Origin: a virus
Virus record (IMG/VR): IMGVR_UViG_3300005253_000004
Coordinates: 1 to 64,000 of that record
Length of the DNA stretch: 64,000 nucleotides
Reading direction: 5' to 3' (one strand)
Shown here: positions 1 to 64,000 of the stretch, piece after piece
How the letters are laid out: each line of letters begins with the position of its first letter
Numbering within the stretch: the first letter of the stretch is position 1
The notes under the pieces: model-generated
Told to the model about the DNA's origin: nothing
The model's database searches: none
Seen by the model: the letters and a program-made list of their open reading frames with translations, nothing else
Position numbers and translations under genes: made by a program

Positions 1-134
1 AGTTGATACTCTTGTCGTTGGTGGACCTATACAAGCAAATGGCTGAAGAACGACAGCAAGAAATCATGCAGATACAGATGATGCAAGCAGAAATGGCTAG
101 AGGCGGCGGTGGTGGCGGAGGTGAAGAGCAGTGA
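1..134 (+). CDS. 3' end of a virion protein, portal candidate (partial)
   Basis: Only the last 43 codons are inside the window; the frame runs from base 3 to the TGA at 132-134. The visible tail is a hydrophobic stretch, then a Gln/Met/Glu-rich amphipathic helix (KQMAEERQQEIMQ), then seven glycines and EEQ. A Gln-rich helix with a flexible end is common at the C-terminus of portal proteins of short-tailed phages, and the genes that follow (small basic proteins, scaffold, capsid) fit portal at this place. The identity is positional inference; the fragment has no diagnostic motif. Its stop overlaps the next start (GTGA). Confidence 0.4.
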   Translation, partial: LILLSLVDLYKQMAEERQQEIMQIQMMQAEMARGGGGGGGEEQ

Positions 135-322
135 ACGTAGGTCGTGCATACGCTATCGTCCGTGGACGGATGTCTGGGAACCGTGCAAAGGCTCAGGGTA
201 TATTAGACAATACCCCGCCTGCCAAGCGAAAAGAGATGAACCGCCAGGACTCACAGGCCCGTGGAGCTAAGCGGAAGAAGGGGCCCTACAAGCTAGGTGA
301 GAGACTCCGGAGGCATCGATGA
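131..322 (+). CDS. Small very basic protein, unknown function
   Basis: A 63-residue protein starting with GTG that overlaps the preceding stop by four bases, and itself ending in an ATGA overlap with the next gene, so translation is probably coupled across all three. It is rich in Arg and Lys along its whole length (AKRKEMNRQ, RGAKRKKGPYK, ERLRRHR) with few hydrophobic residues, so it is probably disordered or binds nucleic acid. It belongs to a group of basic proteins lying between the portal candidate and the scaffold. No family is recognised. Confidence 0.55.
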   Translation: MNVGRAYAIVRGRMSGNRAKAQGILDNTPPAKRKEMNRQDSQARGAKRKKGPYKLGERLRRHR

Positions 323-939
323 TACTTAACTTTATCAACATGCTTGCAGCAGCAGAGCCTGACCCGACAGTTCATATACCCGGTAAAACCAAGAACGTAG
401 CGGACATCAAGTTCCGTAAGTCACAGAGAGAGTACGAGCGCATCCAGCGAGCTAAAGGAGGGCAAGGTGGATCGGCCGGATGGAATACTCAAGCTGCACA
501 AGCGCTTCGCGAGAGGCCTGGTTTTGGGAAACAAGGTGGACAGAATTGGTCACCTACAACAACAAGCTACGGCGGGCCAGGGCAGCCGGGAGCGCCAACG
601 CCTGTGTACGTTCAGAGTACGTATCCGTTAGGAGCACCAAGCAAGGCGTTCATGGATAAGTATAAAAGATGGGGAGCAGGAGGAATCCGATCCAACACGG
701 GCTGGCGGAATACGTTGACAATGGCACCAAGCCCACAGTCGAACACACAGTCTCAACGGTTACATACAACTGAGGGGATTCAGACACGCGAGACTAGGCG
801 ACAAGATTGGCGGGATCCTTTCGTAGTTCTGAGCGGGTATAAAAACACCCCGCAGCTCAATCCTAATCTTTCGTACATGTTCAACCGGAAAAGCTACCAG
901 CTCGGCCCGGTGCGGCGGGCAGTAAGTAGACTCATTTAG
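319..939 (+). CDS. Putative virion protein, Gly/Pro/Gln/Thr-rich, unknown
   Basis: A 206-residue protein. The ATG overlaps the previous stop (ATGA). The N-terminus has a short apolar segment (ILNFINMLAAAEPD), then a basic region and a low-complexity centre rich in Gly, Pro, Thr and Gln (about residues 50-160), ending in a more ordered basic segment. Its composition suggests an extended or disordered structural protein. Position between portal candidate and capsid genes argues for a head or internal component. No known family is recognised. Confidence 0.5.
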   Translation: MILNFINMLAAAEPDPTVHIPGKTKNVADIKFRKSQREYERIQRAKGGQGGSAGWNTQAAQALRERPGFGKQGGQNWSPTTTSYGGPGQPGAPTPVYVQSTYPLGAPSKAFMDKYKRWGAGGIRSNTGWRNTLTMAPSPQSNTQSQRLHTTEGIQTRETRRQDWRDPFVVLSGYKNTPQLNPNLSYMFNRKSYQLGPVRRAVSRLI

Positions 940-940
940 G

Positions 941-1351
941 ATGATAATTTTCCTTGATCCTGATCCGAAACGCGCGGTGCTCGCGTACCAGCGAATGAAC
1001 GAAGAAGACAGGTCGAACACAATATGGTGCCGGACCTTCGAAGAGGGACAGACATCGCTCTGGGTATATAAGAACGAGCTGACCAAGGTTTATATGGAGC
1101 ACGACCTTAGTGGGACGCCCTATATGAATACTCGCAGTGAAGAATCGGGCATGGAGATCGTCAGGTATCTTGAAAAGTTAGAGACTCATCATGGCGACGT
1201 CTTTCCAGTGTACACAAAAATGAAGTGGGTGATTCACACATGGAACGAAATCGCAGCACCGAAAATGCTAAAACGAATGCGGAAGATTGGACTGACAGTA
1301 GACTGGGTTCCGTTTGGCACTGGAACGAAATGGGAGCAAAATGAGAATTAA
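941..1351 (+). CDS. Cyclic-phosphate-processing receiver-type (cREC-like) protein
   Basis: A 136-residue single-domain protein resembling the stand-alone receiver-like family (cREC) that has been predicted to act on cyclic phosphates. Visible marks are the N-terminal strand with acidic pair FLDPDPKR (residues 4-11), the EHDLSG motif in the middle (where a receiver would carry its phospho-acceptor Asp), GMEIVRYLE, and VIHTWN followed by a helix ending RKIGL, a C-terminal pattern I associate with this family. No output domain is attached. It is the only enzyme-like gene among virion genes here. RtcB, which joins 2',3'-cyclic-phosphate or 3'-phosphate RNA ends, is encoded near 58-59 kb, so an RNA-end-processing role is possible but inferred. 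The ribosome site is weak (TTTAGG directly before ATG). Confidence 0.55.
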   Translation: MIIFLDPDPKRAVLAYQRMNEEDRSNTIWCRTFEEGQTSLWVYKNELTKVYMEHDLSGTPYMNTRSEESGMEIVRYLEKLETHHGDVFPVYTKMKWVIHTWNEIAAPKMLKRMRKIGLTVDWVPFGTGTKWEQNEN

Positions 1352-1371
1352 AGAACGTAAGAGGAGTTAAC

Positions 1372-4300
1372 ATGGGCGCAACCCGAGCTAAGATCTACGA
1401 AAGCTTTGAGAAAAAGAAGAAGAAAGCGAAAGCTAAGAATCTTTCTCCTGGTAGAACCGGTACGAATACTGTCAAAGGTAGTATTGAGACTTTCAATAAG
1501 CCGGGTCATGAAGGGTGGAAGATCGAAAGACCGCCCCAGAAAAAGACCCCACCCAAGCACCCGGGCGTCTTAGCTTATCCTACCTCTAAGCGTCGCGCTG
1601 GTACAGCTGACCCCGGTCGTAAAACCCCTACCCCCAACGAACTTGCAATCCATACCCCCGTTGGTGGCGGGCAGCGTATCAAGAAGATCACAATAGGGTT
1701 CGGTAAAGACAAAGCCGGTAAGCCCATTGGCACAACCACTTGGACAGAACTTGGTTTGAACCCCAGCGCCGCAAGACAAGCCAAGGGTGCACGGATGGCT
1801 TTGAATCTAAAACCCAAGAAGGGCACCGCCCCCTTGGCTAAGGCTCCGGCAGCCCCGAAGGCAATGTACCGTCTGCCCAAGGACACTGCTGCGCCGAAAG
1901 CTCCCGCCGCTCCGAAACAAGAAAGCAAATCTTTCTCCGCTACCAAGATCGCTGCGGCCATAAGCGCTGCCGCACTCGCGACAGGTGCTGGCGTCATCCT
2001 GAAGCAACAAATCACGAATACCCCCAAGCGGACCAAAGCCACGGCTGTAACAGCCGCTAAGGCTCGCAAGCCGATCACCACGACTCCCAAGATCAAGCTA
2101 CCGGGTGCCGCTGCTCAGGCAAGTCCGAAACTGAAGGCGAGGTCTGACGCACGCCGAGCAGCCGAAGGCACTAAGCTACGGCACGCAGGGTACGGCCAAC
2201 CAGCTAAGGCACCTAAGAAGCCTTCAGACACCCCCAAGATTCAAACAGCCCCCGCGCAACCTACTACGGCTACGGCCGCACCTGCCAAGCAGAGCAAGCT
2301 CCAGCGTGTCCGTGAAGCGTTCATGCCCGAGGCTGAGCACGCTGAGATCCAGGCGTCTAGGAAAGCCACGCGCCAAGCTGCGCCCAAGGCTATTTCTACC
2401 CCTGTCGATAAGCCCGTGACTGAGACCAAGCCCGAAGGTCGCATAACGCGTACTGTGAAGGCCCCTGCACGCGCCACGGTTGCTGTTGTTAAAACAGCCA
2501 AGAAGCAGGCAGCATCCCTCACTCGGCAGATCGCTGACGCAGCTAGCCCTGTCGTTGCCGCCGAGCGGAAGGCTGCTAAGAGTGCTATCGTGACCCCTGT
2601 TGACGCCCCGGCAGGTGAGTTTGAAGATCTAGCCCCCGATCAGCTCCAAGCCAGGAAGAAGGAGCTTGAAGCGCGGATCGAGACCGGGCGTGCCCGGAAA
2701 GAACACGCAGTTGCTGATTCGAAGCTCAAGAAGCGTCTCGTAGCTGAGCGGAAGAAGAACGTTAAACTTGGCGGTAGTGAAGCCAAGAAGACTATCACAG
2801 CTACTCCGGAAGAAGCGGAAGGTGCCAAACAACGTGACATCACCAACGCCAGACAGGAAGCTACACGACTACAGGCAAGCATCCACAAGGCCGAAGCTTC
2901 CCCGAACGTACAGTCTGAGCAGAAGCTGGAGACTACGCCCGATGAGCGCCGGCAAGGGGAGCAGAGGGTAACAGGCCGCCGAAACCAACCGAGCAGAGTT
3001 AAAGCTGGTGAAGTTGGCGGGGCACCTAAGAGGAGCACCCGGCGCGGCCGTGGTTCTGACCGTCGGGGTGGAGCCCCGGCTGTAGATACAAAGCTCGCAA
3101 AGAAGCTGGAGACTGCGAGAGAGTTGAACGCCAAACTCCAGGCTAAGAAGGCCGGTACCACGTTTAGTGGGCGCCCGTCGAGGTATGACCCGGCCAAGGT
3201 GATTACACCCAAGCCCGCGGTCCCGCAACAGACCGCACCGAAAACCCCGGCTAAACCCGTCAAGCACCCCCTCGGGGCCGACCCCGCAGCCGTCAAGAAT
3301 GCTGAGCAGTACACAGCCGCAGCGGAAGCGCGCACCGCAACCAAAGCACCCAAGCGACTCCCTGAGAGACCGCTAGATGCGCTGGGTATCGCTGCTGGTC
3401 GGCCTTATGACACCAGTCCTGAGGCTACCAAGACTACGGCTAAGTCAGAGGCAGAGTTCGCTCCATGGAGTGACGATAAGATGAAGAACGCCACCGTGGA
3501 AGAGCGTACGGCATACCAGCGGAAGCTTGAGGCTAGCCTTGGTCAAACAGAGGCAGGGGGCCCGACTACGGCCGAGACAGCTAAAAAGAAGAAGGCAGCG
3601 CAGAAGTTCTACAACGAGAAGCAGAAGCGTATTGAACAGCAAGGCTCCTTCAAGAAAGGAACCTCTACGGCAATAGACCCTGCGGTTGTAGGAGCGCGGC
3701 CGACGGCTGTGGCTGTAACGCCGCCCTCGATCCAGCGCCGCCCCACCAAGGATCTCATCAGAGAGCAAGGTGTCGAAGTCCGGAAGATCCCGGCACGGAC
3801 AGCACCTGAAGCTGATGCGACTACTGAAGAGTGGAGCAAGAAGGCAAAGAACGCTGAAGCTGCCCTTACCCCTGTTGAGCGGGCCAAGCTGGACGCTAAG
3901 GCATTGGGGATCCAGATTGCTGAGACCGAGGCTCGGAAGAGTACACTAGGTGCGAAGCTGAAGGAAGCGGCTGGTGTACCTACAGACACCCTCACTGCCG
4001 ACGTGGCTAAGTTCAAAGGCCAGCGTATCGTTCAGTCTCTTCTCAGTTCCGAAGGTGAGTTCGAGACCAGTATCCTTGAAGGGGACGCCCTAAAGAAGAC
4101 TGTTGAGCAGGCCCAAGAAGACCTACGTAAAGGTGTAGAGCGTAGATCTGGAGAAGTCACACGCAGAAACTTCGCAGACCGCTCTACTAGAGCTGAGGCC
4201 AGCATACTGGTAGAAGGGTCTGAGCGGAGTATGGTTGGTGCCAAGAAGGGTTCACGCCGTGAGAAGCAGACCGGTGGAGACCGACGCCAGAAGGGTTCAA

Positions 4301-5826
4301 CTTGGAAGCCGACGAACATTGGCGAGGAGCTAGCGAAGCTTGAAAACCAGAGGCCCGGTGGGCTTCCGGATAGGCGTGGGCCCACCTGGATACAGAACAT
4401 GACTGCGGAAGACGTGGGCGAACTCAAAGATCACGCCGTACGTGGGGACCCTGTAGCTAAGGAGACTCTACGACAGTACAGAGCTGCGCTGAAGGGCGCG
4501 GGCCGAGAGCGGCGTGCGTCAGACACTGCTCCCCGTGAGTCTGCTCGACTCCAACTCGATATCGAACGAGCTGAGCAGGGCATCGGCCAGACGGAGTCCA
4601 CGTCAACATGGGATCCGAAGGCACAGCGCCGCGTGCTCACACCGCAGATGAATGTGGAAGCCGATCTCATGCCTGACGTCAGGATATACAGCGGAGACCC
4701 GATCAAAGCAAACACCCTTGAGCGCATGAACAAAAGGATCTCTGACTTTGAGAAGAGGCTGAAGAAGGATCCGAACGTGGTGTACAAGGCCGAGGAAACG
4801 CTTGAAAAGCTGAAGCGACAACGTGACGGACTCACCCAGGAAGTGGCGAGAGAACTACACACCCGCCAGTTCCCGAAGGCTGGGTCCGAGCGGATTGAAG
4901 GCGCCAGGGTTCCTGGCGAGAAGGTTATCCCCCGAACAGAAGCCCGTGGGCACGTCAGGGGTGAGACAATTAGACGCGACGTACAGAAGGCGCCCGAGCG
5001 TAGGGCTTCCCCGAAGGGAACACCTGATGCTGCAGAAGGCAAGCAGGAAAGGCGTACGCAACCGCGTAGAACACGGCTGCACGTTGGGCCGGAACGTGGT
5101 AGAACAGTACGCCCCGCTCCGGATCTCAAGGTTGGTGAAAGGATCGTGCGTGAACGGCCTGTCGGCTGGGTTGCCGAAGATCCTAACATTTGGCAAAGAT
5201 CGCTAGAGCAAGCAGGTAAGCCGAAAGCTCTAACCAGTCCTTCTATTGGATCTAACGTTGGAGCGAACATCTCAGAAGCCTTCAAGAGACTAAGCGGTGC
5301 AGTTGTACGAGGTGCCAAGAAGCCTAAGGTTGTAGGCGGACTCGTAGCCGGTCTAGGCGCTGGTACTGCTTTGTTCGCAGCACCAGAAGTTGCTACCGCC
5401 TACATGGATGCTTCAGGCGTTCAGCGAGAAAGGATCAAAGCCGCAGGCGGACAGGCACTTGAGTCTGGTATTGAGGTAGGGACTAGCCTCGGTCTCTTCA
5501 CAGCAGGTGTTGCTGGGTTGCGGAAGGTTGCTCCTAAAGCTATCAAACCTGTGGTCAGTGGTCTTGCGCGATTTGGTGGCTCTGCAGTAGTAGGCTGGAC
5601 CGCAGGGGCGTTCGCAGGCGACATTTACAATAGAGTCAAGAGTGTCTCTGAAAAGAACAAGAGAGAAACGGAGTACACCAAGGAAAAGTACGGGACTATA
5701 GAAGCAGCCGCCCGCACAAGGAAAGGCTTGAGAGCAGATGGAACTCGAATTACTCTCGACGATACCGAAGAAATAGCTCGACGGTGGGAACGAGAACAAG
5801 CAAAACTAAACGCGTCGAGGCGCTAA
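1372..5826 (+). CDS. Giant basic Ala/Lys/Pro/Arg-rich virion-associated protein candidate
   Basis: A 1484-residue protein with GAGGAG ahead of its ATG. Residues about 1-620 are dominated by Lys/Ala/Pro tracts (APKAPAAPK, AKAPAAPK) like histone-H1 tails. The middle (about 480-1290) alternates charged coiled-coil-like stretches with Arg-rich islands (RRNQPSRV, STRRGRGSDRRGG, ERRTQPRRTR). Residues about 1320-1415 contain the only strongly apolar segments (VVGGLVAGLGAGTALFAAPE, GGSAVVGWTAGAFAG), which could be membrane-active. No enzyme motif was found. Its place between head genes and scaffold suggests a DNA-associated internal head or ejected protein; a processed precursor is also possible. The function is inference. 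The long, confusing antisense frames come from its skewed codon composition. Confidence 0.6.
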   Translation: MGATRAKIYESFEKKKKKAKAKNLSPGRTGTNTVKGSIETFNKPGHEGWKIERPPQKKTPPKHPGVLAYPTSKRRAGTADPGRKTPTPNELAIHTPVGGGQRIKKITIGFGKDKAGKPIGTTTWTELGLNPSAARQAKGARMALNLKPKKGTAPLAKAPAAPKAMYRLPKDTAAPKAPAAPKQESKSFSATKIAAAISAAALATGAGVILKQQITNTPKRTKATAVTAAKARKPITTTPKIKLPGAAAQASPKLKARSDARRAAEGTKLRHAGYGQPAKAPKKPSDTPKIQTAPAQPTTATAAPAKQSKLQRVREAFMPEAEHAEIQASRKATRQAAPKAISTPVDKPVTETKPEGRITRTVKAPARATVAVVKTAKKQAASLTRQIADAASPVVAAERKAAKSAIVTPVDAPAGEFEDLAPDQLQARKKELEARIETGRARKEHAVADSKLKKRLVAERKKNVKLGGSEAKKTITATPEEAEGAKQRDITNARQEATRLQASIHKAEASPNVQSEQKLETTPDERRQGEQRVTGRRNQPSRVKAGEVGGAPKRSTRRGRGSDRRGGAPAVDTKLAKKLETARELNAKLQAKKAGTTFSGRPSRYDPAKVITPKPAVPQQTAPKTPAKPVKHPLGADPAAVKNAEQYTAAAEARTATKAPKRLPERPLDALGIAAGRPYDTSPEATKTTAKSEAEFAPWSDDKMKNATVEERTAYQRKLEASLGQTEAGGPTTAETAKKKKAAQKFYNEKQKRIEQQGSFKKGTSTAIDPAVVGARPTAVAVTPPSIQRRPTKDLIREQGVEVRKIPARTAPEADATTEEWSKKAKNAEAALTPVERAKLDAKALGIQIAETEARKSTLGAKLKEAAGVPTDTLTADVAKFKGQRIVQSLLSSEGEFETSILEGDALKKTVEQAQEDLRKGVERRSGEVTRRNFADRSTRAEASILVEGSERSMVGAKKGSRREKQTGGDRRQKGSTWKPTNIGEELAKLENQRPGGLPDRRGPTWIQNMTAEDVGELKDHAVRGDPVAKETLRQYRAALKGAGRERRASDTAPRESARLQLDIERAEQGIGQTESTSTWDPKAQRRVLTPQMNVEADLMPDVRIYSGDPIKANTLERMNKRISDFEKRLKKDPNVVYKAEETLEKLKRQRDGLTQEVARELHTRQFPKAGSERIEGARVPGEKVIPRTEARGHVRGETIRRDVQKAPERRASPKGTPDAAEGKQERRTQPRRTRLHVGPERGRTVRPAPDLKVGERIVRERPVGWVAEDPNIWQRSLEQAGKPKALTSPSIGSNVGANISEAFKRLSGAVVRGAKKPKVVGGLVAGLGAGTALFAAPEVATAYMDASGVQRERIKAAGGQALESGIEVGTSLGLFTAGVAGLRKVAPKAIKPVVSGLARFGGSAVVGWTAGAFAGDIYNRVKSVSEKNKRETEYTKEKYGTIEAAARTRKGLRADGTRITLDDTEEIARRWEREQAKLNASRR

Positions 5827-5836
5827 GGAGTAGAGA

Positions 5837-6319
5837 ATGGCACATTCAATGTCAAGATCAATGTTAAAAGAAAGCTTGGTTAAGAAGCTCGCTGCGAAGC
5901 GCGCCAAACGAAAGGAAACAAAAAGTCTAAGAAAGACACACCGCACACAGCGGCGTGCTGCTGTCAAGGGTTTCAGGAAGGATAAGTCACTGTCTAAGAC
6001 AGAACGCCGTAGCTCTATTAAGATGACTAGAAAGTTCCACAGAGTAAGTGACAAGGGTAAGGTGGGCGGTCACGCCGCGGTCGGTAAGTACACTGCTAAG
6101 GTAGCGGCCAAGATCAAGGCCAAGACTGCCAAGAAGCAACGCAAGACTGACCGTAAAACTGCTAAACGGGCTACTCGCGCCACTAAGAAAGAGAACAAAG
6201 CTTTGAAGAAAGAAAAGGTACACCCTGGGTATCTAAGGCAGGATACAGATTTCTTCAAGCGCAACGCTAAACAACGAGGTATGACACTCTCGGCTTACTA
6301 CGCCAAGTACGTCAAATAG
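5837..6319 (+). CDS. Lys/Arg-rich histone-like small protein
   Basis: A 160-residue protein with AAGGAG ahead of its ATG. Lys and Arg are spread evenly (KKLAAKRAKRKETK, KAKTAKKQRKTDRK) and acidic residues are few. A short, more ordered C-terminus follows (YLRQDTDFFKRNAKQRGMT). This resembles nucleoid-type or core proteins that neutralise packaged DNA. It follows the giant basic protein and precedes three further small charged proteins, probably one transcription unit. No family match is recognised; DNA binding is inferred from charge only. Confidence 0.5.
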   Translation: MAHSMSRSMLKESLVKKLAAKRAKRKETKSLRKTHRTQRRAAVKGFRKDKSLSKTERRSSIKMTRKFHRVSDKGKVGGHAAVGKYTAKVAAKIKAKTAKKQRKTDRKTAKRATRATKKENKALKKEKVHPGYLRQDTDFFKRNAKQRGMTLSAYYAKYVK

Positions 6320-6328
6320 GAGAAAGTA

Positions 6329-6547
6329 ATGAAAGTTAGAACTCTAAAGTCCCAAGGCAAGTACCCGAAGGGCTACAAGAAAGATATGGACAAGAAGGAC
6401 TACAAGAAAGATATGGGCAAGAAGGACTCCAATAAAGGCTACAAGAAGGGCATGGCTAAGAAAGACGAAAACAAGCCCGTTAGCAAGAAAGAGAAGTTCA
6501 AGGCCATGCTTGAAAAATGGAAGGCCAAGAAGAAAGGCAAGAAGTAA
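6329..6547 (+). CDS. Lys-rich repeat protein
   Basis: A 72-residue protein built from imperfect repeats of a GYKKDM/KKDxxK unit (KDMDKKDYKKDMGKKD) and ending in KAKKKGKK. It contains no Cys and few apolar residues, so it is expected to be disordered and polycationic. The start has AGGAGAAAG upstream. Its stop shares a base with the next start (TAATG), which suggests coupled translation. No homologue is recognised. A DNA- or RNA-binding virion component is the simplest guess from charge and context. Confidence 0.5.
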   Translation: MKVRTLKSQGKYPKGYKKDMDKKDYKKDMGKKDSNKGYKKGMAKKDENKPVSKKEKFKAMLEKWKAKKKGKK

Positions 6548-6771
6548 TGCCGAACAACGAACAAGAGCCTAAGAAAAAGAAGAAAGGTCTCCTGTCTGAG
6601 AAGATGGGCCTAGACCGGGGCTCTGAAACGTTTGCACCTCCTAGGACCCAGCCGGGGGTGCCCCTCGGCTCGGCCGAAGAGGAGCTGAACAGGCGCAGTA
6701 GAGAAGGAGTTGTGAGCGATAAGATCCACAACAAACTCAACGATAGGAAAGGAGCCCCCCGTGCCCGCTAA
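6547..6771 (+). CDS. Small charged protein, unknown
   Basis: A 74-residue protein beginning at the ATG overlapping the previous stop (TAATG). An in-frame ATG 30 bases upstream lies inside the preceding gene and has no ribosome site. A polylysine patch near the N-terminus (PKKKKKGLL) is followed by a Pro/Gly/Glu-rich segment and a basic tail. The 3' end overlaps the next gene by 11 bases. It is probably part of the same basic-protein block; function not recognised. Confidence 0.45.
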   Translation: MPNNEQEPKKKKKGLLSEKMGLDRGSETFAPPRTQPGVPLGSAEEELNRRSREGVVSDKIHNKLNDRKGAPRAR

Positions 6772-6958
6772 GAAACTGACGCTAGACGAAGCTCTAGCTT
6801 TACTAGATAAGCACAAAGCAGACGCCGCAACTACTGCTGAGAAAGTCAAGGTCAAGATCAAGAAGAAGGTTAAAGACCTCCTCAAAGAAGGCGCCGAGCA
6901 AGGACGCGGCGGTCTCAACAGAAACCAGCGGCGCCTGCTGGACCAGATAGATGACTGA
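6761..6958 (+). CDS. Small Lys-rich coiled-coil protein
   Basis: A 65-residue protein starting with GTG behind AGGAAAGGAG. It looks like one or two amphipathic helices (TLDEALALLDKHKADAATT) with Lys-rich VKVKIKKKVKDLLKE and a short C-terminal helix (NRNQRRLLDQIDD). It ends directly before an array of hairpins, so it is probably the last gene of the upstream transcription unit. Heptad-like spacing of Leu suggests oligomerisation. No family is recognised. Confidence 0.5.
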   Translation: MPAKKLTLDEALALLDKHKADAATTAEKVKVKIKKKVKDLLKEGAEQGRGGLNRNQRRLLDQIDD

Positions 6959-7013
6959 ATACGCAAGGTATAGCTTGCGTATTAGCACTAGATACGCAAG
7001 GTATAGCTTGCGT
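6958..7013 (+). repeat. Direct repeat of a 22-base hairpin unit
   Basis: Two identical copies of ATACGCAAGGTATAGCTTGC plus GT, at 6959-6980 and 6992-7013, 33 bases apart. Each is a stem-loop: ACGCAAG pairs with CTTGCGT around the loop GTATAG. The first copy extends to a 10-base-pair stem (6958-6983). The second is followed after six bases by TTTTT (7020-7024), so it may act as a terminator for the basic-protein operon. Confidence 0.75.
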
Positions 7014-7024
7014 GAAGCCTTTTT

Positions 7025-7091
7025 AGCCTGTGGTTACGGCCATAGGCTGGCCCAGCAGGGACTGGCTCTCCCTCCTATCCCTGCTGCGGCC
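7025..7091 (+). terminator. Two further strong hairpins upstream of the capsid promoter
   Basis: Hairpin 7025-7048: AGCCTGTGG pairs with CCATAGGCT (one G-T pair) around TTACGG. Hairpin 7049-7091: GGCC plus CAGCAGGGA pairs with TCCCTGCTG and GGCC with one bulged C. Neither has a T-tract directly after it. They probably insulate or stabilise transcripts at the border between the basic-protein genes and the capsid genes. RNA processing is an alternative. Confidence 0.5.
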
Positions 7092-7108
7092 ACATCTTAT
7101 GGGAAAGG

Positions 7109-7137
7109 TTGCACTTTTGTTGCAGATTTCCTATAAT
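7109..7137 (+). promoter_or_regulatory. Sigma70-type promoter for scaffold and capsid genes
   Basis: TTGCAC at 7109-7114, a 17-base spacer and a perfect TATAAT at 7132-7137. The bases around the -10 box (ATTTCC before, TA after) are shared with the other plus-strand promoter at 22030-22058. Transcription should start near 7144, giving a leader of about 100 bases before the scaffold start. The match to a host housekeeping promoter suggests use of host RNA polymerase. Confidence 0.8.
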
Positions 7138-7245
7138 TAAGAGAGAGAGTGAGAAGTATCTACCGTAGTAAGCTGCGTTGTGGCCCGCTCTCCCACGTAA
7201 AGATGCTTCATATCCGCCATTCCCAGGCGTTAAAGGAGATGCGTA

Positions 7246-8181
7246 ATGACAGTGAAAGACGAGACAACCGATGTAAACGAGGACGAGGTGGCAGCAAAGC
7301 TACAGCGTGCCCTGGAGGGATCATCGACCCCAGAAACAGAATTGAAGACCCCCACCAAAGAAGCTGAAGTTGAGAAAGACACCGAAGAGAACCGTGTCCC
7401 TCAGAGTCGTTTTAACGAAATCAACGAATCCCTGAAAACCGCCAAACTGGAGGCATCAGAGGCTCGTGACCAACTTGCGACTTCGCAAGATGAGCTAGTT
7501 AAAATGGTACAGCTTCAAGAAGCTAAAGATACAGACGTCGCAACCCTCAATGAAATCAAGAGTTTCATAAACGACCCGGAGATGAAGGATCACGTTATCG
7601 CGATTGATCAAAAACTCAGGGGAATTGAAGCCATCAAAGAGGAAGTGGACGCTGGCGAGACAACCCCGGAGGACGCAGTCCGACAAACCCGAGACCTTCT
7701 TGAAGAGGCCCGGGAGGAACTGCGAGACACTCAGGATGATGTCAAGGCCGATCAACTGATAGCTAAGGTTGATGTTACTGTTAAAGAGCTGCTGAATGCA
7801 CTACCTGAAGAGTATAACGCCGAAGACCTCGGTGTTATCAACGATCTCTTTCATGAGAAGGTTAACTGGGATGCTCTAATCGAGACTCCGGGTAATCTCT
7901 CGGAAATCCTTACTGAGGGTTTTCAAGCGACCATTGACAGGTACGGCATGCCCCGTGGAGCGTTATTCAATGCTGAAGAAGTTGAAGTGTTGACACCTGA
8001 AGCTGCTGAGCCTATCCAAACTCCCGTTGAGGAGCTGGCTGATTTGATGGCGCTGCCTTGGGGCGGATTGAAGGAAACGGAAGTCAAAGGCAAGACCGTG
8101 GTCGTGCCCGAGATGGATGATGATGACTTCAATGCCGTTCTATCACAGACTCTCAAGTTGGCGCATGAGAAGGCAGAGTAG
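7246..8181 (+). CDS. Capsid scaffolding protein
   Basis: A 311-residue acidic protein directly upstream of the major capsid gene, as in T7-like phages. Glu and Asp are very frequent. Residues about 45-175 read as long charged helices typical of coiled coil (SLKTAKLEASEARDQLATSQ, EEAREELRDTQDD), and there is no Cys. The C-terminal third is more mixed and would carry the capsid-binding end. It would guide procapsid assembly and leave before or during packaging. The ATG has AAAGGAG seven bases upstream and follows the promoter leader. Identification rests on position, composition and length. Confidence 0.8.
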   Translation: MTVKDETTDVNEDEVAAKLQRALEGSSTPETELKTPTKEAEVEKDTEENRVPQSRFNEINESLKTAKLEASEARDQLATSQDELVKMVQLQEAKDTDVATLNEIKSFINDPEMKDHVIAIDQKLRGIEAIKEEVDAGETTPEDAVRQTRDLLEEAREELRDTQDDVKADQLIAKVDVTVKELLNALPEEYNAEDLGVINDLFHEKVNWDALIETPGNLSEILTEGFQATIDRYGMPRGALFNAEEVEVLTPEAAEPIQTPVEELADLMALPWGGLKETEVKGKTVVVPEMDDDDFNAVLSQTLKLAHEKAE

Positions 8182-8203
8182 CTCAACTTAGGAGCTTTGA
8201 ACC

Positions 8204-9421
8204 ATGATTACATTTAACACCCTTGGTGATATGCTTCTGCGTCGATACATCGTGGACTTTATTGCTCAGATGCAGAATCTGTCCGCGCCCATCTATACGC
8301 AACTCCAAGAAGACACCAACTTCACCCCCTCGGGTGATGGTGCCTACTTCGGTATTCGTATTGCGGGCAACGAAGCGGGTGGTGGCTGGCGTGCGACGGA
8401 CGACAATGTCCTCCCGACAGCAAGCAATGAGAACGTAAAGCAAGCACGAGTTCGACCCAAGAAGTATTACCATACAGTGACCTTCTCTGGTCTGGCTGAA
8501 GCAGTTTCAGCTAGAGGCGGGGAAGATGCTTTCGCGGCTGGCATTACTGATGCGATTAGTCAGGCTGTCAAGCGCGCAGGCGCACGTTTCGAGACCGACT
8601 TCCTTCGGGGAGATGGTACGGGACGTCTGACCAACACGTCAGCGAGTCCGAGTGCTTCGACTACTATCGCAGTAGACGACGCTCGACCGTTCCGTTCTGG
8701 TCAAGTCATTGTTGGCCTGAGTAACTCGACTGGCCTTCGGATCTTCGGTCCGGTGACAGTCGTTTCTAGATCCATCAGCGGCGCTACTATTACGGTTTCC
8801 AGTGCAGTAACTGGTTCCGGTAGTGCTAACGATGGCATTTACATCTCTGGTGAGCAGTCCGAGGCTTCGGCCCCGACTGAAGTGACCGCTCTTGGTCTCC
8901 CGGCAATCGTGTCGGCCACCGGAACAATCTACAACCTTTCTCGAACCACGTATCCGATCCTTCAATCGAAGGTAATCGCTGCGGGCTCGGTGGCTCTTGA
9001 CGAAGCCCTGCTTCGTCGCCTGCGCCGCCAGCTCCTGGTTGAGACCGATGTTGGAAGCCTGGAAGGTTTCGCGATGATCAGTAACTGGGAACAGTATGAT
9101 CGTTATACCGAAATCTCCCTGCCCTTCCGTCGGTTCAACGACATGCGGTTGGAGTTGGGCGCACAGCAAGAGCTGACTACGTTTGAAGGCCGTCCCTGGC
9201 TGATCTCGCATCAGGCTCTTCCGGATCAGGTGTTCCAGTTGAACCTTGGTGCGGTTGTGCGTGGAGTTGTTAGGCCCCTGTCTATTGACGAGCGTGTGAA
9301 TATGGCGTGGGTGCCCGGACAGGACGCTTTCACCGTACTTCTAAAATACTACGGCGAAAATGTCGCTCGCATGCCTAACCAGACAGCGAAGCTGACCGGA
9401 CTAACAACGCCTACCTACTAA
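8204..9421 (+). CDS. Major capsid protein (HK97-type fold inferred)
   Basis: A 405-residue protein after the scaffold, with AGGAG before its ATG. The layout fits an HK97-type subunit: an N-terminal arm, a helix-rich segment (residues about 95-140), a Ser/Thr/Gly-rich beta insertion at about 145-220, and a C-terminal part with the long helix SVALDEALLRRLRRQLLVE and beta strands ending FTVLLKYYGENVARMPN. The insertion reads as an added surface domain. No cleavage site or head protease is nearby, and the ClpP-like gene lies far away on the other strand. The fold is inferred from position and pattern. Confidence 0.8.
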   Translation: MITFNTLGDMLLRRYIVDFIAQMQNLSAPIYTQLQEDTNFTPSGDGAYFGIRIAGNEAGGGWRATDDNVLPTASNENVKQARVRPKKYYHTVTFSGLAEAVSARGGEDAFAAGITDAISQAVKRAGARFETDFLRGDGTGRLTNTSASPSASTTIAVDDARPFRSGQVIVGLSNSTGLRIFGPVTVVSRSISGATITVSSAVTGSGSANDGIYISGEQSEASAPTEVTALGLPAIVSATGTIYNLSRTTYPILQSKVIAAGSVALDEALLRRLRRQLLVETDVGSLEGFAMISNWEQYDRYTEISLPFRRFNDMRLELGAQQELTTFEGRPWLISHQALPDQVFQLNLGAVVRGVVRPLSIDERVNMAWVPGQDAFTVLLKYYGENVARMPNQTAKLTGLTTPTY

Positions 9422-9468
9422 GATGTTGCTTGAGTTAATCAAGTGATAGGTTAGTAACAGGTAAAGAC

Positions 9469-9499
9469 ATAGGGCAGGAGCTTCGTGCTCCTGCCCTAT
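9469..9499 (+). terminator. Strong 13-base-pair hairpin after the capsid gene
   Basis: ATAGGGCAGGAGC pairs perfectly with GCTCCTGCCCTAT around TTCGT. It starts 47 bases after the capsid stop. No T-tract follows (ACTTGAATAGG), so it is either a partial terminator or a 3' end stabiliser that sets capsid mRNA above its downstream genes. It also marks the border of the inserted HNH gene. Confidence 0.65.
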
Positions 9500-9519
9500 A
9501 CTTGAATAGGGAGAATCAA

Positions 9520-10080
9520 GTGAAGCGATGTTACAGGTGTGATACAGAGAAAGACGAATCAGAGTTTTCCAAAGATAGATCACGTTATGACAGCCTCCAA
9601 AGTCAATGTAAACCTTGTAAAGTTATCATGGTTACAGAGCGTCGCAATACGAAAGAAGGGCACAAAGCCCTTAGAAAATACCGTACCAGTAAGAAAGGCA
9701 AAGCAGCAGTCAACGCCGCATCAAAGAAGTACAAGCAGACAGACCGTGGAAGAGAAAAGAAACAAGCCTACGAAAGAAAGCGGTATCACGAAAACATCGA
9801 GTACTACAGACTAAAGAACAGAGCAAGAAAATCAAAGGGAGCGTCCATCGCAGTACTCAAACAAGTACAAGAACGGGACAAGGTCTGTCAACTCTGCCAC
9901 ACAGACAAAGACTTACAGTTCGATCACATCTATCCGGTATCCTATGGAGGCATAGGCTCTCTTGAGAACCTACAGCTTCTATGTGGCCGATGTAACAATT
10001 TCAAATCAGACAACTTCTTCCTCCCTGGAGGCGGAATGTTGGTAACAAAACGGAAAGCTAGTCTAGTAATAAATAAATAA
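9520..10080 (+). CDS. Free-standing HNH endonuclease
   Basis: A 186-residue protein. The N-terminus has a zinc knuckle (CYRCDT and later QCKPCK), then a Lys-rich linker. The C-terminal HNH core reads CQLCHT, LQFDHIYPVSYGG, LENLQLLCGRCNNFKSDN, with both metal-site cysteine pairs and the catalytic His intact. I chose the GTG at 9520 because AGGGAG lies six bases upstream; a TTG at 9502 is in frame but sits in the hairpin region. It separates the capsid gene from the small head genes and is richer in A and T than its neighbours, as expected for a mobile homing-type gene. Confidence 0.8.
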   Translation: MKRCYRCDTEKDESEFSKDRSRYDSLQSQCKPCKVIMVTERRNTKEGHKALRKYRTSKKGKAAVNAASKKYKQTDRGREKKQAYERKRYHENIEYYRLKNRARKSKGASIAVLKQVQERDKVCQLCHTDKDLQFDHIYPVSYGGIGSLENLQLLCGRCNNFKSDNFFLPGGGMLVTKRKASLVINK

Positions 10081-10102
10081 ACAAATGTAAGGAGATTTAA
10101 GC

Positions 10103-10417
10103 ATGACTGATACAACTGCCCTACAGAACGTCATTCAGGTTGATGACAAAAACGGCAACCACTTCTGGATCTGTGATGTGTATCACACTACCGGTACTGC
10201 GACTGACGTCCTCGTACCTAATAGCGTGCTTGCAGCTTCCCAGATTGCGGATAGTGGCGCCCGTAGCGGTGACATCCAAGTCACAACAGACGACTCGGCG
10301 ACCGACTCGGTACGAGAAGTTACCATCGCATCTGGCGTAGCTACTGGCCTCATCAAGCTGGTGATTCGCTTCTCAGGAAGTGCCGCTGGTATAGGTTCAG
10401 GACACGGCGTACTTTAA
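10103..10417 (+). CDS. Small head or decoration protein candidate
   Basis: A 104-residue protein of beta-rich, Thr/Ser/Val/Gly composition (VREVTIASGVATGLIKLVIR), with one Cys and no signal peptide. AAGGAG precedes the ATG. It is the first of a block of small proteins after the capsid gene, all with good ribosome sites, which suggests high-copy virion components such as capsid decoration proteins. No specific family is recognised. Confidence 0.5.
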   Translation: MTDTTALQNVIQVDDKNGNHFWICDVYHTTGTATDVLVPNSVLAASQIADSGARSGDIQVTTDDSATDSVREVTIASGVATGLIKLVIRFSGSAAGIGSGHGVL

Positions 10418-10430
10418 GGAGGGCTAAACG

Positions 10431-10733
10431 ATGGCATTACTATACCCCTCTAAACAAATCGCAATTGATCTTCAGAACGGAACATCCTTGGTAGTTACAA
10501 AAGTTACTGCTATTACGGTTGCCGATGACTTCATCGAGCTTCCAACATTCGTTGATGCTGTGAATTTGAATCCGGCGAAGGATACAAGTGACCCTACATT
10601 CTATCTTGCAGGTGGAGATAGGTGTGTTGGGTGGAACGCAGCTACGGTTGGCACGGAGTACACAGTTGTCTCCAAGCATAGCGGTATTGTGAACTTTGCT
10701 CCAGGCGGCGCGACCGCTGACGAGCCGAAGTAA
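10431..10733 (+). CDS. Decoration-type protein, copy 1 of a tandem pair
   Basis: A 100-residue protein closely related to the next gene. Both open with MA-L-(Y/F)-PSKQ, share a V-DA-L segment and DP-FYL near the middle, and end with A-VGTEY-VVS-H, PG-AT and PK. The beta-rich pattern and absence of transmembrane segments fit a small capsid-surface or head-fibre subunit. It has AAGGAGGGC upstream. The duplication is visible directly; the role is inferred from position behind the capsid gene. Confidence 0.6.
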   Translation: MALLYPSKQIAIDLQNGTSLVVTKVTAITVADDFIELPTFVDAVNLNPAKDTSDPTFYLAGGDRCVGWNAATVGTEYTVVSKHSGIVNFAPGGATADEPK

Positions 10734-10744
10734 AGGAGAAGAAT

Positions 10745-11047
10745 ATGGCTCAATTATTTCCCTCCAAACAAGCATTCGTGGATCTAAAGGACGACACGCA
10801 GGTGCTGGTGTCTACTGTCAAGATTACGAATACTACTTCGGATCACTTGGAGCTTCCGAACGCGGTTGATGCGGCTGTACTTACAGCCTCCGGCGCGTCG
10901 GACCCTGAGTTCTACCTCGTTCACCAAGATGGTGCCACATTGGCTATCGACGGTGCTACAGTAGGGACAGAATACATTGTTGTCTCCAACCATGTTGGCG
11001 GCATCAACTCCTACCCAGGTAGAGCTACCGTGGACACTCCGAAGTAG
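10745..11047 (+). CDS. Decoration-type protein, copy 2 of a tandem pair
   Basis: A 100-residue paralogue of the preceding gene, of the same length and with the same landmarks (PSKQAFVDL, DPEFYLV, GTEYIVVSNHVGG). Divergence in the central region suggests an old duplication with separate roles, for example different capsomer positions. The stop is followed at once by the ATG of the lipoprotein gene with no spacer, so translation may be coupled. Confidence 0.6.
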   Translation: MAQLFPSKQAFVDLKDDTQVLVSTVKITNTTSDHLELPNAVDAAVLTASGASDPEFYLVHQDGATLAIDGATVGTEYIVVSNHVGGINSYPGRATVDTPK

Positions 11048-11338
11048 ATGGAAAGGATATTTGTAACATGTGTGATCGGGCTCGCCCTCCTTCTGGGAGG
11101 GTGCGCCTCCACACACAACTGGTTCTATCGTTCTGATGGATCTCTATGTGCTGAGACCAGATCTACTGTTCTCGGTACTGGTGAGACTGAACTGTATATC
11201 GTTGACAAGGATTGTACAATCACCCTTATATACGACACAAAAGATACAGGAATCAGTGATAACGCTAAAGATCTAGGTGGCGAAATCGCTGAAGGTCTAG
11301 TGAAAGGCGCTATCAAAGGCGTGGTACCCATACCATGA
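11048..11338 (+). CDS. Exported lipoprotein
   Basis: A 96-residue protein with a type II signal peptide: short charged start, hydrophobic core (VTCVIGLALLLGG) and lipobox LGGC with Cys at about residue 19, followed by AST. The mature part holds two further cysteines (LCAET and KDCTI) that could form a disulphide and ends with a Gly/Ala-rich amphipathic helix. A lipobox shows it is made for the cell envelope, not the virion, so superinfection exclusion or a lysis-related (outer spanin-like) role are the main options. Its stop overlaps the next start by four bases (ATGA). The lipobox is clear; the role is inference. Confidence 0.7.
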   Translation: MERIFVTCVIGLALLLGGCASTHNWFYRSDGSLCAETRSTVLGTGETELYIVDKDCTITLIYDTKDTGISDNAKDLGGEIAEGLVKGAIKGVVPIP

Positions 11339-11727
11339 ACAAGGTTATAGAGAAAGTCGCGTGGTACTTAGACATCATCAGTAGCAAGAACTCTGACTTT
11401 AGGGACGACGGTCTCTCTGGAGGCTTCCCCGATTGGATGTACAGTCGTTGGGATTTGTCCAGAGCAGGGCGTATCCACGACTGGCAGTACTGCACACGAT
11501 GTCATAAAGCAGGTTCTATGACAGACCCACAAAAGAGGTGGGCTGACAAGGCTCTGCGAAAGCACGCAAGAGAATTACTCCCTACGTATCTGAATCTAGC
11601 ACCGATCATACTCTACATTGGAGTGTTCATAGGCGGTGGGTTTGGTTCCTGGGATAGCTGCGACGCTTCGGTCGGTGACCGGTGTCGACACAACATCAAA
11701 CAGCCTGATTGGATGGCTGATGAATAA
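11335..11727 (+). CDS. HD-motif protein, phospholipase A2-like candidate
   Basis: A 130-residue protein. The core reads SRAGRIHDWQYCTRC followed by MTDPQKRWADKALRKH, an arrangement of His-Asp, Tyr and a later Asp on helices that recalls phospholipase A2-like and DUF1353-type small phage proteins. A C-terminal apolar segment (LAPIILYIGVFIGGG) could be a transmembrane or membrane-insertion helix. The calcium loop of classical phospholipase A2 is not evident (only GLSGGFPDW precedes). It is translationally coupled to the lipoprotein gene, so the pair may act together on the envelope during entry or lysis. The enzymatic role is a hypothesis. Confidence 0.45.
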   Translation: MNKVIEKVAWYLDIISSKNSDFRDDGLSGGFPDWMYSRWDLSRAGRIHDWQYCTRCHKAGSMTDPQKRWADKALRKHARELLPTYLNLAPIILYIGVFIGGGFGSWDSCDASVGDRCRHNIKQPDWMADE

Positions 11728-11738
11728 GGAGAAATACA

Positions 11739-12164
11739 ATGGCGTTTCCCGCAGACAACGGCGATATTAGCCGAATCATTGAACTGGGAAGATACAACAT
11801 CCCCGGCGCTGGACACAATAACATTGGACAGGCCGTGAACAACAAGGTAATTGTTTGGGGTAGACTGACTGGGCTATATGCTAGTACAGGTCTGGACCTG
11901 CTCCGGCACGGAGGTACTGATGCGGCGTTTGGTCTCTCTAATACCGACAAGATTAGCTTGACTTGCCGCAAAGCCGGTGCAGCCGGTGCTATCTTGCCTA
12001 CATCTGATAATGGATACTTGGCAAACGTGACTCGACTTCTCGGCAAGATCTTTTTGGTCGATCAGTGCGGACAAGCAAACCCCACTGTTCCCGAGGCCGG
12101 TGACACTGTTGTCATCGACTACGTGGCGATTGGTGACGAACTCGCTGCCCCGGAACTCGTATAA
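11739..12164 (+). CDS. Head/tail surface protein, paralogue 1 of 3
   Basis: A 141-residue protein, the first of three related tandem genes, each preceded by almost the same AAGGAGAAA(T/C)A(C/A)A leader. It begins NGDISRIIELGRYNIPGAG and ends with DTVVIDYVAIGDELAAPEL. The family hallmark is a conserved N-terminal strand with an R-Y/Q-x-L-G-G-like turn and the C-terminal AIGD/AVGD motif. Beta-rich with no signal sequence, it is probably a capsid decoration or head-fibre subunit. The family is not recognised by name. Confidence 0.55.
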   Translation: MAFPADNGDISRIIELGRYNIPGAGHNNIGQAVNNKVIVWGRLTGLYASTGLDLLRHGGTDAAFGLSNTDKISLTCRKAGAAGAILPTSDNGYLANVTRLLGKIFLVDQCGQANPTVPEAGDTVVIDYVAIGDELAAPELV

Positions 12165-12179
12165 TAAAGGAGAAACAAA

Positions 12180-12578
12180 ATGGCTGATGGTGATATTACA
12201 GCAGTGAAAATACTGTATAGACAGTCACTTGGTGGCGGTCAGAATGAACTCGGAGTTAAGAAGAATTCCAAAATCCTCGTAGTTGGTGAGATTACTTGCA
12301 CCTACGTGGCGGCTGGCGTCGCTGTGGACAAGACAGGTGGTGACAATTGTTTTGGAGTAACTGACATTGACTTTGTTAAGATTCTTCCGTTGACAATTGC
12401 GGCAGCATACCCGACGGCTCAGAAGCTGTTCAAGGCTGACTACGACGTTACAAACAAGAAGATCTTCTTGCTAGAAGACATGGGTCAGGCGAACCCGGCG
12501 GTCCCGTCGGACGCGGATGCGTGTGTTCTTCGTTTCGTTGCTGTTGGTGACGACGCGGATGCCCCGGAACTTACATAA
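12180..12578 (+). CDS. Head/tail surface protein, paralogue 2 of 3
   Basis: A 132-residue paralogue. It shares GDITAVKILYRQSLGGGQN at the start, KILVVGEITCTY in the second strand and LEDMGQANPAVP plus FVAVGDDADAPEL at the end with its neighbours. Spacing to both flanking genes is 15 bases, and the intergenic sequence (TAATAAAGGAGAAACAAA) is repeated before the next gene, showing tandem duplication that included the ribosome site. Role as for paralogue 1. Confidence 0.55.
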   Translation: MADGDITAVKILYRQSLGGGQNELGVKKNSKILVVGEITCTYVAAGVAVDKTGGDNCFGVTDIDFVKILPLTIAAAYPTAQKLFKADYDVTNKKIFLLEDMGQANPAVPSDADACVLRFVAVGDDADAPELT

Positions 12579-12593
12579 TAAAGGAGAAACAAA

Positions 12594-13019
12594 ATGGCTA
12601 ATGGTGACGTTACTAAAGTCGTAGTACTAGGGCGTTATGTTCTTCCTGGTGGTGGCAACACAACTACCGGCAAGCAGAGGCAGAACAAAGTAATTATGTG
12701 GGGTGAAGCTACTTGCACCGCCGCAAACGCTGGGATCGATATCACAGCTGCTGGCAGTATTGGCGGCACGGGCAGAACTTGGCCCCAAACACTAGGTCTC
12801 AACGCTATAGACTTGCTAGAGTTTACATTGAAGAGCACCGATGGCGCGGTTGTCGCAGATGATGCGTTGTACTTTTTCGATGTGAGTCATTCTACATGGT
12901 TGATTCACGCACTTGAAGACGTAGGCGTGGCTGACGCTTCACCACCGTCTGCTGGTGATGCTTTGGTGCTTTCGTTCTGGGCAATTGGTGATACCGGAAC
13001 TGACGGCGTACTTACATAA
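12594..13019 (+). CDS. Head/tail surface protein, paralogue 3 of 3
   Basis: A 141-residue paralogue with GDVTKVVVLGRYVLPGGGN, then QNKVIMWGEATCT, and a C-terminal LSFWAIGDTGTDGVL. It carries an extra central insertion compared with paralogue 2. The ribosome site is copied from its upstream neighbour. Three diverged copies suggest either a hetero-oligomer or proteins used at different symmetry positions on the virion. Confidence 0.55.
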   Translation: MANGDVTKVVVLGRYVLPGGGNTTTGKQRQNKVIMWGEATCTAANAGIDITAAGSIGGTGRTWPQTLGLNAIDLLEFTLKSTDGAVVADDALYFFDVSHSTWLIHALEDVGVADASPPSAGDALVLSFWAIGDTGTDGVLT

Positions 13020-13024
13020 ACTAA

Positions 13025-13150
13025 ATGACTCTTCGCTGCGCCGATTGTGGCATGCCGATAAAAAGGGTCCGACCTCAGGGTCGAGCCCCTAAGTATTGTG
13101 CGGAGTGCCGCAAGAAGCGACAGGATGAGTTCAAGAAAAGGAGTAAATAA
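13025..13150 (+). CDS. Very small zinc-ribbon protein
   Basis: A 41-residue reading frame starting at ATG 13025. It reads MTLRCADCGMPIKR, a linker, KYCAECRKKRQDEFKKRSK: two Cx2C pairs separated by 16 residues and a basic tail, the usual layout of a minimal zinc ribbon. No strong ribosome site is seen; the start lies five bases after the preceding stop, so re-initiation is likely. The stop lies two bases before the next ATG. The fold is clear from cysteine spacing; the function is unknown. Confidence 0.6.
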   Translation: MTLRCADCGMPIKRVRPQGRAPKYCAECRKKRQDEFKKRSK

Positions 13151-13152
13151 TA

Positions 13153-13422
13153 ATGGCTACTCAAGTACAGCCTGATAAGGCAATTATCGCGGCTCTGGGT
13201 CCGTTCAAGATTGAAGTTGTTCGTTTCACCGCGGTGTCTAATGACGACACCTACACAAGTAGGTTGGCGCAGCCTTTGGCCGCGTTCTGTTTCCCTACAG
13301 TGGATGCGGGTTCTACGACTCAGAACCAATCGGCAACAATTGGCACTGGTTCAAACCAGAAGGTGGTCACCTTTCGTGACCCTGCTAAGACAACTCAGAC
13401 TCTGATCGTATTCGGATTCTAA
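13153..13422 (+). CDS. Small virion protein candidate
   Basis: An 89-residue protein, Thr/Val/Ala-rich, predicted mostly beta (ALGPFKIEVVRFTAVSND, QKVVTFRDPAKTTQT), with no signal peptide. AAGGAG lies in the end of the zinc-ribbon gene. Composition is like the other small proteins after the capsid gene, so a minor head or connector component is likely. No family is recognised. Confidence 0.45.
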   Translation: MATQVQPDKAIIAALGPFKIEVVRFTAVSNDDTYTSRLAQPLAAFCFPTVDAGSTTQNQSATIGTGSNQKVVTFRDPAKTTQTLIVFGF

Positions 13423-13449
13423 GAAACGCAACATAATCCCGGGGAGAGG

Positions 13450-14130
13450 ATGATGAAACTACCTAGTACGTTACGACCTAGTAACTCGGAATACAAAGAG
13501 TGCATGCCTGGGAAGGACTTACCTTCTTGGTTCATGAATGATTTGAAATCGATTGATGAGAATCTGTACATCGTATTCCACCCCTTCGCTATGATCTGGG
13601 ACGACCTCATGAATCAATACGAAGGCGAACTAGAAGATCCACGTTTCAGCATCCACCGGGAGCACGGTGAAGAGGTATGGGGATTCGTCACAACGAACGG
13701 TTGTGGCGAACCCACTCCCGAGTGCGCGTGGCATGTGTGGAGGCTCGCAGAGCCTCACGGATGGGCTCATATCGTTCGGATTGAATCCAAGGATGGAGAA
13801 TACCTCAAGCTGATGATCAACAGACTACACACCCAGGCTCAGTTTCGTGATCGTTACGGAGACATCGCCTGGAACCGGAACACAAGATCTGAAACTGAAG
13901 AAGCACAAGTAAGAGCACAGGATGCGCATCAAGAGATGTTCGAAGCTGTGCAGGAAGAGAACGCATGGCTGACTCGCGCAGCGCGTGACAACATGAGTCG
14001 AGGGGTTACAGCACCTACCAACCCCCAGAAAGAGACCATCATCAGCTATGCGGGTCAGAAGAATCGTTCGCGTCTTGTCCGTCCCTTGAGGGACGAAGAC
14101 GTTGGACTGAAAGGAATCGAAGATCTTTGA
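13450..14130 (+). CDS. Conserved-type phage protein upstream of the tail adaptor, unknown
   Basis: A 226-residue soluble protein with GGGGAGAGG just before two adjacent ATG codons (13450 and 13453). The N-terminal half is Trp/His-rich and mixed alpha-beta (AWHVWRLAEPHGWAHIVRI). The C-terminal half is a charged helix (SETEEAQVRAQDAHQEMFEA) and a basic tail. Location immediately before the adaptor suggests a connector or assembly factor. No known domain is recognised. Confidence 0.45.
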   Translation: MMKLPSTLRPSNSEYKECMPGKDLPSWFMNDLKSIDENLYIVFHPFAMIWDDLMNQYEGELEDPRFSIHREHGEEVWGFVTTNGCGEPTPECAWHVWRLAEPHGWAHIVRIESKDGEYLKLMINRLHTQAQFRDRYGDIAWNRNTRSETEEAQVRAQDAHQEMFEAVQEENAWLTRAARDNMSRGVTAPTNPQKETIISYAGQKNRSRLVRPLRDEDVGLKGIEDL

Positions 14131-14151
14131 CTCCTATAAAGGAGACCAAGT

Positions 14152-14841
14152 ATGGCCCAGCTCACTGGCACCCTGGGGAATTTTATCGTCAGGATCCGTA
14201 GATACATCGGCGAGGAAACAGCATCCGTTAGTTATTGGAGCGACGACCTCGTCAAACAAGTATTCAACTCATGCTATCGAAGGCGGTGCGCGCAACTTAT
14301 CATGGCATACGAAGGTTACTTCACAGTAGTAGCTACCCGAGACACAGTCTCCCTACAAGAACGGTACGCGTGGCCCACGAACTTTGAACGCCTCTTCAAG
14401 CTGGAGTTAGTCCGTTCAAGTGGCACAACCGTGCCTGTTCAGCGACAAGAAAGACATTACGGTTCGAAACCCTCACCTGCGGGTAGCGGAGACTCTTACC
14501 TCCCCTCATACAGATCAATAGGCAGTGGCTTCGTCTTTGAGCCTGCCCCCATAACAGGGGTGAAAGGACAGATTCGGATGGAATACTGCGTCACACCCAC
14601 CGAGTTGACAGAAAGCGACGATCAACTCCACTCTGACTTCCCCACCATGATGGATGAGATCCTAGTGTTGGACGCTGCGGTAGCCCTGTTCGACCAGGAG
14701 CAGACGCAGGAAGAGGGCAGGGTCAGAAGTTTACTTAGACTACGTGCTGAATGGGAGCTAGACTGGGAGCGGTTTATCGATAACCGAATGATTTCCTCTA
14801 ATAGTGTAACACCCTTCGCCGGTCCATATCGAGACGCGTAA
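14152..14841 (+). CDS. Head-tail adaptor (tail tubular protein A-like)
   Basis: A 229-residue protein with the layout of podovirus adaptors (T7 gp11 type): an N-terminal helical region (VRIRRYIGEETASVSYWSDD), a central beta domain with the ERYAWPTNFERLFKLE segment, and a C-terminal helix (LLRLRAEWELDWERFI). It would sit below the portal and hold the nozzle. It is placed between small head proteins and the nozzle gene, with which it shares one base (TAATG), giving coupled translation. Fold assignment is from order, length and secondary-structure pattern. Confidence 0.65.
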   Translation: MAQLTGTLGNFIVRIRRYIGEETASVSYWSDDLVKQVFNSCYRRRCAQLIMAYEGYFTVVATRDTVSLQERYAWPTNFERLFKLELVRSSGTTVPVQRQERHYGSKPSPAGSGDSYLPSYRSIGSGFVFEPAPITGVKGQIRMEYCVTPTELTESDDQLHSDFPTMMDEILVLDAAVALFDQEQTQEEGRVRSLLRLRAEWELDWERFIDNRMISSNSVTPFAGPYRDA

Positions 14842-17414
14842 TGGGTAGAGAGCATATCCCGTACCTTGACATCAAAGGATTTCAGGGCCTTTTTACGAAG
14901 TCCACACCTGAGGTCTTGCAGGCTGAGCAGCTTTCGATTGCCCAGAACTGTGACTTCTTCGAAGAGTATGGTGCTATTGCCAAGATACGTGGTAGCTCTA
15001 GAGTTTTGAACACCCCCTACACCGAAGGCGGCTCAGCCAAGAAGATTACGTGGGTTGAGTTCTTCAAATCGGCTGACCTCGATGGTACCATCCTGCGCCA
15101 GACAATGGTATCAGCAGGTACAGTACTTGGCCGAGTTGAAAACGGCGTAGTAACCCCACTCCTCACAGGTAGAACAGCCGACCTATACCACCATTCGACC
15201 TTCCTCGACAGATTCATGTTCGTCACCAACTACGACCCCGACAAGGTGGGCGTAGGCGATGACCTCGTTAAGTACGACGGCGCTGTGTTCACCAAGTGGG
15301 GTGTAGCCCCTCCAGGTGCTGAGGTTACAGTCGTCGAGGAATTCGATGACGCTTCCGCTTGGACACCCACTCTCTGTGACCTATCCGATCAGGCCAGCGG
15401 TACCACAGGGCACATCACCTGGGATGGCTCGGCTGTACGGATTGACGCCGCAGGACAGAGCGGGCCCCCCATCGGTTCTTCCCCTTTCTACGCATCAGAC
15501 GTATTCTCCTTTGAGAAAGGGCACGCTGCCTCTGGGTTCTACGCCCAAGGGGACACCCGAGAGAACGAAGAGGCGACCCGGAACCGGGTATCGTTCTTCA
15601 CATATTTCCCCCGCGGTTCACTGACCAAGTCACTAACCTTTCCGGCCAACCAAGGCTTCAAGACATCGGGCCCTGTGTTGTCTGTATACGTTAGCCCTGA
15701 CGCCAGCACCACGGCCAACAACAACTGGCAATTCGACTTCACAAACGGAGTGATTAGAGAAGGATGGAACAAAATAAACCTAGATTTTGCATCAGGAGCA
15801 CCGGGTAGTGGTCAGTTTAATTCCCCGGTCGGGCAACAAACAGGATTCTTCTACCCAGAAGACCAGACAATCCGAAGAACGCGTTTTGAATTCTATCTCT
15901 CAACAGCCCAAACGGTCACAAGCGGGCTTCGGATCGACAAGTACCAGAAGGCCGATGAGGGAGCGCTCGTTGCGTCACCCTCGGGGGTCTCGGGTAGCCT
16001 CACTGGCGTCTACAGTTATAAGGTTGTTTATGTTTCTAAGTATGGTAGTCTTAGTAATGCTGGTCCTGCTTCTGTACCTGTTACCGCCGCTAGTCACCTC
16101 CAAATTGACCTCACTCGGATCCCGGTTTCGCTGGATACGCAAGTCACAGCGCGGAGGCTCTACCGAACAGTAGGCAACGGATCGGTCTGGCTGTACCTTG
16201 ACGAAATCCTCGACAACACCACCACTACCTACACGGACATCGTTGCAGATGGTAGCCTCAGCAATGAGACTGCACCACAAGCGGGGGACTTCGCAGACGA
16301 CAACTCCGTACCCCCTCGGTGCTCCATCGTGTACGCGTGGAAGAAGACGATCCTGATGGCAGGCGACCCCCAGAACCCGTACACCTTGTACTACTCTGAG
16401 GACGCTGAACCTGAGAGTTTCCCGCTCATCAACGCCCTGGACATGGACGCCAAGATCACAGCTATCTATGAGACCTACGCAGGGGCAGTGATCGAGACTG
16501 AGACCGGTAAGTGGCAGCTCATCGGCGACAACCCCGACTTCTCCTTCGACAAGATCGTACACGGCATGGGCTGTGTGGGTCGGAGGGCTGCTGGGAACGC
16601 TCGCCTGATTGGTTACTCCGTTGACCGTGACGGGATGAGGCTCTTTGACCTCAGTGAGACCCAGAAGATCAGCGAGCCTATCCGGGACAAGTACGACTCC
16701 AGCACCGTGAACAAGGCTAACATCGAGCTGATACACACGGTCCACAGTAGAGCTAAGAACATGATCCTCCAGTTCAACCCAGATGCTTCGGGGGATTACT
16801 CCTCGATCTTCTGCTACCAGTACCCAATTGACTCTGTTGAGGTAGGGTATTGGTCGGAGATCGTCACTCCTTCTGCTGCTAACTTGAACTTCCAAGATGC
16901 CACTGAGATCGAGGACTCTAATGGACAGTTCCAGATCCTGGCAGGCGGGGCTGACGGGATGCTTTACAGGCTGTTCAACGACTCCTCCAAGAACTGGGTG
17001 GATGCGGCAGGGGTTGAGTATCCCATCGATACCAAGATCCGGACCCACTACCTAAGGGCTGGAGGGTTGGGTGCCGAAGTATTCCAGGCTACAGGCCGGA
17101 TGAACCCGCACACAATAGAGATAAGGATTGGGAACGACGATGCTTGTACATGGACAGCCACAGTGGAACTGGCTAAGGGTATCACACAGACCCTAGCTAC
17201 TTCCAGCTCTGAGATGTTGTTGCAGTTTGGGCTCAACGATGGGCTACGTAGAATGAGAGTACCTTCAGCGGGGTCTACACCTGAAGAGTACGTCAGGCTC
17301 ACGTTCCAAAACGCTCAAGCGGACGTCTATACGAAGATCCTGGCCGCTAGGTTCTCCTACAAGACACAGCCAGCAAACTTCATAGACGGCGACATTGACA
17401 ATACGATAGCGTAA
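14841..17414 (+). CDS. Tail nozzle / tail tubular protein B-like
   Basis: An 857-residue beta-rich protein, similar in size to the T7 nozzle gp12 (about 790 residues). The N-terminus, with FTKSTPEVLQAEQLSIAQNC followed by an RGSSR turn, is the usual opening of phage stabilisation/nozzle proteins (a G-L-x-x-x-P...Q...N-x-D pattern). Around residues 375-470 there is an Ig/FN3-like segment (SLTGVYSYKVVYVSKYGSLS). Later sections (KKTILMAGDPQNPYTLYY, TEIEDSNGQFQILAGG) look like blades of a beta propeller. It forms the end of the short tail through which DNA leaves. It is coupled to the adaptor and to the next tail gene by TAATG overlaps. Confidence 0.65.
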   Translation: MGREHIPYLDIKGFQGLFTKSTPEVLQAEQLSIAQNCDFFEEYGAIAKIRGSSRVLNTPYTEGGSAKKITWVEFFKSADLDGTILRQTMVSAGTVLGRVENGVVTPLLTGRTADLYHHSTFLDRFMFVTNYDPDKVGVGDDLVKYDGAVFTKWGVAPPGAEVTVVEEFDDASAWTPTLCDLSDQASGTTGHITWDGSAVRIDAAGQSGPPIGSSPFYASDVFSFEKGHAASGFYAQGDTRENEEATRNRVSFFTYFPRGSLTKSLTFPANQGFKTSGPVLSVYVSPDASTTANNNWQFDFTNGVIREGWNKINLDFASGAPGSGQFNSPVGQQTGFFYPEDQTIRRTRFEFYLSTAQTVTSGLRIDKYQKADEGALVASPSGVSGSLTGVYSYKVVYVSKYGSLSNAGPASVPVTAASHLQIDLTRIPVSLDTQVTARRLYRTVGNGSVWLYLDEILDNTTTTYTDIVADGSLSNETAPQAGDFADDNSVPPRCSIVYAWKKTILMAGDPQNPYTLYYSEDAEPESFPLINALDMDAKITAIYETYAGAVIETETGKWQLIGDNPDFSFDKIVHGMGCVGRRAAGNARLIGYSVDRDGMRLFDLSETQKISEPIRDKYDSSTVNKANIELIHTVHSRAKNMILQFNPDASGDYSSIFCYQYPIDSVEVGYWSEIVTPSAANLNFQDATEIEDSNGQFQILAGGADGMLYRLFNDSSKNWVDAAGVEYPIDTKIRTHYLRAGGLGAEVFQATGRMNPHTIEIRIGNDDACTWTATVELAKGITQTLATSSSEMLLQFGLNDGLRRMRVPSAGSTPEEYVRLTFQNAQADVYTKILAARFSYKTQPANFIDGDIDNTIA

Positions 17415-18460
17415 TGGGTCGCGTACAGTCCCTCGCTACTCAGACCGAAGTACGGCTTCGGAAATGGCCCGCTGGCAGGGTGTCTCAACTCAAGTTGTTT
17501 CTTGGTCACCTTGAGCAGGCCGTGGGTATATCCCTTGCCGCTCAAGTACAGCAGTCTCCTAAACGTACGTTTTCTGAGTTCGTGCCTAAGATCGTATCGC
17601 AGGATATCACAACTGCGGTGTCGTTCAAAGAGATCAGGGTGAGTTTTGAGACTCCTAAAGGGATCAAGAACCTCTTATTCTATGAGTATCAACTCAGTGC
17701 TACAGAAGGGTTCTTCAACTTCGACCAGTTCCAATCGCCCGAGACTACGTACATCTGGCCGGGCTTAGATGAAGGAACACAGTACTTCTTAAGGATTAGG
17801 ATAGTTACTAAGAACGGAGAGGTAGGACCTTGGTCTGATGCAGAAGACGTATCTACCCCGTTCTCTCAGTCGTACGGGCTCTATGACGGTAGTGAGTCAA
17901 CTACTAGGGTATCAGCCAAGAATAACAACCCGTGGACCCCTATCTTTGATAGAGACTACACAGCGATTGGAGGGAAGGCGTACTACGCTATTGACTTTGA
18001 AGTGAAGGTAGCAAGAGATTGGTCTTTCTCTACTGCGAAAGAGAATCAAGGAAACGTAGAGTGGACAGACTGCGAGTTCAGATGGATGGAAAACGTAGGG
18101 GCAACAGGGGAAACCTCTGATTATGTACAAAAAGGCCGACAATTCTTTGCTACTGCGTATGCTACCAACAGCAACTTCGGAATATCTGGCTTCTATGCTT
18201 TTAGTGTTGGTGTCGAAGAGTTCTATTCACCTCTAGTCTCACCGGGAGCGTGGGAGTGCCCAAGAAGAGGGACCTTCGTACAGAAGTTCTCGACAATGCA
18301 AGGAGGCGATTACGGGTTACGGCTTGAAGGAAGGGTCATGTCTTCTCCTAACAGAGCCAATGCATTCTATCCAATTGACTTTCGAACTAAGTTCCAATAC
18401 GAAAGTGATGCCATTGTGAAAGTCAAGAACTTTAATATCTTTGAATCATTGGTGACGTAA
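17414..18460 (+). CDS. Tail protein with FN3-like domain (first of three)
   Basis: A 348-residue protein. After a basic N-terminal helix there is an FN3-like domain at about residues 75-155 (IRVSFETP, YEYQLSATEGF, LDEGTQYFLRIRIVTKNGEV, PWSDAEDVSTP). The C-terminal half is Tyr/Phe/Trp-rich beta structure without recognised motifs. The gene shares one base with its neighbours on both sides (TAATG) and has no separate ribosome site, so its output should be tied to that of the nozzle. It is likely a tail-tip or fibre-attachment protein. Confidence 0.55.
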   Translation: MGRVQSLATQTEVRLRKWPAGRVSQLKLFLGHLEQAVGISLAAQVQQSPKRTFSEFVPKIVSQDITTAVSFKEIRVSFETPKGIKNLLFYEYQLSATEGFFNFDQFQSPETTYIWPGLDEGTQYFLRIRIVTKNGEVGPWSDAEDVSTPFSQSYGLYDGSESTTRVSAKNNNPWTPIFDRDYTAIGGKAYYAIDFEVKVARDWSFSTAKENQGNVEWTDCEFRWMENVGATGETSDYVQKGRQFFATAYATNSNFGISGFYAFSVGVEEFYSPLVSPGAWECPRRGTFVQKFSTMQGGDYGLRLEGRVMSSPNRANAFYPIDFRTKFQYESDAIVKVKNFNIFESLVT

Positions 18461-19341
18461 TGGCTGGAGAATTCTTAGGTAGCTTCTCAAAGTTCTTCAC
18501 TAACCTAACCAAGTCTCAGCGCCAGGAGCTGGACCGTGCGTTTGCGGACTTGCAGAATATGAAAGAAATGACTAGCTTAGACGAGTCGCTCAGACTGCTG
18601 AAGCGTAAGCCAGATCAGAGCCTACCGATTCCACAACTAACCTCTAGTGAATCGATACAAGGTGCAATCATTACTTGGCCTTCGCTGAACGATCAAAGGA
18701 TTAACTTCTATGAAGCGCACGTCTCGACGTTCAGTAACTTCTCAGCGTTCACTACAGTTACTACGTTTGGGCAAGACATTGTGCTTGAAGGGCTACAGTC
18801 GGCAAGGCATATTAGAGTGCGCGGAGTTAGACGAGACGGTACGACTACCCCGTTCTCAGAAGTACTAACTGTAAACCCTCAACTGTTTGAGGTAAGAGCG
18901 CATAGTGCTGAGAGCTTCTATACTACGTTAGAAGTAGACACAGCACACACAATCCTGGGTGGATTGGGAACGGACTTGCAGTACACACCGCTTAACCCCG
19001 GTGGTACTAGCATGGTATGGGGCTTTCTAACAGGGTACGCGGACCCTGCGTGTGCTTTCATTGGTGATGGAAAGATACAAGCCTCGGTATGGGTGGCTAT
19101 CTACGATAGTCAAGGTAGTTTGATAAGCGACACTGAGTATGAGCGCCTCACATTCGGAGAAAACTACAACTCCTTGAACATAGGACCCTTCCCTGTGGAG
19201 CACCCAGACTCTGGTTCGTCCGTAGTGGTAAGGGTGGTCGCGTGGGACCTGACAACAACTGAAATCGGTGGTGTGAGAAACGCTGACTCTACATTGATTG
19301 AGTGGTGCCACCTTAATGTACTTGAAGCGGGAGCAGGATAA
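18460..19341 (+). CDS. Tail protein with FN3-like domain (second of three)
   Basis: A 293-residue protein. Residues 1-60 are helical (LTKSQRQELDRAFADLQNM). Residues about 60-140 form an FN3-like domain (IITWPSLNDQRINFYEAHVS, HIRVRGVRRDGTTTPFSE). The C-terminus is a beta domain. The layout of helix, FN3-like domain, then beta domain repeats in the genes on both sides, which suggests that the three derive from one ancestor and assemble together at the tail. Confidence 0.55.
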   Translation: MAGEFLGSFSKFFTNLTKSQRQELDRAFADLQNMKEMTSLDESLRLLKRKPDQSLPIPQLTSSESIQGAIITWPSLNDQRINFYEAHVSTFSNFSAFTTVTTFGQDIVLEGLQSARHIRVRGVRRDGTTTPFSEVLTVNPQLFEVRAHSAESFYTTLEVDTAHTILGGLGTDLQYTPLNPGGTSMVWGFLTGYADPACAFIGDGKIQASVWVAIYDSQGSLISDTEYERLTFGENYNSLNIGPFPVEHPDSGSSVVVRVVAWDLTTTEIGGVRNADSTLIEWCHLNVLEAGAG

Positions 19342-22028
19342 TGGCTAGACGAAGAAACGCAATCTTTCATAGATTCAGCAGGATGCGAGGGCTTCCGCCC
19401 GACGAGAAGATGTTGCTGCAAAGAATCGGAAACCTAATGGATGCCGCTCTCAACAACAGACAAGCGTCCAATCCATTCGAACCCTCTAAGAATAAGCTTC
19501 ATCGATTATTGTATCCCCCGACGGGTCTAGTGGCCCATACAGGGTTCCAGACGCTGAAGCTGACGTGGACTGCTCCTGACTCAGACCAACACCTACGCTA
19601 TGAGATAACGATCACAAATACTGAGACTGGTGTATCTGAAACCAAGTCAACCTACACCAACGAACTGAGGTACAAGAACGTAAATGGGTCCTATACAGCA
19701 ACTGTCAAATCCGTAGGTCGGAACGGGTCTTCCTCTACTATCCAAACGATTACTTTCAACATGGGGGGGAGCCTCATGCAGATTGAAGGCAACAAAAACG
19801 GCCCAACATCATTAGGTACCATGGTTCAAGACCAGATAACCATGTTTGACGGATACAGTGTTTACGCGTGGGGTTCTGTAGTTCTGGACAAGTACATAGC
19901 AGGGTTTAGTAATGAACCCGCAGTGTTCCGTCTTTGGAGTATGGAGGGCGCAAACCAAACATTCGACGCCGATGTGGCAGAATTGCAACAGACGATCACG
20001 TTGTACCCTGCAACAGAGTCTTTCGCTAACCTCGACGATCAAGCACACGGTGCAGGGATTGAACGACCGGTCCCTGTAGGGACCAGTCGGCCCGGTAGCT
20101 TCGAAACTAGCCAATCAGTCATGTTCTCCCCTATCGCGATCAGTACTACTGAAGAGAATGTGACGTTCACCTTCTTTCTACAAGCACTAGGTCGGACAGT
20201 AGAACAAGATGAGGTAAACCTCTCACTTGTCCTATGGGGTGGGTTCGATGGTCTTGGAGACAACGTCCCTCAAGATCCCTGGGTACCTAGCGAATATGTG
20301 TTTCCGCACCTCAACTCTCTTAGACTCTGGCGAAGAGAGGTGGCGCCCAGTCCTAATTTCGATACAGTCATCAGGGGTAGCTGGTATTTAGCTCAGCAGC
20401 CAAAGGAATTCAATATCATAGACAACGCATGGACTCTAGCATTCTGGGTGCGGCTAGAGACCGAACATGTTACACCTATGGTAGACGCAAGTACCGAGGA
20501 GAATGGTAAGCTAGCAGCCATCAATACCATATTTGCTAGGCAGTCTTACGACGCCGATGGTACCGTCTGGAATGAGAACGCAATTAGGATTGCGTTAACT
20601 GCAGTTAGAGATACCCAAACCGGTCTACTGTATCAGTACGTCGATGCCGGTGTGTGGGATAAAACTGGTACCGCTATTACAATAAACGCAAGGTTCTGGA
20701 ACGAGACTTTTGGGGATCATGACCCACCTGACAAAGACGACGCTTCTTATTTGTGGGGTACGAGCTTCCCTGAGAATTCCCAAAACAACGGCTGGCAGTT
20801 CATTGTTATCTGTTTTGAAGGAGGGCCCCAAGGAGCCGATGGTGAGCCGGGGGAAGGTACTGACCTGACACCCAAGCTAAGAATATACTCCAACAACAGG
20901 TTGGTTGATCCAGCCGCCGAAGAAGACAGGTTCATACCACCGAATATGATGTGCTGTTTGAACCAACGTGTCGCTGACGGAGCTTTGAATACAAAGCAGA
21001 CCACACCCGCTCACTTGCTTAAAGAACTAAACCAAGACCTGACTAACGACTACGTTTACTCCATTGGATCAAGCGGCGGGGCCGAGCCGTTCTACAACGT
21101 AGGTGTTTATAAAGGCGACGATCACAGAATAGACAACGGAACCTTTACAATCCACCAAATGGGGATGTGGAACGTAGCCCTTGACAACTGGGATGGCATG
21201 GGGTTCAACCCAGGTGTCGCTGAACAAAGAGACAGTAGCCCGTGGTATGCTGTGCCTTATCATCTCACTGGTGGCGTGCCTGATAAAAACCCCACACACA
21301 CTGACGGAAGACAGAATACGTTTTTCGGTACCTCTCTGACTGCCATCCATTATCTGTTTAACCAAGGGTTCGGGACAGACATTGATTGGAAGAAGAATTC
21401 AAATACCAGAATTGATGGAGCCAAAGAATACATATTTGCTGAGAACTTAGTACACCTTTGGCAATTTGGAGCGATTGCTGACGAGTTTAGCACCACGGCA
21501 CGAACACTTAGAGACACTGGGAACCATCTACTTGGCGGGGGTATAAACTTCCTTAGAACTATCACATCTGGAACTCAAGCAGGTAAGAGTTCCAACGCAT
21601 GGTCAGAAGATGTTAAGTTGTCTGACGTTATTTCTCCTGTTAGATCCTATTTTACCGATCAACATCTAAACGCGAGCCAGACAGTCAAAGATAGGCTACC
21701 CCCGCTAGAATACGCAGCCACAGACGGCAGGCCGAACTGGACTGCTCAAAACGGGATCGTCCAGCCAGTAGGGCATGTCAACGGAGCAGGGTACCCTGAC
21801 GCCGGTACTACAGCCACGAAACACGGCTACCCTGGGCATTCTTATATGCATTCTGAGGTTGTTGATGGGGTAATCGTAGCATGGAGACGACCAAACGTCA
21901 CCAACGGAGTGCTAGATGAACCTAAAACTTATGGGCCTGTCTATGCCGCATGGAGTCTAGGAACCGATATCTTGCCTGACGGACCCTTCGGTGCTGAGAC
22001 GTTGAATGGTATAAGCGCTTGGCCGTGA
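19341..22028 (+). CDS. Tail fibre/tailspike candidate with FN3 and LamG-like regions
   Basis: An 895-residue protein. It has an N-terminal basic helix, an FN3-like domain at about residues 55-135 (TLKLTWTAPDSDQHLRYEIT, SYTATVKSVGRNGSSST), and a long beta region. In the middle, segments typical of concanavalin-like/LamG domains appear: NAWTLAFWVRLE, NGWQFIVICFEGG, LRIYSNNRLVDP and TFTIHQMGMWNVAL. Such domains bind glycans, so this is the best receptor-binding candidate of the window. No catalytic motif of a depolymerase is evident. It closes a run of overlapping tail genes; the second plus-strand promoter lies just downstream. Confidence 0.6.
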   Translation: MARRRNAIFHRFSRMRGLPPDEKMLLQRIGNLMDAALNNRQASNPFEPSKNKLHRLLYPPTGLVAHTGFQTLKLTWTAPDSDQHLRYEITITNTETGVSETKSTYTNELRYKNVNGSYTATVKSVGRNGSSSTIQTITFNMGGSLMQIEGNKNGPTSLGTMVQDQITMFDGYSVYAWGSVVLDKYIAGFSNEPAVFRLWSMEGANQTFDADVAELQQTITLYPATESFANLDDQAHGAGIERPVPVGTSRPGSFETSQSVMFSPIAISTTEENVTFTFFLQALGRTVEQDEVNLSLVLWGGFDGLGDNVPQDPWVPSEYVFPHLNSLRLWRREVAPSPNFDTVIRGSWYLAQQPKEFNIIDNAWTLAFWVRLETEHVTPMVDASTEENGKLAAINTIFARQSYDADGTVWNENAIRIALTAVRDTQTGLLYQYVDAGVWDKTGTAITINARFWNETFGDHDPPDKDDASYLWGTSFPENSQNNGWQFIVICFEGGPQGADGEPGEGTDLTPKLRIYSNNRLVDPAAEEDRFIPPNMMCCLNQRVADGALNTKQTTPAHLLKELNQDLTNDYVYSIGSSGGAEPFYNVGVYKGDDHRIDNGTFTIHQMGMWNVALDNWDGMGFNPGVAEQRDSSPWYAVPYHLTGGVPDKNPTHTDGRQNTFFGTSLTAIHYLFNQGFGTDIDWKKNSNTRIDGAKEYIFAENLVHLWQFGAIADEFSTTARTLRDTGNHLLGGGINFLRTITSGTQAGKSSNAWSEDVKLSDVISPVRSYFTDQHLNASQTVKDRLPPLEYAATDGRPNWTAQNGIVQPVGHVNGAGYPDAGTTATKHGYPGHSYMHSEVVDGVIVAWRRPNVTNGVLDEPKTYGPVYAAWSLGTDILPDGPFGAETLNGISAWP

Positions 22029-22029
22029 T

Positions 22030-22058
22030 TTGCAAATTAGTGAGGAATTTCCTATAAT
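22030..22058 (+). promoter_or_regulatory. Sigma70-type promoter for internal virion protein genes
   Basis: TTGCAA at 22030-22035, a 17-base spacer and TATAAT at 22053-22058. The segment AATTTCCTATAATTA is nearly the same as in the capsid promoter (7109-7137), so the two plus-strand promoters form one class. The -35 box begins three bases after the stop of the fibre gene; transcription should begin near 22065, giving a leader of about 29 bases. Confidence 0.8.
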
Positions 22059-22093
22059 TATGTAGGAGTATGCGCTTTATTTAGAGAGGTAAC

Positions 22094-23290
22094 ATGGGAA
22101 TATCATTATTTTCCAATAAGAAAGGCATTAAAAAAGCCGAGCAGGCGGCTGGAGCCATACAGCACACCGCCATAGCCTCCATGGAAGCTGTCGATAGAGA
22201 GCGAGCCCGGGGTATTGCTGGTGAGCAGGCTAAAGCTGCTGTCTTCGGGCTCCTAGGGTCCGATCCTAATGCCTTTACTAGCGAGTTCACAAACACCAAA
22301 AACGTTGATGACCCTACCAGTCTATTCGACACCAGTGGTGTGGGGCTCTCGCAACCAAACCAAGCCCTTTACAAATTCGGTCCGACAGACCCTGGTAAGA
22401 AGCAGCTCCTAGGCACAGCCAGAGAGGGTATCCTTGACCCCGAAGCGTATGCTGCGGCCATCTCCAAGACAGCCTCCTTCCGAATTCAAAGCCAGCGCGT
22501 CCGCGAGTCCGAAGAACTCCTCAACCAAGAGGGCCCTGCGTGGGATATGCTGTCGAACTCCGTCCTCGGTGTCATAAACGAAGGGTCAGCCCTCCAGCTC
22601 AGGGACACCATGCGAAAGCTGAAGAACCAATACGCTAAAGGCGGAACGGCACGACGAACTGCCATGTTCGAAGCTAACGAACTGATAGCAGGTGAGCGAG
22701 CCATGCGTACCCGTGTACAGGAAACATGGCAAGCCAACCTCGCACTCTATGATTCGGTTAGGCAGAACGCTGATCGTGTAGCAGCAGGAACCGCGACCTT
22801 CATGGCCGGGTTGCCTTTAGTGAATGACTCATATCGTGACGCTATGCAGCGCACGGCGCAATTACAAATCATGGCTTCTCAACAGGCCCAGTCTGCTATT
22901 GCGGAGTCGTATGATATTAGGATGACACAACAACCCGTCGACTTCCTTACAAACTTCCTTGAAGGTACAGTCAAACTCGTAGCCTCTGTTGCTGGTACCG
23001 CTCTTGACTCCTATCTCGGAGGCGGCGCGGGAGCGGGAGTGGGAGTGGGTGGAGCAGGTGGTGGTGGTACTTCAGCGGGGGGTGCTTTAGTTAACATGTT
23101 TTCGGGCCGTGAAAACGCTGGCTACACTCCAAGGAGCGGGGCTAGTTATGGTTATAGGGGTGGCGGGGCCAATGACTTTGGAGGTTCGCTTATGAACCTC
23201 GCAGGAACCTCCTTGAAGGCCGGTCTTGAGTACATGAATAGTTACAGAGACCCCGACGAATCTGATAGCTGGTCAATAGATAGAGGATAA
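22094..23290 (+). CDS. Internal virion / ejection protein candidate (small)
   Basis: A 398-residue Ala/Gln-rich helical protein (GIKKAEQAAGAIQHTAIASM, MASQQAQSAIAESYDIRM) with a glycine-rich flexible C-terminus (GAGAGVGVGGAGGGG and later GGG/YG patches). The pattern and its place ahead of two larger proteins resemble the smallest of the three ejected core proteins of T7-like phages (gp14 type). It has AGAGAGGTAAC before the ATG and its own promoter. Homology to gp14 is not shown by sequence; the assignment is by order and composition. Confidence 0.55.
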   Translation: MGISLFSNKKGIKKAEQAAGAIQHTAIASMEAVDRERARGIAGEQAKAAVFGLLGSDPNAFTSEFTNTKNVDDPTSLFDTSGVGLSQPNQALYKFGPTDPGKKQLLGTAREGILDPEAYAAAISKTASFRIQSQRVRESEELLNQEGPAWDMLSNSVLGVINEGSALQLRDTMRKLKNQYAKGGTARRTAMFEANELIAGERAMRTRVQETWQANLALYDSVRQNADRVAAGTATFMAGLPLVNDSYRDAMQRTAQLQIMASQQAQSAIAESYDIRMTQQPVDFLTNFLEGTVKLVASVAGTALDSYLGGGAGAGVGVGGAGGGGTSAGGALVNMFSGRENAGYTPRSGASYGYRGGGANDFGGSLMNLAGTSLKAGLEYMNSYRDPDESDSWSIDRG

Positions 23291-23299
23291 GGAGCTATA

Positions 23300-24829
23300 G
23301 TGGCTGAGTACAATGAAGAGAATACTAGAGGTGGTAAAACTGGTGTGGCTATTCGTAAGGCGATCAACAGTGGTGCCTCCCGAGGGCTTAGTAGCGCGCT
23401 AGTAGGGAGTGCTTACAGATCCTTTGGCAAAGCCTTCGACGGCGGTGGTTATACCCCCCGAGGAGCGCGTCCTGATACCTCTTACTTAAACAACTGGGAA
23501 GAAGCAGGGAACCGAGCACAAAAAGCTCTTGAAGACAGGTGGCATAAGAGCGAGTTCGCCAACTTTAGAAAGAATCACCTTGACAAGTTCCAAGCCGAAC
23601 TGAAAAACATAGAGGAGAAATCAAGTTTTCTAACTCAAGAACTTCAAGAAGGGCGGTGGCCTACATCTGACGGCGGTATAGAAGAATTGGATTACAAAAT
23701 CCCGGAGCAGAGAACGAAGGCGATCCGCTTGAGAAATCATATTCAGTCAGAAGCAATCCGCCAAATAACAGAACTACAGATCAACTTGAATAACGTAGCA
23801 GCAGAGAAATACTCGACCAATCCTATCATCGATCTCATGATCCAGCAAATGATGGAGAATCAGACACAGGCTATGTCAGCACAGTTCCAGACGCCTGGAC
23901 CTCAGCAGCAAGCGGAGCAGCAAATGAAACTCGACACCGGGGAAGCTGACATCAAGTACAAGCAAGCACTCACCCGTCAAGCTGATGTGCAGTCAGAAAG
24001 AACTGGTGGCAAGTACAAGTCCACTGACGCTGTCATACGTGACATGGGTCCAGCACAGGCTGCTAGATACTTTGCTAATAACGTAGAGGGTAAGGCGCTG
24101 TTGGAGCAGACGGAGTTCCCTGGTTTTATGTCTAAGTTGGAGCAGCAAACTGCTGACGGCTACATTAAGAGACAGAAATGGAATTCACAAGAAGCAAGGA
24201 TAGAAGCCAACACAGCAGCGACCCAAGACTTTGTACAGTCAGAGCTGCCTAGAATACGTCAACGAGCAACATATGAGTGGATGAAGCAAGAATACGGTCA
24301 AGACGCTGCTGATGCGGCGGCGGCGGGTCGTCCTGGTATGCTTGAGGATATCGCGCCCCCGTTTAACTACGATGTCAAGACCAATCCTACTAAGGAAGAA
24401 ACAAAAGAGAAGACAAACAGATGGGATGCTCTTGGTGTGCAAAAAGCCAACGAACAAATGGCAAGAGACCCTGGTATGTCAAAGAAAGAAGCGAAGGATT
24501 GGCTGATGGATGAATGGCTCCCTGAAGCTTTGGACGGAACCGACATCGCAGAAGGCGGTGCTTACCTTAAACAGTTTGACGGTCTAACCGCCGAAGAAGC
24601 TAACAAGGCAGCAGCGCCTTACATCACAGCCGTGCGTAAGTCTCTAGAAAAAGCCTTGAAGTGGATAGGTTCTGGTGCAGGGACCGAAGGGCTCCTGCCT
24701 GAGCAGAAGTCTCGACCCCAAGGTACACCTCGCCGGGGGCGCGGTGGTCTCGGTCGCCTAGTCAAAGGCTTGTATCCGCCAGACTTCAGAAAACAGTTTC
24801 CGCAGGGCGCCGAAGACACAAAGGAGTAG
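23300..24829 (+). CDS. Internal virion / ejection protein candidate (middle)
   Basis: A 509-residue protein starting with GTG behind AAGGAGC. It is rich in Gln, Glu, Lys and Ala, nearly all helical, with long amphipathic stretches (QQAEQQMKLDTGEADIKYKQ) and no Cys. The Gly/Arg-rich C-terminus (PRRGRGGLGRLVKG) may be flexible. It occupies the position of the middle core protein (gp15 type) in the T7 order. No lysozyme or transglycosylase motif was found. Confidence 0.5.
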   Translation: MAEYNEENTRGGKTGVAIRKAINSGASRGLSSALVGSAYRSFGKAFDGGGYTPRGARPDTSYLNNWEEAGNRAQKALEDRWHKSEFANFRKNHLDKFQAELKNIEEKSSFLTQELQEGRWPTSDGGIEELDYKIPEQRTKAIRLRNHIQSEAIRQITELQINLNNVAAEKYSTNPIIDLMIQQMMENQTQAMSAQFQTPGPQQQAEQQMKLDTGEADIKYKQALTRQADVQSERTGGKYKSTDAVIRDMGPAQAARYFANNVEGKALLEQTEFPGFMSKLEQQTADGYIKRQKWNSQEARIEANTAATQDFVQSELPRIRQRATYEWMKQEYGQDAADAAAAGRPGMLEDIAPPFNYDVKTNPTKEETKEKTNRWDALGVQKANEQMARDPGMSKKEAKDWLMDEWLPEALDGTDIAEGGAYLKQFDGLTAEEANKAAAPYITAVRKSLEKALKWIGSGAGTEGLLPEQKSRPQGTPRRGRGGLGRLVKGLYPPDFRKQFPQGAEDTKE

Positions 24830-24832
24830 CCT

Positions 24833-27800
24833 GTGGCGTATGAACCCAACGCCGGGATCCTATCCTCCAAAAAGGAAGAAGAGGAAAGAACCTTGTCTCA
24901 ACGAGAGGCAGAAGGCAGTGCTCTCTTGTCTAAAAACACAGCCGTTCGAGGAAGGTCTCCTAAGACTCCAAGCGACAGCGGCATCGGATCCTCTGGTATC
25001 CTAGGCCCATCAGGTAAATCTGGTATCCTAGGTCCGTCGGGCGGTTCTGGTATCGGTGTACCTCCTGTTAGAAAGACCGTTGACATGTACAAAGTGGTGT
25101 CCCACCTCAGTAAGCCAGAGGAAGACAGCATCGGTGTTAAGACGCTGGACTTCCTGTTCGGCCCTGAAGCAGCAGTCATCGGCATCGCACACGACAGCAA
25201 GGGTTGGTCTTGGAGCGTGGACAACGCAAAGCAGCAGTGGTCCGAGCAGCCGGTGTGGATAAACGCCCTCGCCACCACCTCACTGGTAGGCACCATCATG
25301 TTACCTGCGGCCCTAGCCGTGAAGAGTACCTTCAAGGTAGGTAGAATGGCTACCAAACTGAAGGTTGGCACTGCCTTGGAGAAAGCGGAGATCGGTACGT
25401 GGAAAGACATGGGCATACTGAAGGATCAAAGGATCAACAAGTACGCCGACCTTGACGAAGATACCGTGATCATGCTACGGAAGCAAGAGGTCGCCGTCAA
25501 CCGCTACCAGAAGATGAAAGCCAGAGCAGAGAGAGCAGCCACCGACGAACCCCTCAACGCTTGGGAGAGGGTACAGCATGAGTTCGATAGAAGGTTCGCT
25601 CAAACCTACAACGCTCTGATCGACGACGCTGCTAACGGCGGTATCAAGAGCGAGTTCCATGAGATGCACGACAAGCTGTGGCAGAACGATACCATCGGTA
25701 CCATCCTCCGAGAGATGCCCACCGAGGCAGATAGCCCCGCTATCTACGCGTACCTCCTAGGTAGGATCACACCCGGTAAGGGGTTGAGTGCAGCAGCGAC
25801 AAAGCAGTATGGGAAGCTGTCTGTCAAGAATCAAAAATGGGCTGACTTCTACTATGAGGCAGCGAAGCGGCGACAGTCCGAGATGGTAAAGACCGGGTTT
25901 ATCTCCGAAGAAACGTTCAAGAACGTCGGCCCCGCTCACCTTCCTGCTACATACAAAGACACGCCAGGACTCGGTGATATCAGCCCCGTCACCACACACA
26001 TAGTGCCCATCAAACCCAAGCCTGGGAAGAAACGGGCGACAGGTATCATCGAGGAAGAGGGCAAGATCAAAGCCGTTGGCGAGTACCAGCAAGTAGCCAT
26101 TACGACACGCAACGAACCTAAACTGAGCAGCCCCACCCTGAAGCACCGGACAGGTACGCCTGAAGACATCTTTGAACGCCTCCAGTCAGGTGATATGGTC
26201 ACCGATATGGCCGACGTTACTATCAACGGGTACATGACTGATGGAATCCTGCATTCCAACTTCCAATTCATCACAGACATGATTACCAAACCAAACAGCA
26301 CCCTCTTTCAGCCTTCTGACCTCGCGAAAGCATCCGGGTTCGGCACCAGAAAGATGAAGAAGCTAGGCTATATGTCCCTGGAAAACGCTCCTGACGGTGC
26401 ATCTGCTATCCTCAGGCGCATGATTGCGAAGAAGACAGGGAAGGCAGAAGAAGCCCTCCCGTGGGTCAAGACCGATGTCTTCAATGAGATCTGGGGTGAG
26501 CGTGGCATGATGGCCCAGACCCAGCAGATCTCCCACTCCCTCATGGACGTCATGACCACGATCTACAAGACGATGAAGACAGCGGGATCCATCCCGACTC
26601 ACATCCAGAACCTCTCGGGTAACATGTCCTTCTTGGCTCAGGCTGGCTTCAACATAGCCTCACCTGAGAACGTCGCCCTCATGGGCCGGATGACTACAGC
26701 CTTCAACAAGATCGCTGAGATCAACAAGGTGGCCTCCGAGGCGGGTATGACGACGAGGGGCAAGCTATTCGACTCAGAAGGCCTCCTCAAGGGCATTGAT
26801 CTAGGTACAGAGGCTGGCTTCAAGGGCAGCAGGCTGAACCTAGCCGATGAATTCTTCGACCCCACAGTGCAGGAGCTGCTTGAGGCGTCGGCATTTGAAC
26901 AGATCGAGGGTTCGAGAGCATTGGAACGGATGGGGAAGGCCCTGTCCGATAAGCAGATCTTCACCAAGGGTGTGATCTCGGCTTACACGAAGTCGAAGGA
27001 CATCGCCCAGGTGGGTAATAGAGTGAAGTGGTTCGACCAACTGACCAAGGCGTACCTCGCTGAGGATATGGTCCCCAAGATGGCGTATTTCGTCCACCTC
27101 AGGGGCAAGGGCCTGTCAAGGCAATCAGCCGTCACAGAGGTGGCTAGAAGGCTCCCTATGTACGGAACTGTGGGGTCTGCTATCAAGCGTGGCCGTAAGT
27201 TCGCCTTCCCGTGGGCTACGTTCCCTGCTGAAGCTCTACGTATAACGAAGAACAACCTCCAAGACCACCCCCTCCGGATGATCCCGTGGCTGCGTGCGCC
27301 TCAAGTCATGCAATCGATGCTGAGTGGCATGGGTTTTGCAGGGGATCCGACAGAGGTGAGAGAGTCCAAGCGTCAGCTCCCCTTCTGGGCGCAGGCTCAC
27401 ACCACCCTGCTTGGAGAGGGGCGTGCTATCGCTGCTGTGGGTGGTGGTGGCACCGGTGCCTTGTTCGGTACGGCAGCAGGAGCCATACTGGGGAAGAGTG
27501 CCAAAGCTGCGTACGCTGGTGGGCTGGCTGGTGGTGCCTTCGGTGGGTTCCTTGCCGCCATGAACACGGATGAAGCGCACGCTAAGCAGATGCGCGGTGC
27601 GATGCTGGACTTCCTGCCCCATTCCACGTTCCTGATGACTACGAACGCCCCTGACTTCGGCGGCAACTACGCTCCGTGGCAGGATCTGCCCGGGCTGCTG
27701 GAACAGATGCCCGCTGAGCCCCTCGCCATCCTTAAGCCGATGATCTCTGCCTTCACAGGCGAGACTCCCTATGGTGAGCCTGCTGGTGATGGTACTATTG

Positions 27801-28429
27801 GAGGGGGTATCTCCAAGACTATCGCCGGTATGCTGGGCTTCTTGGCGCCTCCCATCCTTCAGAAGTACGGTCTGAAGATGTCAACGCCCGATGTGCCATT
27901 GTGGGGTGACCCGACAGGTGTTACCAACATATCCCGGTTCCTGATCGATACAGGTAACGCTATTGACCCGATGACAGGGCGACCCGGCAGCATGACCAAC
28001 GACTTCTGGATCAACAACTTCGGTGTCTTCAAGTCGTACGCTGCCACCGGTGAGCAACAGCTCGCCAACGAAAGCAAGACAGAGCAGCACATGTACAAGA
28101 TCCGGAAGCACCTCGCCAAGAACCTCGATTATCACCTCAACAAGGGCAACGAGAGAGAGATCGTGCAGATTCTGACAGAGATCCAAGGCTCGTTCGCTGA
28201 GCAGTTCCAGCACAGCCCGCTGGTGGCTCAGGAGAAGTACACCCGGTACCTGAAGGGGATCTCAGACAGGCTAGGGCAGCACCCGAAGCTGCGGCAGTGG
28301 TCCCAAGCAGACATCGAAGACAGACTAGAACAAGCAGGACAGTGGGCGGGTGAAGCCCGTAATCGAGCGCGTGAGGAGCTGTTGGAAGCTCTCCGCAAAG
28401 AGTACCTATTGAAAGGGAGAAATCGATGA
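24833..28429 (+). CDS. Large internal virion / ejection protein candidate
   Basis: A 1198-residue protein starting with GTG four bases after the previous stop. Features in order: a repeated SGILGPSGKSG / SGILGPSGGSG linker at about residues 53-75; an apolar segment (LVGTIMLPAALAV) near 150-165; long mixed helices; a Gly/Ala-rich apolar segment (TGALFGTAAGAILGKS, YAGGLAGGAFGGFLAAM) near 870-910; and a charged helical C-terminus. It takes the place of T7 gp16, which forms a channel across the host envelope. The apolar segments fit membrane insertion, but no muralytic motif was recognised. Confidence 0.55.
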   Translation: MAYEPNAGILSSKKEEEERTLSQREAEGSALLSKNTAVRGRSPKTPSDSGIGSSGILGPSGKSGILGPSGGSGIGVPPVRKTVDMYKVVSHLSKPEEDSIGVKTLDFLFGPEAAVIGIAHDSKGWSWSVDNAKQQWSEQPVWINALATTSLVGTIMLPAALAVKSTFKVGRMATKLKVGTALEKAEIGTWKDMGILKDQRINKYADLDEDTVIMLRKQEVAVNRYQKMKARAERAATDEPLNAWERVQHEFDRRFAQTYNALIDDAANGGIKSEFHEMHDKLWQNDTIGTILREMPTEADSPAIYAYLLGRITPGKGLSAAATKQYGKLSVKNQKWADFYYEAAKRRQSEMVKTGFISEETFKNVGPAHLPATYKDTPGLGDISPVTTHIVPIKPKPGKKRATGIIEEEGKIKAVGEYQQVAITTRNEPKLSSPTLKHRTGTPEDIFERLQSGDMVTDMADVTINGYMTDGILHSNFQFITDMITKPNSTLFQPSDLAKASGFGTRKMKKLGYMSLENAPDGASAILRRMIAKKTGKAEEALPWVKTDVFNEIWGERGMMAQTQQISHSLMDVMTTIYKTMKTAGSIPTHIQNLSGNMSFLAQAGFNIASPENVALMGRMTTAFNKIAEINKVASEAGMTTRGKLFDSEGLLKGIDLGTEAGFKGSRLNLADEFFDPTVQELLEASAFEQIEGSRALERMGKALSDKQIFTKGVISAYTKSKDIAQVGNRVKWFDQLTKAYLAEDMVPKMAYFVHLRGKGLSRQSAVTEVARRLPMYGTVGSAIKRGRKFAFPWATFPAEALRITKNNLQDHPLRMIPWLRAPQVMQSMLSGMGFAGDPTEVRESKRQLPFWAQAHTTLLGEGRAIAAVGGGGTGALFGTAAGAILGKSAKAAYAGGLAGGAFGGFLAAMNTDEAHAKQMRGAMLDFLPHSTFLMTTNAPDFGGNYAPWQDLPGLLEQMPAEPLAILKPMISAFTGETPYGEPAGDGTIGGGISKTIAGMLGFLAPPILQKYGLKMSTPDVPLWGDPTGVTNISRFLIDTGNAIDPMTGRPGSMTNDFWINNFGVFKSYAATGEQQLANESKTEQHMYKIRKHLAKNLDYHLNKGNEREIVQILTEIQGSFAEQFQHSPLVAQEKYTRYLKGISDRLGQHPKLRQWSQADIEDRLEQAGQWAGEARNRAREELLEALRKEYLLKGRNR

Positions 28430-28770
28430 TTAGTAGAGTAGCAGCGTGTGCATTGGGTTTGGCGTGTGTGTTGGCGATACTGTTTATAGTGGCGCTCCGG
28501 AGTTATGGTGCAAACTTCGACAGCGACTGGCTGTATGAGGATCTGACGTGTGAGGAGCTAGTCTCTGCGTATCAATTTGAAAGAGAAGTCCTACTACAGA
28601 TCAAAGACTCCTACAAAGATTGCTTTGCGTATTATAAGGGGGTGGGTATACCTCTTCATGGGGATCTCCATTGTGCGCTCATCAAGAAGGAAGGGTCGTT
28701 CATACAAGGGATGGCTAATGACTTCGTGGCAGTGTTCAATGCTAAGAGGTGCGTTGGTGTGGGTAAGTGA
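28426..28770 (+). CDS. Membrane-anchored four-cysteine helical protein
   Basis: A 114-residue protein with one N-terminal transmembrane helix (CALGLACVLAILFIVAL) and an outer domain with cysteines spaced C-x23-C-x16-C-x25-C. The next gene has the same spacing (C-x23-C-x16-C-x24-C) and similar residues around the first cysteine (CEELVSAYQFEREV versus CEALDDSYSFQYNEA). It overlaps the ejection protein stop and the next start by four bases each. The cysteines probably form two disulphides in the periplasm. An inner-membrane lysis or exclusion protein is possible; no family is recognised. Confidence 0.6.
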   Translation: MISRVAACALGLACVLAILFIVALRSYGANFDSDWLYEDLTCEELVSAYQFEREVLLQIKDSYKDCFAYYKGVGIPLHGDLHCALIKKEGSFIQGMANDFVAVFNAKRCVGVGK

Positions 28771-29132
28771 AACGGTTTGGCCTCTTCGTGTGCCTTCTAT
28801 TCTTTTGCGGTGGGGCTGAAGCTAGTCCAGCCACACCAGTCGATGAGACCGACCCGGGTCTGGTGATGTTGTACCTTGGCTTCCCTTGTGAGGCTCTGGA
28901 CGATAGCTACAGCTTTCAATATAACGAGGCGATACACCTGACAAGGCATATGCAGTACTGCGTAGAAGCAATCGAGAACAACCCTGACTACAAATACGGT
29001 AAGCTCATATGTGTGTATGTGGAGATGCAGTGGGATTTTATGAACAGCCATCTAATGGCTGTAAAGAGGGCGCGAGAACTGATGTGTGACGACGGGGAAC
29101 CTAAGCACCCGCAGTACAAAATAGACTTCTAG
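28767..29132 (+). CDS. Secreted four-cysteine helical protein, paralogue
   Basis: A 121-residue protein starting with GTG that overlaps the previous stop (GTGA). It has a cleavable signal peptide (KRFGLFVCLLFFCGGAEAS, cut after AEA or EAS) and a helical mature part carrying the same four-cysteine frame as its upstream neighbour. One copy is anchored and the other released, so the two may interact across the periplasm. It is the last plus-strand gene. Its TAG stop shares the palindrome CTAG (29129-29132) with the stop of the convergent minus-strand gene. Confidence 0.6.
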   Translation: MKRFGLFVCLLFFCGGAEASPATPVDETDPGLVMLYLGFPCEALDDSYSFQYNEAIHLTRHMQYCVEAIENNPDYKYGKLICVYVEMQWDFMNSHLMAVKRARELMCDDGEPKHPQYKIDF

Positions 29133-29308
29133 TCTTCTTCAACATCCTCTTCCAAGCTATCAATGATGAGGAACCCGTACTCATCGAACTCATCCTCGAC
29201 ATCCTCTGGGGTGTAGTACATCAAGTCAATAGAAGAATCCTTCTGACAGCTAGTGCAGAGAAATCCATTCTGAGTGTACCTGCCACACTTACATCTTACG
29301 AGCGCCAT
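29129..29308 (-). CDS. Small acidic zinc-finger protein
   Basis: A 59-residue protein. I chose the ATG at 29308 (MALVRCKCG); an in-frame ATG 39 bases upstream is inside the upstream gene. The N-terminus has CKCGRYTQNGFLCTSC, two cysteine pairs ten residues apart, forming a small zinc site. The C-terminus is strongly acidic (EDVEDEFDEYG and SLEEDVEED). It resembles small phage host-takeover proteins but has no known family. It is the last gene of the minus-strand unit and converges on the late genes with no space between. Confidence 0.55.
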   Translation of the reverse strand: MALVRCKCGRYTQNGFLCTSCQKDSSIDLMYYTPEDVEDEFDEYGFLIIDSLEEDVEED

Positions 29309-30032
29309 GCTGTAGCCTCTCCAAGTCGGGACTGACCGGGAAGTCATTGATCGGTTCCCGTAGGATAGGCAGTTCTTTCAACAGATCGAAGGGTACCAAC
29401 TCTCCTGGGTGGTACGTATTTTGGGACTTTCGATCCAGTCTCTTCGGCACCGACCCCTCCAGGGGGGAGCGAAGAGAATTGTGGAAGTGCCAGCATGTGA
29501 CGTCTTCAATGTGAAACTCGTTGTTCTGTCGTTGCTTAAACTTAGGTGCTTCTCCTGGGTGGCTGCCGGTGAAGTAAGCGTTCCTGCGGTATAGGCGGTG
29601 GTGTGTGCGCTCGTCTGAATAGCGGTGGACTAGGTCCGTCGCAAGCTCGACACGCTTAACTACCCCGTATTTCACGTTGTCACCCGGTAGTGGGAGCTTA
29701 CACGCGGCAAGGCTGTCTAGGCTGCTAGGATGGTAGATCTCATCGGCATCTACCATTAGGGTCCATTCCGTCTCAGCCTCTACCAGCATACTGTTGCGGT
29801 AGCACCCCTGTATAGAGGGCACGGCGAACGGCAGCTTGCGGACGAAGAACTCAGCGTCCTTCTCAGTTTGGATGAACCAATCTATAATATCTTCAGTGCC
29901 GTCCTCTGAGCCTGCATCATAGATCACATACCGGTTGAAACGACCTCGAAGAGACTCCAAAGCGTAAGGGAGCCAGAACTGGTCATTCAGCGCTAGGATC
30001 ATCGGGGTCAACCCTTCTATAACCTTACTCAT
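29289..30032 (-). CDS. Family 2-type glycosyltransferase
   Basis: A 247-residue protein with a GT-A fold pattern: an N-terminal strand (TPMILALNDQFWLPYALESL), a nucleotide-sugar-binding section (RYVIYDAGSEDGTEDI) and the metal-binding MVDADEIYHP motif (a D-x-D near residue 95). The later HFHNSLRSP region may hold acceptor-binding residues. There is no transmembrane segment, so it acts in the cytoplasm. It overlaps the upstream gene by four bases and belongs to the sugar-transfer cluster that extends to 36277. Acceptor and sugar are unknown. Confidence 0.75.
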   Translation of the reverse strand: MSKVIEGLTPMILALNDQFWLPYALESLRGRFNRYVIYDAGSEDGTEDIIDWFIQTEKDAEFFVRKLPFAVPSIQGCYRNSMLVEAETEWTLMVDADEIYHPSSLDSLAACKLPLPGDNVKYGVVKRVELATDLVHRYSDERTHHRLYRRNAYFTGSHPGEAPKFKQRQNNEFHIEDVTCWHFHNSLRSPLEGSVPKRLDRKSQNTYHPGELVPFDLLKELPILREPINDFPVSPDLERLQHGARKM

Positions 30033-30220
30033 GTTATCTCCTTCGGCCTACACTTACGTATTGGGGTGATATTGTACCAATCCGAGGCAACTACACCGTC
30101 ATCACCTAGGATATCTTTCATGAGATCATCAGCATAGGCTTCGACTTCTTCTATATCCTCAGAGTCGACTACAACGCTTATTGCAATATCGTAGTCATGA
30201 AGTAGCTTTTTATTCTTCAT
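30029..30220 (-). CDS. Small acidic protein, unknown
   Basis: A 63-residue protein, start chosen at ATG 30220 (MKNKKLLHDYDIAIS) because GGGAGGAGAAAG stands upstream in the end of the preceding gene. It looks like a small alpha-beta protein (DYDIAISVVVDSEDIEEVEA). It overlaps the genes on both sides. No family is recognised. Confidence 0.5.
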   Translation of the reverse strand: MKNKKLLHDYDIAISVVVDSEDIEEVEAYADDLMKDILGDDGVVASDWYNITPIRKCRPKEIT

Positions 30221-30404
30221 CGCTTTCTCCTCCCTGCCCATCGAGGGTGGCGCGGACAATCGTGTTTGTACCGCGTAGCATAGCCGCAAGCTTACCCAAG
30301 CCATCCCGCAACCGCTCAATTTCTAAGGTCAACACGTCATGCGCCCAAGCATGATCTGCCTGAATAGACGCAAGCGCCTCCTCAACTTCGCTCTTATCCG
30401 ACAT
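30210..30404 (-). CDS. Small coiled-coil protein, unknown
   Basis: A 64-residue protein with GGAGGTGTGTA before its ATG. A single long amphipathic helix (VLTLEIERLRDGLGKLAAML) is flanked by acidic ends (SDKSEVEE, GGESDEE). It is probably dimeric. It overlaps the glycosyltransferase gene upstream by 11 bases and the next gene by 11 bases. Function unknown. Confidence 0.5.
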   Translation of the reverse strand: MSDKSEVEEALASIQADHAWAHDVLTLEIERLRDGLGKLAAMLRGTNTIVRATLDGQGGESDEE

Positions 30405-31317
30405 TACACACCTCCAATATCTGTTCCACCCGATGTTTGACCTGATGCTTCTCGTACGCTACTCGGTAAGCTCGCTTAGCCATAGAGCTAGCCAAGGATG
30501 GTTCTCGGAGGCACCACTGGACGTTATTGGCAAGTTCTGATTCGCTACCATAACCGAGAAAATGCTCCCCTTCCTCGAAGAGTTGTGACATTCCATCCCG
30601 AGGGTCCCTATCGGTGACCAACGGGCGCTCCATCAGCATGCTCTCGATCACCCGCTGGTTAGGGCCGTCTCTTTTTTGACCATGATTGAACAAGACTTTG
30701 CATTGCGCCATAGCTTTCGCGGTATCGGGCCACCGCTTCGCGCTCTTCCCAAGCTGTCGGATGTCGAGCTTCCACTTGTTACGGTCCCCTACTGTTTTGA
30801 GTATGTCGGCTCGATCAAGTCCGTGTTTACTTCCAAAGAACCCCACGTCGAAGGGCCGAGACTCATGTACTTCAGGGAGGATATCCTTGTAAAAGTACTT
30901 CGCATCGCTGGCGTTCGGGCACCAGTGGGATGACGAATGTTTGACAAAGAGGTCCCGCTTATCGAAAACAGCGAAGAAAACGTGATCATAGTTCTTAGCC
31001 ACTCGCTTGTGTAGACTGGGCGCCCCGTGGGCATCCACGCTTCTAAATGCACTTGGAACAGGGGCTCGTTCTTCAAAGCAATGGAGAGAAAGGTTACCTT
31101 GCTTGTTTCTTCCTGTGTCAAGGTCGATGAAGAGAGACTGTCGATCTAAGAAGCTTCTGGAAAGATCTTTGAATGTCTCATAAGGGTGCCCTTCACCTAA
31201 TAAAGTCACGCTGTGCCCTAAATCTACCAGGGCGTGGTATGTTGAGTCAGAGTAAGAAAGAACAGGGTTCCCTCTCTTGTCTAGATCTCTTCGGCATCCT
31301 AGGATTATTTCAGCCAT
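30394..31317 (-). CDS. GT-B type glycosyltransferase (CgeB/DUF3880-like)
   Basis: A 307-residue protein starting at ATG 31317 (MAEIILGCR) with AAGAGGAAAACC upstream; a longer in-frame start lies inside the HNH gene and is unlikely. The N-terminal half has strands and turns with HSVTLLGEGHPYE and HVFFAVFDKRDLF. The C-terminal half has the GT-B donor-binding pattern (GFFGSKHGLDRADIL, LFNHGQKRDGPNQRVIESML, LVTDRDPRDGMSQLFEEGEH, LGYGSESEL), typical of glycosyl transferase group 1 proteins with a CgeB-like domain. It probably transfers a sugar from a nucleotide donor; the acceptor is unknown. Confidence 0.65.
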   Translation of the reverse strand: MAEIILGCRRDLDKRGNPVLSYSDSTYHALVDLGHSVTLLGEGHPYETFKDLSRSFLDRQSLFIDLDTGRNKQGNLSLHCFEERAPVPSAFRSVDAHGAPSLHKRVAKNYDHVFFAVFDKRDLFVKHSSSHWCPNASDAKYFYKDILPEVHESRPFDVGFFGSKHGLDRADILKTVGDRNKWKLDIRQLGKSAKRWPDTAKAMAQCKVLFNHGQKRDGPNQRVIESMLMERPLVTDRDPRDGMSQLFEEGEHFLGYGSESELANNVQWCLREPSLASSMAKRAYRVAYEKHQVKHRVEQILEVCNVG

Positions 31318-31744
31318 TGGTTTTCCTCTTATAATACAAAGTTGCACATGAACGACGGCATGCTCTACACAAACGCCACCCGTTTGATGTGCTGTATGTG
31401 TTCTCTTCATCGAAGATATGCCCGCGCTTGCAATGTGTTTTTCCTATATTTCCGTTCACTTGTCTTCCTTTCGAAACCATGTCTCTCATATTATCTGTAG
31501 TTGTTCCTAGAAACAAATGCTTCAGGTTAACACAGGATGGCGTATCACAATGATGGCACACACACATTCCTTCTGGTATTGGTCCGTTAGCCAACTTCCA
31601 CGCGACTCGATGTACGCTCTTCGTTTTACCTTTTACATTGATTTTTCCATATCCATCAAGATATGTAGCACCTTGCCAAAGCCAGCAATTATTTGAATCA
31701 ATTATCAATCTAGCTTTAAGGCGCTCTTCTACTGTTCCCCTCAT
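31310..31744 (-). CDS. HNH endonuclease inside the glycosyltransferase cluster
   Basis: A 144-residue protein of the HNH_3 type: CWLWQGATYLDGYGKI, SVHRVAWKLANGPIPEGM, then CVCHHCDTPSCVNLKHLFLG and TTDNMRDMVSKGR. A second cysteine set at the C-terminus (THCKRGHIF and LCRACRRSC) forms another zinc site. It overlaps the flanking glycosyltransferase genes by four and eight bases. It is more AT-rich than these neighbours, which fits recent arrival. It shares its core with the HNH gene at 61520-61975 but has a different C-terminus. Confidence 0.8.
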   Translation of the reverse strand: MRGTVEERLKARLIIDSNNCWLWQGATYLDGYGKINVKGKTKSVHRVAWKLANGPIPEGMCVCHHCDTPSCVNLKHLFLGTTTDNMRDMVSKGRQVNGNIGKTHCKRGHIFDEENTYSTSNGWRLCRACRRSCATLYYKRKTNG

Positions 31745-32493
31745 CTTAATATCAGTGGGCAGTAGAGTTGCTCAATGTTTTTCAGCTTCTTAGCTACTTT
31801 TCTATTGTACGCGATTTGCTTCTTAATCTTCTCAGGGTCTTCTTCCCATCGACCGCCGATCTGGTCTCCGACTTGTTTGAATTTGTCCCGCGCTTCCGCG
31901 ATATCTAAATAATTAAGCGGATGAGAAACGAGCCCTGCTCTTATCACCCTGCTGGACCATTCGCCGTGTGACATTCCACAACCCTGGAATGCAGGATTAA
32001 AACCCCCCACTGTAGAAATTACCTTGCGAGTAATAAAGGTCATATCCCCCCTCGGCGACGATGCAAATATTGGGGTAGCGTTCATAGTCTTCTTCATGTA
32101 CTCAGTAAAAGACGGCACTGTCTCCGGTATCTCTTTGTCTTGGACCCGAGCCCAGTGATGGACATCCATGAGAGAGGCTGCGGCCTCATAGCATTCGAAC
32201 CAGTTCTTCTCTGTAGGTACGAGGTCATCTTCGATTATACAGCTAAAATGGTGTTGCCGCATGAGGTACAAGCAGCGGGTTTTATTACCACCAACCCCCA
32301 TGTTCGGACCTCGGTAGTAGTGAACACCGGGAAACTCTCTGGTAACGAACTGCGGTGTAGAGTCAGTGCTACCATCATCTACCACGAACACGTCCGTGCC
32401 ATTAGGAACCGTAGAGAGCACACCTTGAATCACCTCATCAATGTGTTCAACTCGGTTGTACGTGCTGATCGCTACTGCTCTAGTTGTCGTCAT
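31741..32493 (-). CDS. Family 2 glycosyltransferase
   Basis: A 250-residue protein. The start at ATG 32493 (MTTTRAVAISTYNRV) has CGAGGGGGAAC just upstream; a longer frame begins in the preceding gene. GT2 marks are clear: ISTYNRVEHIDEVI, VFVVDDGSTDSTPQF, GPNMGVGGNKTRCLYLM and the D-x-D-like IIEDDLVP. The PRGDMTFITRKVISTVGGFN segment matches the acceptor side of such enzymes. A basic C-terminus (KKIKKQIAYNRKVAKKLK) could bind membrane or nucleic acid. Substrates are unknown. Confidence 0.8.
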   Translation of the reverse strand: MTTTRAVAISTYNRVEHIDEVIQGVLSTVPNGTDVFVVDDGSTDSTPQFVTREFPGVHYYRGPNMGVGGNKTRCLYLMRQHHFSCIIEDDLVPTEKNWFECYEAAASLMDVHHWARVQDKEIPETVPSFTEYMKKTMNATPIFASSPRGDMTFITRKVISTVGGFNPAFQGCGMSHGEWSSRVIRAGLVSHPLNYLDIAEARDKFKQVGDQIGGRWEEDPEKIKKQIAYNRKVAKKLKNIEQLYCPLILR

Positions 32494-32983
32494 GTTCCCC
32501 CTCGTCTCCCCCTTCGTCAGTGGCGACCGGCTTGCGGATTGCGGCTCGCCAGCGGGTGTCGTGATCGCCATTGCCATAGCAAGCGTACCCTACGCCCTTG
32601 TTACACGTAGGGCATTCCACGGACCACGAGTTCACGCTCGCTGCTCGCTCGGTTTCGGCCGCGACGGCGAGGCGGCGGGCCTTATCCTGGGGGTGTTCAT
32701 CGTTGGTCATGTACGAGAGCGAGCCCTCCACGTATTCCACCAGATCCCCCAGCGCCTCCACCAGCTTCGCGTTCTCTGCGCGGAGGCGGGTAGTCTCTTT
32801 CTGCTCATCAAGAAAACTCTCGATTGCGTCAGTCACACTTTCGCCGAGCGCTCCGTTGTTCCCCCGCAGCCGCTCCACCTCGTCGGCAGCTTCACACTGC
32901 CAGCACTCGCCGCCCTCCTCGCTCACGCAATTAAACGAGCGGTTGTGGTCTCGCAGCCGCGCAACCAGATCAACCTCGCTCAT
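32480..32983 (-). CDS. Coiled-coil/zinc-knuckle phage accessory protein
   Basis: A 167-residue protein. The N-terminal half has CWQCEAADEVERLRGNNGAL and ENAKLVEALGDLVEYVEG, typical of mosaic phage accessory proteins with an AADEIERLR-like helix. The C-terminus has VECPTCNKGVGYACYGNG with DHDTRW, a small zinc site. The DNA is clearly richer in G and C than the surrounding genes, suggesting transfer from another source. Function unknown; restriction alleviation is a loose guess only. Confidence 0.55.
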   Translation of the reverse strand: MSEVDLVARLRDHNRSFNCVSEEGGECWQCEAADEVERLRGNNGALGESVTDAIESFLDEQKETTRLRAENAKLVEALGDLVEYVEGSLSYMTNDEHPQDKARRLAVAAETERAASVNSWSVECPTCNKGVGYACYGNGDHDTRWRAAIRKPVATDEGGDEGEHDDN

Positions 32984-33149
32984 CGTCTCCCTCCTCTACC
33001 TCTATTGTATCCATATCTTCGCACTGATTCGTTAAGTATCGAAGAGCCGAGCCTACTACCTGCAGTGCCTCTTTGATATTATTGAACTTCCCTGGTGCCG
33101 CGTACTGAAAGGCACTCTCAATCTGTTTGGTCAGGTCTTCTTGAGTCAA
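32970..33149 (-). CDS. Small acidic helical protein with TTG start
   Basis: A 59-residue frame starting at TTG 33149, with AGGAGA seven bases upstream and a TTGA overlap with the stop of the large glycosyltransferase. Its own end overlaps the next gene by 14 bases. It reads [20 protein letters not shown], a helix ([15 protein letters not shown]) and an acidic tail ([12 protein letters not shown]). The gap-filling position, overlap and ribosome site support a real gene despite the rare start. No family is recognised. Confidence 0.5.
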
Positions 33150-36100
33150 AACAGGTCTCCTATGATACTATTCCAGTTCTTCAGGTACTCCGTCGAGTCA
33201 GCCGATTCTGCTGCTGTCTTGAAGCCAGCCTCCACCAGAGTTTGTTTGTATTCTGTCTCTTGGTAGAGCGTATCAACGCACTTCGTAAGACCTTCAACGT
33301 CGCCTACCTTAGCGAGGAGACAGTTCTTTCCATCCTTCAAGAACTCGGCCCCGGTGTCGGTGGACACAATAGCGCATGCGCTGGACATAGCCTCCAACGT
33401 CATGCGCCCTAGCCCCTCGGTGTGAGACGCAATGATCCAGATGTCTACCTGCGCCATGATTTTAGCCATCTCTTCCCTGCTCGGGCTGAGTACGTAGTTC
33501 AACCAATCAGGTTTATTCTTAGCAAACTCGGGTACCTCACCTACACCCACCAACTGGAGTTTACTGGGGTACTTACGAGCCATAGCTTCCATAACTTGAA
33601 GCGCCTCAGTAGTTCCCTTGAGAGGATGCTGGTGGATCAGCGTTCCTATGGTGAGGCCAACCTCTTTGTCTCCGAATCTCCGACGGTTCGCTGTTGCACT
33701 GAACAGTTCATGCCCGTAGTGGTACCACCCTACCCGCTTGGCGTTCTTATGTGTCTTATACTCCCACCCCTCAGTCACCGTCTCACACGCTTCCTTCAAC
33801 CACTGCGTGCTTGTGGCTATGGCGTCCCACTCAAGGTTCAATGAGTCAGTTTCTAGTGACTGGAACCTAGGGTTGTGTGACAGCTTGAGCATGACCTTCT
33901 TCTGGATTTGCGACATCTCAAGGAATTCCTTGTTGTGCTCGTTGTCTGAATTTGAGATCAACAAGTCACAAGGCGGGATGTTCTGCCAGTCTACACGCAG
34001 CGGTACCTCACAGCTCTTCTGAATGCTCGGGGAGATATCGGTGTAGATAGAGTAGAGACACACATTGTGCCCTGCTTTTTGGAGCATATTGGCCGTGTTC
34101 AGGATGGTGGTGGGCCCACCATGCTTCCGTAGGTGAGGGGTGATGATTGCAATCTTCTTTGATTCTACCCTGAGGTCTAACTTCTTCTCTAGCAGCTTGA
34201 TGAAGTTGAGTACTCCCTGTTGCCTAGTCAGCTTTTGAACTGTCTTCTGCCCTGCTTCCCTGAGCTGGGCTAACCGCTTCGGCTCGTTGAACAAAAGGTT
34301 GTAAATCCTCTCTGCCATGACCTCAGGTACTGTCTTGTTGTTAAGGATGATAGCGTCAAGGTCGTGTGTTGCGTACTCCCTGATACCCTTGTTGTCCCAA
34401 CACACCGGTACCGCACCAGAGGCCATCGCCTCTAGGGATGGTAGCCCATAGCTGTGGTTCCTTGCGGGGTCAACGTAGATGTCTACCTCTGTCCCTAGAA
34501 CCTTAGCGAATCTCGTCTGAGGTAGGATGCCTAGCCCTATAATGTAGGGAGCGCCTTGCACTGAGTCGACTCCGTTAGCCAGAATCCGGACCTCCTTCTT
34601 ATTCTCTTTACAGAGCCTATGTATGTGACTACACAGTTCGACACCACGGTCATGACCCTTGAAGGGGTACACCTGATTGCCTAGAGATACCAGCACAGTA
34701 AGACGTTCGTCGCCCTCTTCTCTACCTTTGGGGAAGAACATCAGTTCGTCATACCCAGGGTTGATGGTGCCGTGTACCTTGTGAGACTTAGCCATCTTCT
34801 TCGCTGTCCACTTGCTGTTGGTAAAGGTGAAGTCAGCCAGCTTGTTAGCGTTCCTGATGGCGTCCTTTAACTGCTTGGAGGGTGCGATAGAGAGGTCGTC
34901 ACTCTGTGAGAAATGGATCGAGGTCAGCTTAGAGTTCCCGTGTGTCACCGCAGCTACCAGAGGCATCAGCTCTCCAGTACCAGCCACCACGATACCTTCC
35001 TTAAACACTCGGTCGTGGAAGTTGTTGACGAAGTCAGGTGTGCCTTCAAATACGATGGGTTCTGTTCGCAGTGAAGGCAACACGTTCTTCTTCATTTTAG
35101 GGTCCCTTTTAACATGAACGATCTTAGCCTCTACTCCTACCTCATTGAGGTGGTTGACGATGTCTGTAATCACCTTCATACCACCACAGTTCTCCGTGCT
35201 GTACACCACGAAGCAGATACGGTACGGCGGGTTCTCCTTCTTGATGATGTCTTCAGCGACAGGCGTCCTTAAGGTTGCTAAGGACTTACGGATGTCAAAG
35301 GACTGTTCCCAAACCTTGAACCCAGGCCAGATACTATGAAACCGGGCTGCCCCTGCTTTCCGGAACCCCATGTGTTCTTCCGCGCCCATCACACTGAACG
35401 AGGTTCCCCTCTCATGGAAGATGTAAGTGTCATCTGCGAGTACTGACTTCCAATTCGTCACCGCGCCTTTATGGACCCTAGTGATAGTTCTCATCCAATA
35501 ATCTGACTCCTCGCCGTAGGACACGTACCCCTCATCGAAGGTACCTATGTCATTCACTAGAGAGCGGGGTATGAAGAAGCAAAAGCCTGTGGGCATGACC
35601 TCCGGGTAGGAATGAGAAGACAGCTTCTCAAAGGCCCGGTTCATATCGTTGTAGTCGTAGCCCTCTTGGAGAGGGATATTGATGAGGGCGGTGTTGTTGG
35701 TGCAAGGGTTGATGATCTTGTTATGTTCTGGATCTGTCTCCATCGCCACCACCAGCTTGAAGAGCCAGCCCTTCGTGACCAGCACGTCTGAGTTGAGGAC
35801 GCAGATGTAGTCGTTCTCCCCTGCCTCGATGCCTCGGTTGACCGTAGCGGCAAAGCCTCGGTTCCTCTTGTTGAAGAGAACGGTGTGGTTGGGGTGCTCC
35901 GTAGCCCACTCCTTGAGCCATGTAGTGGTGCCCTTGTCAGGCGAGGCGTCGTCAACGAGGATGAGTTTGTAAGGCCAGCCTGTACGCTGGGCAATGGAAG
36001 CAAGACAAGGAGCTAAGACGTGGAGTCCACCGTACACCGGGATCACGATATCTACTGGCTTGACTCCCTTATACAGAATGTTAGAGAATGCCTTCATCTT

Positions 36101-36277
36101 GTTCTTGTTCGACTTCACCAAGGCGCTGTTAGCACCCAACACCTGATTACCTAGAGCCTGGATCTGTGACTGAAGCTCCTTGGGTACTGCCTGCATCTCC
36201 TCATCAAGCGAGGACACGAAGGCATCCACCTCCTCTTTAGTCTTACCTCTCCAGTTACCCTTCTTATCAAACGCCAT
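33146..36277 (-). CDS. Three-domain glycosyltransferase (GT2 + GT4 + GT4)
   Basis: A 1043-residue cytoplasmic protein; start at ATG 36277 ([12 protein letters not shown]) with AAGGAGCAGT upstream. Domain 1 (about residues 70-340) is a GT2 enzyme: [66 protein letters not shown]. Domain 2 (about 350-680) is GT-B/GT4: [41 protein letters not shown]. Domain 3 (about 690-1043) is a second GT4: [64 protein letters not shown]. One protein could thus add two or three sugars in sequence. The acceptor (virion protein, DNA base or envelope glycan) is unknown. Confidence 0.8.
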
Positions 36278-36629
36278 ACTGCTCCTTAATCCGCTTGTCT
36301 TCTTCAGAGAGCACCGGCATCTCGGCGGTGGCGTTGCTCTGCCTTTCCTCTTCCTCCATCCGGGCCTCCTCTGCCCTGAGAGCAGCGTACCCCAAACCAT
36401 CCCGGTAGTCGTCGTACTTGTACGCGCCCTGGACTGAACGGCACTTTTTGAGGACTTCCATAAACAGCCAGCCGTCACAGTTCGACAGCTTGTGCCCTGT
36501 GATGGCATTGAACGCCGTCACACAGCGGGGGATGGTACGCTCCCCGTCGGGCTGGTCTCGCTCTTCACCCCTCTGGATGATAGTCTTCTTGGCGTCGTCA
36601 AATACAAACTCGATATGTTTTTGTCCCAT
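36267..36629 (-). CDS. Small alpha-beta protein, unknown
   Basis: A 120-residue protein. The N-terminal half looks folded ([36 protein letters not shown]). The C-terminal half is a Glu/Arg-rich helix ([14 protein letters not shown]). The ATG has AAGGAGGGAGC upstream and the 3' end overlaps the large glycosyltransferase by 11 bases, so they are co-expressed. No family is recognised. Confidence 0.5.
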
Positions 36630-36638
36630 GCTCCCTCC

Positions 36639-37769
36639 TTAAACGTATGTGCCGCCTTGTGTCATGATAGGCTTCGGAGGCACCCATCCATCCTGGCGGG
36701 CCATCCTGTAAACCTCAGCCAAGGTTAGTGCTTTAGTAATGTGAGTTTCCTTACCCTTACCCTCACCCTCGGCCAGCTTAGAGTACAACGTATTTGCTTC
36801 TTTGGCACTAAGCGCATCGAATACGAGGTGCTGACACATCCGTCCAGGGCGGACAATCGCATCGTCGAGTTCCATCGTACCCGCGTTGGTCGTGGCTACG
36901 ATTCTGATGTCCATCATCTCACCAAGGAGGCCGTCTCCGAGGTTCAGCAACCCGCTGAGCTGACTCATTCCCGATGACTTCCTATTAGAGAGAGCCACGT
37001 CTGCATCTTCAAGAATGAATGTAATCGGCTTACCCTGGTCACGCCCGGTGCTCATCAGAATCGGCAGGATGGAGGGCCCAGACAGATCGGCGATCATATT
37101 GGAGCCAACGATAATGAAAGTAGACTCAACCGTAGACACCAAAGATCTAATCATGTAACTCTTACCCGTACCCGGTGCCCCTTGAAACAGCACAAGCCTA
37201 CCACAAGGCGTCTTAGTAGCGAGACACGCCTTCACATGCTCAAACCCTTTAATGACATTAGCCGAGTAGTTACAGGTGAGTATCTCTTGACTGAACTGTC
37301 CAAGAGCTGAAAGCCCCAAGCCGTTAGGGGTGCTAACCAGAGCAAGCACAGCATTCGAGGGAGGCGAGGTCTGGATCAAGCCCTTAAACTTGTCCTTGAT
37401 CTTATCGAATGTTTCCTGCTGGGTTGTCACCAGATCAAACTCGATGTGGTTCTTCTTATTTTTATCCTTGAACTTATGGATAAGCGCAGACAGATAAGAA
37501 GCATCGTCAACAAAGACGTATTGATTCTCGCTGTCGTTTTCTTGGAACGAGATGTGGGGTCCAAACAACGCAGTCAGTTGCTTAAGTGTCTCTTCTTTGT
37601 CTCCCCTACCCTCATGCATATACCTAAGTACTGGGGTTTCTCTCTTAAGGGCAGCATCCATCATAGCCTGATACTGAAAAAGAGATTCCATCCCGTACAT
37701 CTCCCGGGATACCTGCAGTCTTTTGTCAAGCTTCCCCAAGAGGGCTTTATCCACCGTGGTTTTACTCAT
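36639..37769 (-). CDS. AAA+ ATPase
   Basis: A 376-residue protein. After a mixed N-terminal part (about residues 1-165) comes an AAA module: Walker A QGAPGTGKS (near 196), Walker B FILEDAD (near 251), sensor 1 IVATTNAG and the arginine-finger segment IVRPGRMCQ. The ILEDAD and RPGR motifs place it in the classical AAA group, related to chaperone or remodelling ATPases rather than helicases. It is the first gene after the promoter at 37788-37816 and has AAGGAGAGAG before its ATG, so expression should be strong. Its target is unknown. Confidence 0.8.
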   Translation of the reverse strand: MSKTTVDKALLGKLDKRLQVSREMYGMESLFQYQAMMDAALKRETPVLRYMHEGRGDKEETLKQLTALFGPHISFQENDSENQYVFVDDASYLSALIHKFKDKNKKNHIEFDLVTTQQETFDKIKDKFKGLIQTSPPSNAVLALVSTPNGLGLSALGQFSQEILTCNYSANVIKGFEHVKACLATKTPCGRLVLFQGAPGTGKSYMIRSLVSTVESTFIIVGSNMIADLSGPSILPILMSTGRDQGKPITFILEDADVALSNRKSSGMSQLSGLLNLGDGLLGEMMDIRIVATTNAGTMELDDAIVRPGRMCQHLVFDALSAKEANTLYSKLAEGEGKGKETHITKALTLAEVYRMARQDGWVPPKPIMTQGGTYV

Positions 37770-37787
37770 TCTCTCTCCTTAACCTCA

Positions 37788-37816
37788 ATTATAGCTTTTA
37801 TTTCAAACTTTTGCAA
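37788..37816 (-). promoter_or_regulatory. Minus-strand sigma70-type promoter (copy A)
   Basis: Read on the minus strand: TTGCAA (37811-37816), spacer AAGTTTGAAATAAAAGC (17 bases), TATAAT (37788-37793). The spacer is almost the same as at 47421-47449 and 55777-55805. It lies between the stop of the gene at 37830 and the ATPase start at 37769, so it drives the ATPase and probably the glycosyltransferase cluster. Confidence 0.85.
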
Positions 37817-37829
37817 CCCCGTCTGCGGG

Positions 37830-38150
37830 TCAAGAATCGTCGTATTCAATCTTTCTGATGGACCCATCAGTGAAGTCAATCAGCTCTCCGTCCTTGTAGT
37901 GGCGTTCCAGCACCTCAGCGAAGCAGGAAATATGAACCCTCCACTGCCCTGTTAACAGGAGATGCATGCCTGTATCAAAACCCACGAACTTCTTACAGGT
38001 GGCACAGCGAGGAGGCAACTTCTTCCGGGTATGGAGGGCCTTATCCTCTCCCATATGCCCAGACCCTGTCAATACTCTAAGGTCATCCTCAGTCTCATAG
38101 GCAGGAGTCTCATCCTCAGGCGTTATGAACCACTCCCTCCAGTTCCTCAT
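37830..38150 (-). CDS. Small zinc-knuckle protein, unknown
   Basis: A 106-residue protein with an acidic N-terminal part (TPEDETPAYETEDDLRVL), a CATCKKF pair and a later HISCF that could complete a metal site, and an acidic end (SIRKIEYDDS). It overlaps the next upstream gene by four bases and ends just before a promoter. No family is recognised. Confidence 0.5.
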   Translation of the reverse strand: MRNWREWFITPEDETPAYETEDDLRVLTGSGHMGEDKALHTRKKLPPRCATCKKFVGFDTGMHLLLTGQWRVHISCFAEVLERHYKDGELIDFTDGSIRKIEYDDS

Positions 38151-38566
38151 GGCCCGATTCGGTTGTTGAGCAAGACGATATGGTCGTACGCTTCCTGCAT
38201 GTTTCGGAAGATTTTATGAGAATGGTAGTGGCACCATGCGCTCAAGCGCATGCCTTCGGGAGCTACTACAACTACGTGTTTGTCCTTCATCCAAGCCAAT
38301 AAAATCTCCATGCTAGTCCCTACACTTATCTTCGTGTAGTTAACCAAGAGCACATCCGCTGCTTCGATGTCGAGCTTGTCTGCTTCAACAAGATCAGGCA
38401 ACACACTTTCTGGATCACTTCCGTAATCCTCAGACCTGTAAACCCTATCCGTTGGGTCGAGACATCTAATCCCAGCGTCGTTCAGATAACTCTTTGCATC
38501 CTCCCTCCACGTATTCATTTCTTCTTCAGTATAGCCGTCCATGGGTCCGCATAAATAGACTCTCAT
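38147..38566 (-). CDS. Nucleoside 2-deoxyribosyltransferase-like protein
   Basis: A 139-residue protein from ATG 38566 (MRVYLCGPMDGYT) with GAGGAGGC upstream. The family pattern is plain: YLCGPM at the start, WREDAKSYLNDAGIRCLDP, the Tyr-containing RSEDYG loop, and DVLLVNYTKISVGTSMEI, in which the Glu of SMEI is the usual catalytic nucleophile. Such enzymes move deoxyribose between bases or remove it from nucleotides. In a phage this suits nucleotide salvage or altered nucleotide pools. It overlaps the following gene by four bases. Confidence 0.75.
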   Translation of the reverse strand: MRVYLCGPMDGYTEEEMNTWREDAKSYLNDAGIRCLDPTDRVYRSEDYGSDPESVLPDLVEADKLDIEAADVLLVNYTKISVGTSMEILLAWMKDKHVVVVAPEGMRLSAWCHYHSHKIFRNMQEAYDHIVLLNNRIGP

Positions 38567-38579
38567 TTTAGTAGCCTCC

Positions 38580-39323
38580 TCAAATGCTGGCATCCTTTTC
38601 GTACCTCGATGCCGCTACTGTGTGGTACCTTCCACAATCTACACATTGAAACTGAATCTTTCTGTGCCCTTGTGCAGTCCGCCTACGTTTCGATACTGTT
38701 GTGTTTTCGTTACCACACTCAGGACAATCACTAACGAAGTCAGCGTAATGGCTCTTCGACTTCAGATAAGGTTTCATTTTAGCGAAGACCTCACTCTGAC
38801 TAATCACGTCGCCGTCACAATACGTTATCATGTCAACTAAAGCTGCTTTATCTTTGTTGAAAACAACGTCAACCCACAACTTTGAGCCACCTGTCTCTCT
38901 CTTCTTGGAGACACCAAGGTATTTGCTGATGTAATCAAGCGATGCACTGTCAAATCGAAATAGTTTCTTCGCTTCCTTGTATGTGTCGTAGGCTATAAAG
39001 TCTGGAGACATAGCGAGTCCGTGCTTGATAGCCCGTGTCCTAATCCACTTCAAATCAAACGAGTCTGAATTATGCCCGCAAATCTCATCAGCCTCTTGAA
39101 GTACTTTGATAAACTTCTTGATCATCACTTTATCATTCTGTTTACCATCCCACTGTAGGTGGTGAACTTTCTTATTATCCTCCCACTTCCAACTGACACA
39201 GATCATAGCTGGTTCTTTCAACTGATTCTTATACGACAGATTAATGTTATGACCGGGGCGCCACGCCCAAAATAAACCCGGAGCAACTTCGATATCATAA
39301 AACAATCTCTTTATACGTCTCAT
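38580..39323 (-). CDS. RNase H-like 3'-5' exonuclease with zinc ribbon
   Basis: A 247-residue protein with the DEDD exonuclease motifs: FYDIE (Asp10, Glu12), CGHNSDSFDLKW in the middle and ITYCDGDVISQ for the last acidic site. Between them lie SASLDYISKYLGV and KLWVD, usual for YprB/DnaQ-like phage nucleases. A C-terminal zinc ribbon (CPECGN and CVDCGRY) follows, which may hold nucleic acid. It lies among recombination nucleases and probably trims DNA (or RNA) ends. It overlaps the endonuclease VII gene by four bases. Confidence 0.75.
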   Translation of the reverse strand: MRRIKRLFYDIEVAPGLFWAWRPGHNINLSYKNQLKEPAMICVSWKWEDNKKVHHLQWDGKQNDKVMIKKFIKVLQEADEICGHNSDSFDLKWIRTRAIKHGLAMSPDFIAYDTYKEAKKLFRFDSASLDYISKYLGVSKKRETGGSKLWVDVVFNKDKAALVDMITYCDGDVISQSEVFAKMKPYLKSKSHYADFVSDCPECGNENTTVSKRRRTAQGHRKIQFQCVDCGRYHTVAASRYEKDASI

Positions 39324-39925
39324 TTGTCCTCCTTATTCAAAATCTTCTGGGCGGGCCACGTTTCGAGGTAACACGCTGCTTTCCTTAAATGCTCAATGTT
39401 ATCTTTAAACTTACCGAGGGCACGATTGCATTGACCACAGAGCAGGCCGCGTATCCTGCCTCGTCGTTCTCTAGGATTACGTTTCTTCTCTCCTTTAGAA
39501 TGTAGATGGTCTACAGCTAGTCTGCGTTGGCCTTGTAAAGGCGTTTTACTACAAATCCAACAGCCACCACCTTGTGCTTCTAGTATTGCATCATACTCCG
39601 GTACTGTTATTCCAAAGTTACGATTAAGGTTATAGTCTCTTTGTTTGAAACCTGCATTGCCTTTAGTAAGAGCAGCGAGTTCTACTTTACAAGAGTTACA
39701 TCTTCCTTCGCACGGTTGCGGGCTCTTAACTTTTGTTTCATCTGTTAATTCTATATCACATCTAATACAATGTGACTTGCATCTAAGACAGAGATACTCA
39801 ATCACTCCTTTCGCTTTGTAGAACACCTTCTTACATCTTCGACATTTTCTGTTGCCAGCCCGTTCACGCTTAGACTTATTAACCTTAGCGATATGAACTT
39901 TAGTGCATTTAGACCCCTTAAGCAC
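39320..39925 (-). CDS. Endonuclease VII-like Holliday junction resolvase
   Basis: A 201-residue protein starting with GTG. The C-terminal half carries the T4 gp49-type His-Me finger: GCWICSK, LAVDHLHSKGEKK, GRIRGLLCGQCNRALGKFKDN and the helix IEHLRKAACYLE. The N-terminal half has an additional cysteine-rich region (CRRCKKVFY, CLRCKSHCIRCD, CEGRCNSCK) not needed for the nuclease and probably several zinc sites. The enzyme resolves branched recombination DNA before packaging. The zinc-rich extension may instead mark a mobile HNH relative. Confidence 0.75.
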   Translation of the reverse strand: MLKGSKCTKVHIAKVNKSKRERAGNRKCRRCKKVFYKAKGVIEYLCLRCKSHCIRCDIELTDETKVKSPQPCEGRCNSCKVELAALTKGNAGFKQRDYNLNRNFGITVPEYDAILEAQGGGCWICSKTPLQGQRRLAVDHLHSKGEKKRNPRERRGRIRGLLCGQCNRALGKFKDNIEHLRKAACYLETWPAQKILNKEDK

Positions 39926-40385
39926 AAGGCACCACCTTCACAAGGTTCTCACTAAGGCACTCACCGAACCGCTGTACAAACCAGCCGAAATCTGAGAACC
40001 CTACAACCTCGCTCCCGTCAGCGTCAAACTTAGAATCAGTGCCTCCGAACGCACCAACAAACGCACCAAAGTCTGCGAAACCTACGATCCCGTCATCATC
40101 GAAGTCTGCGTCCCACACCCACCGTACCTCCAGCTTCTCCCCCGGCTCAGACTCACTGGCCTCGTTTCTAGCGGTGTAGTAATAATCTGATTTAGTATGG
40201 CACCCGTCCCCTCGGTCACAGACATAGGCCAGAGGGTCGTCGTTTCTGCACACCTTTATGATATTGTCAGGGTGTACCAGTGTAGTGTCGTACGCATCGT
40301 TAGTGTACAGATCGTACTCCGTAGCGTTATCCACCAGCGGTAGCATGATTAACGCGCACAGAGTGTAGGCAAGCTCAACAATCAT
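39918..40385 (-). CDS. Exported dockerin-like calcium-binding repeat protein
   Basis: A 155-residue protein with a short N-terminal signal-like segment (VELAYTLCALIMLPLVDNA). Residues about 95-140 contain two dockerin/EF-hand-like repeats: DFDDDGIVGFADFGAFVGAF and KFDADGSEVVGFSDFGWFVQ, each an Asp-rich calcium loop followed by a GF-x-DF-x-x-F helix. In bacteria such duplicated loops anchor secreted proteins to partner domains. Four cysteines in the middle (VCRND, VCDRGDGC) and near the end suggest disulphides. It is an odd neighbour for nucleases and probably was taken from a host genome. Confidence 0.6.
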   Translation of the reverse strand: MIVELAYTLCALIMLPLVDNATEYDLYTNDAYDTTLVHPDNIIKVCRNDDPLAYVCDRGDGCHTKSDYYYTARNEASESEPGEKLEVRWVWDADFDDDGIVGFADFGAFVGAFGGTDSKFDADGSEVVGFSDFGWFVQRFGECLSENLVKVVPCA

Positions 40386-40648
40386 CTTGGTGTCTTCTCA
40401 TTGAAACACACATCAACTAAGTAGCGAACGCCCATAGCAGCAAGCTGCGTCGCTTCTTTCTCTTCATCACCTGTCTCTTCTTTATGAGGCCAATACGCTG
40501 CATCTCGAAACTCGATGAACTCTTCTTCTATTATCGCTACACCCTCATGGGCAGAGCGGAATGGAGGGAACTCCTCGCAAGCTCTGAGCAACTCAGCCCG
40601 CACATCAGAAAGAGCTATCTCAATTAGTGCCATCTTGTCTTTAGTCAT
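40382..40648 (-). CDS. MazG-like nucleotide pyrophosphohydrolase candidate
   Basis: An 88-residue all-helical protein from ATG 40648 (MTKDKMALIE). The pattern IIEEEFIEFRDAAY followed by EEKEATQLAAMGVRYLVDV matches the E-x-x-E...E-x-x-x-D spacing of MazG-type NTP pyrophosphohydrolases, which need magnesium. In phages these are thought to lower ppGpp or remove unwanted nucleotides. It is shorter than most and the assignment rests on the acidic motif only. It begins just after the ClpP-like stop. Confidence 0.55.
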   Translation of the reverse strand: MTKDKMALIEIALSDVRAELLRACEEFPPFRSAHEGVAIIEEEFIEFRDAAYWPHKEETGDEEKEATQLAAMGVRYLVDVCFNEKTPR

Positions 40649-40650
40649 AG

Positions 40651-41241
40651 TTACTCCCACACCCCATCAACGATCCCGTATTTCGGCATCTTCATTTTCT
40701 CCACTGGTAGCCACAGCTCATTCAACTTAGAAGGTAGCTCTCGCTTCCAGTAGTTCACTTTCTGATGTGTATGCTCAGCCATTGCTACGGCCCAGCGATC
40801 CCAACACATCTTGTTTGCAGCTACCTGTGCCTCTATTGTGTCGATGTTCTCGTCTGGGCTGTACCCGCCAATCATCTGATGCGCCATGAACAGACAGTTT
40901 CTAGAAGCGAGACGTTTATCTCCAGCTACCAGCAGTAAACCAGCAGCAGAGCATACCTCACCGATGCCAATGGTAATGATCTCGTTAGTACAGGCACGCA
41001 TCGCATCGTAGATAGCGAACATAGAAGACACTGTACCGCCTTCGCTATTGATCATGATGGTGATACCAGCCAAAGGATCGGTAATAGATAGATGCTGCAA
41101 GCTCATGATTACGTTCTCGGCCATCGAATCGTTGATTTCACCAAAGATATAAATGATGCGGTTGTCAAGATCTACCCCCCTGTCGAACATCATGTTCAAC
41201 TTGGCGAGTTCGGTATCAAGCTTAGGGACGCCTTTAGGCAA
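40651..41241 (-). CDS. ClpP-like serine protease
   Basis: A 196-residue protein with the ClpP fold signature: IIYIFGEINDSMAENVIMSL, TIMINSEGGTVSSMFAIYDA, and GEVCSAAGLLLVAG with nucleophile Ser98. CLFMAHQMIGG gives catalytic His121, and YGIVDGVW sits near the end. The third catalytic Asp of bacterial ClpP is not obvious (RELPSKLN occupies that area), so activity may be altered. Phage ClpP-type proteins often mature proheads; this one lies among recombination genes, so host-protein degradation is equally possible. It overlaps the SbcC-like gene by eight bases. Confidence 0.8.
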   Translation of the reverse strand: MPKGVPKLDTELAKLNMMFDRGVDLDNRIIYIFGEINDSMAENVIMSLQHLSITDPLAGITIMINSEGGTVSSMFAIYDAMRACTNEIITIGIGEVCSAAGLLLVAGDKRLASRNCLFMAHQMIGGYSPDENIDTIEAQVAANKMCWDRWAVAMAEHTHQKVNYWKRELPSKLNELWLPVEKMKMPKYGIVDGVWE

Positions 41242-43045
41242 TGGAGGTTACCCCCTTCTCTTTCACGACATGCACTCGGTCATGTACTAAGTTCACTAAG
41301 TTATCCTCATTGGATATGAGTAGTACCGTTTTACCACCCTCACCACCGGACACTAGATGAGTGGTAATGAAGTTGATGATACGCTCGCAGTTCTCCGGGC
41401 TCTGATACAGGAAGGGCTCATCAAGGATCATGAACGAGGATGCCCCCTCCACCTGTATCCCCGCTAGATCTGAGAGAGCCATGCCCACTGCGAAACTGGT
41501 GAGCTGTTTCTCTGCTCCACTGAATAGTTCGAATACCTTACTGCCTGTGTCCGAGGCTGCGGTCACACAGAACTGGTCACGGGCATCGCCTGACTTCAGC
41601 AGCTTGACCGTACGAAACTTGACCTTGATCTGAGAGTTGTCCAAGTCACGGAGGTACTGGTTCGTCTGCCGCTCAAGGTAGGGGCACACCTGATTGAAGA
41701 TCATTGTCTTCAAGTCAGCACCAAAGGCGTTAGCCCAGAATCTGTAGTGTTCTCTCTCGTCTGCTAGTTTGATAACCCGAAGAGTCGCCTCCTCCTCTAG
41801 GGTCTGTTCTTCTTTCACCTGGGTATCAGCAGCGATGACGAGTTGAGCGAACGGGTTGCCGACGTTGGTGAATAACCTAATCTTCTCTTCCAGTACCGCC
41901 TTCTGGTCTTTAGTCTTGATGGTCGCTTCTAGCCCTTGAATCTCATGGCAGATCGCTATCATGGAGGCAGCGAGGTACTGCTTGGCTTCCTTCTCACCCC
42001 GCTCCGCGAGCAGCTCTTCTCGCTTAACCCTATCGTTCTTCAACGCTTCGGCGTTCAGCTCGACCCGATCTTTCGGTAGTGTCTGCTCACAGCTCGCGCA
42101 TACTTCAGGGCGTGCAGCACGACGGTCGATATCCCCTGTGAGGGTATCGATCTTGTACCCGAGGGAATTGATCGACTGACTCAACGCTCTTTCCAAAACA
42201 ACCTGCTCTTCTAGCGTTCTCGACGGCGTTGAAGGGATCGACTCCATCAGTGTCTCAATCTCCTCCTCGATGTTCTCGGTAATGAAAAGGATCTTATTCA
42301 ACTCCTTCTGTACTTGACTGAGTTCGACTGCGTTGTTAGTGTCCCACCCTGCTTCCTGTGACTGAAGGGTGTGGAGATGAGAGAGAGCGGTTCTCTCTCG
42401 CTCATGAGACATGCATCTCTCTGTCTCTGCTACTTCGACACGTTGCTCCACCAGCCGCAGCTCTTCCTTCGCCTTGTCTTTCCACTTCTCAAGAGAGTTG
42501 AGTGGGAGGATCTCTTCTATCACTGCCTTCTGCTCGCTACCCGGCAGCGCCAGAAAAGACCGCTCCCTCCCTTGCCCAAAGAAGTCCGATTGGATGAATG
42601 TTTTGTGGTCTCGCCCCAACAGTGCATTGATAAGCTCTTGGGTATCCTTCTCGTTCCTCTTGGATAAGTCCTGCCACTCTTCAAGACTAGGATCTCCTAT
42701 CGTACTCCACACAGTACGCAGCGACAGCACCAGAGAGTTAGGCTTGCGCGCCCGGTAGATCCTGTAGAGCTCCCCGTCTGTCCCTTCGAAGTGAAGGGTC
42801 ACGCCGCAGTGCTTGGCGTTCTTGATGCTGGTGTTGATGACATCGTCGGCCTTGATACCACTCACTGTCTTACCGTACATGCCCCAAGAGATACAGTGGT
42901 TAGCTACGCTGGACTTGCCGGCCATGTTCCCGTTGTTCTCATCGTTGCTCCACCCCGTGATCAGCACCAGCCCCTTGTCCTCGAGGTCGAGGTCGATGGT
43001 GCCAATCGAAAACACATTGTGGGCGTGTAAGTTTAGTAGCTTCAT
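41234..43045 (-). CDS. SbcC/Rad50-like ATPase (T4 gp46 type)
   Basis: A 603-residue SMC-type protein. The N-terminal ATPase half has LITGWSNDENNG leading into the Walker A-like NMAGKSSVANH. A long coiled coil (about residues 185-420) holds the zinc-hook CASCEQTLP in its centre. The C-terminal half has the signature LFSGAEKQLTSFAVGMAL and Walker B SSFMILDEPFLY. With the SbcD-like protein encoded upstream in the same operon it forms the nuclease complex that processes double-strand ends for recombination. The coupling to the small gene upstream is by ATGA overlap. Confidence 0.9.
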   Translation of the reverse strand: MKLLNLHAHNVFSIGTIDLDLEDKGLVLITGWSNDENNGNMAGKSSVANHCISWGMYGKTVSGIKADDVINTSIKNAKHCGVTLHFEGTDGELYRIYRARKPNSLVLSLRTVWSTIGDPSLEEWQDLSKRNEKDTQELINALLGRDHKTFIQSDFFGQGRERSFLALPGSEQKAVIEEILPLNSLEKWKDKAKEELRLVEQRVEVAETERCMSHERERTALSHLHTLQSQEAGWDTNNAVELSQVQKELNKILFITENIEEEIETLMESIPSTPSRTLEEQVVLERALSQSINSLGYKIDTLTGDIDRRAARPEVCASCEQTLPKDRVELNAEALKNDRVKREELLAERGEKEAKQYLAASMIAICHEIQGLEATIKTKDQKAVLEEKIRLFTNVGNPFAQLVIAADTQVKEEQTLEEEATLRVIKLADEREHYRFWANAFGADLKTMIFNQVCPYLERQTNQYLRDLDNSQIKVKFRTVKLLKSGDARDQFCVTAASDTGSKVFELFSGAEKQLTSFAVGMALSDLAGIQVEGASSFMILDEPFLYQSPENCERIINFITTHLVSGGEGGKTVLLISNEDNLVNLVHDRVHVVKEKGVTSIA

Positions 43046-43377
43046 TTCTTCTCAATCAGTGCTATGGTCAAGCGGGTAACGACATTATCAAAAGAATCAG
43101 CCTTCCAATAGAAATCAGCAGGCGGGAACTTCTGCATCAACTGCGTTCGTACTTCTACCCAAAGAGTCACCGCTCGCGCGGCTTGTGCTTCGTCTTCAAG
43201 TGTCCGCTCCATAAACTCCTCTAAGAACTCAACAGATTTTGCTTGCATTTCCAGGAAGACAGCGCGCCAATCATCCTGCTTATCAGGAGGACAATTGATA
43301 ACCTTGACATGCTTACCTTTAGGAGTGTTATCACCGTTGGCGATATCAATTATTATAGTGTCTTCTTCGTTGCTCAT
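43042..43377 (-). CDS. Small acidic helical protein, unknown
   Basis: A 111-residue protein from ATG 43377 (MSNEEDTIIIDIANG), overlapping the previous stop by four bases. An in-frame start further upstream would add a DRKDRKDRK run made by a 9-base repeat and is unlikely. It has a beta start, then helices (AVFLEMQAKSVEFLEEFMER, ARAVTLWVEVRTQLMQKF). Placed between SbcD and SbcC genes, it may be an accessory of that complex. No family is recognised. Confidence 0.5.
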   Translation of the reverse strand: MSNEEDTIIIDIANGDNTPKGKHVKVINCPPDKQDDWRAVFLEMQAKSVEFLEEFMERTLEDEAQAARAVTLWVEVRTQLMQKFPPADFYWKADSFDNVVTRLTIALIEKK

Positions 43378-43598
43378 TTCATTAAACTCCTCTCTTCTTC
43401 TATCTTTTCTATCTTTTCTATCTTTTCTATCTTTTCTACCGACAGTTTGCAAACACGAATAGATTCCACCTTTCGAGTTGTGCCAAACTTCTTCGCTGCC
43501 TCATAGAGACTAGTGGCTTGCACATGTTCTATACCCTTCTTCTTAATTCTAGCCTTCTGTTGCGACCAGCTAATTGAATAGATTTTAAACAGCTTCAT
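43374..43598 (-). CDS. Small protein with EKI repeat tail, unknown
   Basis: A 74-residue protein. The first 50 residues look like a small alpha-beta fold (KLFKIYSISWSQQKAR, TSLYEAAKKFGTTRKVESI). Then follow Glu-Lys-Ile repeats (VEKIEKIEKIEKIEEERS) encoded by a tandem repeat. The fold part resembles the product of the next upstream gene (43585-43794). AT-rich DNA compared with the flanking nuclease genes. Overlaps both neighbours. Confidence 0.5.
   Translation of the reverse strand: MKLFKIYSISWSQQKARIKKKGIEHVQATSLYEAAKKFGTTRKVESIRVCKLSVEKIEKIEKIEKIEEERSLMK
43401..43436 (-). repeat. Four copies of a 9-base tandem repeat
   Basis: Four perfect copies of TATCTTTTC (plus strand), equal to GAAAAGATA on the minus strand. 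In the gene at 43374-43598 it encodes repeated Glu-Lys-Ile. The unit keeps the reading frame, so copy number may change without breaking the protein. Confidence 0.85.
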
Positions 43599-43794
43599 TC
43601 TTTATATCTTTTATACTTACATCTACTTCAAACTTATCACTAATTGATATTGCAAGTATTTTCATTGAAGGGAAACGTACCTTACTTAAAACAAAAGCAT
43701 CTTCAAAAGTCTCAGCAAGAAGATTAAGTGAACGTTCGTTGTCTGTGTCATCAGCAGCATTTTCTATACGATACTTTACACTATACATCTTCAT
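43585..43794 (-). CDS. Small alpha-beta protein, unknown
   Basis: A 69-residue protein (MKMYSVKYRIENAADDTDN, NLLAETFEDAFVLSKVRF, ILAISISDKFEVDVSI). Strand-helix-strand order and the M-K-x-Y/F start are shared with the next gene, suggesting an old duplication. The start overlaps the SbcD-like stop by four bases (ATGA). No known family is recognised; location suggests an accessory to the end-processing nuclease. Confidence 0.5.
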   Translation of the reverse strand: MKMYSVKYRIENAADDTDNERSLNLLAETFEDAFVLSKVRFPSMKILAISISDKFEVDVSIKDIKNEAV

Positions 43795-44891
43795 TTCCTT
43801 AGCTCCTCTCCTATCTTTCTACGTTCAGGGGTTACTTCTTTCTGCTTTTCGTACTCTCTGATTGCATCGGGGATGTGGAGTTTGTCGCTACTAAGGGGTT
43901 GCAGCCGGTCAACCTCCTCTAGTTTCACGACAAACTCCACGGATCTTGCACCTGCCCCCGTAAACTCTTCTCGTAGTTCTTCTTGAGACGAGTGGTCGTA
44001 GTTAACGACTCGTATAAAATTCCCTTCGAACCAATCCTTCCTAAGGTTTTGACCCAAGGCTCCGAAACCCAAGGCACCGGCACTCCCTAAGTCCACGGTT
44101 ACGAACCTCGGAGCGTCAATCTTGATGAACTCCTGCTCGCCTGTGTCTGTATCATAGATGATGAAGCCTTTATCATCCCCCTCATCAGCCCAGTTCAATT
44201 GAAGCGGAGACCCTATGACCGTGGTCTTGTCCGTCACCTTCATATGTCCGTGATAATGCCCTGCGAATACATGCTGTATCCCATCAGGGATCATGTCCGT
44301 ATTGAACGCCGAGCCGGGTACGAACCCCGACTTCATAGGCACGCCGTCGATCCCAGCATGCATGAAGCAGATAGTAGGTAAACCGGCGAGGCCTTTGGAG
44401 TGTGTCTTTTCCTCTGCCTTCTTGAAGAACTCCTTGATTACCTCAACGTCCTCAGTGTAAGGCAGGTAGCTGAGCCGCCTAGGCAGACCATTGAACTCAT
44501 TGTGACCTTGCACATCCATGACGTTGACACCCAACGACTCTAGCCAGTGCATGGCGTGGGTGTTCATAGTCTTATCCGCTGTGTCGTGGTTGCCCACGAG
44601 AGCAGACGCATGGAAGGGTTTGTCGTGATACTGCATGATTGTCTCCCACCCCACGTACGCCACCCTCAACACACCGGCGTCTATCTTCCCATGGGTGTGG
44701 AACAGGTCACCACAGAACACAATCTCATCTACAGGGTTGTCTTTAAGGTAAGCACAGACCTGCTCAAACACCTTGAACCCATCAAGCAGCCTAGAGTTTA
44801 TACTCTTGAAGTTCCAAGGGTCGTAGTCCACTATACTGGACCCATAGACGTGGTTGTGAAGGTGAAGGTCGCTGAAGATTAGGATTCTCAT
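43791..44891 (-). CDS. SbcD/Mre11-like nuclease (T4 gp47 type)
   Basis: A 366-residue calcineurin-type phosphoesterase with all motifs in order: ILIFSDLHLHNH (residues 3-14), VFCGDLFHTHG, ALVGNHDTADK, TICFMHAGIDG and HVFAGHYHGHMKV, followed by the capping region that ends before about residue 340. It is the nuclease partner of the SbcC/gp46-like ATPase at 41234-43045; the order (recombinase, nuclease, ATPase) is that of a recombination-dependent replication operon. It overlaps a 30-residue membrane gene upstream. Confidence 0.9.
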   Translation of the reverse strand: MRILIFSDLHLHNHVYGSSIVDYDPWNFKSINSRLLDGFKVFEQVCAYLKDNPVDEIVFCGDLFHTHGKIDAGVLRVAYVGWETIMQYHDKPFHASALVGNHDTADKTMNTHAMHWLESLGVNVMDVQGHNEFNGLPRRLSYLPYTEDVEVIKEFFKKAEEKTHSKGLAGLPTICFMHAGIDGVPMKSGFVPGSAFNTDMIPDGIQHVFAGHYHGHMKVTDKTTVIGSPLQLNWADEGDDKGFIIYDTDTGEQEFIKIDAPRFVTVDLGSAGALGFGALGQNLRKDWFEGNFIRVVNYDHSSQEELREEFTGAGARSVEFVVKLEEVDRLQPLSSDKLHIPDAIREYEKQKEVTPERRKIGEELRK

Positions 44892-44980
44892 AGTTGACTC
44901 AATTCAAGCGCGATGAAGAACAACCACAAGCACACCCACCATGCCCGAGAGTACATCTTATCGAACTGCTCGTCAGTCAT
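44888..44980 (-). CDS. 30-residue single-helix membrane protein
   Basis: A frame of 30 codons from ATG 44980 with GGAGAGGG upstream. Its stop overlaps the SbcD-like start (ATGA) and its start overlaps the preceding stop. After MTDEQFDKMYSRA comes WWVCLWLFFIALEL, one short transmembrane helix. Perfect fit into an otherwise empty space with overlaps at both ends supports a real gene. Function unknown. Confidence 0.55.
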   Translation of the reverse strand: MTDEQFDKMYSRAWWVCLWLFFIALELSQL

Positions 44981-45321
44981 ATGGCCCTCTCCAGAAAGAC
45001 AAGTGTTGTTTCAATTCCATAGCTATGGAAGCGATAAAGCGCTTGGAGTCCTTGGGGTGCTGAAGTGTGGCACTGCTCACACACGATATCGTAGAGGGTA
45101 CCCTTCCCTTCTTCATTCTCGTAGTTAATGTAATAATGAGCCATCCTATACGTGTTGAAATTAGAACACTTATGAATGAAATAAGACTTCATGGTAGTGT
45201 TACTCCAAGAAGTTGGTATCCCATAAAGGCCCCAGCTTCCATCAACATAGAGTTCAAATTGCTTTATATTGCCTATATCTGACATCGTTTGGAAGAGGTT
45301 GAAACTGGTAGGTTTCCTCAT
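44977..45321 (-). CDS. Small zinc-site protein of the HC/CxxC-P paralogue family
   Basis: A 114-residue protein. It carries the pattern seen in the small proteins at 54-64 kb: a His-x-Cys (SYFIHKCSN), then DIVCEQCHTSAPQGLQALYR, that is a Cx2C five residues before a Pro followed by an apolar helix. It is the most distant member in location, sitting directly after the recombinase gene with ATGA overlap. The motif suggests one zinc bound by His/Cys and three cysteines. Function unknown. Confidence 0.55.
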   Translation of the reverse strand: MRKPTSFNLFQTMSDIGNIKQFELYVDGSWGLYGIPTSWSNTTMKSYFIHKCSNFNTYRMAHYYINYENEEGKGTLYDIVCEQCHTSAPQGLQALYRFHSYGIETTLVFLERAI

Positions 45322-46376
45322 TCAAGCCCCCGACCCCACCGAGTCATGCACCCATCCTCGATGCACCAATCGATCCACTCTGTATACGCCTTGTCGATCC
45401 CGCCCCGACTGAACACTACATCAGGCCAAGCAACCCTGGCGAACTCCTCATCGTATAGCTTGTAAGCCTGAGAGCCTTTCTTATGCTCCACCCATCCGGA
45501 CTTGATCGCGGCACGGAGTAGACTCTCAGTCGTGTCGAAGCCCACCGTGTTGAGCAGCGGGGTGTCCTGCACCTCAGGATAGTCTAATTGTGATCCTTTC
45601 AGCTTTTCTATTTTAAGGCTGATCTTCTGACCGAGCCGTTTGATCTTGTCCTTGTCCGTGATCCACCCTGCATGCTTCATCGAACAACGTACAGTAGCGG
45701 CAAGCTTGATGGAGTGCCCCCCAGAGGAGTCACTCTGCTTGGCGTACTTATTGGCTGTGATGTTGGCTGTCGCATGATTGATCATGAACAAGTTAATGTT
45801 GAGTCCAGCGATGTCAGGCTGGATACGACGGATACCACCACGGATAGTCTTGGCATCTTGTGCGATCTTCTCAATCTCGCCGATGGTCTTAGCCTTCATG
45901 CCTTCAGTAGCAGCGCCAGTAACAGAGTCAACCACAATGACCAGCGGCTTGCCATCGTTGTCTTCTTCTCTTGCCTCTAGGATGTACTGGATCTGTCGGA
46001 ACATGGCGTCTACTGAGTCGGGATCACCAATACCTAAATGATAGTCAGGGTCTACACCGCAGTCCATCGCTCGTAGTTCATCCCACGACTTCTCTGTATC
46101 AAGGAACCACGCGCTACCCCCCATACGCTGCGCTTCAGCGATGGCATGATAACCTAGTGTTGTCTTACCACTGTGCTCAAATCCGAATAATTCAACACAC
46201 CGGCCTGCAGGCCAGCCCGGTTTGCCCATGTTAAAATCTAATTCAGGCAAGCCAGTACGAATACTCCAGGGGATGTTACTCTTGATGTTGATGTCGCCCG
46301 GTTTGAACACGGCTGTGTTGGAATCTTTCTTTGTCTTCTTAGACACCGCTTTGAACATGTTGTCGAAGCTACCCAT
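45318..46376 (-). CDS. RecA/UvsX-type recombinase
   Basis: A 352-residue protein from ATG 46376 (MGSFDNMFKAV) with GGGAGATTAT upstream. The RecA core shows Walker A FGFEHSGKTTLGY (near residue 60), AWFLDTEKSWDE, Walker B PLVIVVDSVTGAAT and the L2-like section LNINLFMINHATANIT with Gly-rich SSGGHSIKLAA. It lacks the long C-terminal domain of bacterial RecA. It catalyses strand exchange together with the SSB encoded directly upstream. A GC-rich hairpin with TTTT lies between the two genes. Confidence 0.9.
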   Translation of the reverse strand: MGSFDNMFKAVSKKTKKDSNTAVFKPGDINIKSNIPWSIRTGLPELDFNMGKPGWPAGRCVELFGFEHSGKTTLGYHAIAEAQRMGGSAWFLDTEKSWDELRAMDCGVDPDYHLGIGDPDSVDAMFRQIQYILEAREEDNDGKPLVIVVDSVTGAATEGMKAKTIGEIEKIAQDAKTIRGGIRRIQPDIAGLNINLFMINHATANITANKYAKQSDSSGGHSIKLAATVRCSMKHAGWITDKDKIKRLGQKISLKIEKLKGSQLDYPEVQDTPLLNTVGFDTTESLLRAAIKSGWVEHKKGSQAYKLYDEEFARVAWPDVVFSRGGIDKAYTEWIDWCIEDGCMTRWGRGLE

Positions 46377-46390
46377 ATAATCTCCCAGCG

Positions 46391-46434
46391 GAAAAGCGGG
46401 GGTGGCCTCCGATTTCAGAGGCCCCACCCCCGCT
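46391..46434 (-). terminator. Hairpin with T-tract between SSB and recombinase genes
   Basis: On the minus strand AGCGGGGGT (46434-46426) pairs with ACCCCCGCT (46403-46395) and GAGGCC pairs with GGCCTC, with a two-base bulge and an eight-base loop, followed by TTTT (46395-46392). This has the form of an intrinsic terminator. It ends 15 bases before the recombinase start, so it likely lets only part of transcription pass and keeps SSB in excess. Confidence 0.75.
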
Positions 46435-46439
46435 AGACC

Positions 46440-47174
46440 CTATTCTACCACAGCTTCCTGGGTAGCATTGTCCGACTTCGCGTACACATCCGCCAGCTCA
46501 TCATAAGAGAGCGGAGGGTATATCTCAGTCAGATCAGTGGGTTCACCGAAGTCCACGCCCTTCGCCGCGACCTGATCCACGATGTTGGAACGTGTAGGCA
46601 CGCCCATGACCGAGTACTCAGTATCGAACCGACCCTTGCCGGTGCGTGTGACCCGCAGCTCGACACCGTTGGTGATATTGGAGATGTCCCCCCAATCACC
46701 AGCCGGATCGTTGTCGAACTCCATGAACTGCTTGAACACCATCGACCCTGACTTGACAACGAAGATACCGTCAGCTAGAGTCTTGCCGTCCGGGCTACTG
46801 TATACACAGGCGTTGTACAAGTAGGCTTGTTTCGCGTACAGTTTCTTAGCCTTCTTGATGTTTATATCTCCCTTCGCCTCGTACAGTTCCTTACCTACCT
46901 CACAGATAGGACACTCGCTGTCGTCAATCGAAGTAGGACAAGTGACCGTCCCGTACTTCCCATCAGTCCTGAGCCCGTGCTCTTTGTACGCACGGAACCA
47001 CGACTTGGCTCCCTTGACCGGAGGGAGGATACGAAGATGGGTCATCCCCGCCTTCAGGAAGAGGGTCTTCCCATCGCCTCCATCTCTGATCTTCTTGGAC
47101 TCTTCATATGCCTCACGCTGAAAGTCCGGGTCCACCTCACCAAAGCCTGCGGGCAGGCCATTCTCATCTACCAT
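46440..47174 (-). CDS. Single-stranded DNA-binding protein, gp32-like
   Basis: A 244-residue protein with AAGGAGGAAGAT before its ATG. The DNA-binding core has HLRILPPVKGAKSWFRAYKE, the zinc segment TCPTSIDDSECPICEVG, then AYLYNACVY, as in T4 gp32-type proteins. The C-terminal tail is acidic (YDELADVYAKSDNATQEAVVE is its last part), the usual site for binding replication partners. It is the second gene after the promoter at 47421-47449 and precedes the recombinase, with a terminator-like hairpin between. Confidence 0.85.
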   Translation of the reverse strand: MVDENGLPAGFGEVDPDFQREAYEESKKIRDGGDGKTLFLKAGMTHLRILPPVKGAKSWFRAYKEHGLRTDGKYGTVTCPTSIDDSECPICEVGKELYEAKGDINIKKAKKLYAKQAYLYNACVYSSPDGKTLADGIFVVKSGSMVFKQFMEFDNDPAGDWGDISNITNGVELRVTRTGKGRFDTEYSVMGVPTRSNIVDQVAAKGVDFGEPTDLTEIYPPLSYDELADVYAKSDNATQEAVVE

Positions 47175-47370
47175 TATCTTCCTCCTTATCTATGGATGTA
47201 GCAAGAATCCTTTCAATGTCAGCCACAGCCTCCCAGCGGGAATTGAACCCTATAGAAGGACCGTGGGTTTGTCCTGAAGAGTCAAGAAAAACCCAATGAA
47301 ACTGTCCTGCTTTCCCTTCGTAGGGGCCTCCGTAATCTTCGTAGATTTCTATCGATAATGCAATACCCAT
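47164..47370 (-). CDS. Small protein upstream of SSB, unknown
   Basis: A 68-residue protein with AGGAGAAGAT before its ATG. It looks like a small beta-rich fold with an N-terminal apolar strand (IALSIEIYEDYGG) and a helix (SRWEAVADIERILATSI). It is the first gene after the promoter at 47421-47449 and overlaps the SSB gene by 11 bases. No family is recognised. Confidence 0.5.
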   Translation of the reverse strand: MGIALSIEIYEDYGGPYEGKAGQFHWVFLDSSGQTHGPSIGFNSRWEAVADIERILATSIDKEEDNGR

Positions 47371-47420
47371 ATCTTCTCCTCATTCAGTATCGCCGTCGTT
47401 GGCGAATTGGTTATGCTCCA

Positions 47421-47449
47421 ATTATAGCTTTTCTTTCAAACTTTTGCAA
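47421..47449 (-). promoter_or_regulatory. Minus-strand sigma70-type promoter (copy B)
   Basis: Read on the minus strand: TTGCAA (47444-47449), spacer AAGTTTGAAAGAAAAGC (17 bases), TATAAT (47421-47426). The -35 box begins one base after the stop of the gene at 47451. It should give a separate transcript for SSB, recombinase and the SbcCD genes, with a leader of about 45 bases before 47370. Confidence 0.85.
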
Positions 47450-47450
47450 C

Positions 47451-48161
47451 CTACTCCAATGGGCTATTTAGGACCCGAATCTCCTCCTTCTGCTTGTAGC
47501 ATAGGGCTATAGCCAGGGATGCCATCTCTCGCAGGGCCCTGTAGAAGCCATCAACCATGGTGTATTGAGCCTGTGCCTTGTATGAGGCGTGGCGGGCCTC
47601 AGTCACCTCATCCTGTATAGAGATATGCTCTCGGATGCCAGCCTCCGTGATCTTCAGCTTGTTCTGAGCAGCTTCGACCCTAAGTGCCTGTGCCACCTCA
47701 GCTTCTAGCACCTCCACATCGTTCTTCTTACGAGAGGTGTAGGCATGGCACTCGGCGGCTACTTCAGCGTAACGTGCAATACGCTTAGGTAACGCGCACA
47801 TGTCCTTGTTAAGGGTTTCATCGCTGAGAGCTAGGTCGCTGTCGATGTCTAGCTCCACTGCATTAGCGACCCACTGCCCGTCTTCTAAGTATTCTACTGT
47901 TACTTCAACCATTGAATTCTCCTTCAGTTGTGGATCAGAGGGTATAAAGACAACACAAGAATTGGGTAGTCTATCGTCCACTGTAATAGGAATCCCTTCA
48001 AAGGTACAGTCTGAGTTAATACCACCTACAGTTACCCCTATTGTTTCTTCGATCTCTTTACCAAGAGTCTCAGACACTACAATCTGGCTGAACTCCTGTT
48101 TTGGGTGGACTCGACACCACACCACTTGTTTTACATTACGAATCTTATCTTCCCAATTCAT
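47451..48161 (-). CDS. Replication-region protein, unknown (recombination mediator possible)
   Basis: A 236-residue protein with AGGAGAAGTAA before its ATG. The N-terminal half (about residues 1-110) is beta-rich (VVWCRVHPKQEFSQIVVSE, VEVTVEYLEDGQWVANAVEL). The C-terminal half is a long helical region (ADVEVLEAEV-like heptads, EARHASYKAQAQYTMVDGFY, ALREMASLAIALCYKQK) resembling the helical tail of small recombination mediators. It lies between DNA polymerase and SSB. A UvsY-like role is only a suggestion; no defined motif was found. Confidence 0.5.
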   Translation of the reverse strand: MNWEDKIRNVKQVVWCRVHPKQEFSQIVVSETLGKEIEETIGVTVGGINSDCTFEGIPITVDDRLPNSCVVFIPSDPQLKENSMVEVTVEYLEDGQWVANAVELDIDSDLALSDETLNKDMCALPKRIARYAEVAAECHAYTSRKKNDVEVLEAEVAQALRVEAAQNKLKITEAGIREHISIQDEVTEARHASYKAQAQYTMVDGFYRALREMASLAIALCYKQKEEIRVLNSPLE

Positions 48162-48171
48162 TTACTTCTCC

Positions 48172-48285
48172 TCATTTAGCGTTTAGCTCGGCCTCAGACC
48201 AGCTTTCCCCAACACCTACTTTCATGGTAAACCGCCAGTTGTTTAGCTGGGGTACGGGGCGGCTCGCTATCTCGCGTAACTTATC
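48172..48285 (-). pseudogene. Displaced second copy of the DNA polymerase 3' end
   Basis: The minus strand reads DKLREIASRPVPQLNNWRFT then MKVGVGESWSEAELNAK and stop, matching the last 37 residues of the DNA polymerase (48510-48623), with five differences. It has no start codon in frame; a stop lies just upstream. The copy begins exactly at GATAAG, and ten bases separate it from the small gene at 48296-48520 that lies between the two copies. It is either the original polymerase end displaced by an insertion that brought its own copy, or a partial duplication. Confidence 0.85.
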
Positions 48286-48295
48286 TTACCATGCC

Positions 48296-48520
48296 TTATC
48301 CGTAGCAGGGGTAGCACCTACTCCCCCCTGTCTCCTGTCCACAGTGGTAGCAGGTAGGAACACGATTCTCGTATTCTTTATGGATCTCTTCCCATCTATG
48401 CTTCAGTAAATCTTGCTGCCATTGTGGTAGTTTGTGGAACTCATTACATGCTCTCTCCACACCAGCCCAGAAGTCCCTGCTCTTCTTCGTACTCATGTCA
48501 CGCTTCAACTTACTTCGCAT
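48296..48520 (-). CDS. Small zinc-ribbon protein between two polymerase 3' ends
   Basis: A 74-residue protein (or 66 residues from ATG 48496). Helical N-terminal part (SRDFWAGVERACNEFHKLPQ, WQQDLLKHRWEEIHKEYE) and a C-terminal zinc ribbon CYHCGQETGGSRCYPCYG. The 5' end overlaps the polymerase stop by 11 bases. It is followed after ten bases by a degenerate copy of the polymerase 3' end, so it may be cargo of a small insertion. No family is recognised and no strong ribosome site is seen. Confidence 0.5.
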   Translation of the reverse strand: MRSKLKRDMSTKKSRDFWAGVERACNEFHKLPQWQQDLLKHRWEEIHKEYENRVPTCYHCGQETGGSRCYPCYG

Positions 48521-51077
48521 TGAGTTCGGCCTCCGACCAACTCTGCCCGATACCCACCTTCATGGTGAAGCACCAGTCATTTAGCTGGGGTACAGGGCGG
48601 CTCGCTATCTCACGTAGCTTATCCTCGAACCAGCCCAGGTGTTCGTTCTTCACCTCAAACAACCCGGAGTCATGCACCGTGATGATGAGGGCCGCTTCCT
48701 CTTCCGTCATGACGCCCGCCTTGATCTGCTCCTCAAGGTATACGTTCATGGCGTTGAGGGTACGGATGGTGACACTTGCGGCCGGTGACTGGATGGTGCC
48801 GTTCACCGCCTGTCGTTCAGCGTTCTCCCTCGCCCACTTATTGCCTGAGTTGAGGGTGCTGCCCATGTGCTTAACCCTACCGAACGGAGTGATGTGGATA
48901 CCAGCGTTGGCTGAGATCTCAGACACCGTGTTGATGAAGTACGTACCCGCAGCAGGGAACCGTTCGTCCAGCGCAGCGTACCCAGCCTGTATCATCTCCT
49001 TCGTCACAGGCCATTCGTTTCCTTCCAAGTCCATCCACGTCAGCTTCAACAGTGAGCGTCCTTCCACCGCACCGTACACCCTACTGAAGTTGACGGGCTT
49101 GGCGAGGTCACGGTTGTGAGCACAGACCTCATGATCCTCAAGCCCCACGAACTGAGCAGCCGTGGCCTTATGGATGTCCTGGCCTGACCGGAAGATCTCC
49201 ATCATGTTCTCGTCACCTGACTTGATGGCAAGGACGACCAGCTCGATCATGCTGTAGTCACCATACACAAGACTGTACCCTTCTTGGGCTATGAACATGT
49301 CCCTCAGGTTGCCCAAGCCTTTCTTGATACGCTCCCGATCAAGGCGAGGGATCTGGTGAAGGAAACCACACGAAGGCCGACCATTAACAGTACCATGCAG
49401 CAGCACACTGATCCTAGCTCTACCATCCGTAGCCCCGCTCATATCCTTGGCGTTGTTCATGTAGGTGCTGATCAACTTGGTGAGCGAGCGGTACCTCATG
49501 AACTCCTCCACTATGGGGAGCTTCTTGATGAGGGGTAGTAGCTTGGACTTGTCAGTACTGTAGCCTTTGGTGGTCTTGGGGGACTCTATATCCCTACCGT
49601 ACCCAGCCTGGATGATGGCCTTGGCTACGTCATCTGACTTGTCTCCGTTGAACTCAGGCCACGTCCGTTCCTTGAGGCTGACAGACAGCGCAGCCTGCTC
49701 CTTCATGAACTCCTTGGTCAGTGTGTCGATCACATCCGTAGACAGGCAGGTGCCTCTCCACTCAGCCTTCATCATGGTGCGGATGAAGGGATGCACCTCA
49801 TCCGTGTAGAGCTTCCACTGCTCCGGTAGCGCCTTCAGCCTGGAGTAGTACCGGCAGAACAAACGGTAGGTACTCTCAGCATCCTTGGCCCCATAGGGGT
49901 GGAGGATCTTATCAGGTACGTGGTCATAGGTGTTCCGTAGCACCCTGCCGTGGCCTGTGATGTCATGGACTCCCTTGCTGTAGTTGCCTGTGTTCAGCTC
50001 TAGGTCAGCGAGGTACTCAAGGTCATGCGGCGGGTGCTCCCAGAGGATGTGATGCATCAGCAGGGTGTCGAACAGGAAGCCCTTGGTCTCTATGCCGAGG
50101 TGTTTCCTCATCACGCACATGTCGTACTTGATGTTGTGGGCAACCTTCGGGATGTTGGGATCCTCAAAGATCTCCTTCAGCATCTCAATAACCATCTCTC
50201 TACCGTGGTGATCCCAAGTAGGCTTCAGCTTCCAGTCCGTGCCGTCCGGGTCATGGTTGTATAGCGGCAGCACCGCTACGGTACGCCTTGGTTGATCGTA
50301 CCCCCAGCAGAACTGCAAGCAGATTAGAGGTTGCTCGCTCCAAGGTAGGCCTCGTGACTCAGAGTCAAAGGCAAACATGCCTTTCTCTTTTATCTCCCCA
50401 ATCATCCAGGCCAGATCATATTTATCTTCGATCAGCTTGTAGTCCACGTCCTGCTGGTCAGGGTTAACGAGGCCACCCTCAACCACAGCCTTGGCGAGGA
50501 TCAGGTCCTTGACCATCGTGCCCTGGAGGCGAGGGTCAGGGTTCATATACAGGGCGTTAGGATCCGTCGTGACCATGAGCTTGTACACCTTGTCATTGGT
50601 GTCGTCATGAGGAAAAGCTTTCTCAATGATCTTCCCATGCAGCTTATTGACCCCACCCTCACCCATAAGATTAAAGGCTCTGAGGGTAGCTGCCCCCATG
50701 AGGATCACCACGTCCGGGTCGACGGCCTTCAGCTCATCGGCAAGGTGACCAGAACAAAACTTAATTTCCTGCACCGAAGGTGGGCGTTTTGGAGGACAGC
50801 ATTTTACCAATCCTGTCACGTAGACATCGCTGAGGGCTATGGTTGCGAGGTCCAAAAGCTCACCAAGCTTCTCGACGTTCCGCCCTTTACCTATAGTAAT
50901 GGTGTCCTTATTGTCCGGAGCCTTGACAACGACCATTATCTTGGTCTTAGAAGGGGGCTCAGGCTTTGCTGACGGCACCGTGTCGCATCTTCCTCCACTA
51001 CACTGGACCCACTTAGTCAACTCGCCCAATTTACAGGCTGGAGAGCCGCCTAGGGCTTTCTTACAGCTTTCTGTCAT
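48510..51077 (-). CDS. UDG-like domain fused to family A DNA polymerase
   Basis: An 855-residue protein with AAGGAGAGATCAG before its ATG. Residues 1-195 resemble the iron-sulphur UDG family: Cys26/Cys31, VYVTGLVKCCPPKRPP (Cys93/94), IKFC (Cys108), DPDVVILMGAATLRAF. The usual GEAPG and HPS catalytic motifs are replaced by VKAPDNKD and TDPNALY. Residues about 225-400 are a 3'-5' exonuclease (AFDSES, HNIKYD, YGAKDAEST). Residues about 430-855 are the polymerase: motif A DYSMIEL, motif B RDLAKPVNFSRVYG (Phe at the Pol I 762 position), motif C VHDS instead of HDE. It is the replicative polymerase; whether the UDG part cuts, binds uracil or only docks is open. Confidence 0.9.
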   Translation of the reverse strand: MTESCKKALGGSPACKLGELTKWVQCSGGRCDTVPSAKPEPPSKTKIMVVVKAPDNKDTITIGKGRNVEKLGELLDLATIALSDVYVTGLVKCCPPKRPPSVQEIKFCSGHLADELKAVDPDVVILMGAATLRAFNLMGEGGVNKLHGKIIEKAFPHDDTNDKVYKLMVTTDPNALYMNPDPRLQGTMVKDLILAKAVVEGGLVNPDQQDVDYKLIEDKYDLAWMIGEIKEKGMFAFDSESRGLPWSEQPLICLQFCWGYDQPRRTVAVLPLYNHDPDGTDWKLKPTWDHHGREMVIEMLKEIFEDPNIPKVAHNIKYDMCVMRKHLGIETKGFLFDTLLMHHILWEHPPHDLEYLADLELNTGNYSKGVHDITGHGRVLRNTYDHVPDKILHPYGAKDAESTYRLFCRYYSRLKALPEQWKLYTDEVHPFIRTMMKAEWRGTCLSTDVIDTLTKEFMKEQAALSVSLKERTWPEFNGDKSDDVAKAIIQAGYGRDIESPKTTKGYSTDKSKLLPLIKKLPIVEEFMRYRSLTKLISTYMNNAKDMSGATDGRARISVLLHGTVNGRPSCGFLHQIPRLDRERIKKGLGNLRDMFIAQEGYSLVYGDYSMIELVVLAIKSGDENMMEIFRSGQDIHKATAAQFVGLEDHEVCAHNRDLAKPVNFSRVYGAVEGRSLLKLTWMDLEGNEWPVTKEMIQAGYAALDERFPAAGTYFINTVSEISANAGIHITPFGRVKHMGSTLNSGNKWARENAERQAVNGTIQSPAASVTIRTLNAMNVYLEEQIKAGVMTEEEAALIITVHDSGLFEVKNEHLGWFEDKLREIASRPVPQLNDWCFTMKVGIGQSWSEAELNAK

Positions 51078-51570
51078 CTGATCTCTCCTTCGTTCTTACC
51101 CTGTGGCAGTTGGAGCAGATTAGGTCACACTTAGCCACCTCTTCTTCTACCTCTTTAATAGTCTCCGGAGTAGCCCGCAGTGAGCCTTTTGTACCCACTC
51201 CGAACTTCTTAGTCTCTTCAGGACGGTGGTCAAAATCCATAGCACAGAAAGGAAGCACCCCACCGCAGTCAGCACAAGGTAAACCCTCGTACTTGTTGAT
51301 TAAATAACCTTGTATGTTCCTACGTTCTTCTCTATTCTTATCATGGTGACTTACTCTGTACTGTTTGGTACAAACGTGGCAGGCGCGTCGCTTCCACTTT
51401 CCCCTAATATCCTCAAAAGAATCAAGAGGTTTCTCAGTTTTGCACACCCTACAGAGTCGTACCCCTTCATTCTGAGCTTCCTCACGGCAGGAGTCAGAGC
51501 AGTATTTCTGCTTACTGTGACTGGTCTTGTACACTACGCAGCACTGATGGCAGCGTTTTTCTAGCTTCAC
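51061..51570 (-). CDS. HNH endonuclease upstream of the polymerase
   Basis: A 169-residue protein. I chose the GTG at 51570 because AAGGAGAGG lies upstream and it overlaps the previous stop as GTGA; a longer frame would overlap the previous gene by 94 bases. It contains several cysteine pairs (RCHQCCVVY, YCSDSCRE, LCRVCKTEKPLDSFED, ACHVCTKQYR) and an HNH core CADCGGVLPFCAMDFDHRPE and CDLICSNCHRVRT. Free-standing HNH genes next to polymerase genes are usual homing elements. Its end overlaps the polymerase start by 17 bases. Confidence 0.7.
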   Translation of the reverse strand: MKLEKRCHQCCVVYKTSHSKQKYCSDSCREEAQNEGVRLCRVCKTEKPLDSFEDIRGKWKRRACHVCTKQYRVSHHDKNREERRNIQGYLINKYEGLPCADCGGVLPFCAMDFDHRPEETKKFGVGTKGSLRATPETIKEVEEEVAKCDLICSNCHRVRTKERSDDRKL

Positions 51571-51818
51571 TGCCCTCTCCTTCTCAGTTCTAGCCAAATA
51601 TGGAGCCTCAGGAAGGGCTTCAGCAGCCACCTCACCCACTTCAGCTTCGTTATAGTCCACGCTGTGCTGGCCTTAGAGGCCCGCTCATAAGTCCCTACTA
51701 CGGTCCCTGGTGTGAGCTTCCCACAATGAGGGCAACACCCGTGGCTACCCATCATCTGGTGGTACGACAGTTTCTTGTCGCACTCCATACAGAAGTATTC
51801 TTTCTTCCACCTACTCAT
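51567..51818 (-). CDS. Small zinc-ribbon protein with amphipathic tail
   Basis: An 83-residue protein from ATG 51818 (MSRWKKEYFCMECDKKL) with GGAGAGAGGCG upstream. It has a zinc ribbon of CMEC and CCPHCG, then a Trp/Leu/Arg-rich helix (TKLKWVRWLLKPFLRLHIWL) that could lie on a membrane. The start overlaps the stop of the Cys-rich gene at 51815. No family is recognised. Confidence 0.6.
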   Translation of the reverse strand: MSRWKKEYFCMECDKKLSYHQMMGSHGCCPHCGKLTPGTVVGTYERASKASTAWTITKLKWVRWLLKPFLRLHIWLELRRRGQ

Positions 51819-51988
51819 CCGCCTCTCTCCTCTGGGCAGCACCCACACCCACACTGGCATGCCTCATGGTCAGGGATTATCAGGCCACAAGTACACATAG
51901 GATCACGCTTACACTGGAGCCATTCGACACAGCGGCAGAAGTATTCCCCTGGGCTGGTGTATCTACAAGTAAGCTTAAGCTCGCTCAT
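51815..51988 (-). CDS. Eleven-cysteine, metallothionein-like small protein
   Basis: A 57-residue frame from ATG 51988, overlapping the previous stop and the next start by four bases each (ATGA). It contains 11 cysteines in CxC and CxxC-like clusters (FCRCVEWLQC, MCTCG, ACQCGCGCC). The density is that of metallothionein-like metal-binding proteins or compact zinc clusters. The overlaps at both ends make a real gene likely. Function unknown; metal storage or host-protein inhibition are guesses. Confidence 0.6.
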   Translation of the reverse strand: MSELKLTCRYTSPGEYFCRCVEWLQCKRDPMCTCGLIIPDHEACQCGCGCCPEERGG

Positions 51989-52458
51989 CTGAGGACCGTA
52001 TCCAATAGAATATCTCTCTTCGCCACAATGAAAGAGCCGTCTTCAAACCCATAGGTCTCATCATACCTCGCCAACACGTACCCTTCAGTGTCTTGGGTTA
52101 TGATGACTCTGTAATATTCCACTGTCGTTGCACACACGTTATTATCAGCCATAGCCTGCGCCAGGACGGCCTCCTCTTCGTTCATCGGCGCCCCACCTCT
52201 CTGATAGGCTTCATGCTCAGTTATCAACCGCTGCCACAGATTGAGCTGCTTAACAGACGGAGCACCAAGGTCAGATGAAAAGCATAGCTCAGCCCCTGCT
52301 ACGATGATACCAGTGTCCTTGACGAAGGGCTTGTACTCCTGGCCCTTGACAGCAATAGGGCCTAGGATGAGAAGGCCTGAGATGAGGCCGAACAGTAAGA
52401 ACCATGACTCAAAAGATACCTTCGGTGCCCTGTGTTCTCGTAGTCTACTTCCGTTCAT
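51985..52458 (-). CDS. Membrane-anchored protein, unknown
   Basis: A 157-residue protein from ATG 52458 (MNGSRLREHRAPKVS) with GGGAGGTAACAAA upstream. One transmembrane helix near residues 17-37 (WFLLFGLISGLLILGPIAV) with positive residues before it places the rest outside the inner membrane. The outer part has two cysteines (AELCFSS and NNVCATT) and a beta-rich end (YRVIITQDTEGYVLARYDE). Possibly an exclusion or envelope protein. Overlaps the previous stop by four bases. Confidence 0.55.
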   Translation of the reverse strand: MNGSRLREHRAPKVSFESWFLLFGLISGLLILGPIAVKGQEYKPFVKDTGIIVAGAELCFSSDLGAPSVKQLNLWQRLITEHEAYQRGGAPMNEEEAVLAQAMADNNVCATTVEYYRVIITQDTEGYVLARYDETYGFEDGSFIVAKRDILLDTVLR

Positions 52459-52739
52459 TTTGTTACCTCCCTTTGCGGACGCGCTATCCACTTACCGTAG
52501 TCTGTGTCCCACACCCACCGTATGTTGCGCTGAGCCTGGACATCTTCCTCTCCTCTCATGATGCCGATCTCGATGTGATGCAGCAGTATCTTCGTTTCAA
52601 CAGTGCTGAGGCTGGGGATAGGGCCGAGGGTTTCGTCAACACAATCCTCAAGCCAACATTCAACTACTTGTCGGGCGATTTCCTTGTGTCTGTCGTCTCT
52701 CTTTCTTTTTATCTCTCGCCAAGGTGTGTGACCCGCCAT
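52455..52739 (-). CDS. Small helical protein, unknown
   Basis: A 94-residue protein from ATG 52739 (MAGHTPWREIKRKRDD) with AAGGAGAAAGATT upstream. It is basic at the start and helical in the middle (RHKEIARQVVECWLEDCVDE, TVETKILLHHIEIGIMRGEE). It overlaps the upstream zinc protein gene by 80 bases in another frame, which is unusual here. No family is recognised. Confidence 0.45.
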   Translation of the reverse strand: MAGHTPWREIKRKRDDRHKEIARQVVECWLEDCVDETLGPIPSLSTVETKILLHHIEIGIMRGEEDVQAQRNIRWVWDTDYGKWIARPQREVTK

Positions 52740-52902
52740 AATCTTTCTCCTTTTCATCGACATAAGTAATACAGTTTTTGCAAGGTTCATGACCACATGC
52801 TTTTGCTTCAACGTACACAGCACCCTCATAATGCTGCGGCCTGCTCGGGCATCGGCCCTTCCCCGGCCAGTAGTGTCTCTTGCATTCACAACAAACTGTC
52901 AT
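52660..52902 (-). CDS. Small cysteine-rich protein, unknown
   Basis: An 80-residue protein. The first 55 residues hold CCECKRHYWPGKGRC and CGHEPCKNCITY, enough for one or two zinc sites. The remaining part is charged and low in complexity and runs through the start region of the next gene, so the C-terminus may not be functional. The ribosome site is weak (GGGGACAGCGA). No family is recognised. Confidence 0.4.
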   Translation of the reverse strand: MTVCCECKRHYWPGKGRCPSRPQHYEGAVYVEAKACGHEPCKNCITYVDEKEKDYGGSHTLARDKKKERRQTQGNRPTSS

Positions 52903-52914
52903 TCGCTGTCCCCG

Positions 52915-53103
52915 TCAGTCATCTTCAAGTAATACCTCAAGATACGTGACCCTGTCTTTAAGTGCCCCGATCTGCTGGACAAAGAACCAACATGTATCAC
53001 AGTACGGCCCAAGAGCAGGGGTTTCCCATGTACTGTAGTGGAAGTCGTCTCCGTTTTCTACTACGATCTTCCTATTGCATACATTACAGAATAGCATCCT
53101 CAT
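52915..53103 (-). CDS. Small zinc-ribbon protein
   Basis: A 62-residue protein: LFCNVCNRKIVVE, a Trp/Tyr segment, PYCDTCWFFVQQIG and a C-terminal helix (ALKDRVTYLEVLLEDD). Two Cx2C pairs 25 residues apart make a zinc ribbon. Overlaps the primase-like stop by four bases (ATGA). Function unknown. Confidence 0.6.
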   Translation of the reverse strand: MRMLFCNVCNRKIVVENGDDFHYSTWETPALGPYCDTCWFFVQQIGALKDRVTYLEVLLEDD

Positions 53104-53939
53104 AGTAACTCCTTCAGCTCTTCCTTCGTGTAGTCATCCGGCTGTCCTTTGATGTGGATGACCTTACTCTGTACGCCTAGCTCCTTCAGCTTGCGCTGTG
53201 CCTTCTGTGAGGCGTACTCAGTCCCTTGATCCCACAAGAAGGTGACATGGTTGATGCGGCTGTGTACGATCTTGTTAATAACAGTATCAGACAAATGAGA
53301 TCCGAACGTCGCAGTGGCATGAATGTCACGGAGCCACATGGAGACGAAGGAGTTTTCCACCAGCACAATATCACCCCACAACCTGCACTCTTCGAAGCCT
53401 AAAAGGTAATGGGTGATGGGGTGCCCACTGGCATAACGATAAGGCTTCTCACCTGCCTTGAACCAATCCTCAGGCGGGTTCTCCTTACGCACCCTGCGTG
53501 AGTTGTACTGCACCAGCACCCCGCCCTCATACACAGGGACATAGAGGCGGGTATCATCCTGGTGGATCCGGAACTTTTGAATATGATCCCAGGTCACACC
53601 CCTGTAGGCTAGGGCATCTACTGCCGTGTCGAGGCGCTCGATAGGCTTCGCTGCCTTAGGTAGAGCTACCGGCCTGGAGACCACGGTATCAATGACAGGA
53701 GTGACAGTAAAGCCTATGTGGTCAGGTGAGTACCCCACCTTGTCGATCAGCTTATCGAGGGGCCACGTCTCCCTGCACGAGGCACTATGGCAGTACCCAA
53801 CCTGTTTCTTCACATTGAAGTAACATGAGGGGTGCCCGCACTCAGGGCAGTCGAGCTGTAGTTCAGCCCCGTTCCTTTTGTTGACGGCGAAGGCAGTCAA
53901 CATCCAGGCTGTCACATCTGCGGTGCTGTAGTCGCTCAT
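53100..53939 (-). CDS. DNA primase-like protein (zinc domain plus Toprim-like)
   Basis: A 279-residue protein. Residues about 28-60 form a CHC2-type zinc finger (LDCPECGHPSCYF, GYCHSASC). Residues about 185-279 look like a Toprim domain in altered form: IVLVENSFVSMWL (Glu but no following Gly), VTFLWDQGTEYASQKAQR, KGQPDDYTKEELKEL. The middle part recognises a template strand in relatives (RVRKENPPEDWFKAGEKPY). It is encoded apart from the DnaB-like helicase, as in T4-type systems. Primer synthesis is likely, but the changed Toprim residues leave some doubt. Confidence 0.7.
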   Translation of the reverse strand: MSDYSTADVTAWMLTAFAVNKRNGAELQLDCPECGHPSCYFNVKKQVGYCHSASCRETWPLDKLIDKVGYSPDHIGFTVTPVIDTVVSRPVALPKAAKPIERLDTAVDALAYRGVTWDHIQKFRIHQDDTRLYVPVYEGGVLVQYNSRRVRKENPPEDWFKAGEKPYRYASGHPITHYLLGFEECRLWGDIVLVENSFVSMWLRDIHATATFGSHLSDTVINKIVHSRINHVTFLWDQGTEYASQKAQRKLKELGVQSKVIHIKGQPDDYTKEELKELL

Positions 53940-54025
53940 AGCGTCAAGAGACCTCCGCAGAGCACACCTAGTTCTGCTATGATGATTAGGAGCGTTATCC
54001 AGATATCTTTCAATGTAATATTCAC
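53936..54025 (-). CDS. 29-residue membrane protein
   Basis: A frame from GTG 54025 with GGGAGGTGTGAT upstream. The start overlaps the zinc-protein stop (GTGA) and the stop overlaps the primase start (ATGA). After MNITLKDIW comes ITLLIIIAELGVLCGGLLTL, one transmembrane helix. Exact fit with overlaps at both ends favours a real gene. Function unknown. Confidence 0.5.
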   Translation of the reverse strand: MNITLKDIWITLLIIIAELGVLCGGLLTL

Positions 54026-54231
54026 ATCACACCTCCCTTAGGGGTTGGAGCCCCACCCTTAAACTTGAAGCTAGTCTTTGAAATCAATCGACGACACGGA
54101 GAGCAGCACTGCACCTCGTTGTCGTCTTGATCGGTGCCCAGCTTAGGGCATACAGTCAACGCATCCTCAGTGATCCTCTGCTCGATCTCAAACTCATGAC
54201 CAGAGTCACACCTGTAGTCATAGTACGACAT
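54022..54231 (-). CDS. FmdB-like small zinc-ribbon protein
   Basis: A 69-residue protein with the FmdB/CxxC regulatory protein frame: MSYYDYRCDSGHEFEIEQRI at the start, VCPKLG in the middle, CRRLISKTSFKFKGG and a Gly/Pro-rich end. The second Cys of the first pair is replaced (YRCDSG), so the first half-site is incomplete, while extra cysteines appear later (CCSPC). It begins inside the end of the amber-interrupted gene. Such proteins are usually small regulators of unknown mechanism. Confidence 0.65.
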   Translation of the reverse strand: MSYYDYRCDSGHEFEIEQRITEDALTVCPKLGTDQDDNEVQCCSPCRRLISKTSFKFKGGAPTPKGGVM

Positions 54232-54505
54232 AGTCAGTCTCCCACTCTTCCATGTTCATAGGGGTTTCCCATGCGGTCAAGAGATAAAGCGCCATGATCC
54301 CTTCAGGTGGTGAGGCTTTACACCGCTGGCACCGCTAATATTTCCAATGCACGACCGAGCACTCACCCTTCTCAGGGTCCACCTCAAGCTGAAAACCCGC
54401 AGGGCATGCATCGTGGGTGATAAAGTGGAGCATGCCAGCTTCCCGCCGGTCTTTGAAGAGCGTCCACCCTTCTATCTCGATCAGCTTCTCGTACTTGTCG
54501 CTCAT
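54218..54505 (-). pseudogene. HC/CxxC-P family gene interrupted by an in-frame amber codon
   Basis: From ATG 54505 (MSDKYEKLIEIEGWTLFKD, with AAGGAA upstream) the frame runs 56 codons to TAG at 54335-54337. Without a frame shift, 38 more codons follow to TGA at 54218. The part after the amber is RCQRCKASPPEGIMALYLLT followed by AWE, the conserved C-terminal motif of the paralogue family (Cx2C, Pro, Glu/Gly, apolar helix). The part before it carries the expected FITHDAC. Either the gene is broken by one base change, or the amber is read through to give two products. TAG is used as a normal stop elsewhere in this phage. Upstream and downstream genes overlap both ends. Confidence 0.75.
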
Positions 54506-54810
54506 CATCGTTCCTTTTGGTTCACTGTCATAGCTTCGTGCGCTTCCGCCGCAGCATCTATAAGACAGTCAGGCTCAACCTCGTGCTCATCATAGAGTTC
54601 CAGCTTGTCCAGCGGATCCAGAATGTCCTTCTCCATACCCTCATACATACAGAGAGGCCGGTGCCCTGCTGCGTTGTGCTTCTGGGCAAACAAGCGCCAC
54701 TCAAGGTCGAGGCTGGCCTTCTCTTCACGCCAAGGCTCTGTCTTCCTAACGATCCACCACTTGAGCTGCTCGAAGGCCCCTTTGAATACCCTACCCCACG
54801 CTACTCTCAT
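54505..54810 (-). CDS. Small helical protein, unknown
   Basis: A 101-residue protein with GGAGAGGAGAAGCG before its ATG. Helical throughout (KGAFEQLKWWIVRKTEPWRE, LDLEWRLFAQKHNAAGHRP) with an acidic C-terminal half (LELYDEHEVEPDCLIDAAAE). The stop overlaps the next start (TGATG). No family is recognised. Confidence 0.5.
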   Translation of the reverse strand: MRVAWGRVFKGAFEQLKWWIVRKTEPWREEKASLDLEWRLFAQKHNAAGHRPLCMYEGMEKDILDPLDKLELYDEHEVEPDCLIDAAAEAHEAMTVNQKER

Positions 54811-54830
54811 CGCTTCTCCTCTCCTCTCCT

Positions 54831-55199
54831 CTATCCGTCCAGCCTATAAAAATAGTACATCATTTCGATCTCACCCGGTATCACTTTCCCGCAGAGTTCA
54901 CATGCCCCGTGACTGAGTTGACATTCCACCGTCCCGTCTACCCAACCACTGTTCTTCACCATTCCAAACTCAAGGTGCTTGTGGGTAATGAAGGCACCGC
55001 TGACCATCCAATCATCTACGTAAACGTCTGCCTCATCTAGTTCAGTCACAAACAGCCCACCATGACCGAGGTACGCCAATGCGTCAAGGTGTGTCTGTGC
55101 TCCGAGGAAGGTGTCACCTTCCTTAGGCATGCTCAGGATCACTTCCCTGTAGTAAGTCTCCATGTCTGTATACTGGATGCCGTTCCATTCTATCCACAT
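54831..55199 (-). CDS. HC/CxxC-P family protein, long form
   Basis: A 122-residue protein; I chose ATG 55199 (MWIEWNGIQYTDMETYY) because AAAGGAG lies five bases upstream of its CCGCC spacer; longer frames exist. The C-terminal 40 residues fit the family: GAFITHKHLEFG, then VECQLSHGACELCGKVIPGE and IEMMYYFYRL. The N-terminal part is different from the other members and looks like its own alpha-beta domain. Function unknown. Confidence 0.55.
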   Translation of the reverse strand: MWIEWNGIQYTDMETYYREVILSMPKEGDTFLGAQTHLDALAYLGHGGLFVTELDEADVYVDDWMVSGAFITHKHLEFGMVKNSGWVDGTVECQLSHGACELCGKVIPGEIEMMYYFYRLDG

Positions 55200-55243
55200 G
55201 GCGGCTCCTTTACCTGACCCGATGTAAGAAACAGAAGTCCCCC

Positions 55244-55717
55244 TCATGCTGACCTCTCGCCAGGACATGAGGGGGGTGTGTATGTATGGCGCCATTGAAC
55301 CCTGTACATAGGGCTTCCCTTCAATGGAGCACTAATCTCCGGTCCTGAAGCTTGGGACGGCCGTCCCTGAGAAGCTCGCTCTTTAGACCTGACGGCTCCC
55401 AGCAGCGTACCACTGGAAGTAACTGATCCCCTGAAGTTGAGTGGATAGTTCCGTTGCCCAGAATACAATATCCCCTCAGGGGGGAGATAGCTGGAGTCAT
55501 GTACCGCAGTACAATTATTCCTATTCCCAACTATCTCAATAGAGAACCACTGTTCTTGTTGTAGTTCTTCATGTTGTTGTTGTTTATGTTGTTGTTTACC
55601 TTTTGGTGTGCCCTCTGGGCGTGTTGGTCTGATTGTTACCCTTTTCGAGCCAGGAGCGTGGATCTCCCAGTCTCTAGGCGAGGGTGCGTCCCGACGCGAA
55701 AACCTAAATGCGTTCAT
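55244..55717 (-). CDS. Low-complexity first gene of a minus-strand unit, or structured leader
   Basis: A 157-codon frame from ATG 55717 with GGGAGGTAGGAT upstream, first after the promoter at 55777-55805. The protein begins NAFRFSRRDAPSPRDWEIHA, then has a Gln/His/Lys run (KGKQQHKQQQHEELQQEQ) and a Ser/Gly/Pro-rich rest without clear secondary structure. The RNA of the second half contains many self-complementary segments, including the perfect palindrome GGGACGGCCGTCCC (55354-55367) and CCCT-ATGTAC-AGGG. It could be a real disordered protein or mainly a structured untranslated region with a short open frame. Confidence 0.35.
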   Translation of the reverse strand: MNAFRFSRRDAPSPRDWEIHAPGSKRVTIRPTRPEGTPKGKQQHKQQQHEELQQEQWFSIEIVGNRNNCTAVHDSSYLPPEGILYSGQRNYPLNFRGSVTSSGTLLGAVRSKERASQGRPSQASGPEISAPLKGSPMYRVQWRHTYTPPSCPGERSA

Positions 55718-55776
55718 ATCCTACCTCCCTTTGTTTGGAGCCTCCCTCCACAGGGACTCTCCCTTTCTTCTACTAC

Positions 55777-55805
55777 ATTATAGCTTATCTTTCAAACTTT
55801 TGCAA
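55777..55805 (-). promoter_or_regulatory. Minus-strand sigma70-type promoter (copy C)
   Basis: Read on the minus strand: TTGCAA (55800-55805), spacer AAGTTTGAAAGATAAGC (17 bases), TATAAT (55777-55782). It differs from copy B by one base in the spacer. The -35 box begins two bases after the helicase stop (55807). It would drive the unit of small proteins, primase and DNA polymerase. Confidence 0.85.
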
Positions 55806-55806
55806 C

Positions 55807-57207
55807 CTACCCTTTATTAGCCTTCGCTTTCTTCTGCGCTTGCAGCTCAGCAGGGGTGTACTTCCGCTTACGTGGGCCCTCATCAACCTCGCAAGTGTCT
55901 GCTTCTACTTCGTTATTCGTGATACTCATCCTGCTAAGGTCCACCTCAAGGAACACGCTCCGCTTGGAACGCTTGGCGAACCGCTGCTTGAGGTCAACCA
56001 GCTCCATCACGATCTCTTCATCGGATAGTTCTTGTTGCCGCATCCCAATGATGCAGGCTGCCTCTTGCAGATGCTTGACCGAACCTTGTGCCATCTCCAG
56101 GCTGAGAGGATCCCTCTTCTTCGGGTCCCTCCCGAACCCTGAGCGGTTGGTCTGCGCTGCTGTCCATACTAGTATGTTGTGGCGCTTCGCAAAACGGGAG
56201 AGATCACGGCTGATCGCACCCAGCCAATCCCATACCCTATCCCTACTGTACCCGGTATCACAAGGCCGCATCCTCTCGATGAAGTCCAGCACCAGCACGT
56301 CAGGCTTCCACCCGAGTAGGTTGACCCACTTCATCATCTCGGATTCGAGATCGTCCACGCTAACCTCTCGGTTTACCTCAGTAATCCGGAGCTTTTCATG
56401 TAACCCTTCTCGCCACTTCCGCTCCAGCTCTGGTGTGTACGCCACGCCTGGGTCATCGATGATGTCTTGCACCTTGACGCCTGTGATCTTAGACAGCACA
56501 CGTTCTGTCTGCTCCTCAAGCGACAACTCATTGGTGACCAGCCATACCCTGCGCTCCTCTACTGCGGACATCTTGTGCGCCATGTTCACCAGCATGCTGG
56601 ACTTACCATCCCCCGTGGGGGCCATTATGATACCGAGCTGCTTCGTTCGCAGCCCACCCCCTGTCCACTTGTCGATGACGTGGATCCCACACGGGATACG
56701 CACTAGCTCTGGTGTGAACCCATGGCTATCAATGAGGTTGTCGATGGCCTCGCGCACATCCATCGTCCTGTCCTCGTTCAGATCCCCATGCTTAGTGAGG
56801 AATCTGTACAAAGCTTTAAGCATGTCACCACCCTCAAGCTCCGCCTGCTTCTTCAAGAAACCTTGGTCTGCGCTCAATTCTTGGAAGTCACGCACCACAC
56901 CCGTATCCCTCGCCTTACCTAGCGTGTAGAGCTGGGTGGACCGGTCAGGTATGGTTTCTGTGATGCTGTCGAGTGCAGCTTTGTACCTCAAGTCGTACGC
57001 TTCCTTGTCTTTGTCTTCGAACACCTTGTGTAGTGTGTTGATGGACGGCTGCTCTCCGTGCTTTCGGGTGAAAGCAAAAAGCTCAGCCAGGATAGGTACC
57101 AGCTCAGAGGTGTTGAGCCACGAGGGCTTGAATGATGTCGCAAACTTGCGAGCGTCCTCCGGACGTGCGGTCAAGGCATAGAGGAAGGCCTTCTCATCGA
57201 ACTTCAT
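55807..57207 (-). CDS. DnaB-like replicative helicase
   Basis: A 466-residue RecA-fold helicase of the SF4 type. N-terminal helical part (about residues 1-160), then GGGLRTKQLGIIMAPTGDGK (Walker A near 195), RRVWLVTNELSLEEQTERVL, Walker B PDVLVLDFIERM (near 305), and ILVWTAAQTNRSGFGRD, LEMAQGSVKHLQEAACIIGM with the Gln sensor region. It unwinds DNA at the fork. The gene is preceded by a small zinc-site gene (ATGA-type overlap) and followed by promoter copy C. The primase is a separate gene. Confidence 0.85.
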   Translation of the reverse strand: MKFDEKAFLYALTARPEDARKFATSFKPSWLNTSELVPILAELFAFTRKHGEQPSINTLHKVFEDKDKEAYDLRYKAALDSITETIPDRSTQLYTLGKARDTGVVRDFQELSADQGFLKKQAELEGGDMLKALYRFLTKHGDLNEDRTMDVREAIDNLIDSHGFTPELVRIPCGIHVIDKWTGGGLRTKQLGIIMAPTGDGKSSMLVNMAHKMSAVEERRVWLVTNELSLEEQTERVLSKITGVKVQDIIDDPGVAYTPELERKWREGLHEKLRITEVNREVSVDDLESEMMKWVNLLGWKPDVLVLDFIERMRPCDTGYSRDRVWDWLGAISRDLSRFAKRHNILVWTAAQTNRSGFGRDPKKRDPLSLEMAQGSVKHLQEAACIIGMRQQELSDEEIVMELVDLKQRFAKRSKRSVFLEVDLSRMSITNNEVEADTCEVDEGPRKRKYTPAELQAQKKAKANKG

Positions 57208-57482
57208 ACTAGGCTCCCTGCCGCTCTAGCGTAGTACGCTTTACCTACGTCTTTCTCTGAATTAAGGAGCAGCCAAACTATTACTATGCTCTCTGGCATA
57301 GAGAGACCACACTCATTACATTTTAAGTATGCAGGATTCATTGAGTGCCGTTTCCAGCTAGCCTCGCAGGCTAGGTGTGTAATTCCTGATCCTTGTTTTT
57401 TCCAATCTGCCCAACGAGGTTCTAGTATAGCCCACTCCCCTATCCTTATCAATTCTATTACATCTTTACCATTAGCTTTCAT
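57204..57482 (-). CDS. HC/CxxC-P family protein
   Basis: A 92-residue protein with AAGGAGGAAGC before its ATG. Family landmarks: GSGITHLACEASW, then AYLKCNECGLSMPESIVIVW and a following helix (LLLNSEKDVGKAYYARAAG). The His/Cys plus Cx2C would hold one zinc. The Pro is five residues after the second Cys as in the other members. It lies directly upstream of, and overlaps, the helicase gene. Function unknown. Confidence 0.6.
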   Translation of the reverse strand: MKANGKDVIELIRIGEWAILEPRWADWKKQGSGITHLACEASWKRHSMNPAYLKCNECGLSMPESIVIVWLLLNSEKDVGKAYYARAAGSLV

Positions 57483-57542
57483 GCTTCCTCCTTGTACCGG
57501 GTCAAATATTTCCCATAGTGGTACACGTTTTCATGCTCGTCA

Positions 57543-57571
57543 ATTCGAGCGAATAAACTGTTTAGGTGTAG
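57543..57571 (-). repeat. 29-base direct repeat, copy 1 (copy 2 at 57868-57896)
   Basis: Plus-strand ATTCGAGCG-AATAA-ACTGTTTAGGTGTAG here and ATTCGAGCG-GACAC-ACTGTTTAGGTGTAG at 57868-57896: 26 of 29 bases agree. The two copies lie in the gaps on either side of the gene at 57579-57854. In the frame LHLNS-x-x-ARI both copies could be read as protein, so they may be remnants of a duplicated gene end. They outline a gene-sized cassette. Confidence 0.75.
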
Positions 57572-57578
57572 CCTCTGC

Positions 57579-57854
57579 TTACGGTAGATCTTCTTCGTTG
57601 TTCCACATGTACAAGTTATGGAAGCCTACTATCTCATCTGGCTCAGAGGTTTCGCACTGGCCGCACACCCTATCGTAGTATAAGCAAAACGACCACTCTT
57701 CTTCGCTAAACCTAGAGATATCCCCACCACAGCGGTGTTGAATGACTACCCACTTACCATACTTAGGGCCGCTATCTGGCGCCGTGGCACGCACCATCCG
57801 CCAGTCACCCTTTGTAAATAGTATTTCAAATACCAGTCTGGGTTCTACTTTCAT
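57579..57854 (-). CDS. HC/CxxC-P family protein (typical member)
   Basis: A 91-residue protein. It reads LFTKGDWRMVRATAPDSG, KYGKWVVIQHRC, EEEWSFCLYYDRVCGQCETS, EPDEIVGFHNLYMWNNEED. This is the clearest form of the family together with 59319-59585: a beta-rich first half with Q-H-R-C, a second Cys after Trp, a Cx2C pair and the P-x-E-I-V-G-F-x-x-L-x-x-W helix. Flanked by 29-base direct repeats. It may bind DNA, RNA or a protein partner; no known family is recognised. Confidence 0.65.
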   Translation of the reverse strand: MKVEPRLVFEILFTKGDWRMVRATAPDSGPKYGKWVVIQHRCGGDISRFSEEEWSFCLYYDRVCGQCETSEPDEIVGFHNLYMWNNEEDLP

Positions 57855-57867
57855 TTCTTACCTTTCG

Positions 57868-57896
57868 ATTCGAGCGGACACACTGTTTAGGTGTAG
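57868..57896 (-). repeat. 29-base direct repeat, copy 2
   Basis: Second copy of the repeat described at 57543-57571, located between the stop of the gene at 57903 and the start of the gene ending at 57854. Confidence 0.75.
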
Positions 57897-57902
57897 GTTT
57901 AA

Positions 57903-58055
57903 TTAGGATCCTCCGTCGAAGCGCGCTTGACGCTGGTACCTACCACACCTCTTGCAGTACCGTTCTTGCACGATCGCCTTCGCATTGCTATCAACCATGT
58001 CCACTACAGTTATCTTGCTCCACTTAGCCCAGTCATGCCAGATCCAACACTTCAT
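57903..58055 (-). CDS. Small phage zinc-finger protein
   Basis: A 50-residue frame from ATG 58055 with AAAGGGG upstream: MKCWIWHDWAKWSKITVVD, then ERYCKRCGRYQRQARFDGG. The opening (K-C-W-x-x-H-x-W) and the CxxCG near the end are typical of small phage zinc proteins. It begins two bases after the RtcB stop. Function unknown. Confidence 0.6.
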   Translation of the reverse strand: MKCWIWHDWAKWSKITVVDMVDSNAKAIVQERYCKRCGRYQRQARFDGGS

Positions 58056-58057
58056 GT

Positions 58058-59311
58058 TTACCCCTTTATACACACCAAAGCCTTAAGCGTGTGCTTGATC
58101 TTCACAAGATCCTTCTGTGCTGCCATGACAGCTTCGATGTCCTTGTAGCAGCCGGGTGTCTCATCTATCACATCCTTGTCCTTGCGGCACTCGACACCTT
58201 CAGTAGCCTTGATGTGGTCCTCTACTGTGAAGGTTCGCTTGGCTTCCGACCTCGACATAACTCGGCCAGCGCCGTGACTGCAAGAGTTGAAAGATAGAGG
58301 ATTACCCAGACCTTCCACAATGTAGCTCCGAGCGCCCATAGAACCAGGGATGATACCGAGATCACCAACCCTAGCACGAACGGCGCCCTTTCTTGTGACG
58401 AATACGTTCTTCCCATAGTGGTTCTCCTTCTGTACATAGTTGTGGTGGCAGTTGATCGCCGTATCTGCTGTAGTACCCACTTTGTGGGCATCCCAGTCCG
58501 CTCGGCGTCCAATCGCCGTGTACAGAGCGATCAGTGCCTGCTCCATCATGATGGCGCGGTTGGTGAGTGCGTAGTTCTGCGCCCACCCTACCGCCTCAAC
58601 GTAATCGTCGTGGTACTCTGTACCCTCAGGCAGGTACGCCAGATCCTTATTGGGCAAGTCGATGTTCCACGTCTCACACTCACCCTGTGCCAGCTTGATG
58701 AAGTGCGTGCCGATCCGATTCCCGATACCCCTGGAGCCTGAGTGGAGCATGCACCACACGTCATCGTTCTCATCAGCGCACACCTCGATGAAGTGGTTGC
58801 CGCCTCCTAGCGTGCCTAGCTGGTACAGTGGGTCACCAAACTGTTGGATACGTGGGTACTTGCACCCTATCTTGTCGAACCCACCACTCAACTCATTGTG
58901 CCAAAGCAGGCAGGCCGAGTTGGGGATGGTGTCCCGCCACCGCCCCTTGTCGGCGAGCCCGCCGTTGTCTGTCCTGCCGTGGGGTACAGCCGCCACGATT
59001 CCGTCGTAGATCCCCCGTCGGAACTCGTACACCTCGTCCAGCTTGATGGCGGGGATGCGCTGGGCCACCATACCACACCCAATGTCCACACCTACCGCAG
59101 CGGGGATGATCGCCTTCTTCGTAGCGATGACGCTACCTACAGTGGAACCCGTGCCCCAGTGTGCATCAGGCATGACAGCCAAGTGCTTGTGAATGAAGGG
59201 GAGTTGAGCTGTTTGACGTAGCTGTATCTCAGCCTTGATGTCTAGCTCCACGCCATCCACCCATGCCTTGATCGGAACCTTCTGCTTGTTACCAGTTAGC
59301 ACTCGCATCAT
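58058..59311 (-). CDS. rtcB: RtcB-type RNA ligase
   Basis: A 417-residue protein, the usual length (E. coli RtcB has 408). All signature segments are present: MPDAHWGTGSTVGSVIA, AAVGVDIGCGMVA (metal-binding Cys), LGGGNHFIEVC, LHSGSRGIGNRIG, CHHNYVQKENH, GSMGARSYIVEGLGNP and CSHGAGRVMSR with the guanylylated His. It joins RNA 3'-phosphate or 2',3'-cyclic-phosphate ends to 5'-hydroxyl using GTP and manganese. In a phage it would repair tRNAs or rRNA cut by host defence nucleases. AAGGAGAGT precedes two adjacent ATG codons. Neighbours are small zinc-site genes on each side, then DNA ligase. Confidence 0.9.
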   Translation of the reverse strand: MMRVLTGNKQKVPIKAWVDGVELDIKAEIQLRQTAQLPFIHKHLAVMPDAHWGTGSTVGSVIATKKAIIPAAVGVDIGCGMVAQRIPAIKLDEVYEFRRGIYDGIVAAVPHGRTDNGGLADKGRWRDTIPNSACLLWHNELSGGFDKIGCKYPRIQQFGDPLYQLGTLGGGNHFIEVCADENDDVWCMLHSGSRGIGNRIGTHFIKLAQGECETWNIDLPNKDLAYLPEGTEYHDDYVEAVGWAQNYALTNRAIMMEQALIALYTAIGRRADWDAHKVGTTADTAINCHHNYVQKENHYGKNVFVTRKGAVRARVGDLGIIPGSMGARSYIVEGLGNPLSFNSCSHGAGRVMSRSEAKRTFTVEDHIKATEGVECRKDKDVIDETPGCYKDIEAVMAAQKDLVKIKHTLKALVCIKG

Positions 59312-59318
59312 ACTCTCC

Positions 59319-59585
59319 TTATACTGTATCTTCTTTGTTGTCCCACATCATTAAGTTGTGGAAGCCTATCATCTCTTTAGGCTCAAGCATCTTGCAGCAG
59401 CTACATCGCCGATTACTATGATAACAAAGTGACCACCCATTATCACTAAATAGCTTCTCTTCATATACACTTGAGTCACAACGATGTTGAACAATGAGCC
59501 ACTGCCCGTAGCCTCCCGGTCGTGTTACACGGACTAATCGAAAGTCACCTTTATCAACCAGTATGTTAAACTTGTAACTCATCAC
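59319..59585 (-). CDS. HC/CxxC-P family protein (typical member)
   Basis: An 88-residue protein whose GTG start overlaps the DNA ligase stop (GTGA); an ATG follows at once. It reads LVDKGDFRLVRVTRPGG, YGQWLIVQHRC, DNGWSLCYHSNRRCSCCKML, EPKEMIGFHNLMMWDNKED. It is a close paralogue of 57579-57854, which lies on the other side of the RtcB gene. Function unknown. Confidence 0.65.
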   Translation of the reverse strand: MMSYKFNILVDKGDFRLVRVTRPGGYGQWLIVQHRCDSSVYEEKLFSDNGWSLCYHSNRRCSCCKMLEPKEMIGFHNLMMWDNKEDTV

Positions 59586-60541
59586 ATGTCATCCCTTGAA
59601 CGCCACCCTAACCAAACCGGGAACCGAGGCTTCGCTGTCTCTCCGCTTGGCTGATGCTTGTACTTAGCGATGTACCCTATGTAGATCTGCTTGTTATTCC
59701 ACCATTCTTTGCGTTGCTTTTTCGTCACTCCCTTCATGGTGCCTATAGAGAACTCGATGCCTGTCTTGAGGTCACGACACAGCCACTTGCCGAGGTGCCC
59801 GTTGGGTACCTTGCCTGCCTTGGCGCTGGACCTCTCCGATCTACCATGAGCATTGGTTTTCTTGGGGTTGGTGTTGGTACACATCTCTTCAAACCCAATG
59901 ATCTCTGCCTCATCATCTTGGAAATGCTTGTACTTACCCATACCACCATGAGTCATAGTGCTGCGACCGTGGAGATACACATGTCCTTGCCTTGCGATGA
60001 CCCCTTCATACCCCTCGTCCACACACTTGTTCCAATACTTCATGAATCCTTCAGAATCAAAGACAAGGGTTGGTTTTACCAACTTGATGCACGCTGGCTT
60101 AGGCCTGGGCAGCTTGTCCAACTGCTTCACTCTCTGGTTATAGAAGTCAGGGTTATCATAGATATCGAACACGTAGTAGATAAAGTCAGGCTCACCCTCT
60201 ACCTTCATGATAGGACCGGAGGACTCACCGAATGTCTTGGCACCCTTGATGAACAGCTCACCATCCATGCCCTCTACCCCGTACTCTTCCAGCACCTTGC
60301 GGATGTGGAGGTTGGGGATGGGCTTGAGTTTGAAGCTCATAGGTGTCCCGTTTGGGTACGTGACACACCGGATCCCGTCAATCTTGGGGGTGCATAGCGA
60401 TGGGTACTGCACGTCTACCTTAGGGTCACGAATGGTAAACGGTTTCATAGGCCTGAAGGGGCCTTGTAGTTCTGCTTCTGTCTTGTTTACCGGCTTCCTG
60501 TACTTGGGCTTGTACTTCTTGAACGTCTTAGACTTTTTCAC
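59582..60541 (-). CDS. ATP-dependent DNA ligase
   Basis: A 319-residue protein starting with GTG. Nucleotidyltransferase motifs: motif I CTPKIDGIRC (adenylated Lys), ELFIKGAKT, motif III FIYYVFDIYD, motif IV YEGVIARQG and motif V GKYKHFQDDEAEIIGFEE. The C-terminal OB part is short (QIYIGYIAKYKHQPSGE, PRFPVWLGWR), as in the small ligases of T7-like phages. It seals nicks in replication and recombination. Its ends overlap small zinc-site genes on both sides. Confidence 0.9.
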   Translation of the reverse strand: MKKSKTFKKYKPKYRKPVNKTEAELQGPFRPMKPFTIRDPKVDVQYPSLCTPKIDGIRCVTYPNGTPMSFKLKPIPNLHIRKVLEEYGVEGMDGELFIKGAKTFGESSGPIMKVEGEPDFIYYVFDIYDNPDFYNQRVKQLDKLPRPKPACIKLVKPTLVFDSEGFMKYWNKCVDEGYEGVIARQGHVYLHGRSTMTHGGMGKYKHFQDDEAEIIGFEEMCTNTNPKKTNAHGRSERSSAKAGKVPNGHLGKWLCRDLKTGIEFSIGTMKGVTKKQRKEWWNNKQIYIGYIAKYKHQPSGETAKPRFPVWLGWRSRDDM

Positions 60542-60815
60542 TTTTATCTATCTCCTTCCAATTCATCATAGCCACCAGCCCTACGATTTCTTTAGGCACG
60601 GGTTTTTGACACTCCCAGCATCTATCCTCTTTATTAGGTTCCGCGTCCTGCCACTCCCAACACCAGTGAGCCTCCTCCCCATCGAATCTAAAGCCACACC
60701 CTACTATATGCTCACCATAGATTGTAGCATTATCATCATCATCCCCGCTGTGGTGGTACTTAACTACCGCCCACCCTTTTATGTCAGGCACTAAAATCTC
60801 TCTCGCAGAGCGCAT
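60528..60815 (-). CDS. HC/CxxC-P family protein, divergent
   Basis: A 95-residue protein, overlapping the Gp88-like stop by one base (TGATG). Family landmarks: WAVVKYHHSGDDDDN, HIVGCGFRFDGEEAHWCWEW, EDRCWECQKPVPKEIVGLVA, MMNWKEIDK. The P-K-E-I-V-G-L motif and Cx2C are intact; the first metal site is His/Cys in a different spacing. It lies between the Gp88-like gene and DNA ligase. Function unknown. Confidence 0.6.
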   Translation of the reverse strand: MRSAREILVPDIKGWAVVKYHHSGDDDDNATIYGEHIVGCGFRFDGEEAHWCWEWQDAEPNKEDRCWECQKPVPKEIVGLVAMMNWKEIDKSEKV

Positions 60816-61510
60816 CAGTCCACCACAAAGCCAGTGCTGTCACCTCTGGCACGGCCCCTTGCGAGTAGTCCTACGATGGACTCCTTAGGGTCACGGAACC
60901 TGAAGTCATGCTCCATACCACTGATTACCTTGTGACCCCAGAACTTCTCAGGGATCTCCTCTCTGAATACCACAGCCACGTTGCCGCCGTAGTAGAGGAT
61001 CCTCCCTACTTGTTGGGGTGTGGTGTGTTCATTGAAGCTGTAGGTGAGGTAGTAGTTGGGTGGGAAGCTGTTCTCGTTGAGATACTTGAACATCCTCTTG
61101 CGCCCCTTGGTGTAGTCGTAGAACTGGATGTTGGGGAGGGCTTCCATGTCGATGTAATCTTCCCATTGGATGTCACTTGTACCATTCAGCCTAGCTACTG
61201 GGGTGTACCCCTTCTTGATAGCCCGTGCCTCAAGGTTGATGAGTTCCCCAACCAACCTGTCTGTGTACCCTTGCCTATCCTTGAAGAACTCTCGCGTCTT
61301 GCGGATGCGCGCAGCTTGCACCATACGCATGGCGCCCCGGCCAGCGGTGTATAGGCAAGACTCACGGCACCCTGGTGTTGAGTGTGGGCACATGGTGTGC
61401 TTTCCATCAGCCACCTTGTCGGGCGCGAGGTACTGTATCACTGCTTCGTAGCCGAACTCGTCTAGCATCTTCACTGTCTTAGCGTTTGATCTACTGTTGC
61501 TGAGTAGCAT
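60815..61510 (-). CDS. Gp88-like conserved phage protein
   Basis: A 231-residue protein with AGGAGCAGCC before its ATG. It opens LLSNSRSNAKTVKMLDEFGY, then has a cysteine cluster HTMCPHSTPGCRESCLYTAG followed by GRGAMRMVQAARIRKT, then PVARLNGTSDIQWEDYID and YDYTKGRKRMFKYLNE. The later YLTYSFNEHT and GMEHDFRFRDP complete a layout I associate with the widespread phage Gp88-like proteins. Biochemical function is unknown. It lies between HNH and ligase genes in the replication region. Confidence 0.6.
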   Translation of the reverse strand: MLLSNSRSNAKTVKMLDEFGYEAVIQYLAPDKVADGKHTMCPHSTPGCRESCLYTAGRGAMRMVQAARIRKTREFFKDRQGYTDRLVGELINLEARAIKKGYTPVARLNGTSDIQWEDYIDMEALPNIQFYDYTKGRKRMFKYLNENSFPPNYYLTYSFNEHTTPQQVGRILYYGGNVAVVFREEIPEKFWGHKVISGMEHDFRFRDPKESIVGLLARGRARGDSTGFVVD

Positions 61511-61519
61511 TGGCTGCTC

Positions 61520-61975
61520 CTATATGACGTGCTTCCAAGTTTTGCGTTGTTTGATACGTCCTATTACACCGTGACTCACTCTATAATCTTTGGCCATTAC
61601 ACGCTGCGATCTAGGATCACAGCGGATAGCCTTTACTTGTGTTTCGGTGAGTTTTGCTCTCCCACTTCGAATTCCACGCGCTGGCCGACGACGCCCTTTA
61701 TTTACCATGTCTGTCATGTTGTCAGCTTGTGTTCCTAAGAACAGATGTGAGGGTCTCACGCAAGGTGGGTTGTCGCAGGTATGTAAGACACACAGCCCTT
61801 CAGGAATATCATAGCTCATTGCGTAAGATACACGGTGAGCCTGATGTTTTCGATCCTTAAGCCAAAACGTACCATACCCATTAGGATTATAGTAAGCCTG
61901 CCATTCCCAGCATCCTGATCCTTTTTGTACCTTGTTCCAGAATCTTTTCCAATCTTTAGTCCCTCTCTTTAACAT
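61520..61975 (-). CDS. HNH endonuclease with DNA-binding tail
   Basis: A 151-residue protein with GGAGGAGGGG upstream of its ATG. HNH_3 core: CWEWQAYYNPNGYGTFWL, HRVSYAMSYDIPEGLCVLHT, CDNPPCVRPSHLFLGTQADN. The C-terminal part (AKLTETQVKAIRCDPRSQRV, KDYRVSHGVIGRIKQRKTW) reads as a helix-turn-helix of the type found in homing endonucleases. It overlaps the end of the helicase gene by 20 bases. The core is close to that of 31310-31744, showing exchange of the nuclease with different tails. Confidence 0.8.
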   Translation of the reverse strand: MLKRGTKDWKRFWNKVQKGSGCWEWQAYYNPNGYGTFWLKDRKHQAHRVSYAMSYDIPEGLCVLHTCDNPPCVRPSHLFLGTQADNMTDMVNKGRRRPARGIRSGRAKLTETQVKAIRCDPRSQRVMAKDYRVSHGVIGRIKQRKTWKHVI

Positions 61976-63425
61976 CGAACCCCTCCTCCTCCCATATTTT
62001 CTTCCTTGCGGCCGAGTGTCGCTTCAAGATCGCTCCCGTCTGATCATTAAAGTCTATTACCAAAACCTCATGTTTCCCTGCTGCTTTTCTCAAGCCTCGG
62101 CCAATCTTCTGAAGCGCTGCCACTTTGGACTTCCCACCTCCAGCCAAGATGAGGGTGCGTAGGTTGGGTATATCCACACCCTCTTCGTAAATACCTGTCG
62201 CAATTATAGCACTTATTTTCCCAGATTGCAAGTCAGCTATCCCTTTGGTTCTATCCTTGTTCTTTGTAGCCCCGTTATGAACTGCTGGAACTGGAATCCC
62301 CTTATTTATCGCCATTCTTCGGAGGATACTTGCATGTCCTAATCTAGATGTCATCACTAGTGCAGGCTTCGGACACTTGACCAGCTCCTCTATGATTCTC
62401 TTGTTCCTGTTCAAGTTCAGTACGATGGCATGGTCGTAGACATCAGGCCAGCTTTTTGGGCGTCCGATATCTGGCATCTTAATTATCACCACCCTAGGCG
62501 GCGTAAGGTAGCCAGCTTTGATGAGCCGTTCATTGGTAATATGAGCGAGTCTGTCACCAGTACACCCCATGAGGAGCTGGTTGCTGTACTCGTCCTTCAA
62601 GAACGGAGTCGCAGTGAGTCCAAATCTATAGTAAGCACGGCGGAATTGCCGAGACACCGAAACAAGCTGATTACCCACCGCTATCTTGCTGGCTGCGAGG
62701 TGAGCCTCATCGAAGAAGATCTGCTCTGCCCCAAGGAACTGTTTAATTTTCTCGTTGTCACCCTCTTTGAAGAGCCTATCTAGTGTCTGCACCGTAGCTA
62801 CAGTAACTCCTGACGTGTTAGGATCAAACACTCCGTCGCCTATCTGCCCTGTGTCTATGCCGTACTTCTTGAACCTTTCCCTTGCCTGGGTAACGAGGTG
62901 CTTACGATGTACTATAAACATGGTGGGTACTGGTATCGCTTGGCATAAGGCTACAGCCAGCTCAGTCTTACCGCCTCCCGTAGCTATCTGAAGCACACCT
63001 TGAGGCCAGTGGTACCCTGCGGTAGTGCCCATGAATACTTTGTTGTTCACCGCAGCAAGAAAGGCATCGGCTTGGTAATCTCTTAGAGGTACGCTATACT
63101 CATAGCTAGGCATCTGCGGCCTATGCCTTAGGTCGTTGAAGGTGAAGGGCATCGTAGCCAGTGCTGCCAGCTCTGCGTGGATGTAGGGTAACAACCCTGT
63201 AGGAAAGAAGGCACTACCATTGCTAGGGTGTGGCTTACTGAGGATGCTTGTGCGTCCATCCCATCCTTTTGCTCCCTTGGTCTGGAGCCATAGCTTGTGT
63301 TGCCTCATGTACCGGGCACCAGGGGCCATCGTCTTGACAGCCTCCCGTACCTGAGCATACATCTCTAGCTCACCGTCACCTTCTGGCTTGACCAGGGCTA
63401 TGGTGTTGTCGAATTCAATCAGCAT
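61956..63425 (-). CDS. DEAH-type DNA helicase, UvsW-like
   Basis: A 489-residue SF2 helicase. After an N-terminal domain (about residues 1-110) come PLRDYQADAFLAAV (Q-like motif), Walker A LQIATGGGKTELAVAL, motif Ic region TVATVQTLDRL, DEAH box IFFDEAHLAAS, motif III FGLTATPF, motif V IIATGIYEEGVDIP and motif VI LQKIGRGLRKAAGK. This layout matches T4 UvsW, which remodels forks and branched DNA. A promoter-like sequence lies inside the gene (62203-62231). Confidence 0.85.
   Translation of the reverse strand: MLIEFDNTIALVKPEGDGELEMYAQVREAVKTMAPGARYMRQHKLWLQTKGAKGWDGRTSILSKPHPSNGSAFFPTGLLPYIHAELAALATMPFTFNDLRHRPQMPSYEYSVPLRDYQADAFLAAVNNKVFMGTTAGYHWPQGVLQIATGGGKTELAVALCQAIPVPTMFIVHRKHLVTQARERFKKYGIDTGQIGDGVFDPNTSGVTVATVQTLDRLFKEGDNEKIKQFLGAEQIFFDEAHLAASKIAVGNQLVSVSRQFRRAYYRFGLTATPFLKDEYSNQLLMGCTGDRLAHITNERLIKAGYLTPPRVVIIKMPDIGRPKSWPDVYDHAIVLNLNRNKRIIEELVKCPKPALVMTSRLGHASILRRMAINKGIPVPAVHNGATKNKDRTKGIADLQSGKISAIIATGIYEEGVDIPNLRTLILAGGGKSKVAALQKIGRGLRKAAGKHEVLVIDFNDQTGAILKRHSAARKKIWEEEGFDVKERD
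62203..62231 (-). promoter_or_regulatory. Promoter-like sequence inside the helicase gene
   Basis: Read on the minus strand: TTGCAA (62226-62231), 17-base spacer TCTGGGAAAATAAGTGC, TATAAT (62203-62208). Boxes and spacing equal those of the three intergenic minus-strand promoters, while most of the spacer differs. It could give extra transcripts for the HNH, Gp88-like, ligase and RtcB genes. Coding constraint could also have produced it by chance. Confidence 0.5.
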
Positions 63426-63696
63426 CTGTCTCCGATCCCCATCGTTGAAGTTTTAGTAGCCCCACGATCCCATCGGACGGAGCTGCATTACACACATTAC
63501 ATTGTGGGGAGTTATCTTCTACGTTCACCGCGTTTGTACCTAAAGTACACCGATGTATGATGTGATACCTACCACTCATGTCTGCTGGTGTTCTTTTGTA
63601 GAGGCACCATAACCCTTCTTCAAACAGGATGGCTCTATCCGCAGATTCCGCACCACTGCGGTGCGGTGGACTAAAGATGTCTTTAAGCTTTATCAT
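63415..63696 (-). CDS. HC/CxxC-P family protein
   Basis: A 93-residue protein. Family landmarks: EEGLWCLYKRTPADMSG, RYHIIHRCTLG, SPQCNVCNAAPSDGIVGLLK, LQRWGSETDAD. It overlaps the UvsW-like gene by 11 bases downstream and another family member by 14 bases upstream. Function unknown. Confidence 0.6.
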   Translation of the reverse strand: MIKLKDIFSPPHRSGAESADRAILFEEGLWCLYKRTPADMSGRYHIIHRCTLGTNAVNVEDNSPQCNVCNAAPSDGIVGLLKLQRWGSETDAD

Positions 63697-63994
63697 TTAG
63701 TGCCCACCTTGCAAGCGTTATGTAACCTTCCATCTCATCAGGCACACGCTCACCGCATCGCCCGCACTTCCATGTACTTCGGAAAGAGGGTCCGTCAGCA
63801 GCGTCAACAACCACACAGTACCATCGCTCGCCATGTTGGTGGTACCTCCTACTTGTTACTATTGCTTTGCCGGTGTTCAAGACTAGCTGCCAATCTCCTT
63901 GGATAACGGGGGTAGACCCGGGCCACAGTATGACGTCTGCTTCGTATAGTTTTCCTAGGTCATCCCTTCTAGACCACGTATTTCTAGTTGTCAT
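63683..63994 (-). CDS. HC/CxxC-P family protein (start near window edge)
   Basis: A 103-residue protein from ATG 63994, six bases from the window edge, so its upstream context is not visible. It reads VIQGDWQLVLNTGKAIVTSR, RYHQHGERWYCVVVDAADG, TWKCGRCGERVPDEMEGYIT, LARWALNDKA. The Cx2C, Pro and following helix with L-x-x-W fit the family; the first half-site may use the two His. It is a tandem neighbour of 63415-63696. Confidence 0.55.
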   Translation of the reverse strand: MTTRNTWSRRDDLGKLYEADVILWPGSTPVIQGDWQLVLNTGKAIVTSRRYHQHGERWYCVVVDAADGPSFRSTWKCGRCGERVPDEMEGYITLARWALNDKA

Positions 63995-64000
63995 CTACCG

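Follow-up and report, generated by a model that had tools for sequence, protein, structure and literature searches.

A second copy of the DNA polymerase gene end behind a small phage gene, probably displaced by recombination at the polymerase 3' end

The displacement of gene ends is a principle known from Rhs and T6SS loci. In Rhs C-terminal displacement, the core of the gene stays intact and a new 3' end arrives together with the gene that follows it (Jackson et al. 2009, PMC2935791). What had been the 3' end before is moved downstream, where it stays beside its old gene as a relic lacking a start, and homologous recombination in the shared core was proposed (PMC2935791). For T6SS effector-immunity loci, displacement was described as homology-facilitated illegitimate recombination, with one end homologous and the other illegitimate; downstream genes of older date and the 3' ends of effector genes persist there in an array, as at the phage polymerase locus described here (PMC5361080). 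One-sided homologous recombination with an illegitimate joint, or single-crossover insertion, has been proposed for both T6SS effectors and Rhs (PMC5361080, PMC2935791). Two phage systems are also comparable. As far as they are presented in PMC4503421, the PeSL cassettes of T4-type phages (Arbiol et al. 2010; Comeau et al. 2014) share with this locus the repeated expression signals at gene borders, which are linked to the shuffling of small genes; PeSLs are, however, promoter/stem-loop signals between genes, whereas the signal found here, a ribosome-binding site with a start codon, is hidden in coding sequence. Islands of homing endonucleases near phage polymerase genes (Barth et al. 2023, PMC10448857) are alike in that an HNH gene adjoins the polymerase gene in the stretch analysed here and in the related loci L008 and L017, and unlike in that the displaced units of four loci (this one, L012, L019 and L009) contain no nuclease.

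The window, i.e., the whole stretch of 64,000 nt that was analysed, belongs to a virus record of 119,470 bp. Its minus strand carries, in this order, an HNH endonuclease gene, the DNA polymerase gene, a small gene named ZnR, a start-less polymerase end, a 236-aa open reading frame, a gp32-like single-strand DNA-binding protein (SSB) and a UvsX-like recombinase. The polymerase (48510-51077, 855 aa) belongs to family A, with Pfam matches to DNA_pol_A (3e-54), a 3'-5' exonuclease (1e-17) and an N-terminal domain of the UDG superfamily (6e-11). The latter occupies residues 44-181 (50535-50948) and is fused to the exonuclease and polymerase domains. Directly upstream, overlapping the polymerase start, lies the HNH gene (51061-51660, phrog_2255, 5e-22), which itself appears to start within the 3' end of a preceding small gene (51567-51860), so that a similar gene-end insertion may have occurred on the 5' side of the polymerase. 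A similar sequence, devoid of an open HNH frame, is present at this position in L003, and a second HNH gene with 48% identity to the first lies outside the window (G000, 107614-107895).

The downstream part of the locus belongs to a replication-recombination block, in which the SSB (46440-47174) and the UvsX/RecA-like recombinase (45318-46427) were recognized by profile matches. Comparison with relatives revealed that the 236-aa frame (47451-48161) consists of 83 N-terminal codons of a gene called WED, fused in frame to a conserved gene at the uvsY position (47451-47912); these two genes are separate in relatives. The name uvsY reflects position and general look, since a sequence search against solved structures gave no match to UvsY. 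An internal ATG of the fused frame retains an AAGGAG site (MVEVTVEY...), and both the fused and the separate uvsY-position products may be made. Just behind this gene, a promoter-like site TTGCAA-N17-TATAAT (47421-47449), kept in 15 of the 21 loci scanned, likely drives the SSB and UvsX genes. No promoter or terminator above chance was detected in the interval from polymerase to uvsY.

The polymerase 3' end, 37 codons plus stop, is present twice. A repeat search returned one long direct repeat (48165-48285 and 48503-48623, 80% identity over 121 nt) with a spacing of 338 nt, and the two tails proper, the proximal at 48510-48623 and the distal at 48172-48285, are identical at 92 of 114 nt. Their alignment score of 120 compares with a maximum of 31 in 500 shuffles. 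Most of the 22 differences (16) fall at third codon positions (binomial p = 1.8e-4), and both tails encode the same conserved polymerase end. The proximal copy terminates the polymerase gene; the distal copy keeps its frame intact up to a TGA, has an in-frame TAA ahead of it (W*DKLRE...), and shows a weaker similarity, with a small gap, over a few more codons upstream. These results bear out the sequence-only reading of this DNA as regards the duplicated end, the 338-nt unit and the roles of the two copies. Its count of five residue differences has to be lowered to four (N/D, R/C, V/I and E/Q), and the 74-aa gene that it placed between the copies is there, except that it overlaps the proximal copy by its first 11 nt. 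An identity of only 81% between the copies makes an assembly artefact unlikely. An origin of the relic from a second polymerase or from an unrelated gene was rejected: a search of the phage's own genome gave one full-length polymerase match in the 119,470-bp record, and no further copy of the tail occurs elsewhere in it.

The gene ZnR (48296-48520; CxxC...CxxC) takes its start signal from within the polymerase. Its ATG is formed by the adjacent polymerase codons AAT and GCG, at -11 relative to the end of the stop codon of the polymerase, and the Shine-Dalgarno sequence GGAGG (48530-48534) lies within the codons for S-E-A, so that the last codons of the polymerase (SWSEAELNA) spell GGAGGC...AATG. 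ZnR is probably translationally coupled to the polymerase. The distal tail has AAC at this place and no hidden ATG; the next gene uses an AGGAG Shine-Dalgarno sequence at the end of this copy (48168-48172), in the layout seen at the L003 polymerase/WED junction.

The hidden start was surveyed in 21 loci, the window and 20 related ones. In 13, the first gene behind the polymerase uses the hidden ATG, at -11 or, in L010, at -8; the next gene of the other eight has its own site or an ATGA overlap. The Shine-Dalgarno codon is GAG in 13/13 hidden-start loci versus 2/8 of the others (six of the eight have GAA and five lack the ATG), an association of about 5e-4 by hand calculation from the counts, uncorrected for relatedness. 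Asparagine is encoded by AAT in all 11 hidden-start tails that have this residue, compared to 23% of Asn codons in these polymerases overall. The polymerases returned by a scan of bacterial genomes were all distant (at most 31% identity) and seemed to be normal pol I enzymes; they served as outgroup tails. Bacterial pol I proteins mostly end in W-x-E-A-H or similar, and the extra E-L-N-A residues of the phage enzyme seem to be an addition bearing the start signal.

ZnR itself is known from five members, those of the window, L012, L019, L024 and L030, in which the motif TCxHCGQE...G.RCYxCYG is invariant. Its predicted structure is a helical hairpin with a zinc knuckle (pLDDT 80). Profile searches gave no credible family match, no PDB fold matched at E < 3, and no member was found in named phages or away from this place behind this polymerase, where all five records have it. 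The position of the gene suggests an accessory role in the replication-recombination block.

What lies between the polymerase and the conserved uvsY-position gene varies from phage to phage. There is no gene in L005, L007, L013, L124 and L125, and the WED gene in L003, L009, L010, L014, L015, L131 and L132. ZnR is followed by WED in L030 and by a second zinc protein in L024; the latter protein is also preceded by a membrane-like gene in L016 and by a NUMOD4/HNH gene in L008 and L017, where the nuclease gene sits directly behind the polymerase with an ATGA overlap on its stop. Further gene contents occur in other loci. In L031 (around 6555-6610) and L137 (around 1019-1075), the sequence MQTKTKRDKSTEDR is joined in frame to the WED gene; it looks like the first codons, apparently some 14, of a deleted ZnR gene. 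A pattern scan of viral contigs returned no close relative of the window's own WED gene. Both the whole polymerase and the uvsY gene of the window are nearest to those of L016, which is 87% identical and has other genes at the locus.

A second polymerase tail between polymerase and uvsY was found in four of the 21 loci (each p ≤ 0.002): the window (114 nt, of which 110 aligned), L012 (45 nt), L019 (27 nt, 26 identical) and L009 (17 nt, all identical). None was detected in the other 17, which include L008 and L017. In L008, a mini-tail before the gene ZnR2 has a similar register and was rejected as not significant. For L012, L019 and L009, the ATG of the relic serves, with the register unchanged, as the start of the gene that follows, and the start-anchored match to the polymerase tail reaches 17-23 of 25 positions, compared to 8-13 for ordinary starts. 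As in Rhs loci, an intact gene with its current 3' end is followed by a start-less relic in the same orientation, and the gene attached to the relic is attached to the core gene in relatives. The latter holds for three of the four relic loci: WED, displaced in the window, stands directly behind the polymerase in L003, L131, L132 and others; ZnR, displaced in L012, does so in L024 (and comes first in L030 likewise); uvsY, displaced in L009, does so in L007 and L013. No relative carrying the third gene of L019 (g3) was found.

One metagenome yielded both L012 and L024, whose sequences are near-identical on either side of a clean difference of 201 nt. In their functional tails, 47 of 48 positions agree ahead of the final 22 nt, but only 15 within these 22, and the end of the L012 relic with the following ZnR start matches L024 at 41 of 42 sites. 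From this pattern, the last ~20 nt of the polymerase and the new small gene go together. The difference may be a gain in L012 or, equally, a loss in L024 by recombination between tail repeats, as recombination between two tails would remove the unit without a scar. No source of the L012 insert was found in viral contigs or in the 19 records searched. For the window, no relative of about 95% identity with just one tail allele was found.

The window copies show another Rhs-like feature, a near-identical core part and a divergent tip. Only 3 of 44 sites differ in front, against 19 of 70 behind, with a rate change at position 44 (p = 0.0012; site variability was taken from relatives, and the test rests on 22 differences). 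Among 231 tail pairs, this one is the most uneven, followed by L012/L024. The front 44 nt are 93% identical, unlike nearest relatives, and the back 70 nt 73%. The proximal allele is of the hidden-start type and leads into ZnR; the distal allele is of the own-site type, AACGCTAAATGAGGAGAAG, leads into WED and resembles the polymerase-WED junction of L003, AACGCTAAATAGGAGAAG. The back half of the distal copy is not especially close to that of L003 (17/70 differences); only the last ~12 nt and the flank look alike. With its intact frame, few private changes (four, three of them silent) and mostly synonymous differences, the distal copy was in a working polymerase until recently. On a simple reading, a single polymerase lineage would have supplied the front parts of the two copies, and two alleles their back parts.

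We therefore consider it likely that the locus results from serial displacement at the polymerase 3' end, in which recombination joined two terminus alleles out of register. The polymerase end would act as a docking site for small genes. Since its last codons spell a strong ribosome-binding site and a start codon, the following gene can be translated from inside the polymerase, and since the tail holds this start signal, the gene travels with the tail in front of it. An out-of-register event would have joined polymerase, tail and ZnR on the left to another tail and WED on the right, leaving a working polymerase with its present tail, then ZnR, the displaced tail relic and the WED gene. It would have been anchored in the shared tail, either as homology-facilitated illegitimate recombination or as single-crossover insertion of a gene-plus-tail unit. 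Where the ZnR stop meets the relic, small indels blur the joint, and its exact position is not readable; the identity of the front parts fits a homologous anchor. The phage can probably recombine, as a UvsX-like recombinase and an SSB are encoded nearby, and its own UvsX-type system may have helped. Breaks could be supplied by the HNH genes adjoining the polymerase in the window, L008 and L017, the displaced units themselves having no nuclease. ZnR need not be the newcomer, because L030 has the order polymerase-ZnR-WED with no relic. The sequence-only reading suggested an insertion that replaced the gene end which it cut off; such an arrival, with the former end pushed downstream, agrees with the two-part divergence, the three independent parallels in L012, L019 and L009, and the L012/L024 pair.

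The alternative named there, partial tandem duplication with later gene gain, would mean that the polymerase 3' end was doubled inside a single genome, that ZnR was then captured between the two copies and that the distal one decayed; this appears improbable. The close identity of the front parts does indicate that part of the repeat comes from the same polymerase lineage, but the divergent back parts and the changepoint give front and back different histories, and the changes are mostly silent. Moreover, tail copies recur in three other loci with different genes between them, and ZnR, starting inside the tail, cannot simply have been dropped between two copies.

Homing, in which an HNH enzyme cuts in or near the polymerase gene and repair from a co-infecting phage carries over the tail and the small gene, has little probability as well. 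HNH homing genes do cluster near phage polymerase genes (PMC10448857); the window has one overlapping the polymerase start, and L008 and L017 have a NUMOD4/HNH gene directly behind it. The HNH gene of the window is, however, 2.5 kb away from the tail; no HNH match lies beside the polymerase in most loci, L012, L019 and L009 among them (some contigs being short); and the two loci with a downstream HNH gene show no significant relic tail. No free-standing homing endonuclease lies in the window insert, and one occurs behind the polymerase only in those two loci. Homing would explain the break, not the tail structure.

A dedicated mobile cassette, i.e., a gene-plus-tail unit that inserts specifically at the ends of polymerase genes and recognizes them by the tail, is very improbable, and the site-targeting element implied by the sequence-only reading is not supported: the same site and start register with different cargo in many loci would suit it, but the inserts hold no integrase, transposase or nuclease (that of the window holds only ZnR, with no recombinase family match), the relics differ in length (114, 45, 27 and 17 nt), unlike a fixed core (att) sequence at both ends, ZnR was found only at this locus, and the genome has no tail at any other place.

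Serial displacement at the polymerase end also differs from its bacterial counterparts. Rhs genes swap large and different C-terminal tips, whereas here only the last ~20-70 nt change and the protein remains the same; the tips carry no different C-terminal domains, and what changes is the following gene with its start signal, in a phage genome rather than a bacterial chromosome. Unlike in the T6SS loci, no toxin-immunity pair is evident, and the host gene is a polymerase. The polymerase locus works like a displacement and is not a member of the Rhs system. Compared with the open-licence papers considered, a displacement on a phage polymerase, reduced to a tail bearing a start signal, appears to be a new form of this known principle.

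Phages constantly gain small genes; the junctions mostly show no scar, and how the genes got there is a matter of guesswork. At the polymerase end, the joints are still readable in four related loci, and for one of these a near-identical relative without the insert is available. These joints point to a route in which a new gene settles at the end of an essential gene and brings a copy of this end along, the reason being that the next gene's start signal lies in it. A further step, on which we are doubtful, is that the tail in this phage group, by serving at once as ribosome-binding site and start codon, is a general gene socket, at which gene-plus-tail units are added, stacked and cleanly removed by tail recombination, leaving the polymerase undamaged; if true, this would be a reversible cassette system made from coding sequence alone, somewhat integron-like in outcome. 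Serial displacement would extend the Rhs-type idea to a replication gene, and it offers a rule, open to testing, on the sites at which phages take up genes and the way in which they do so.
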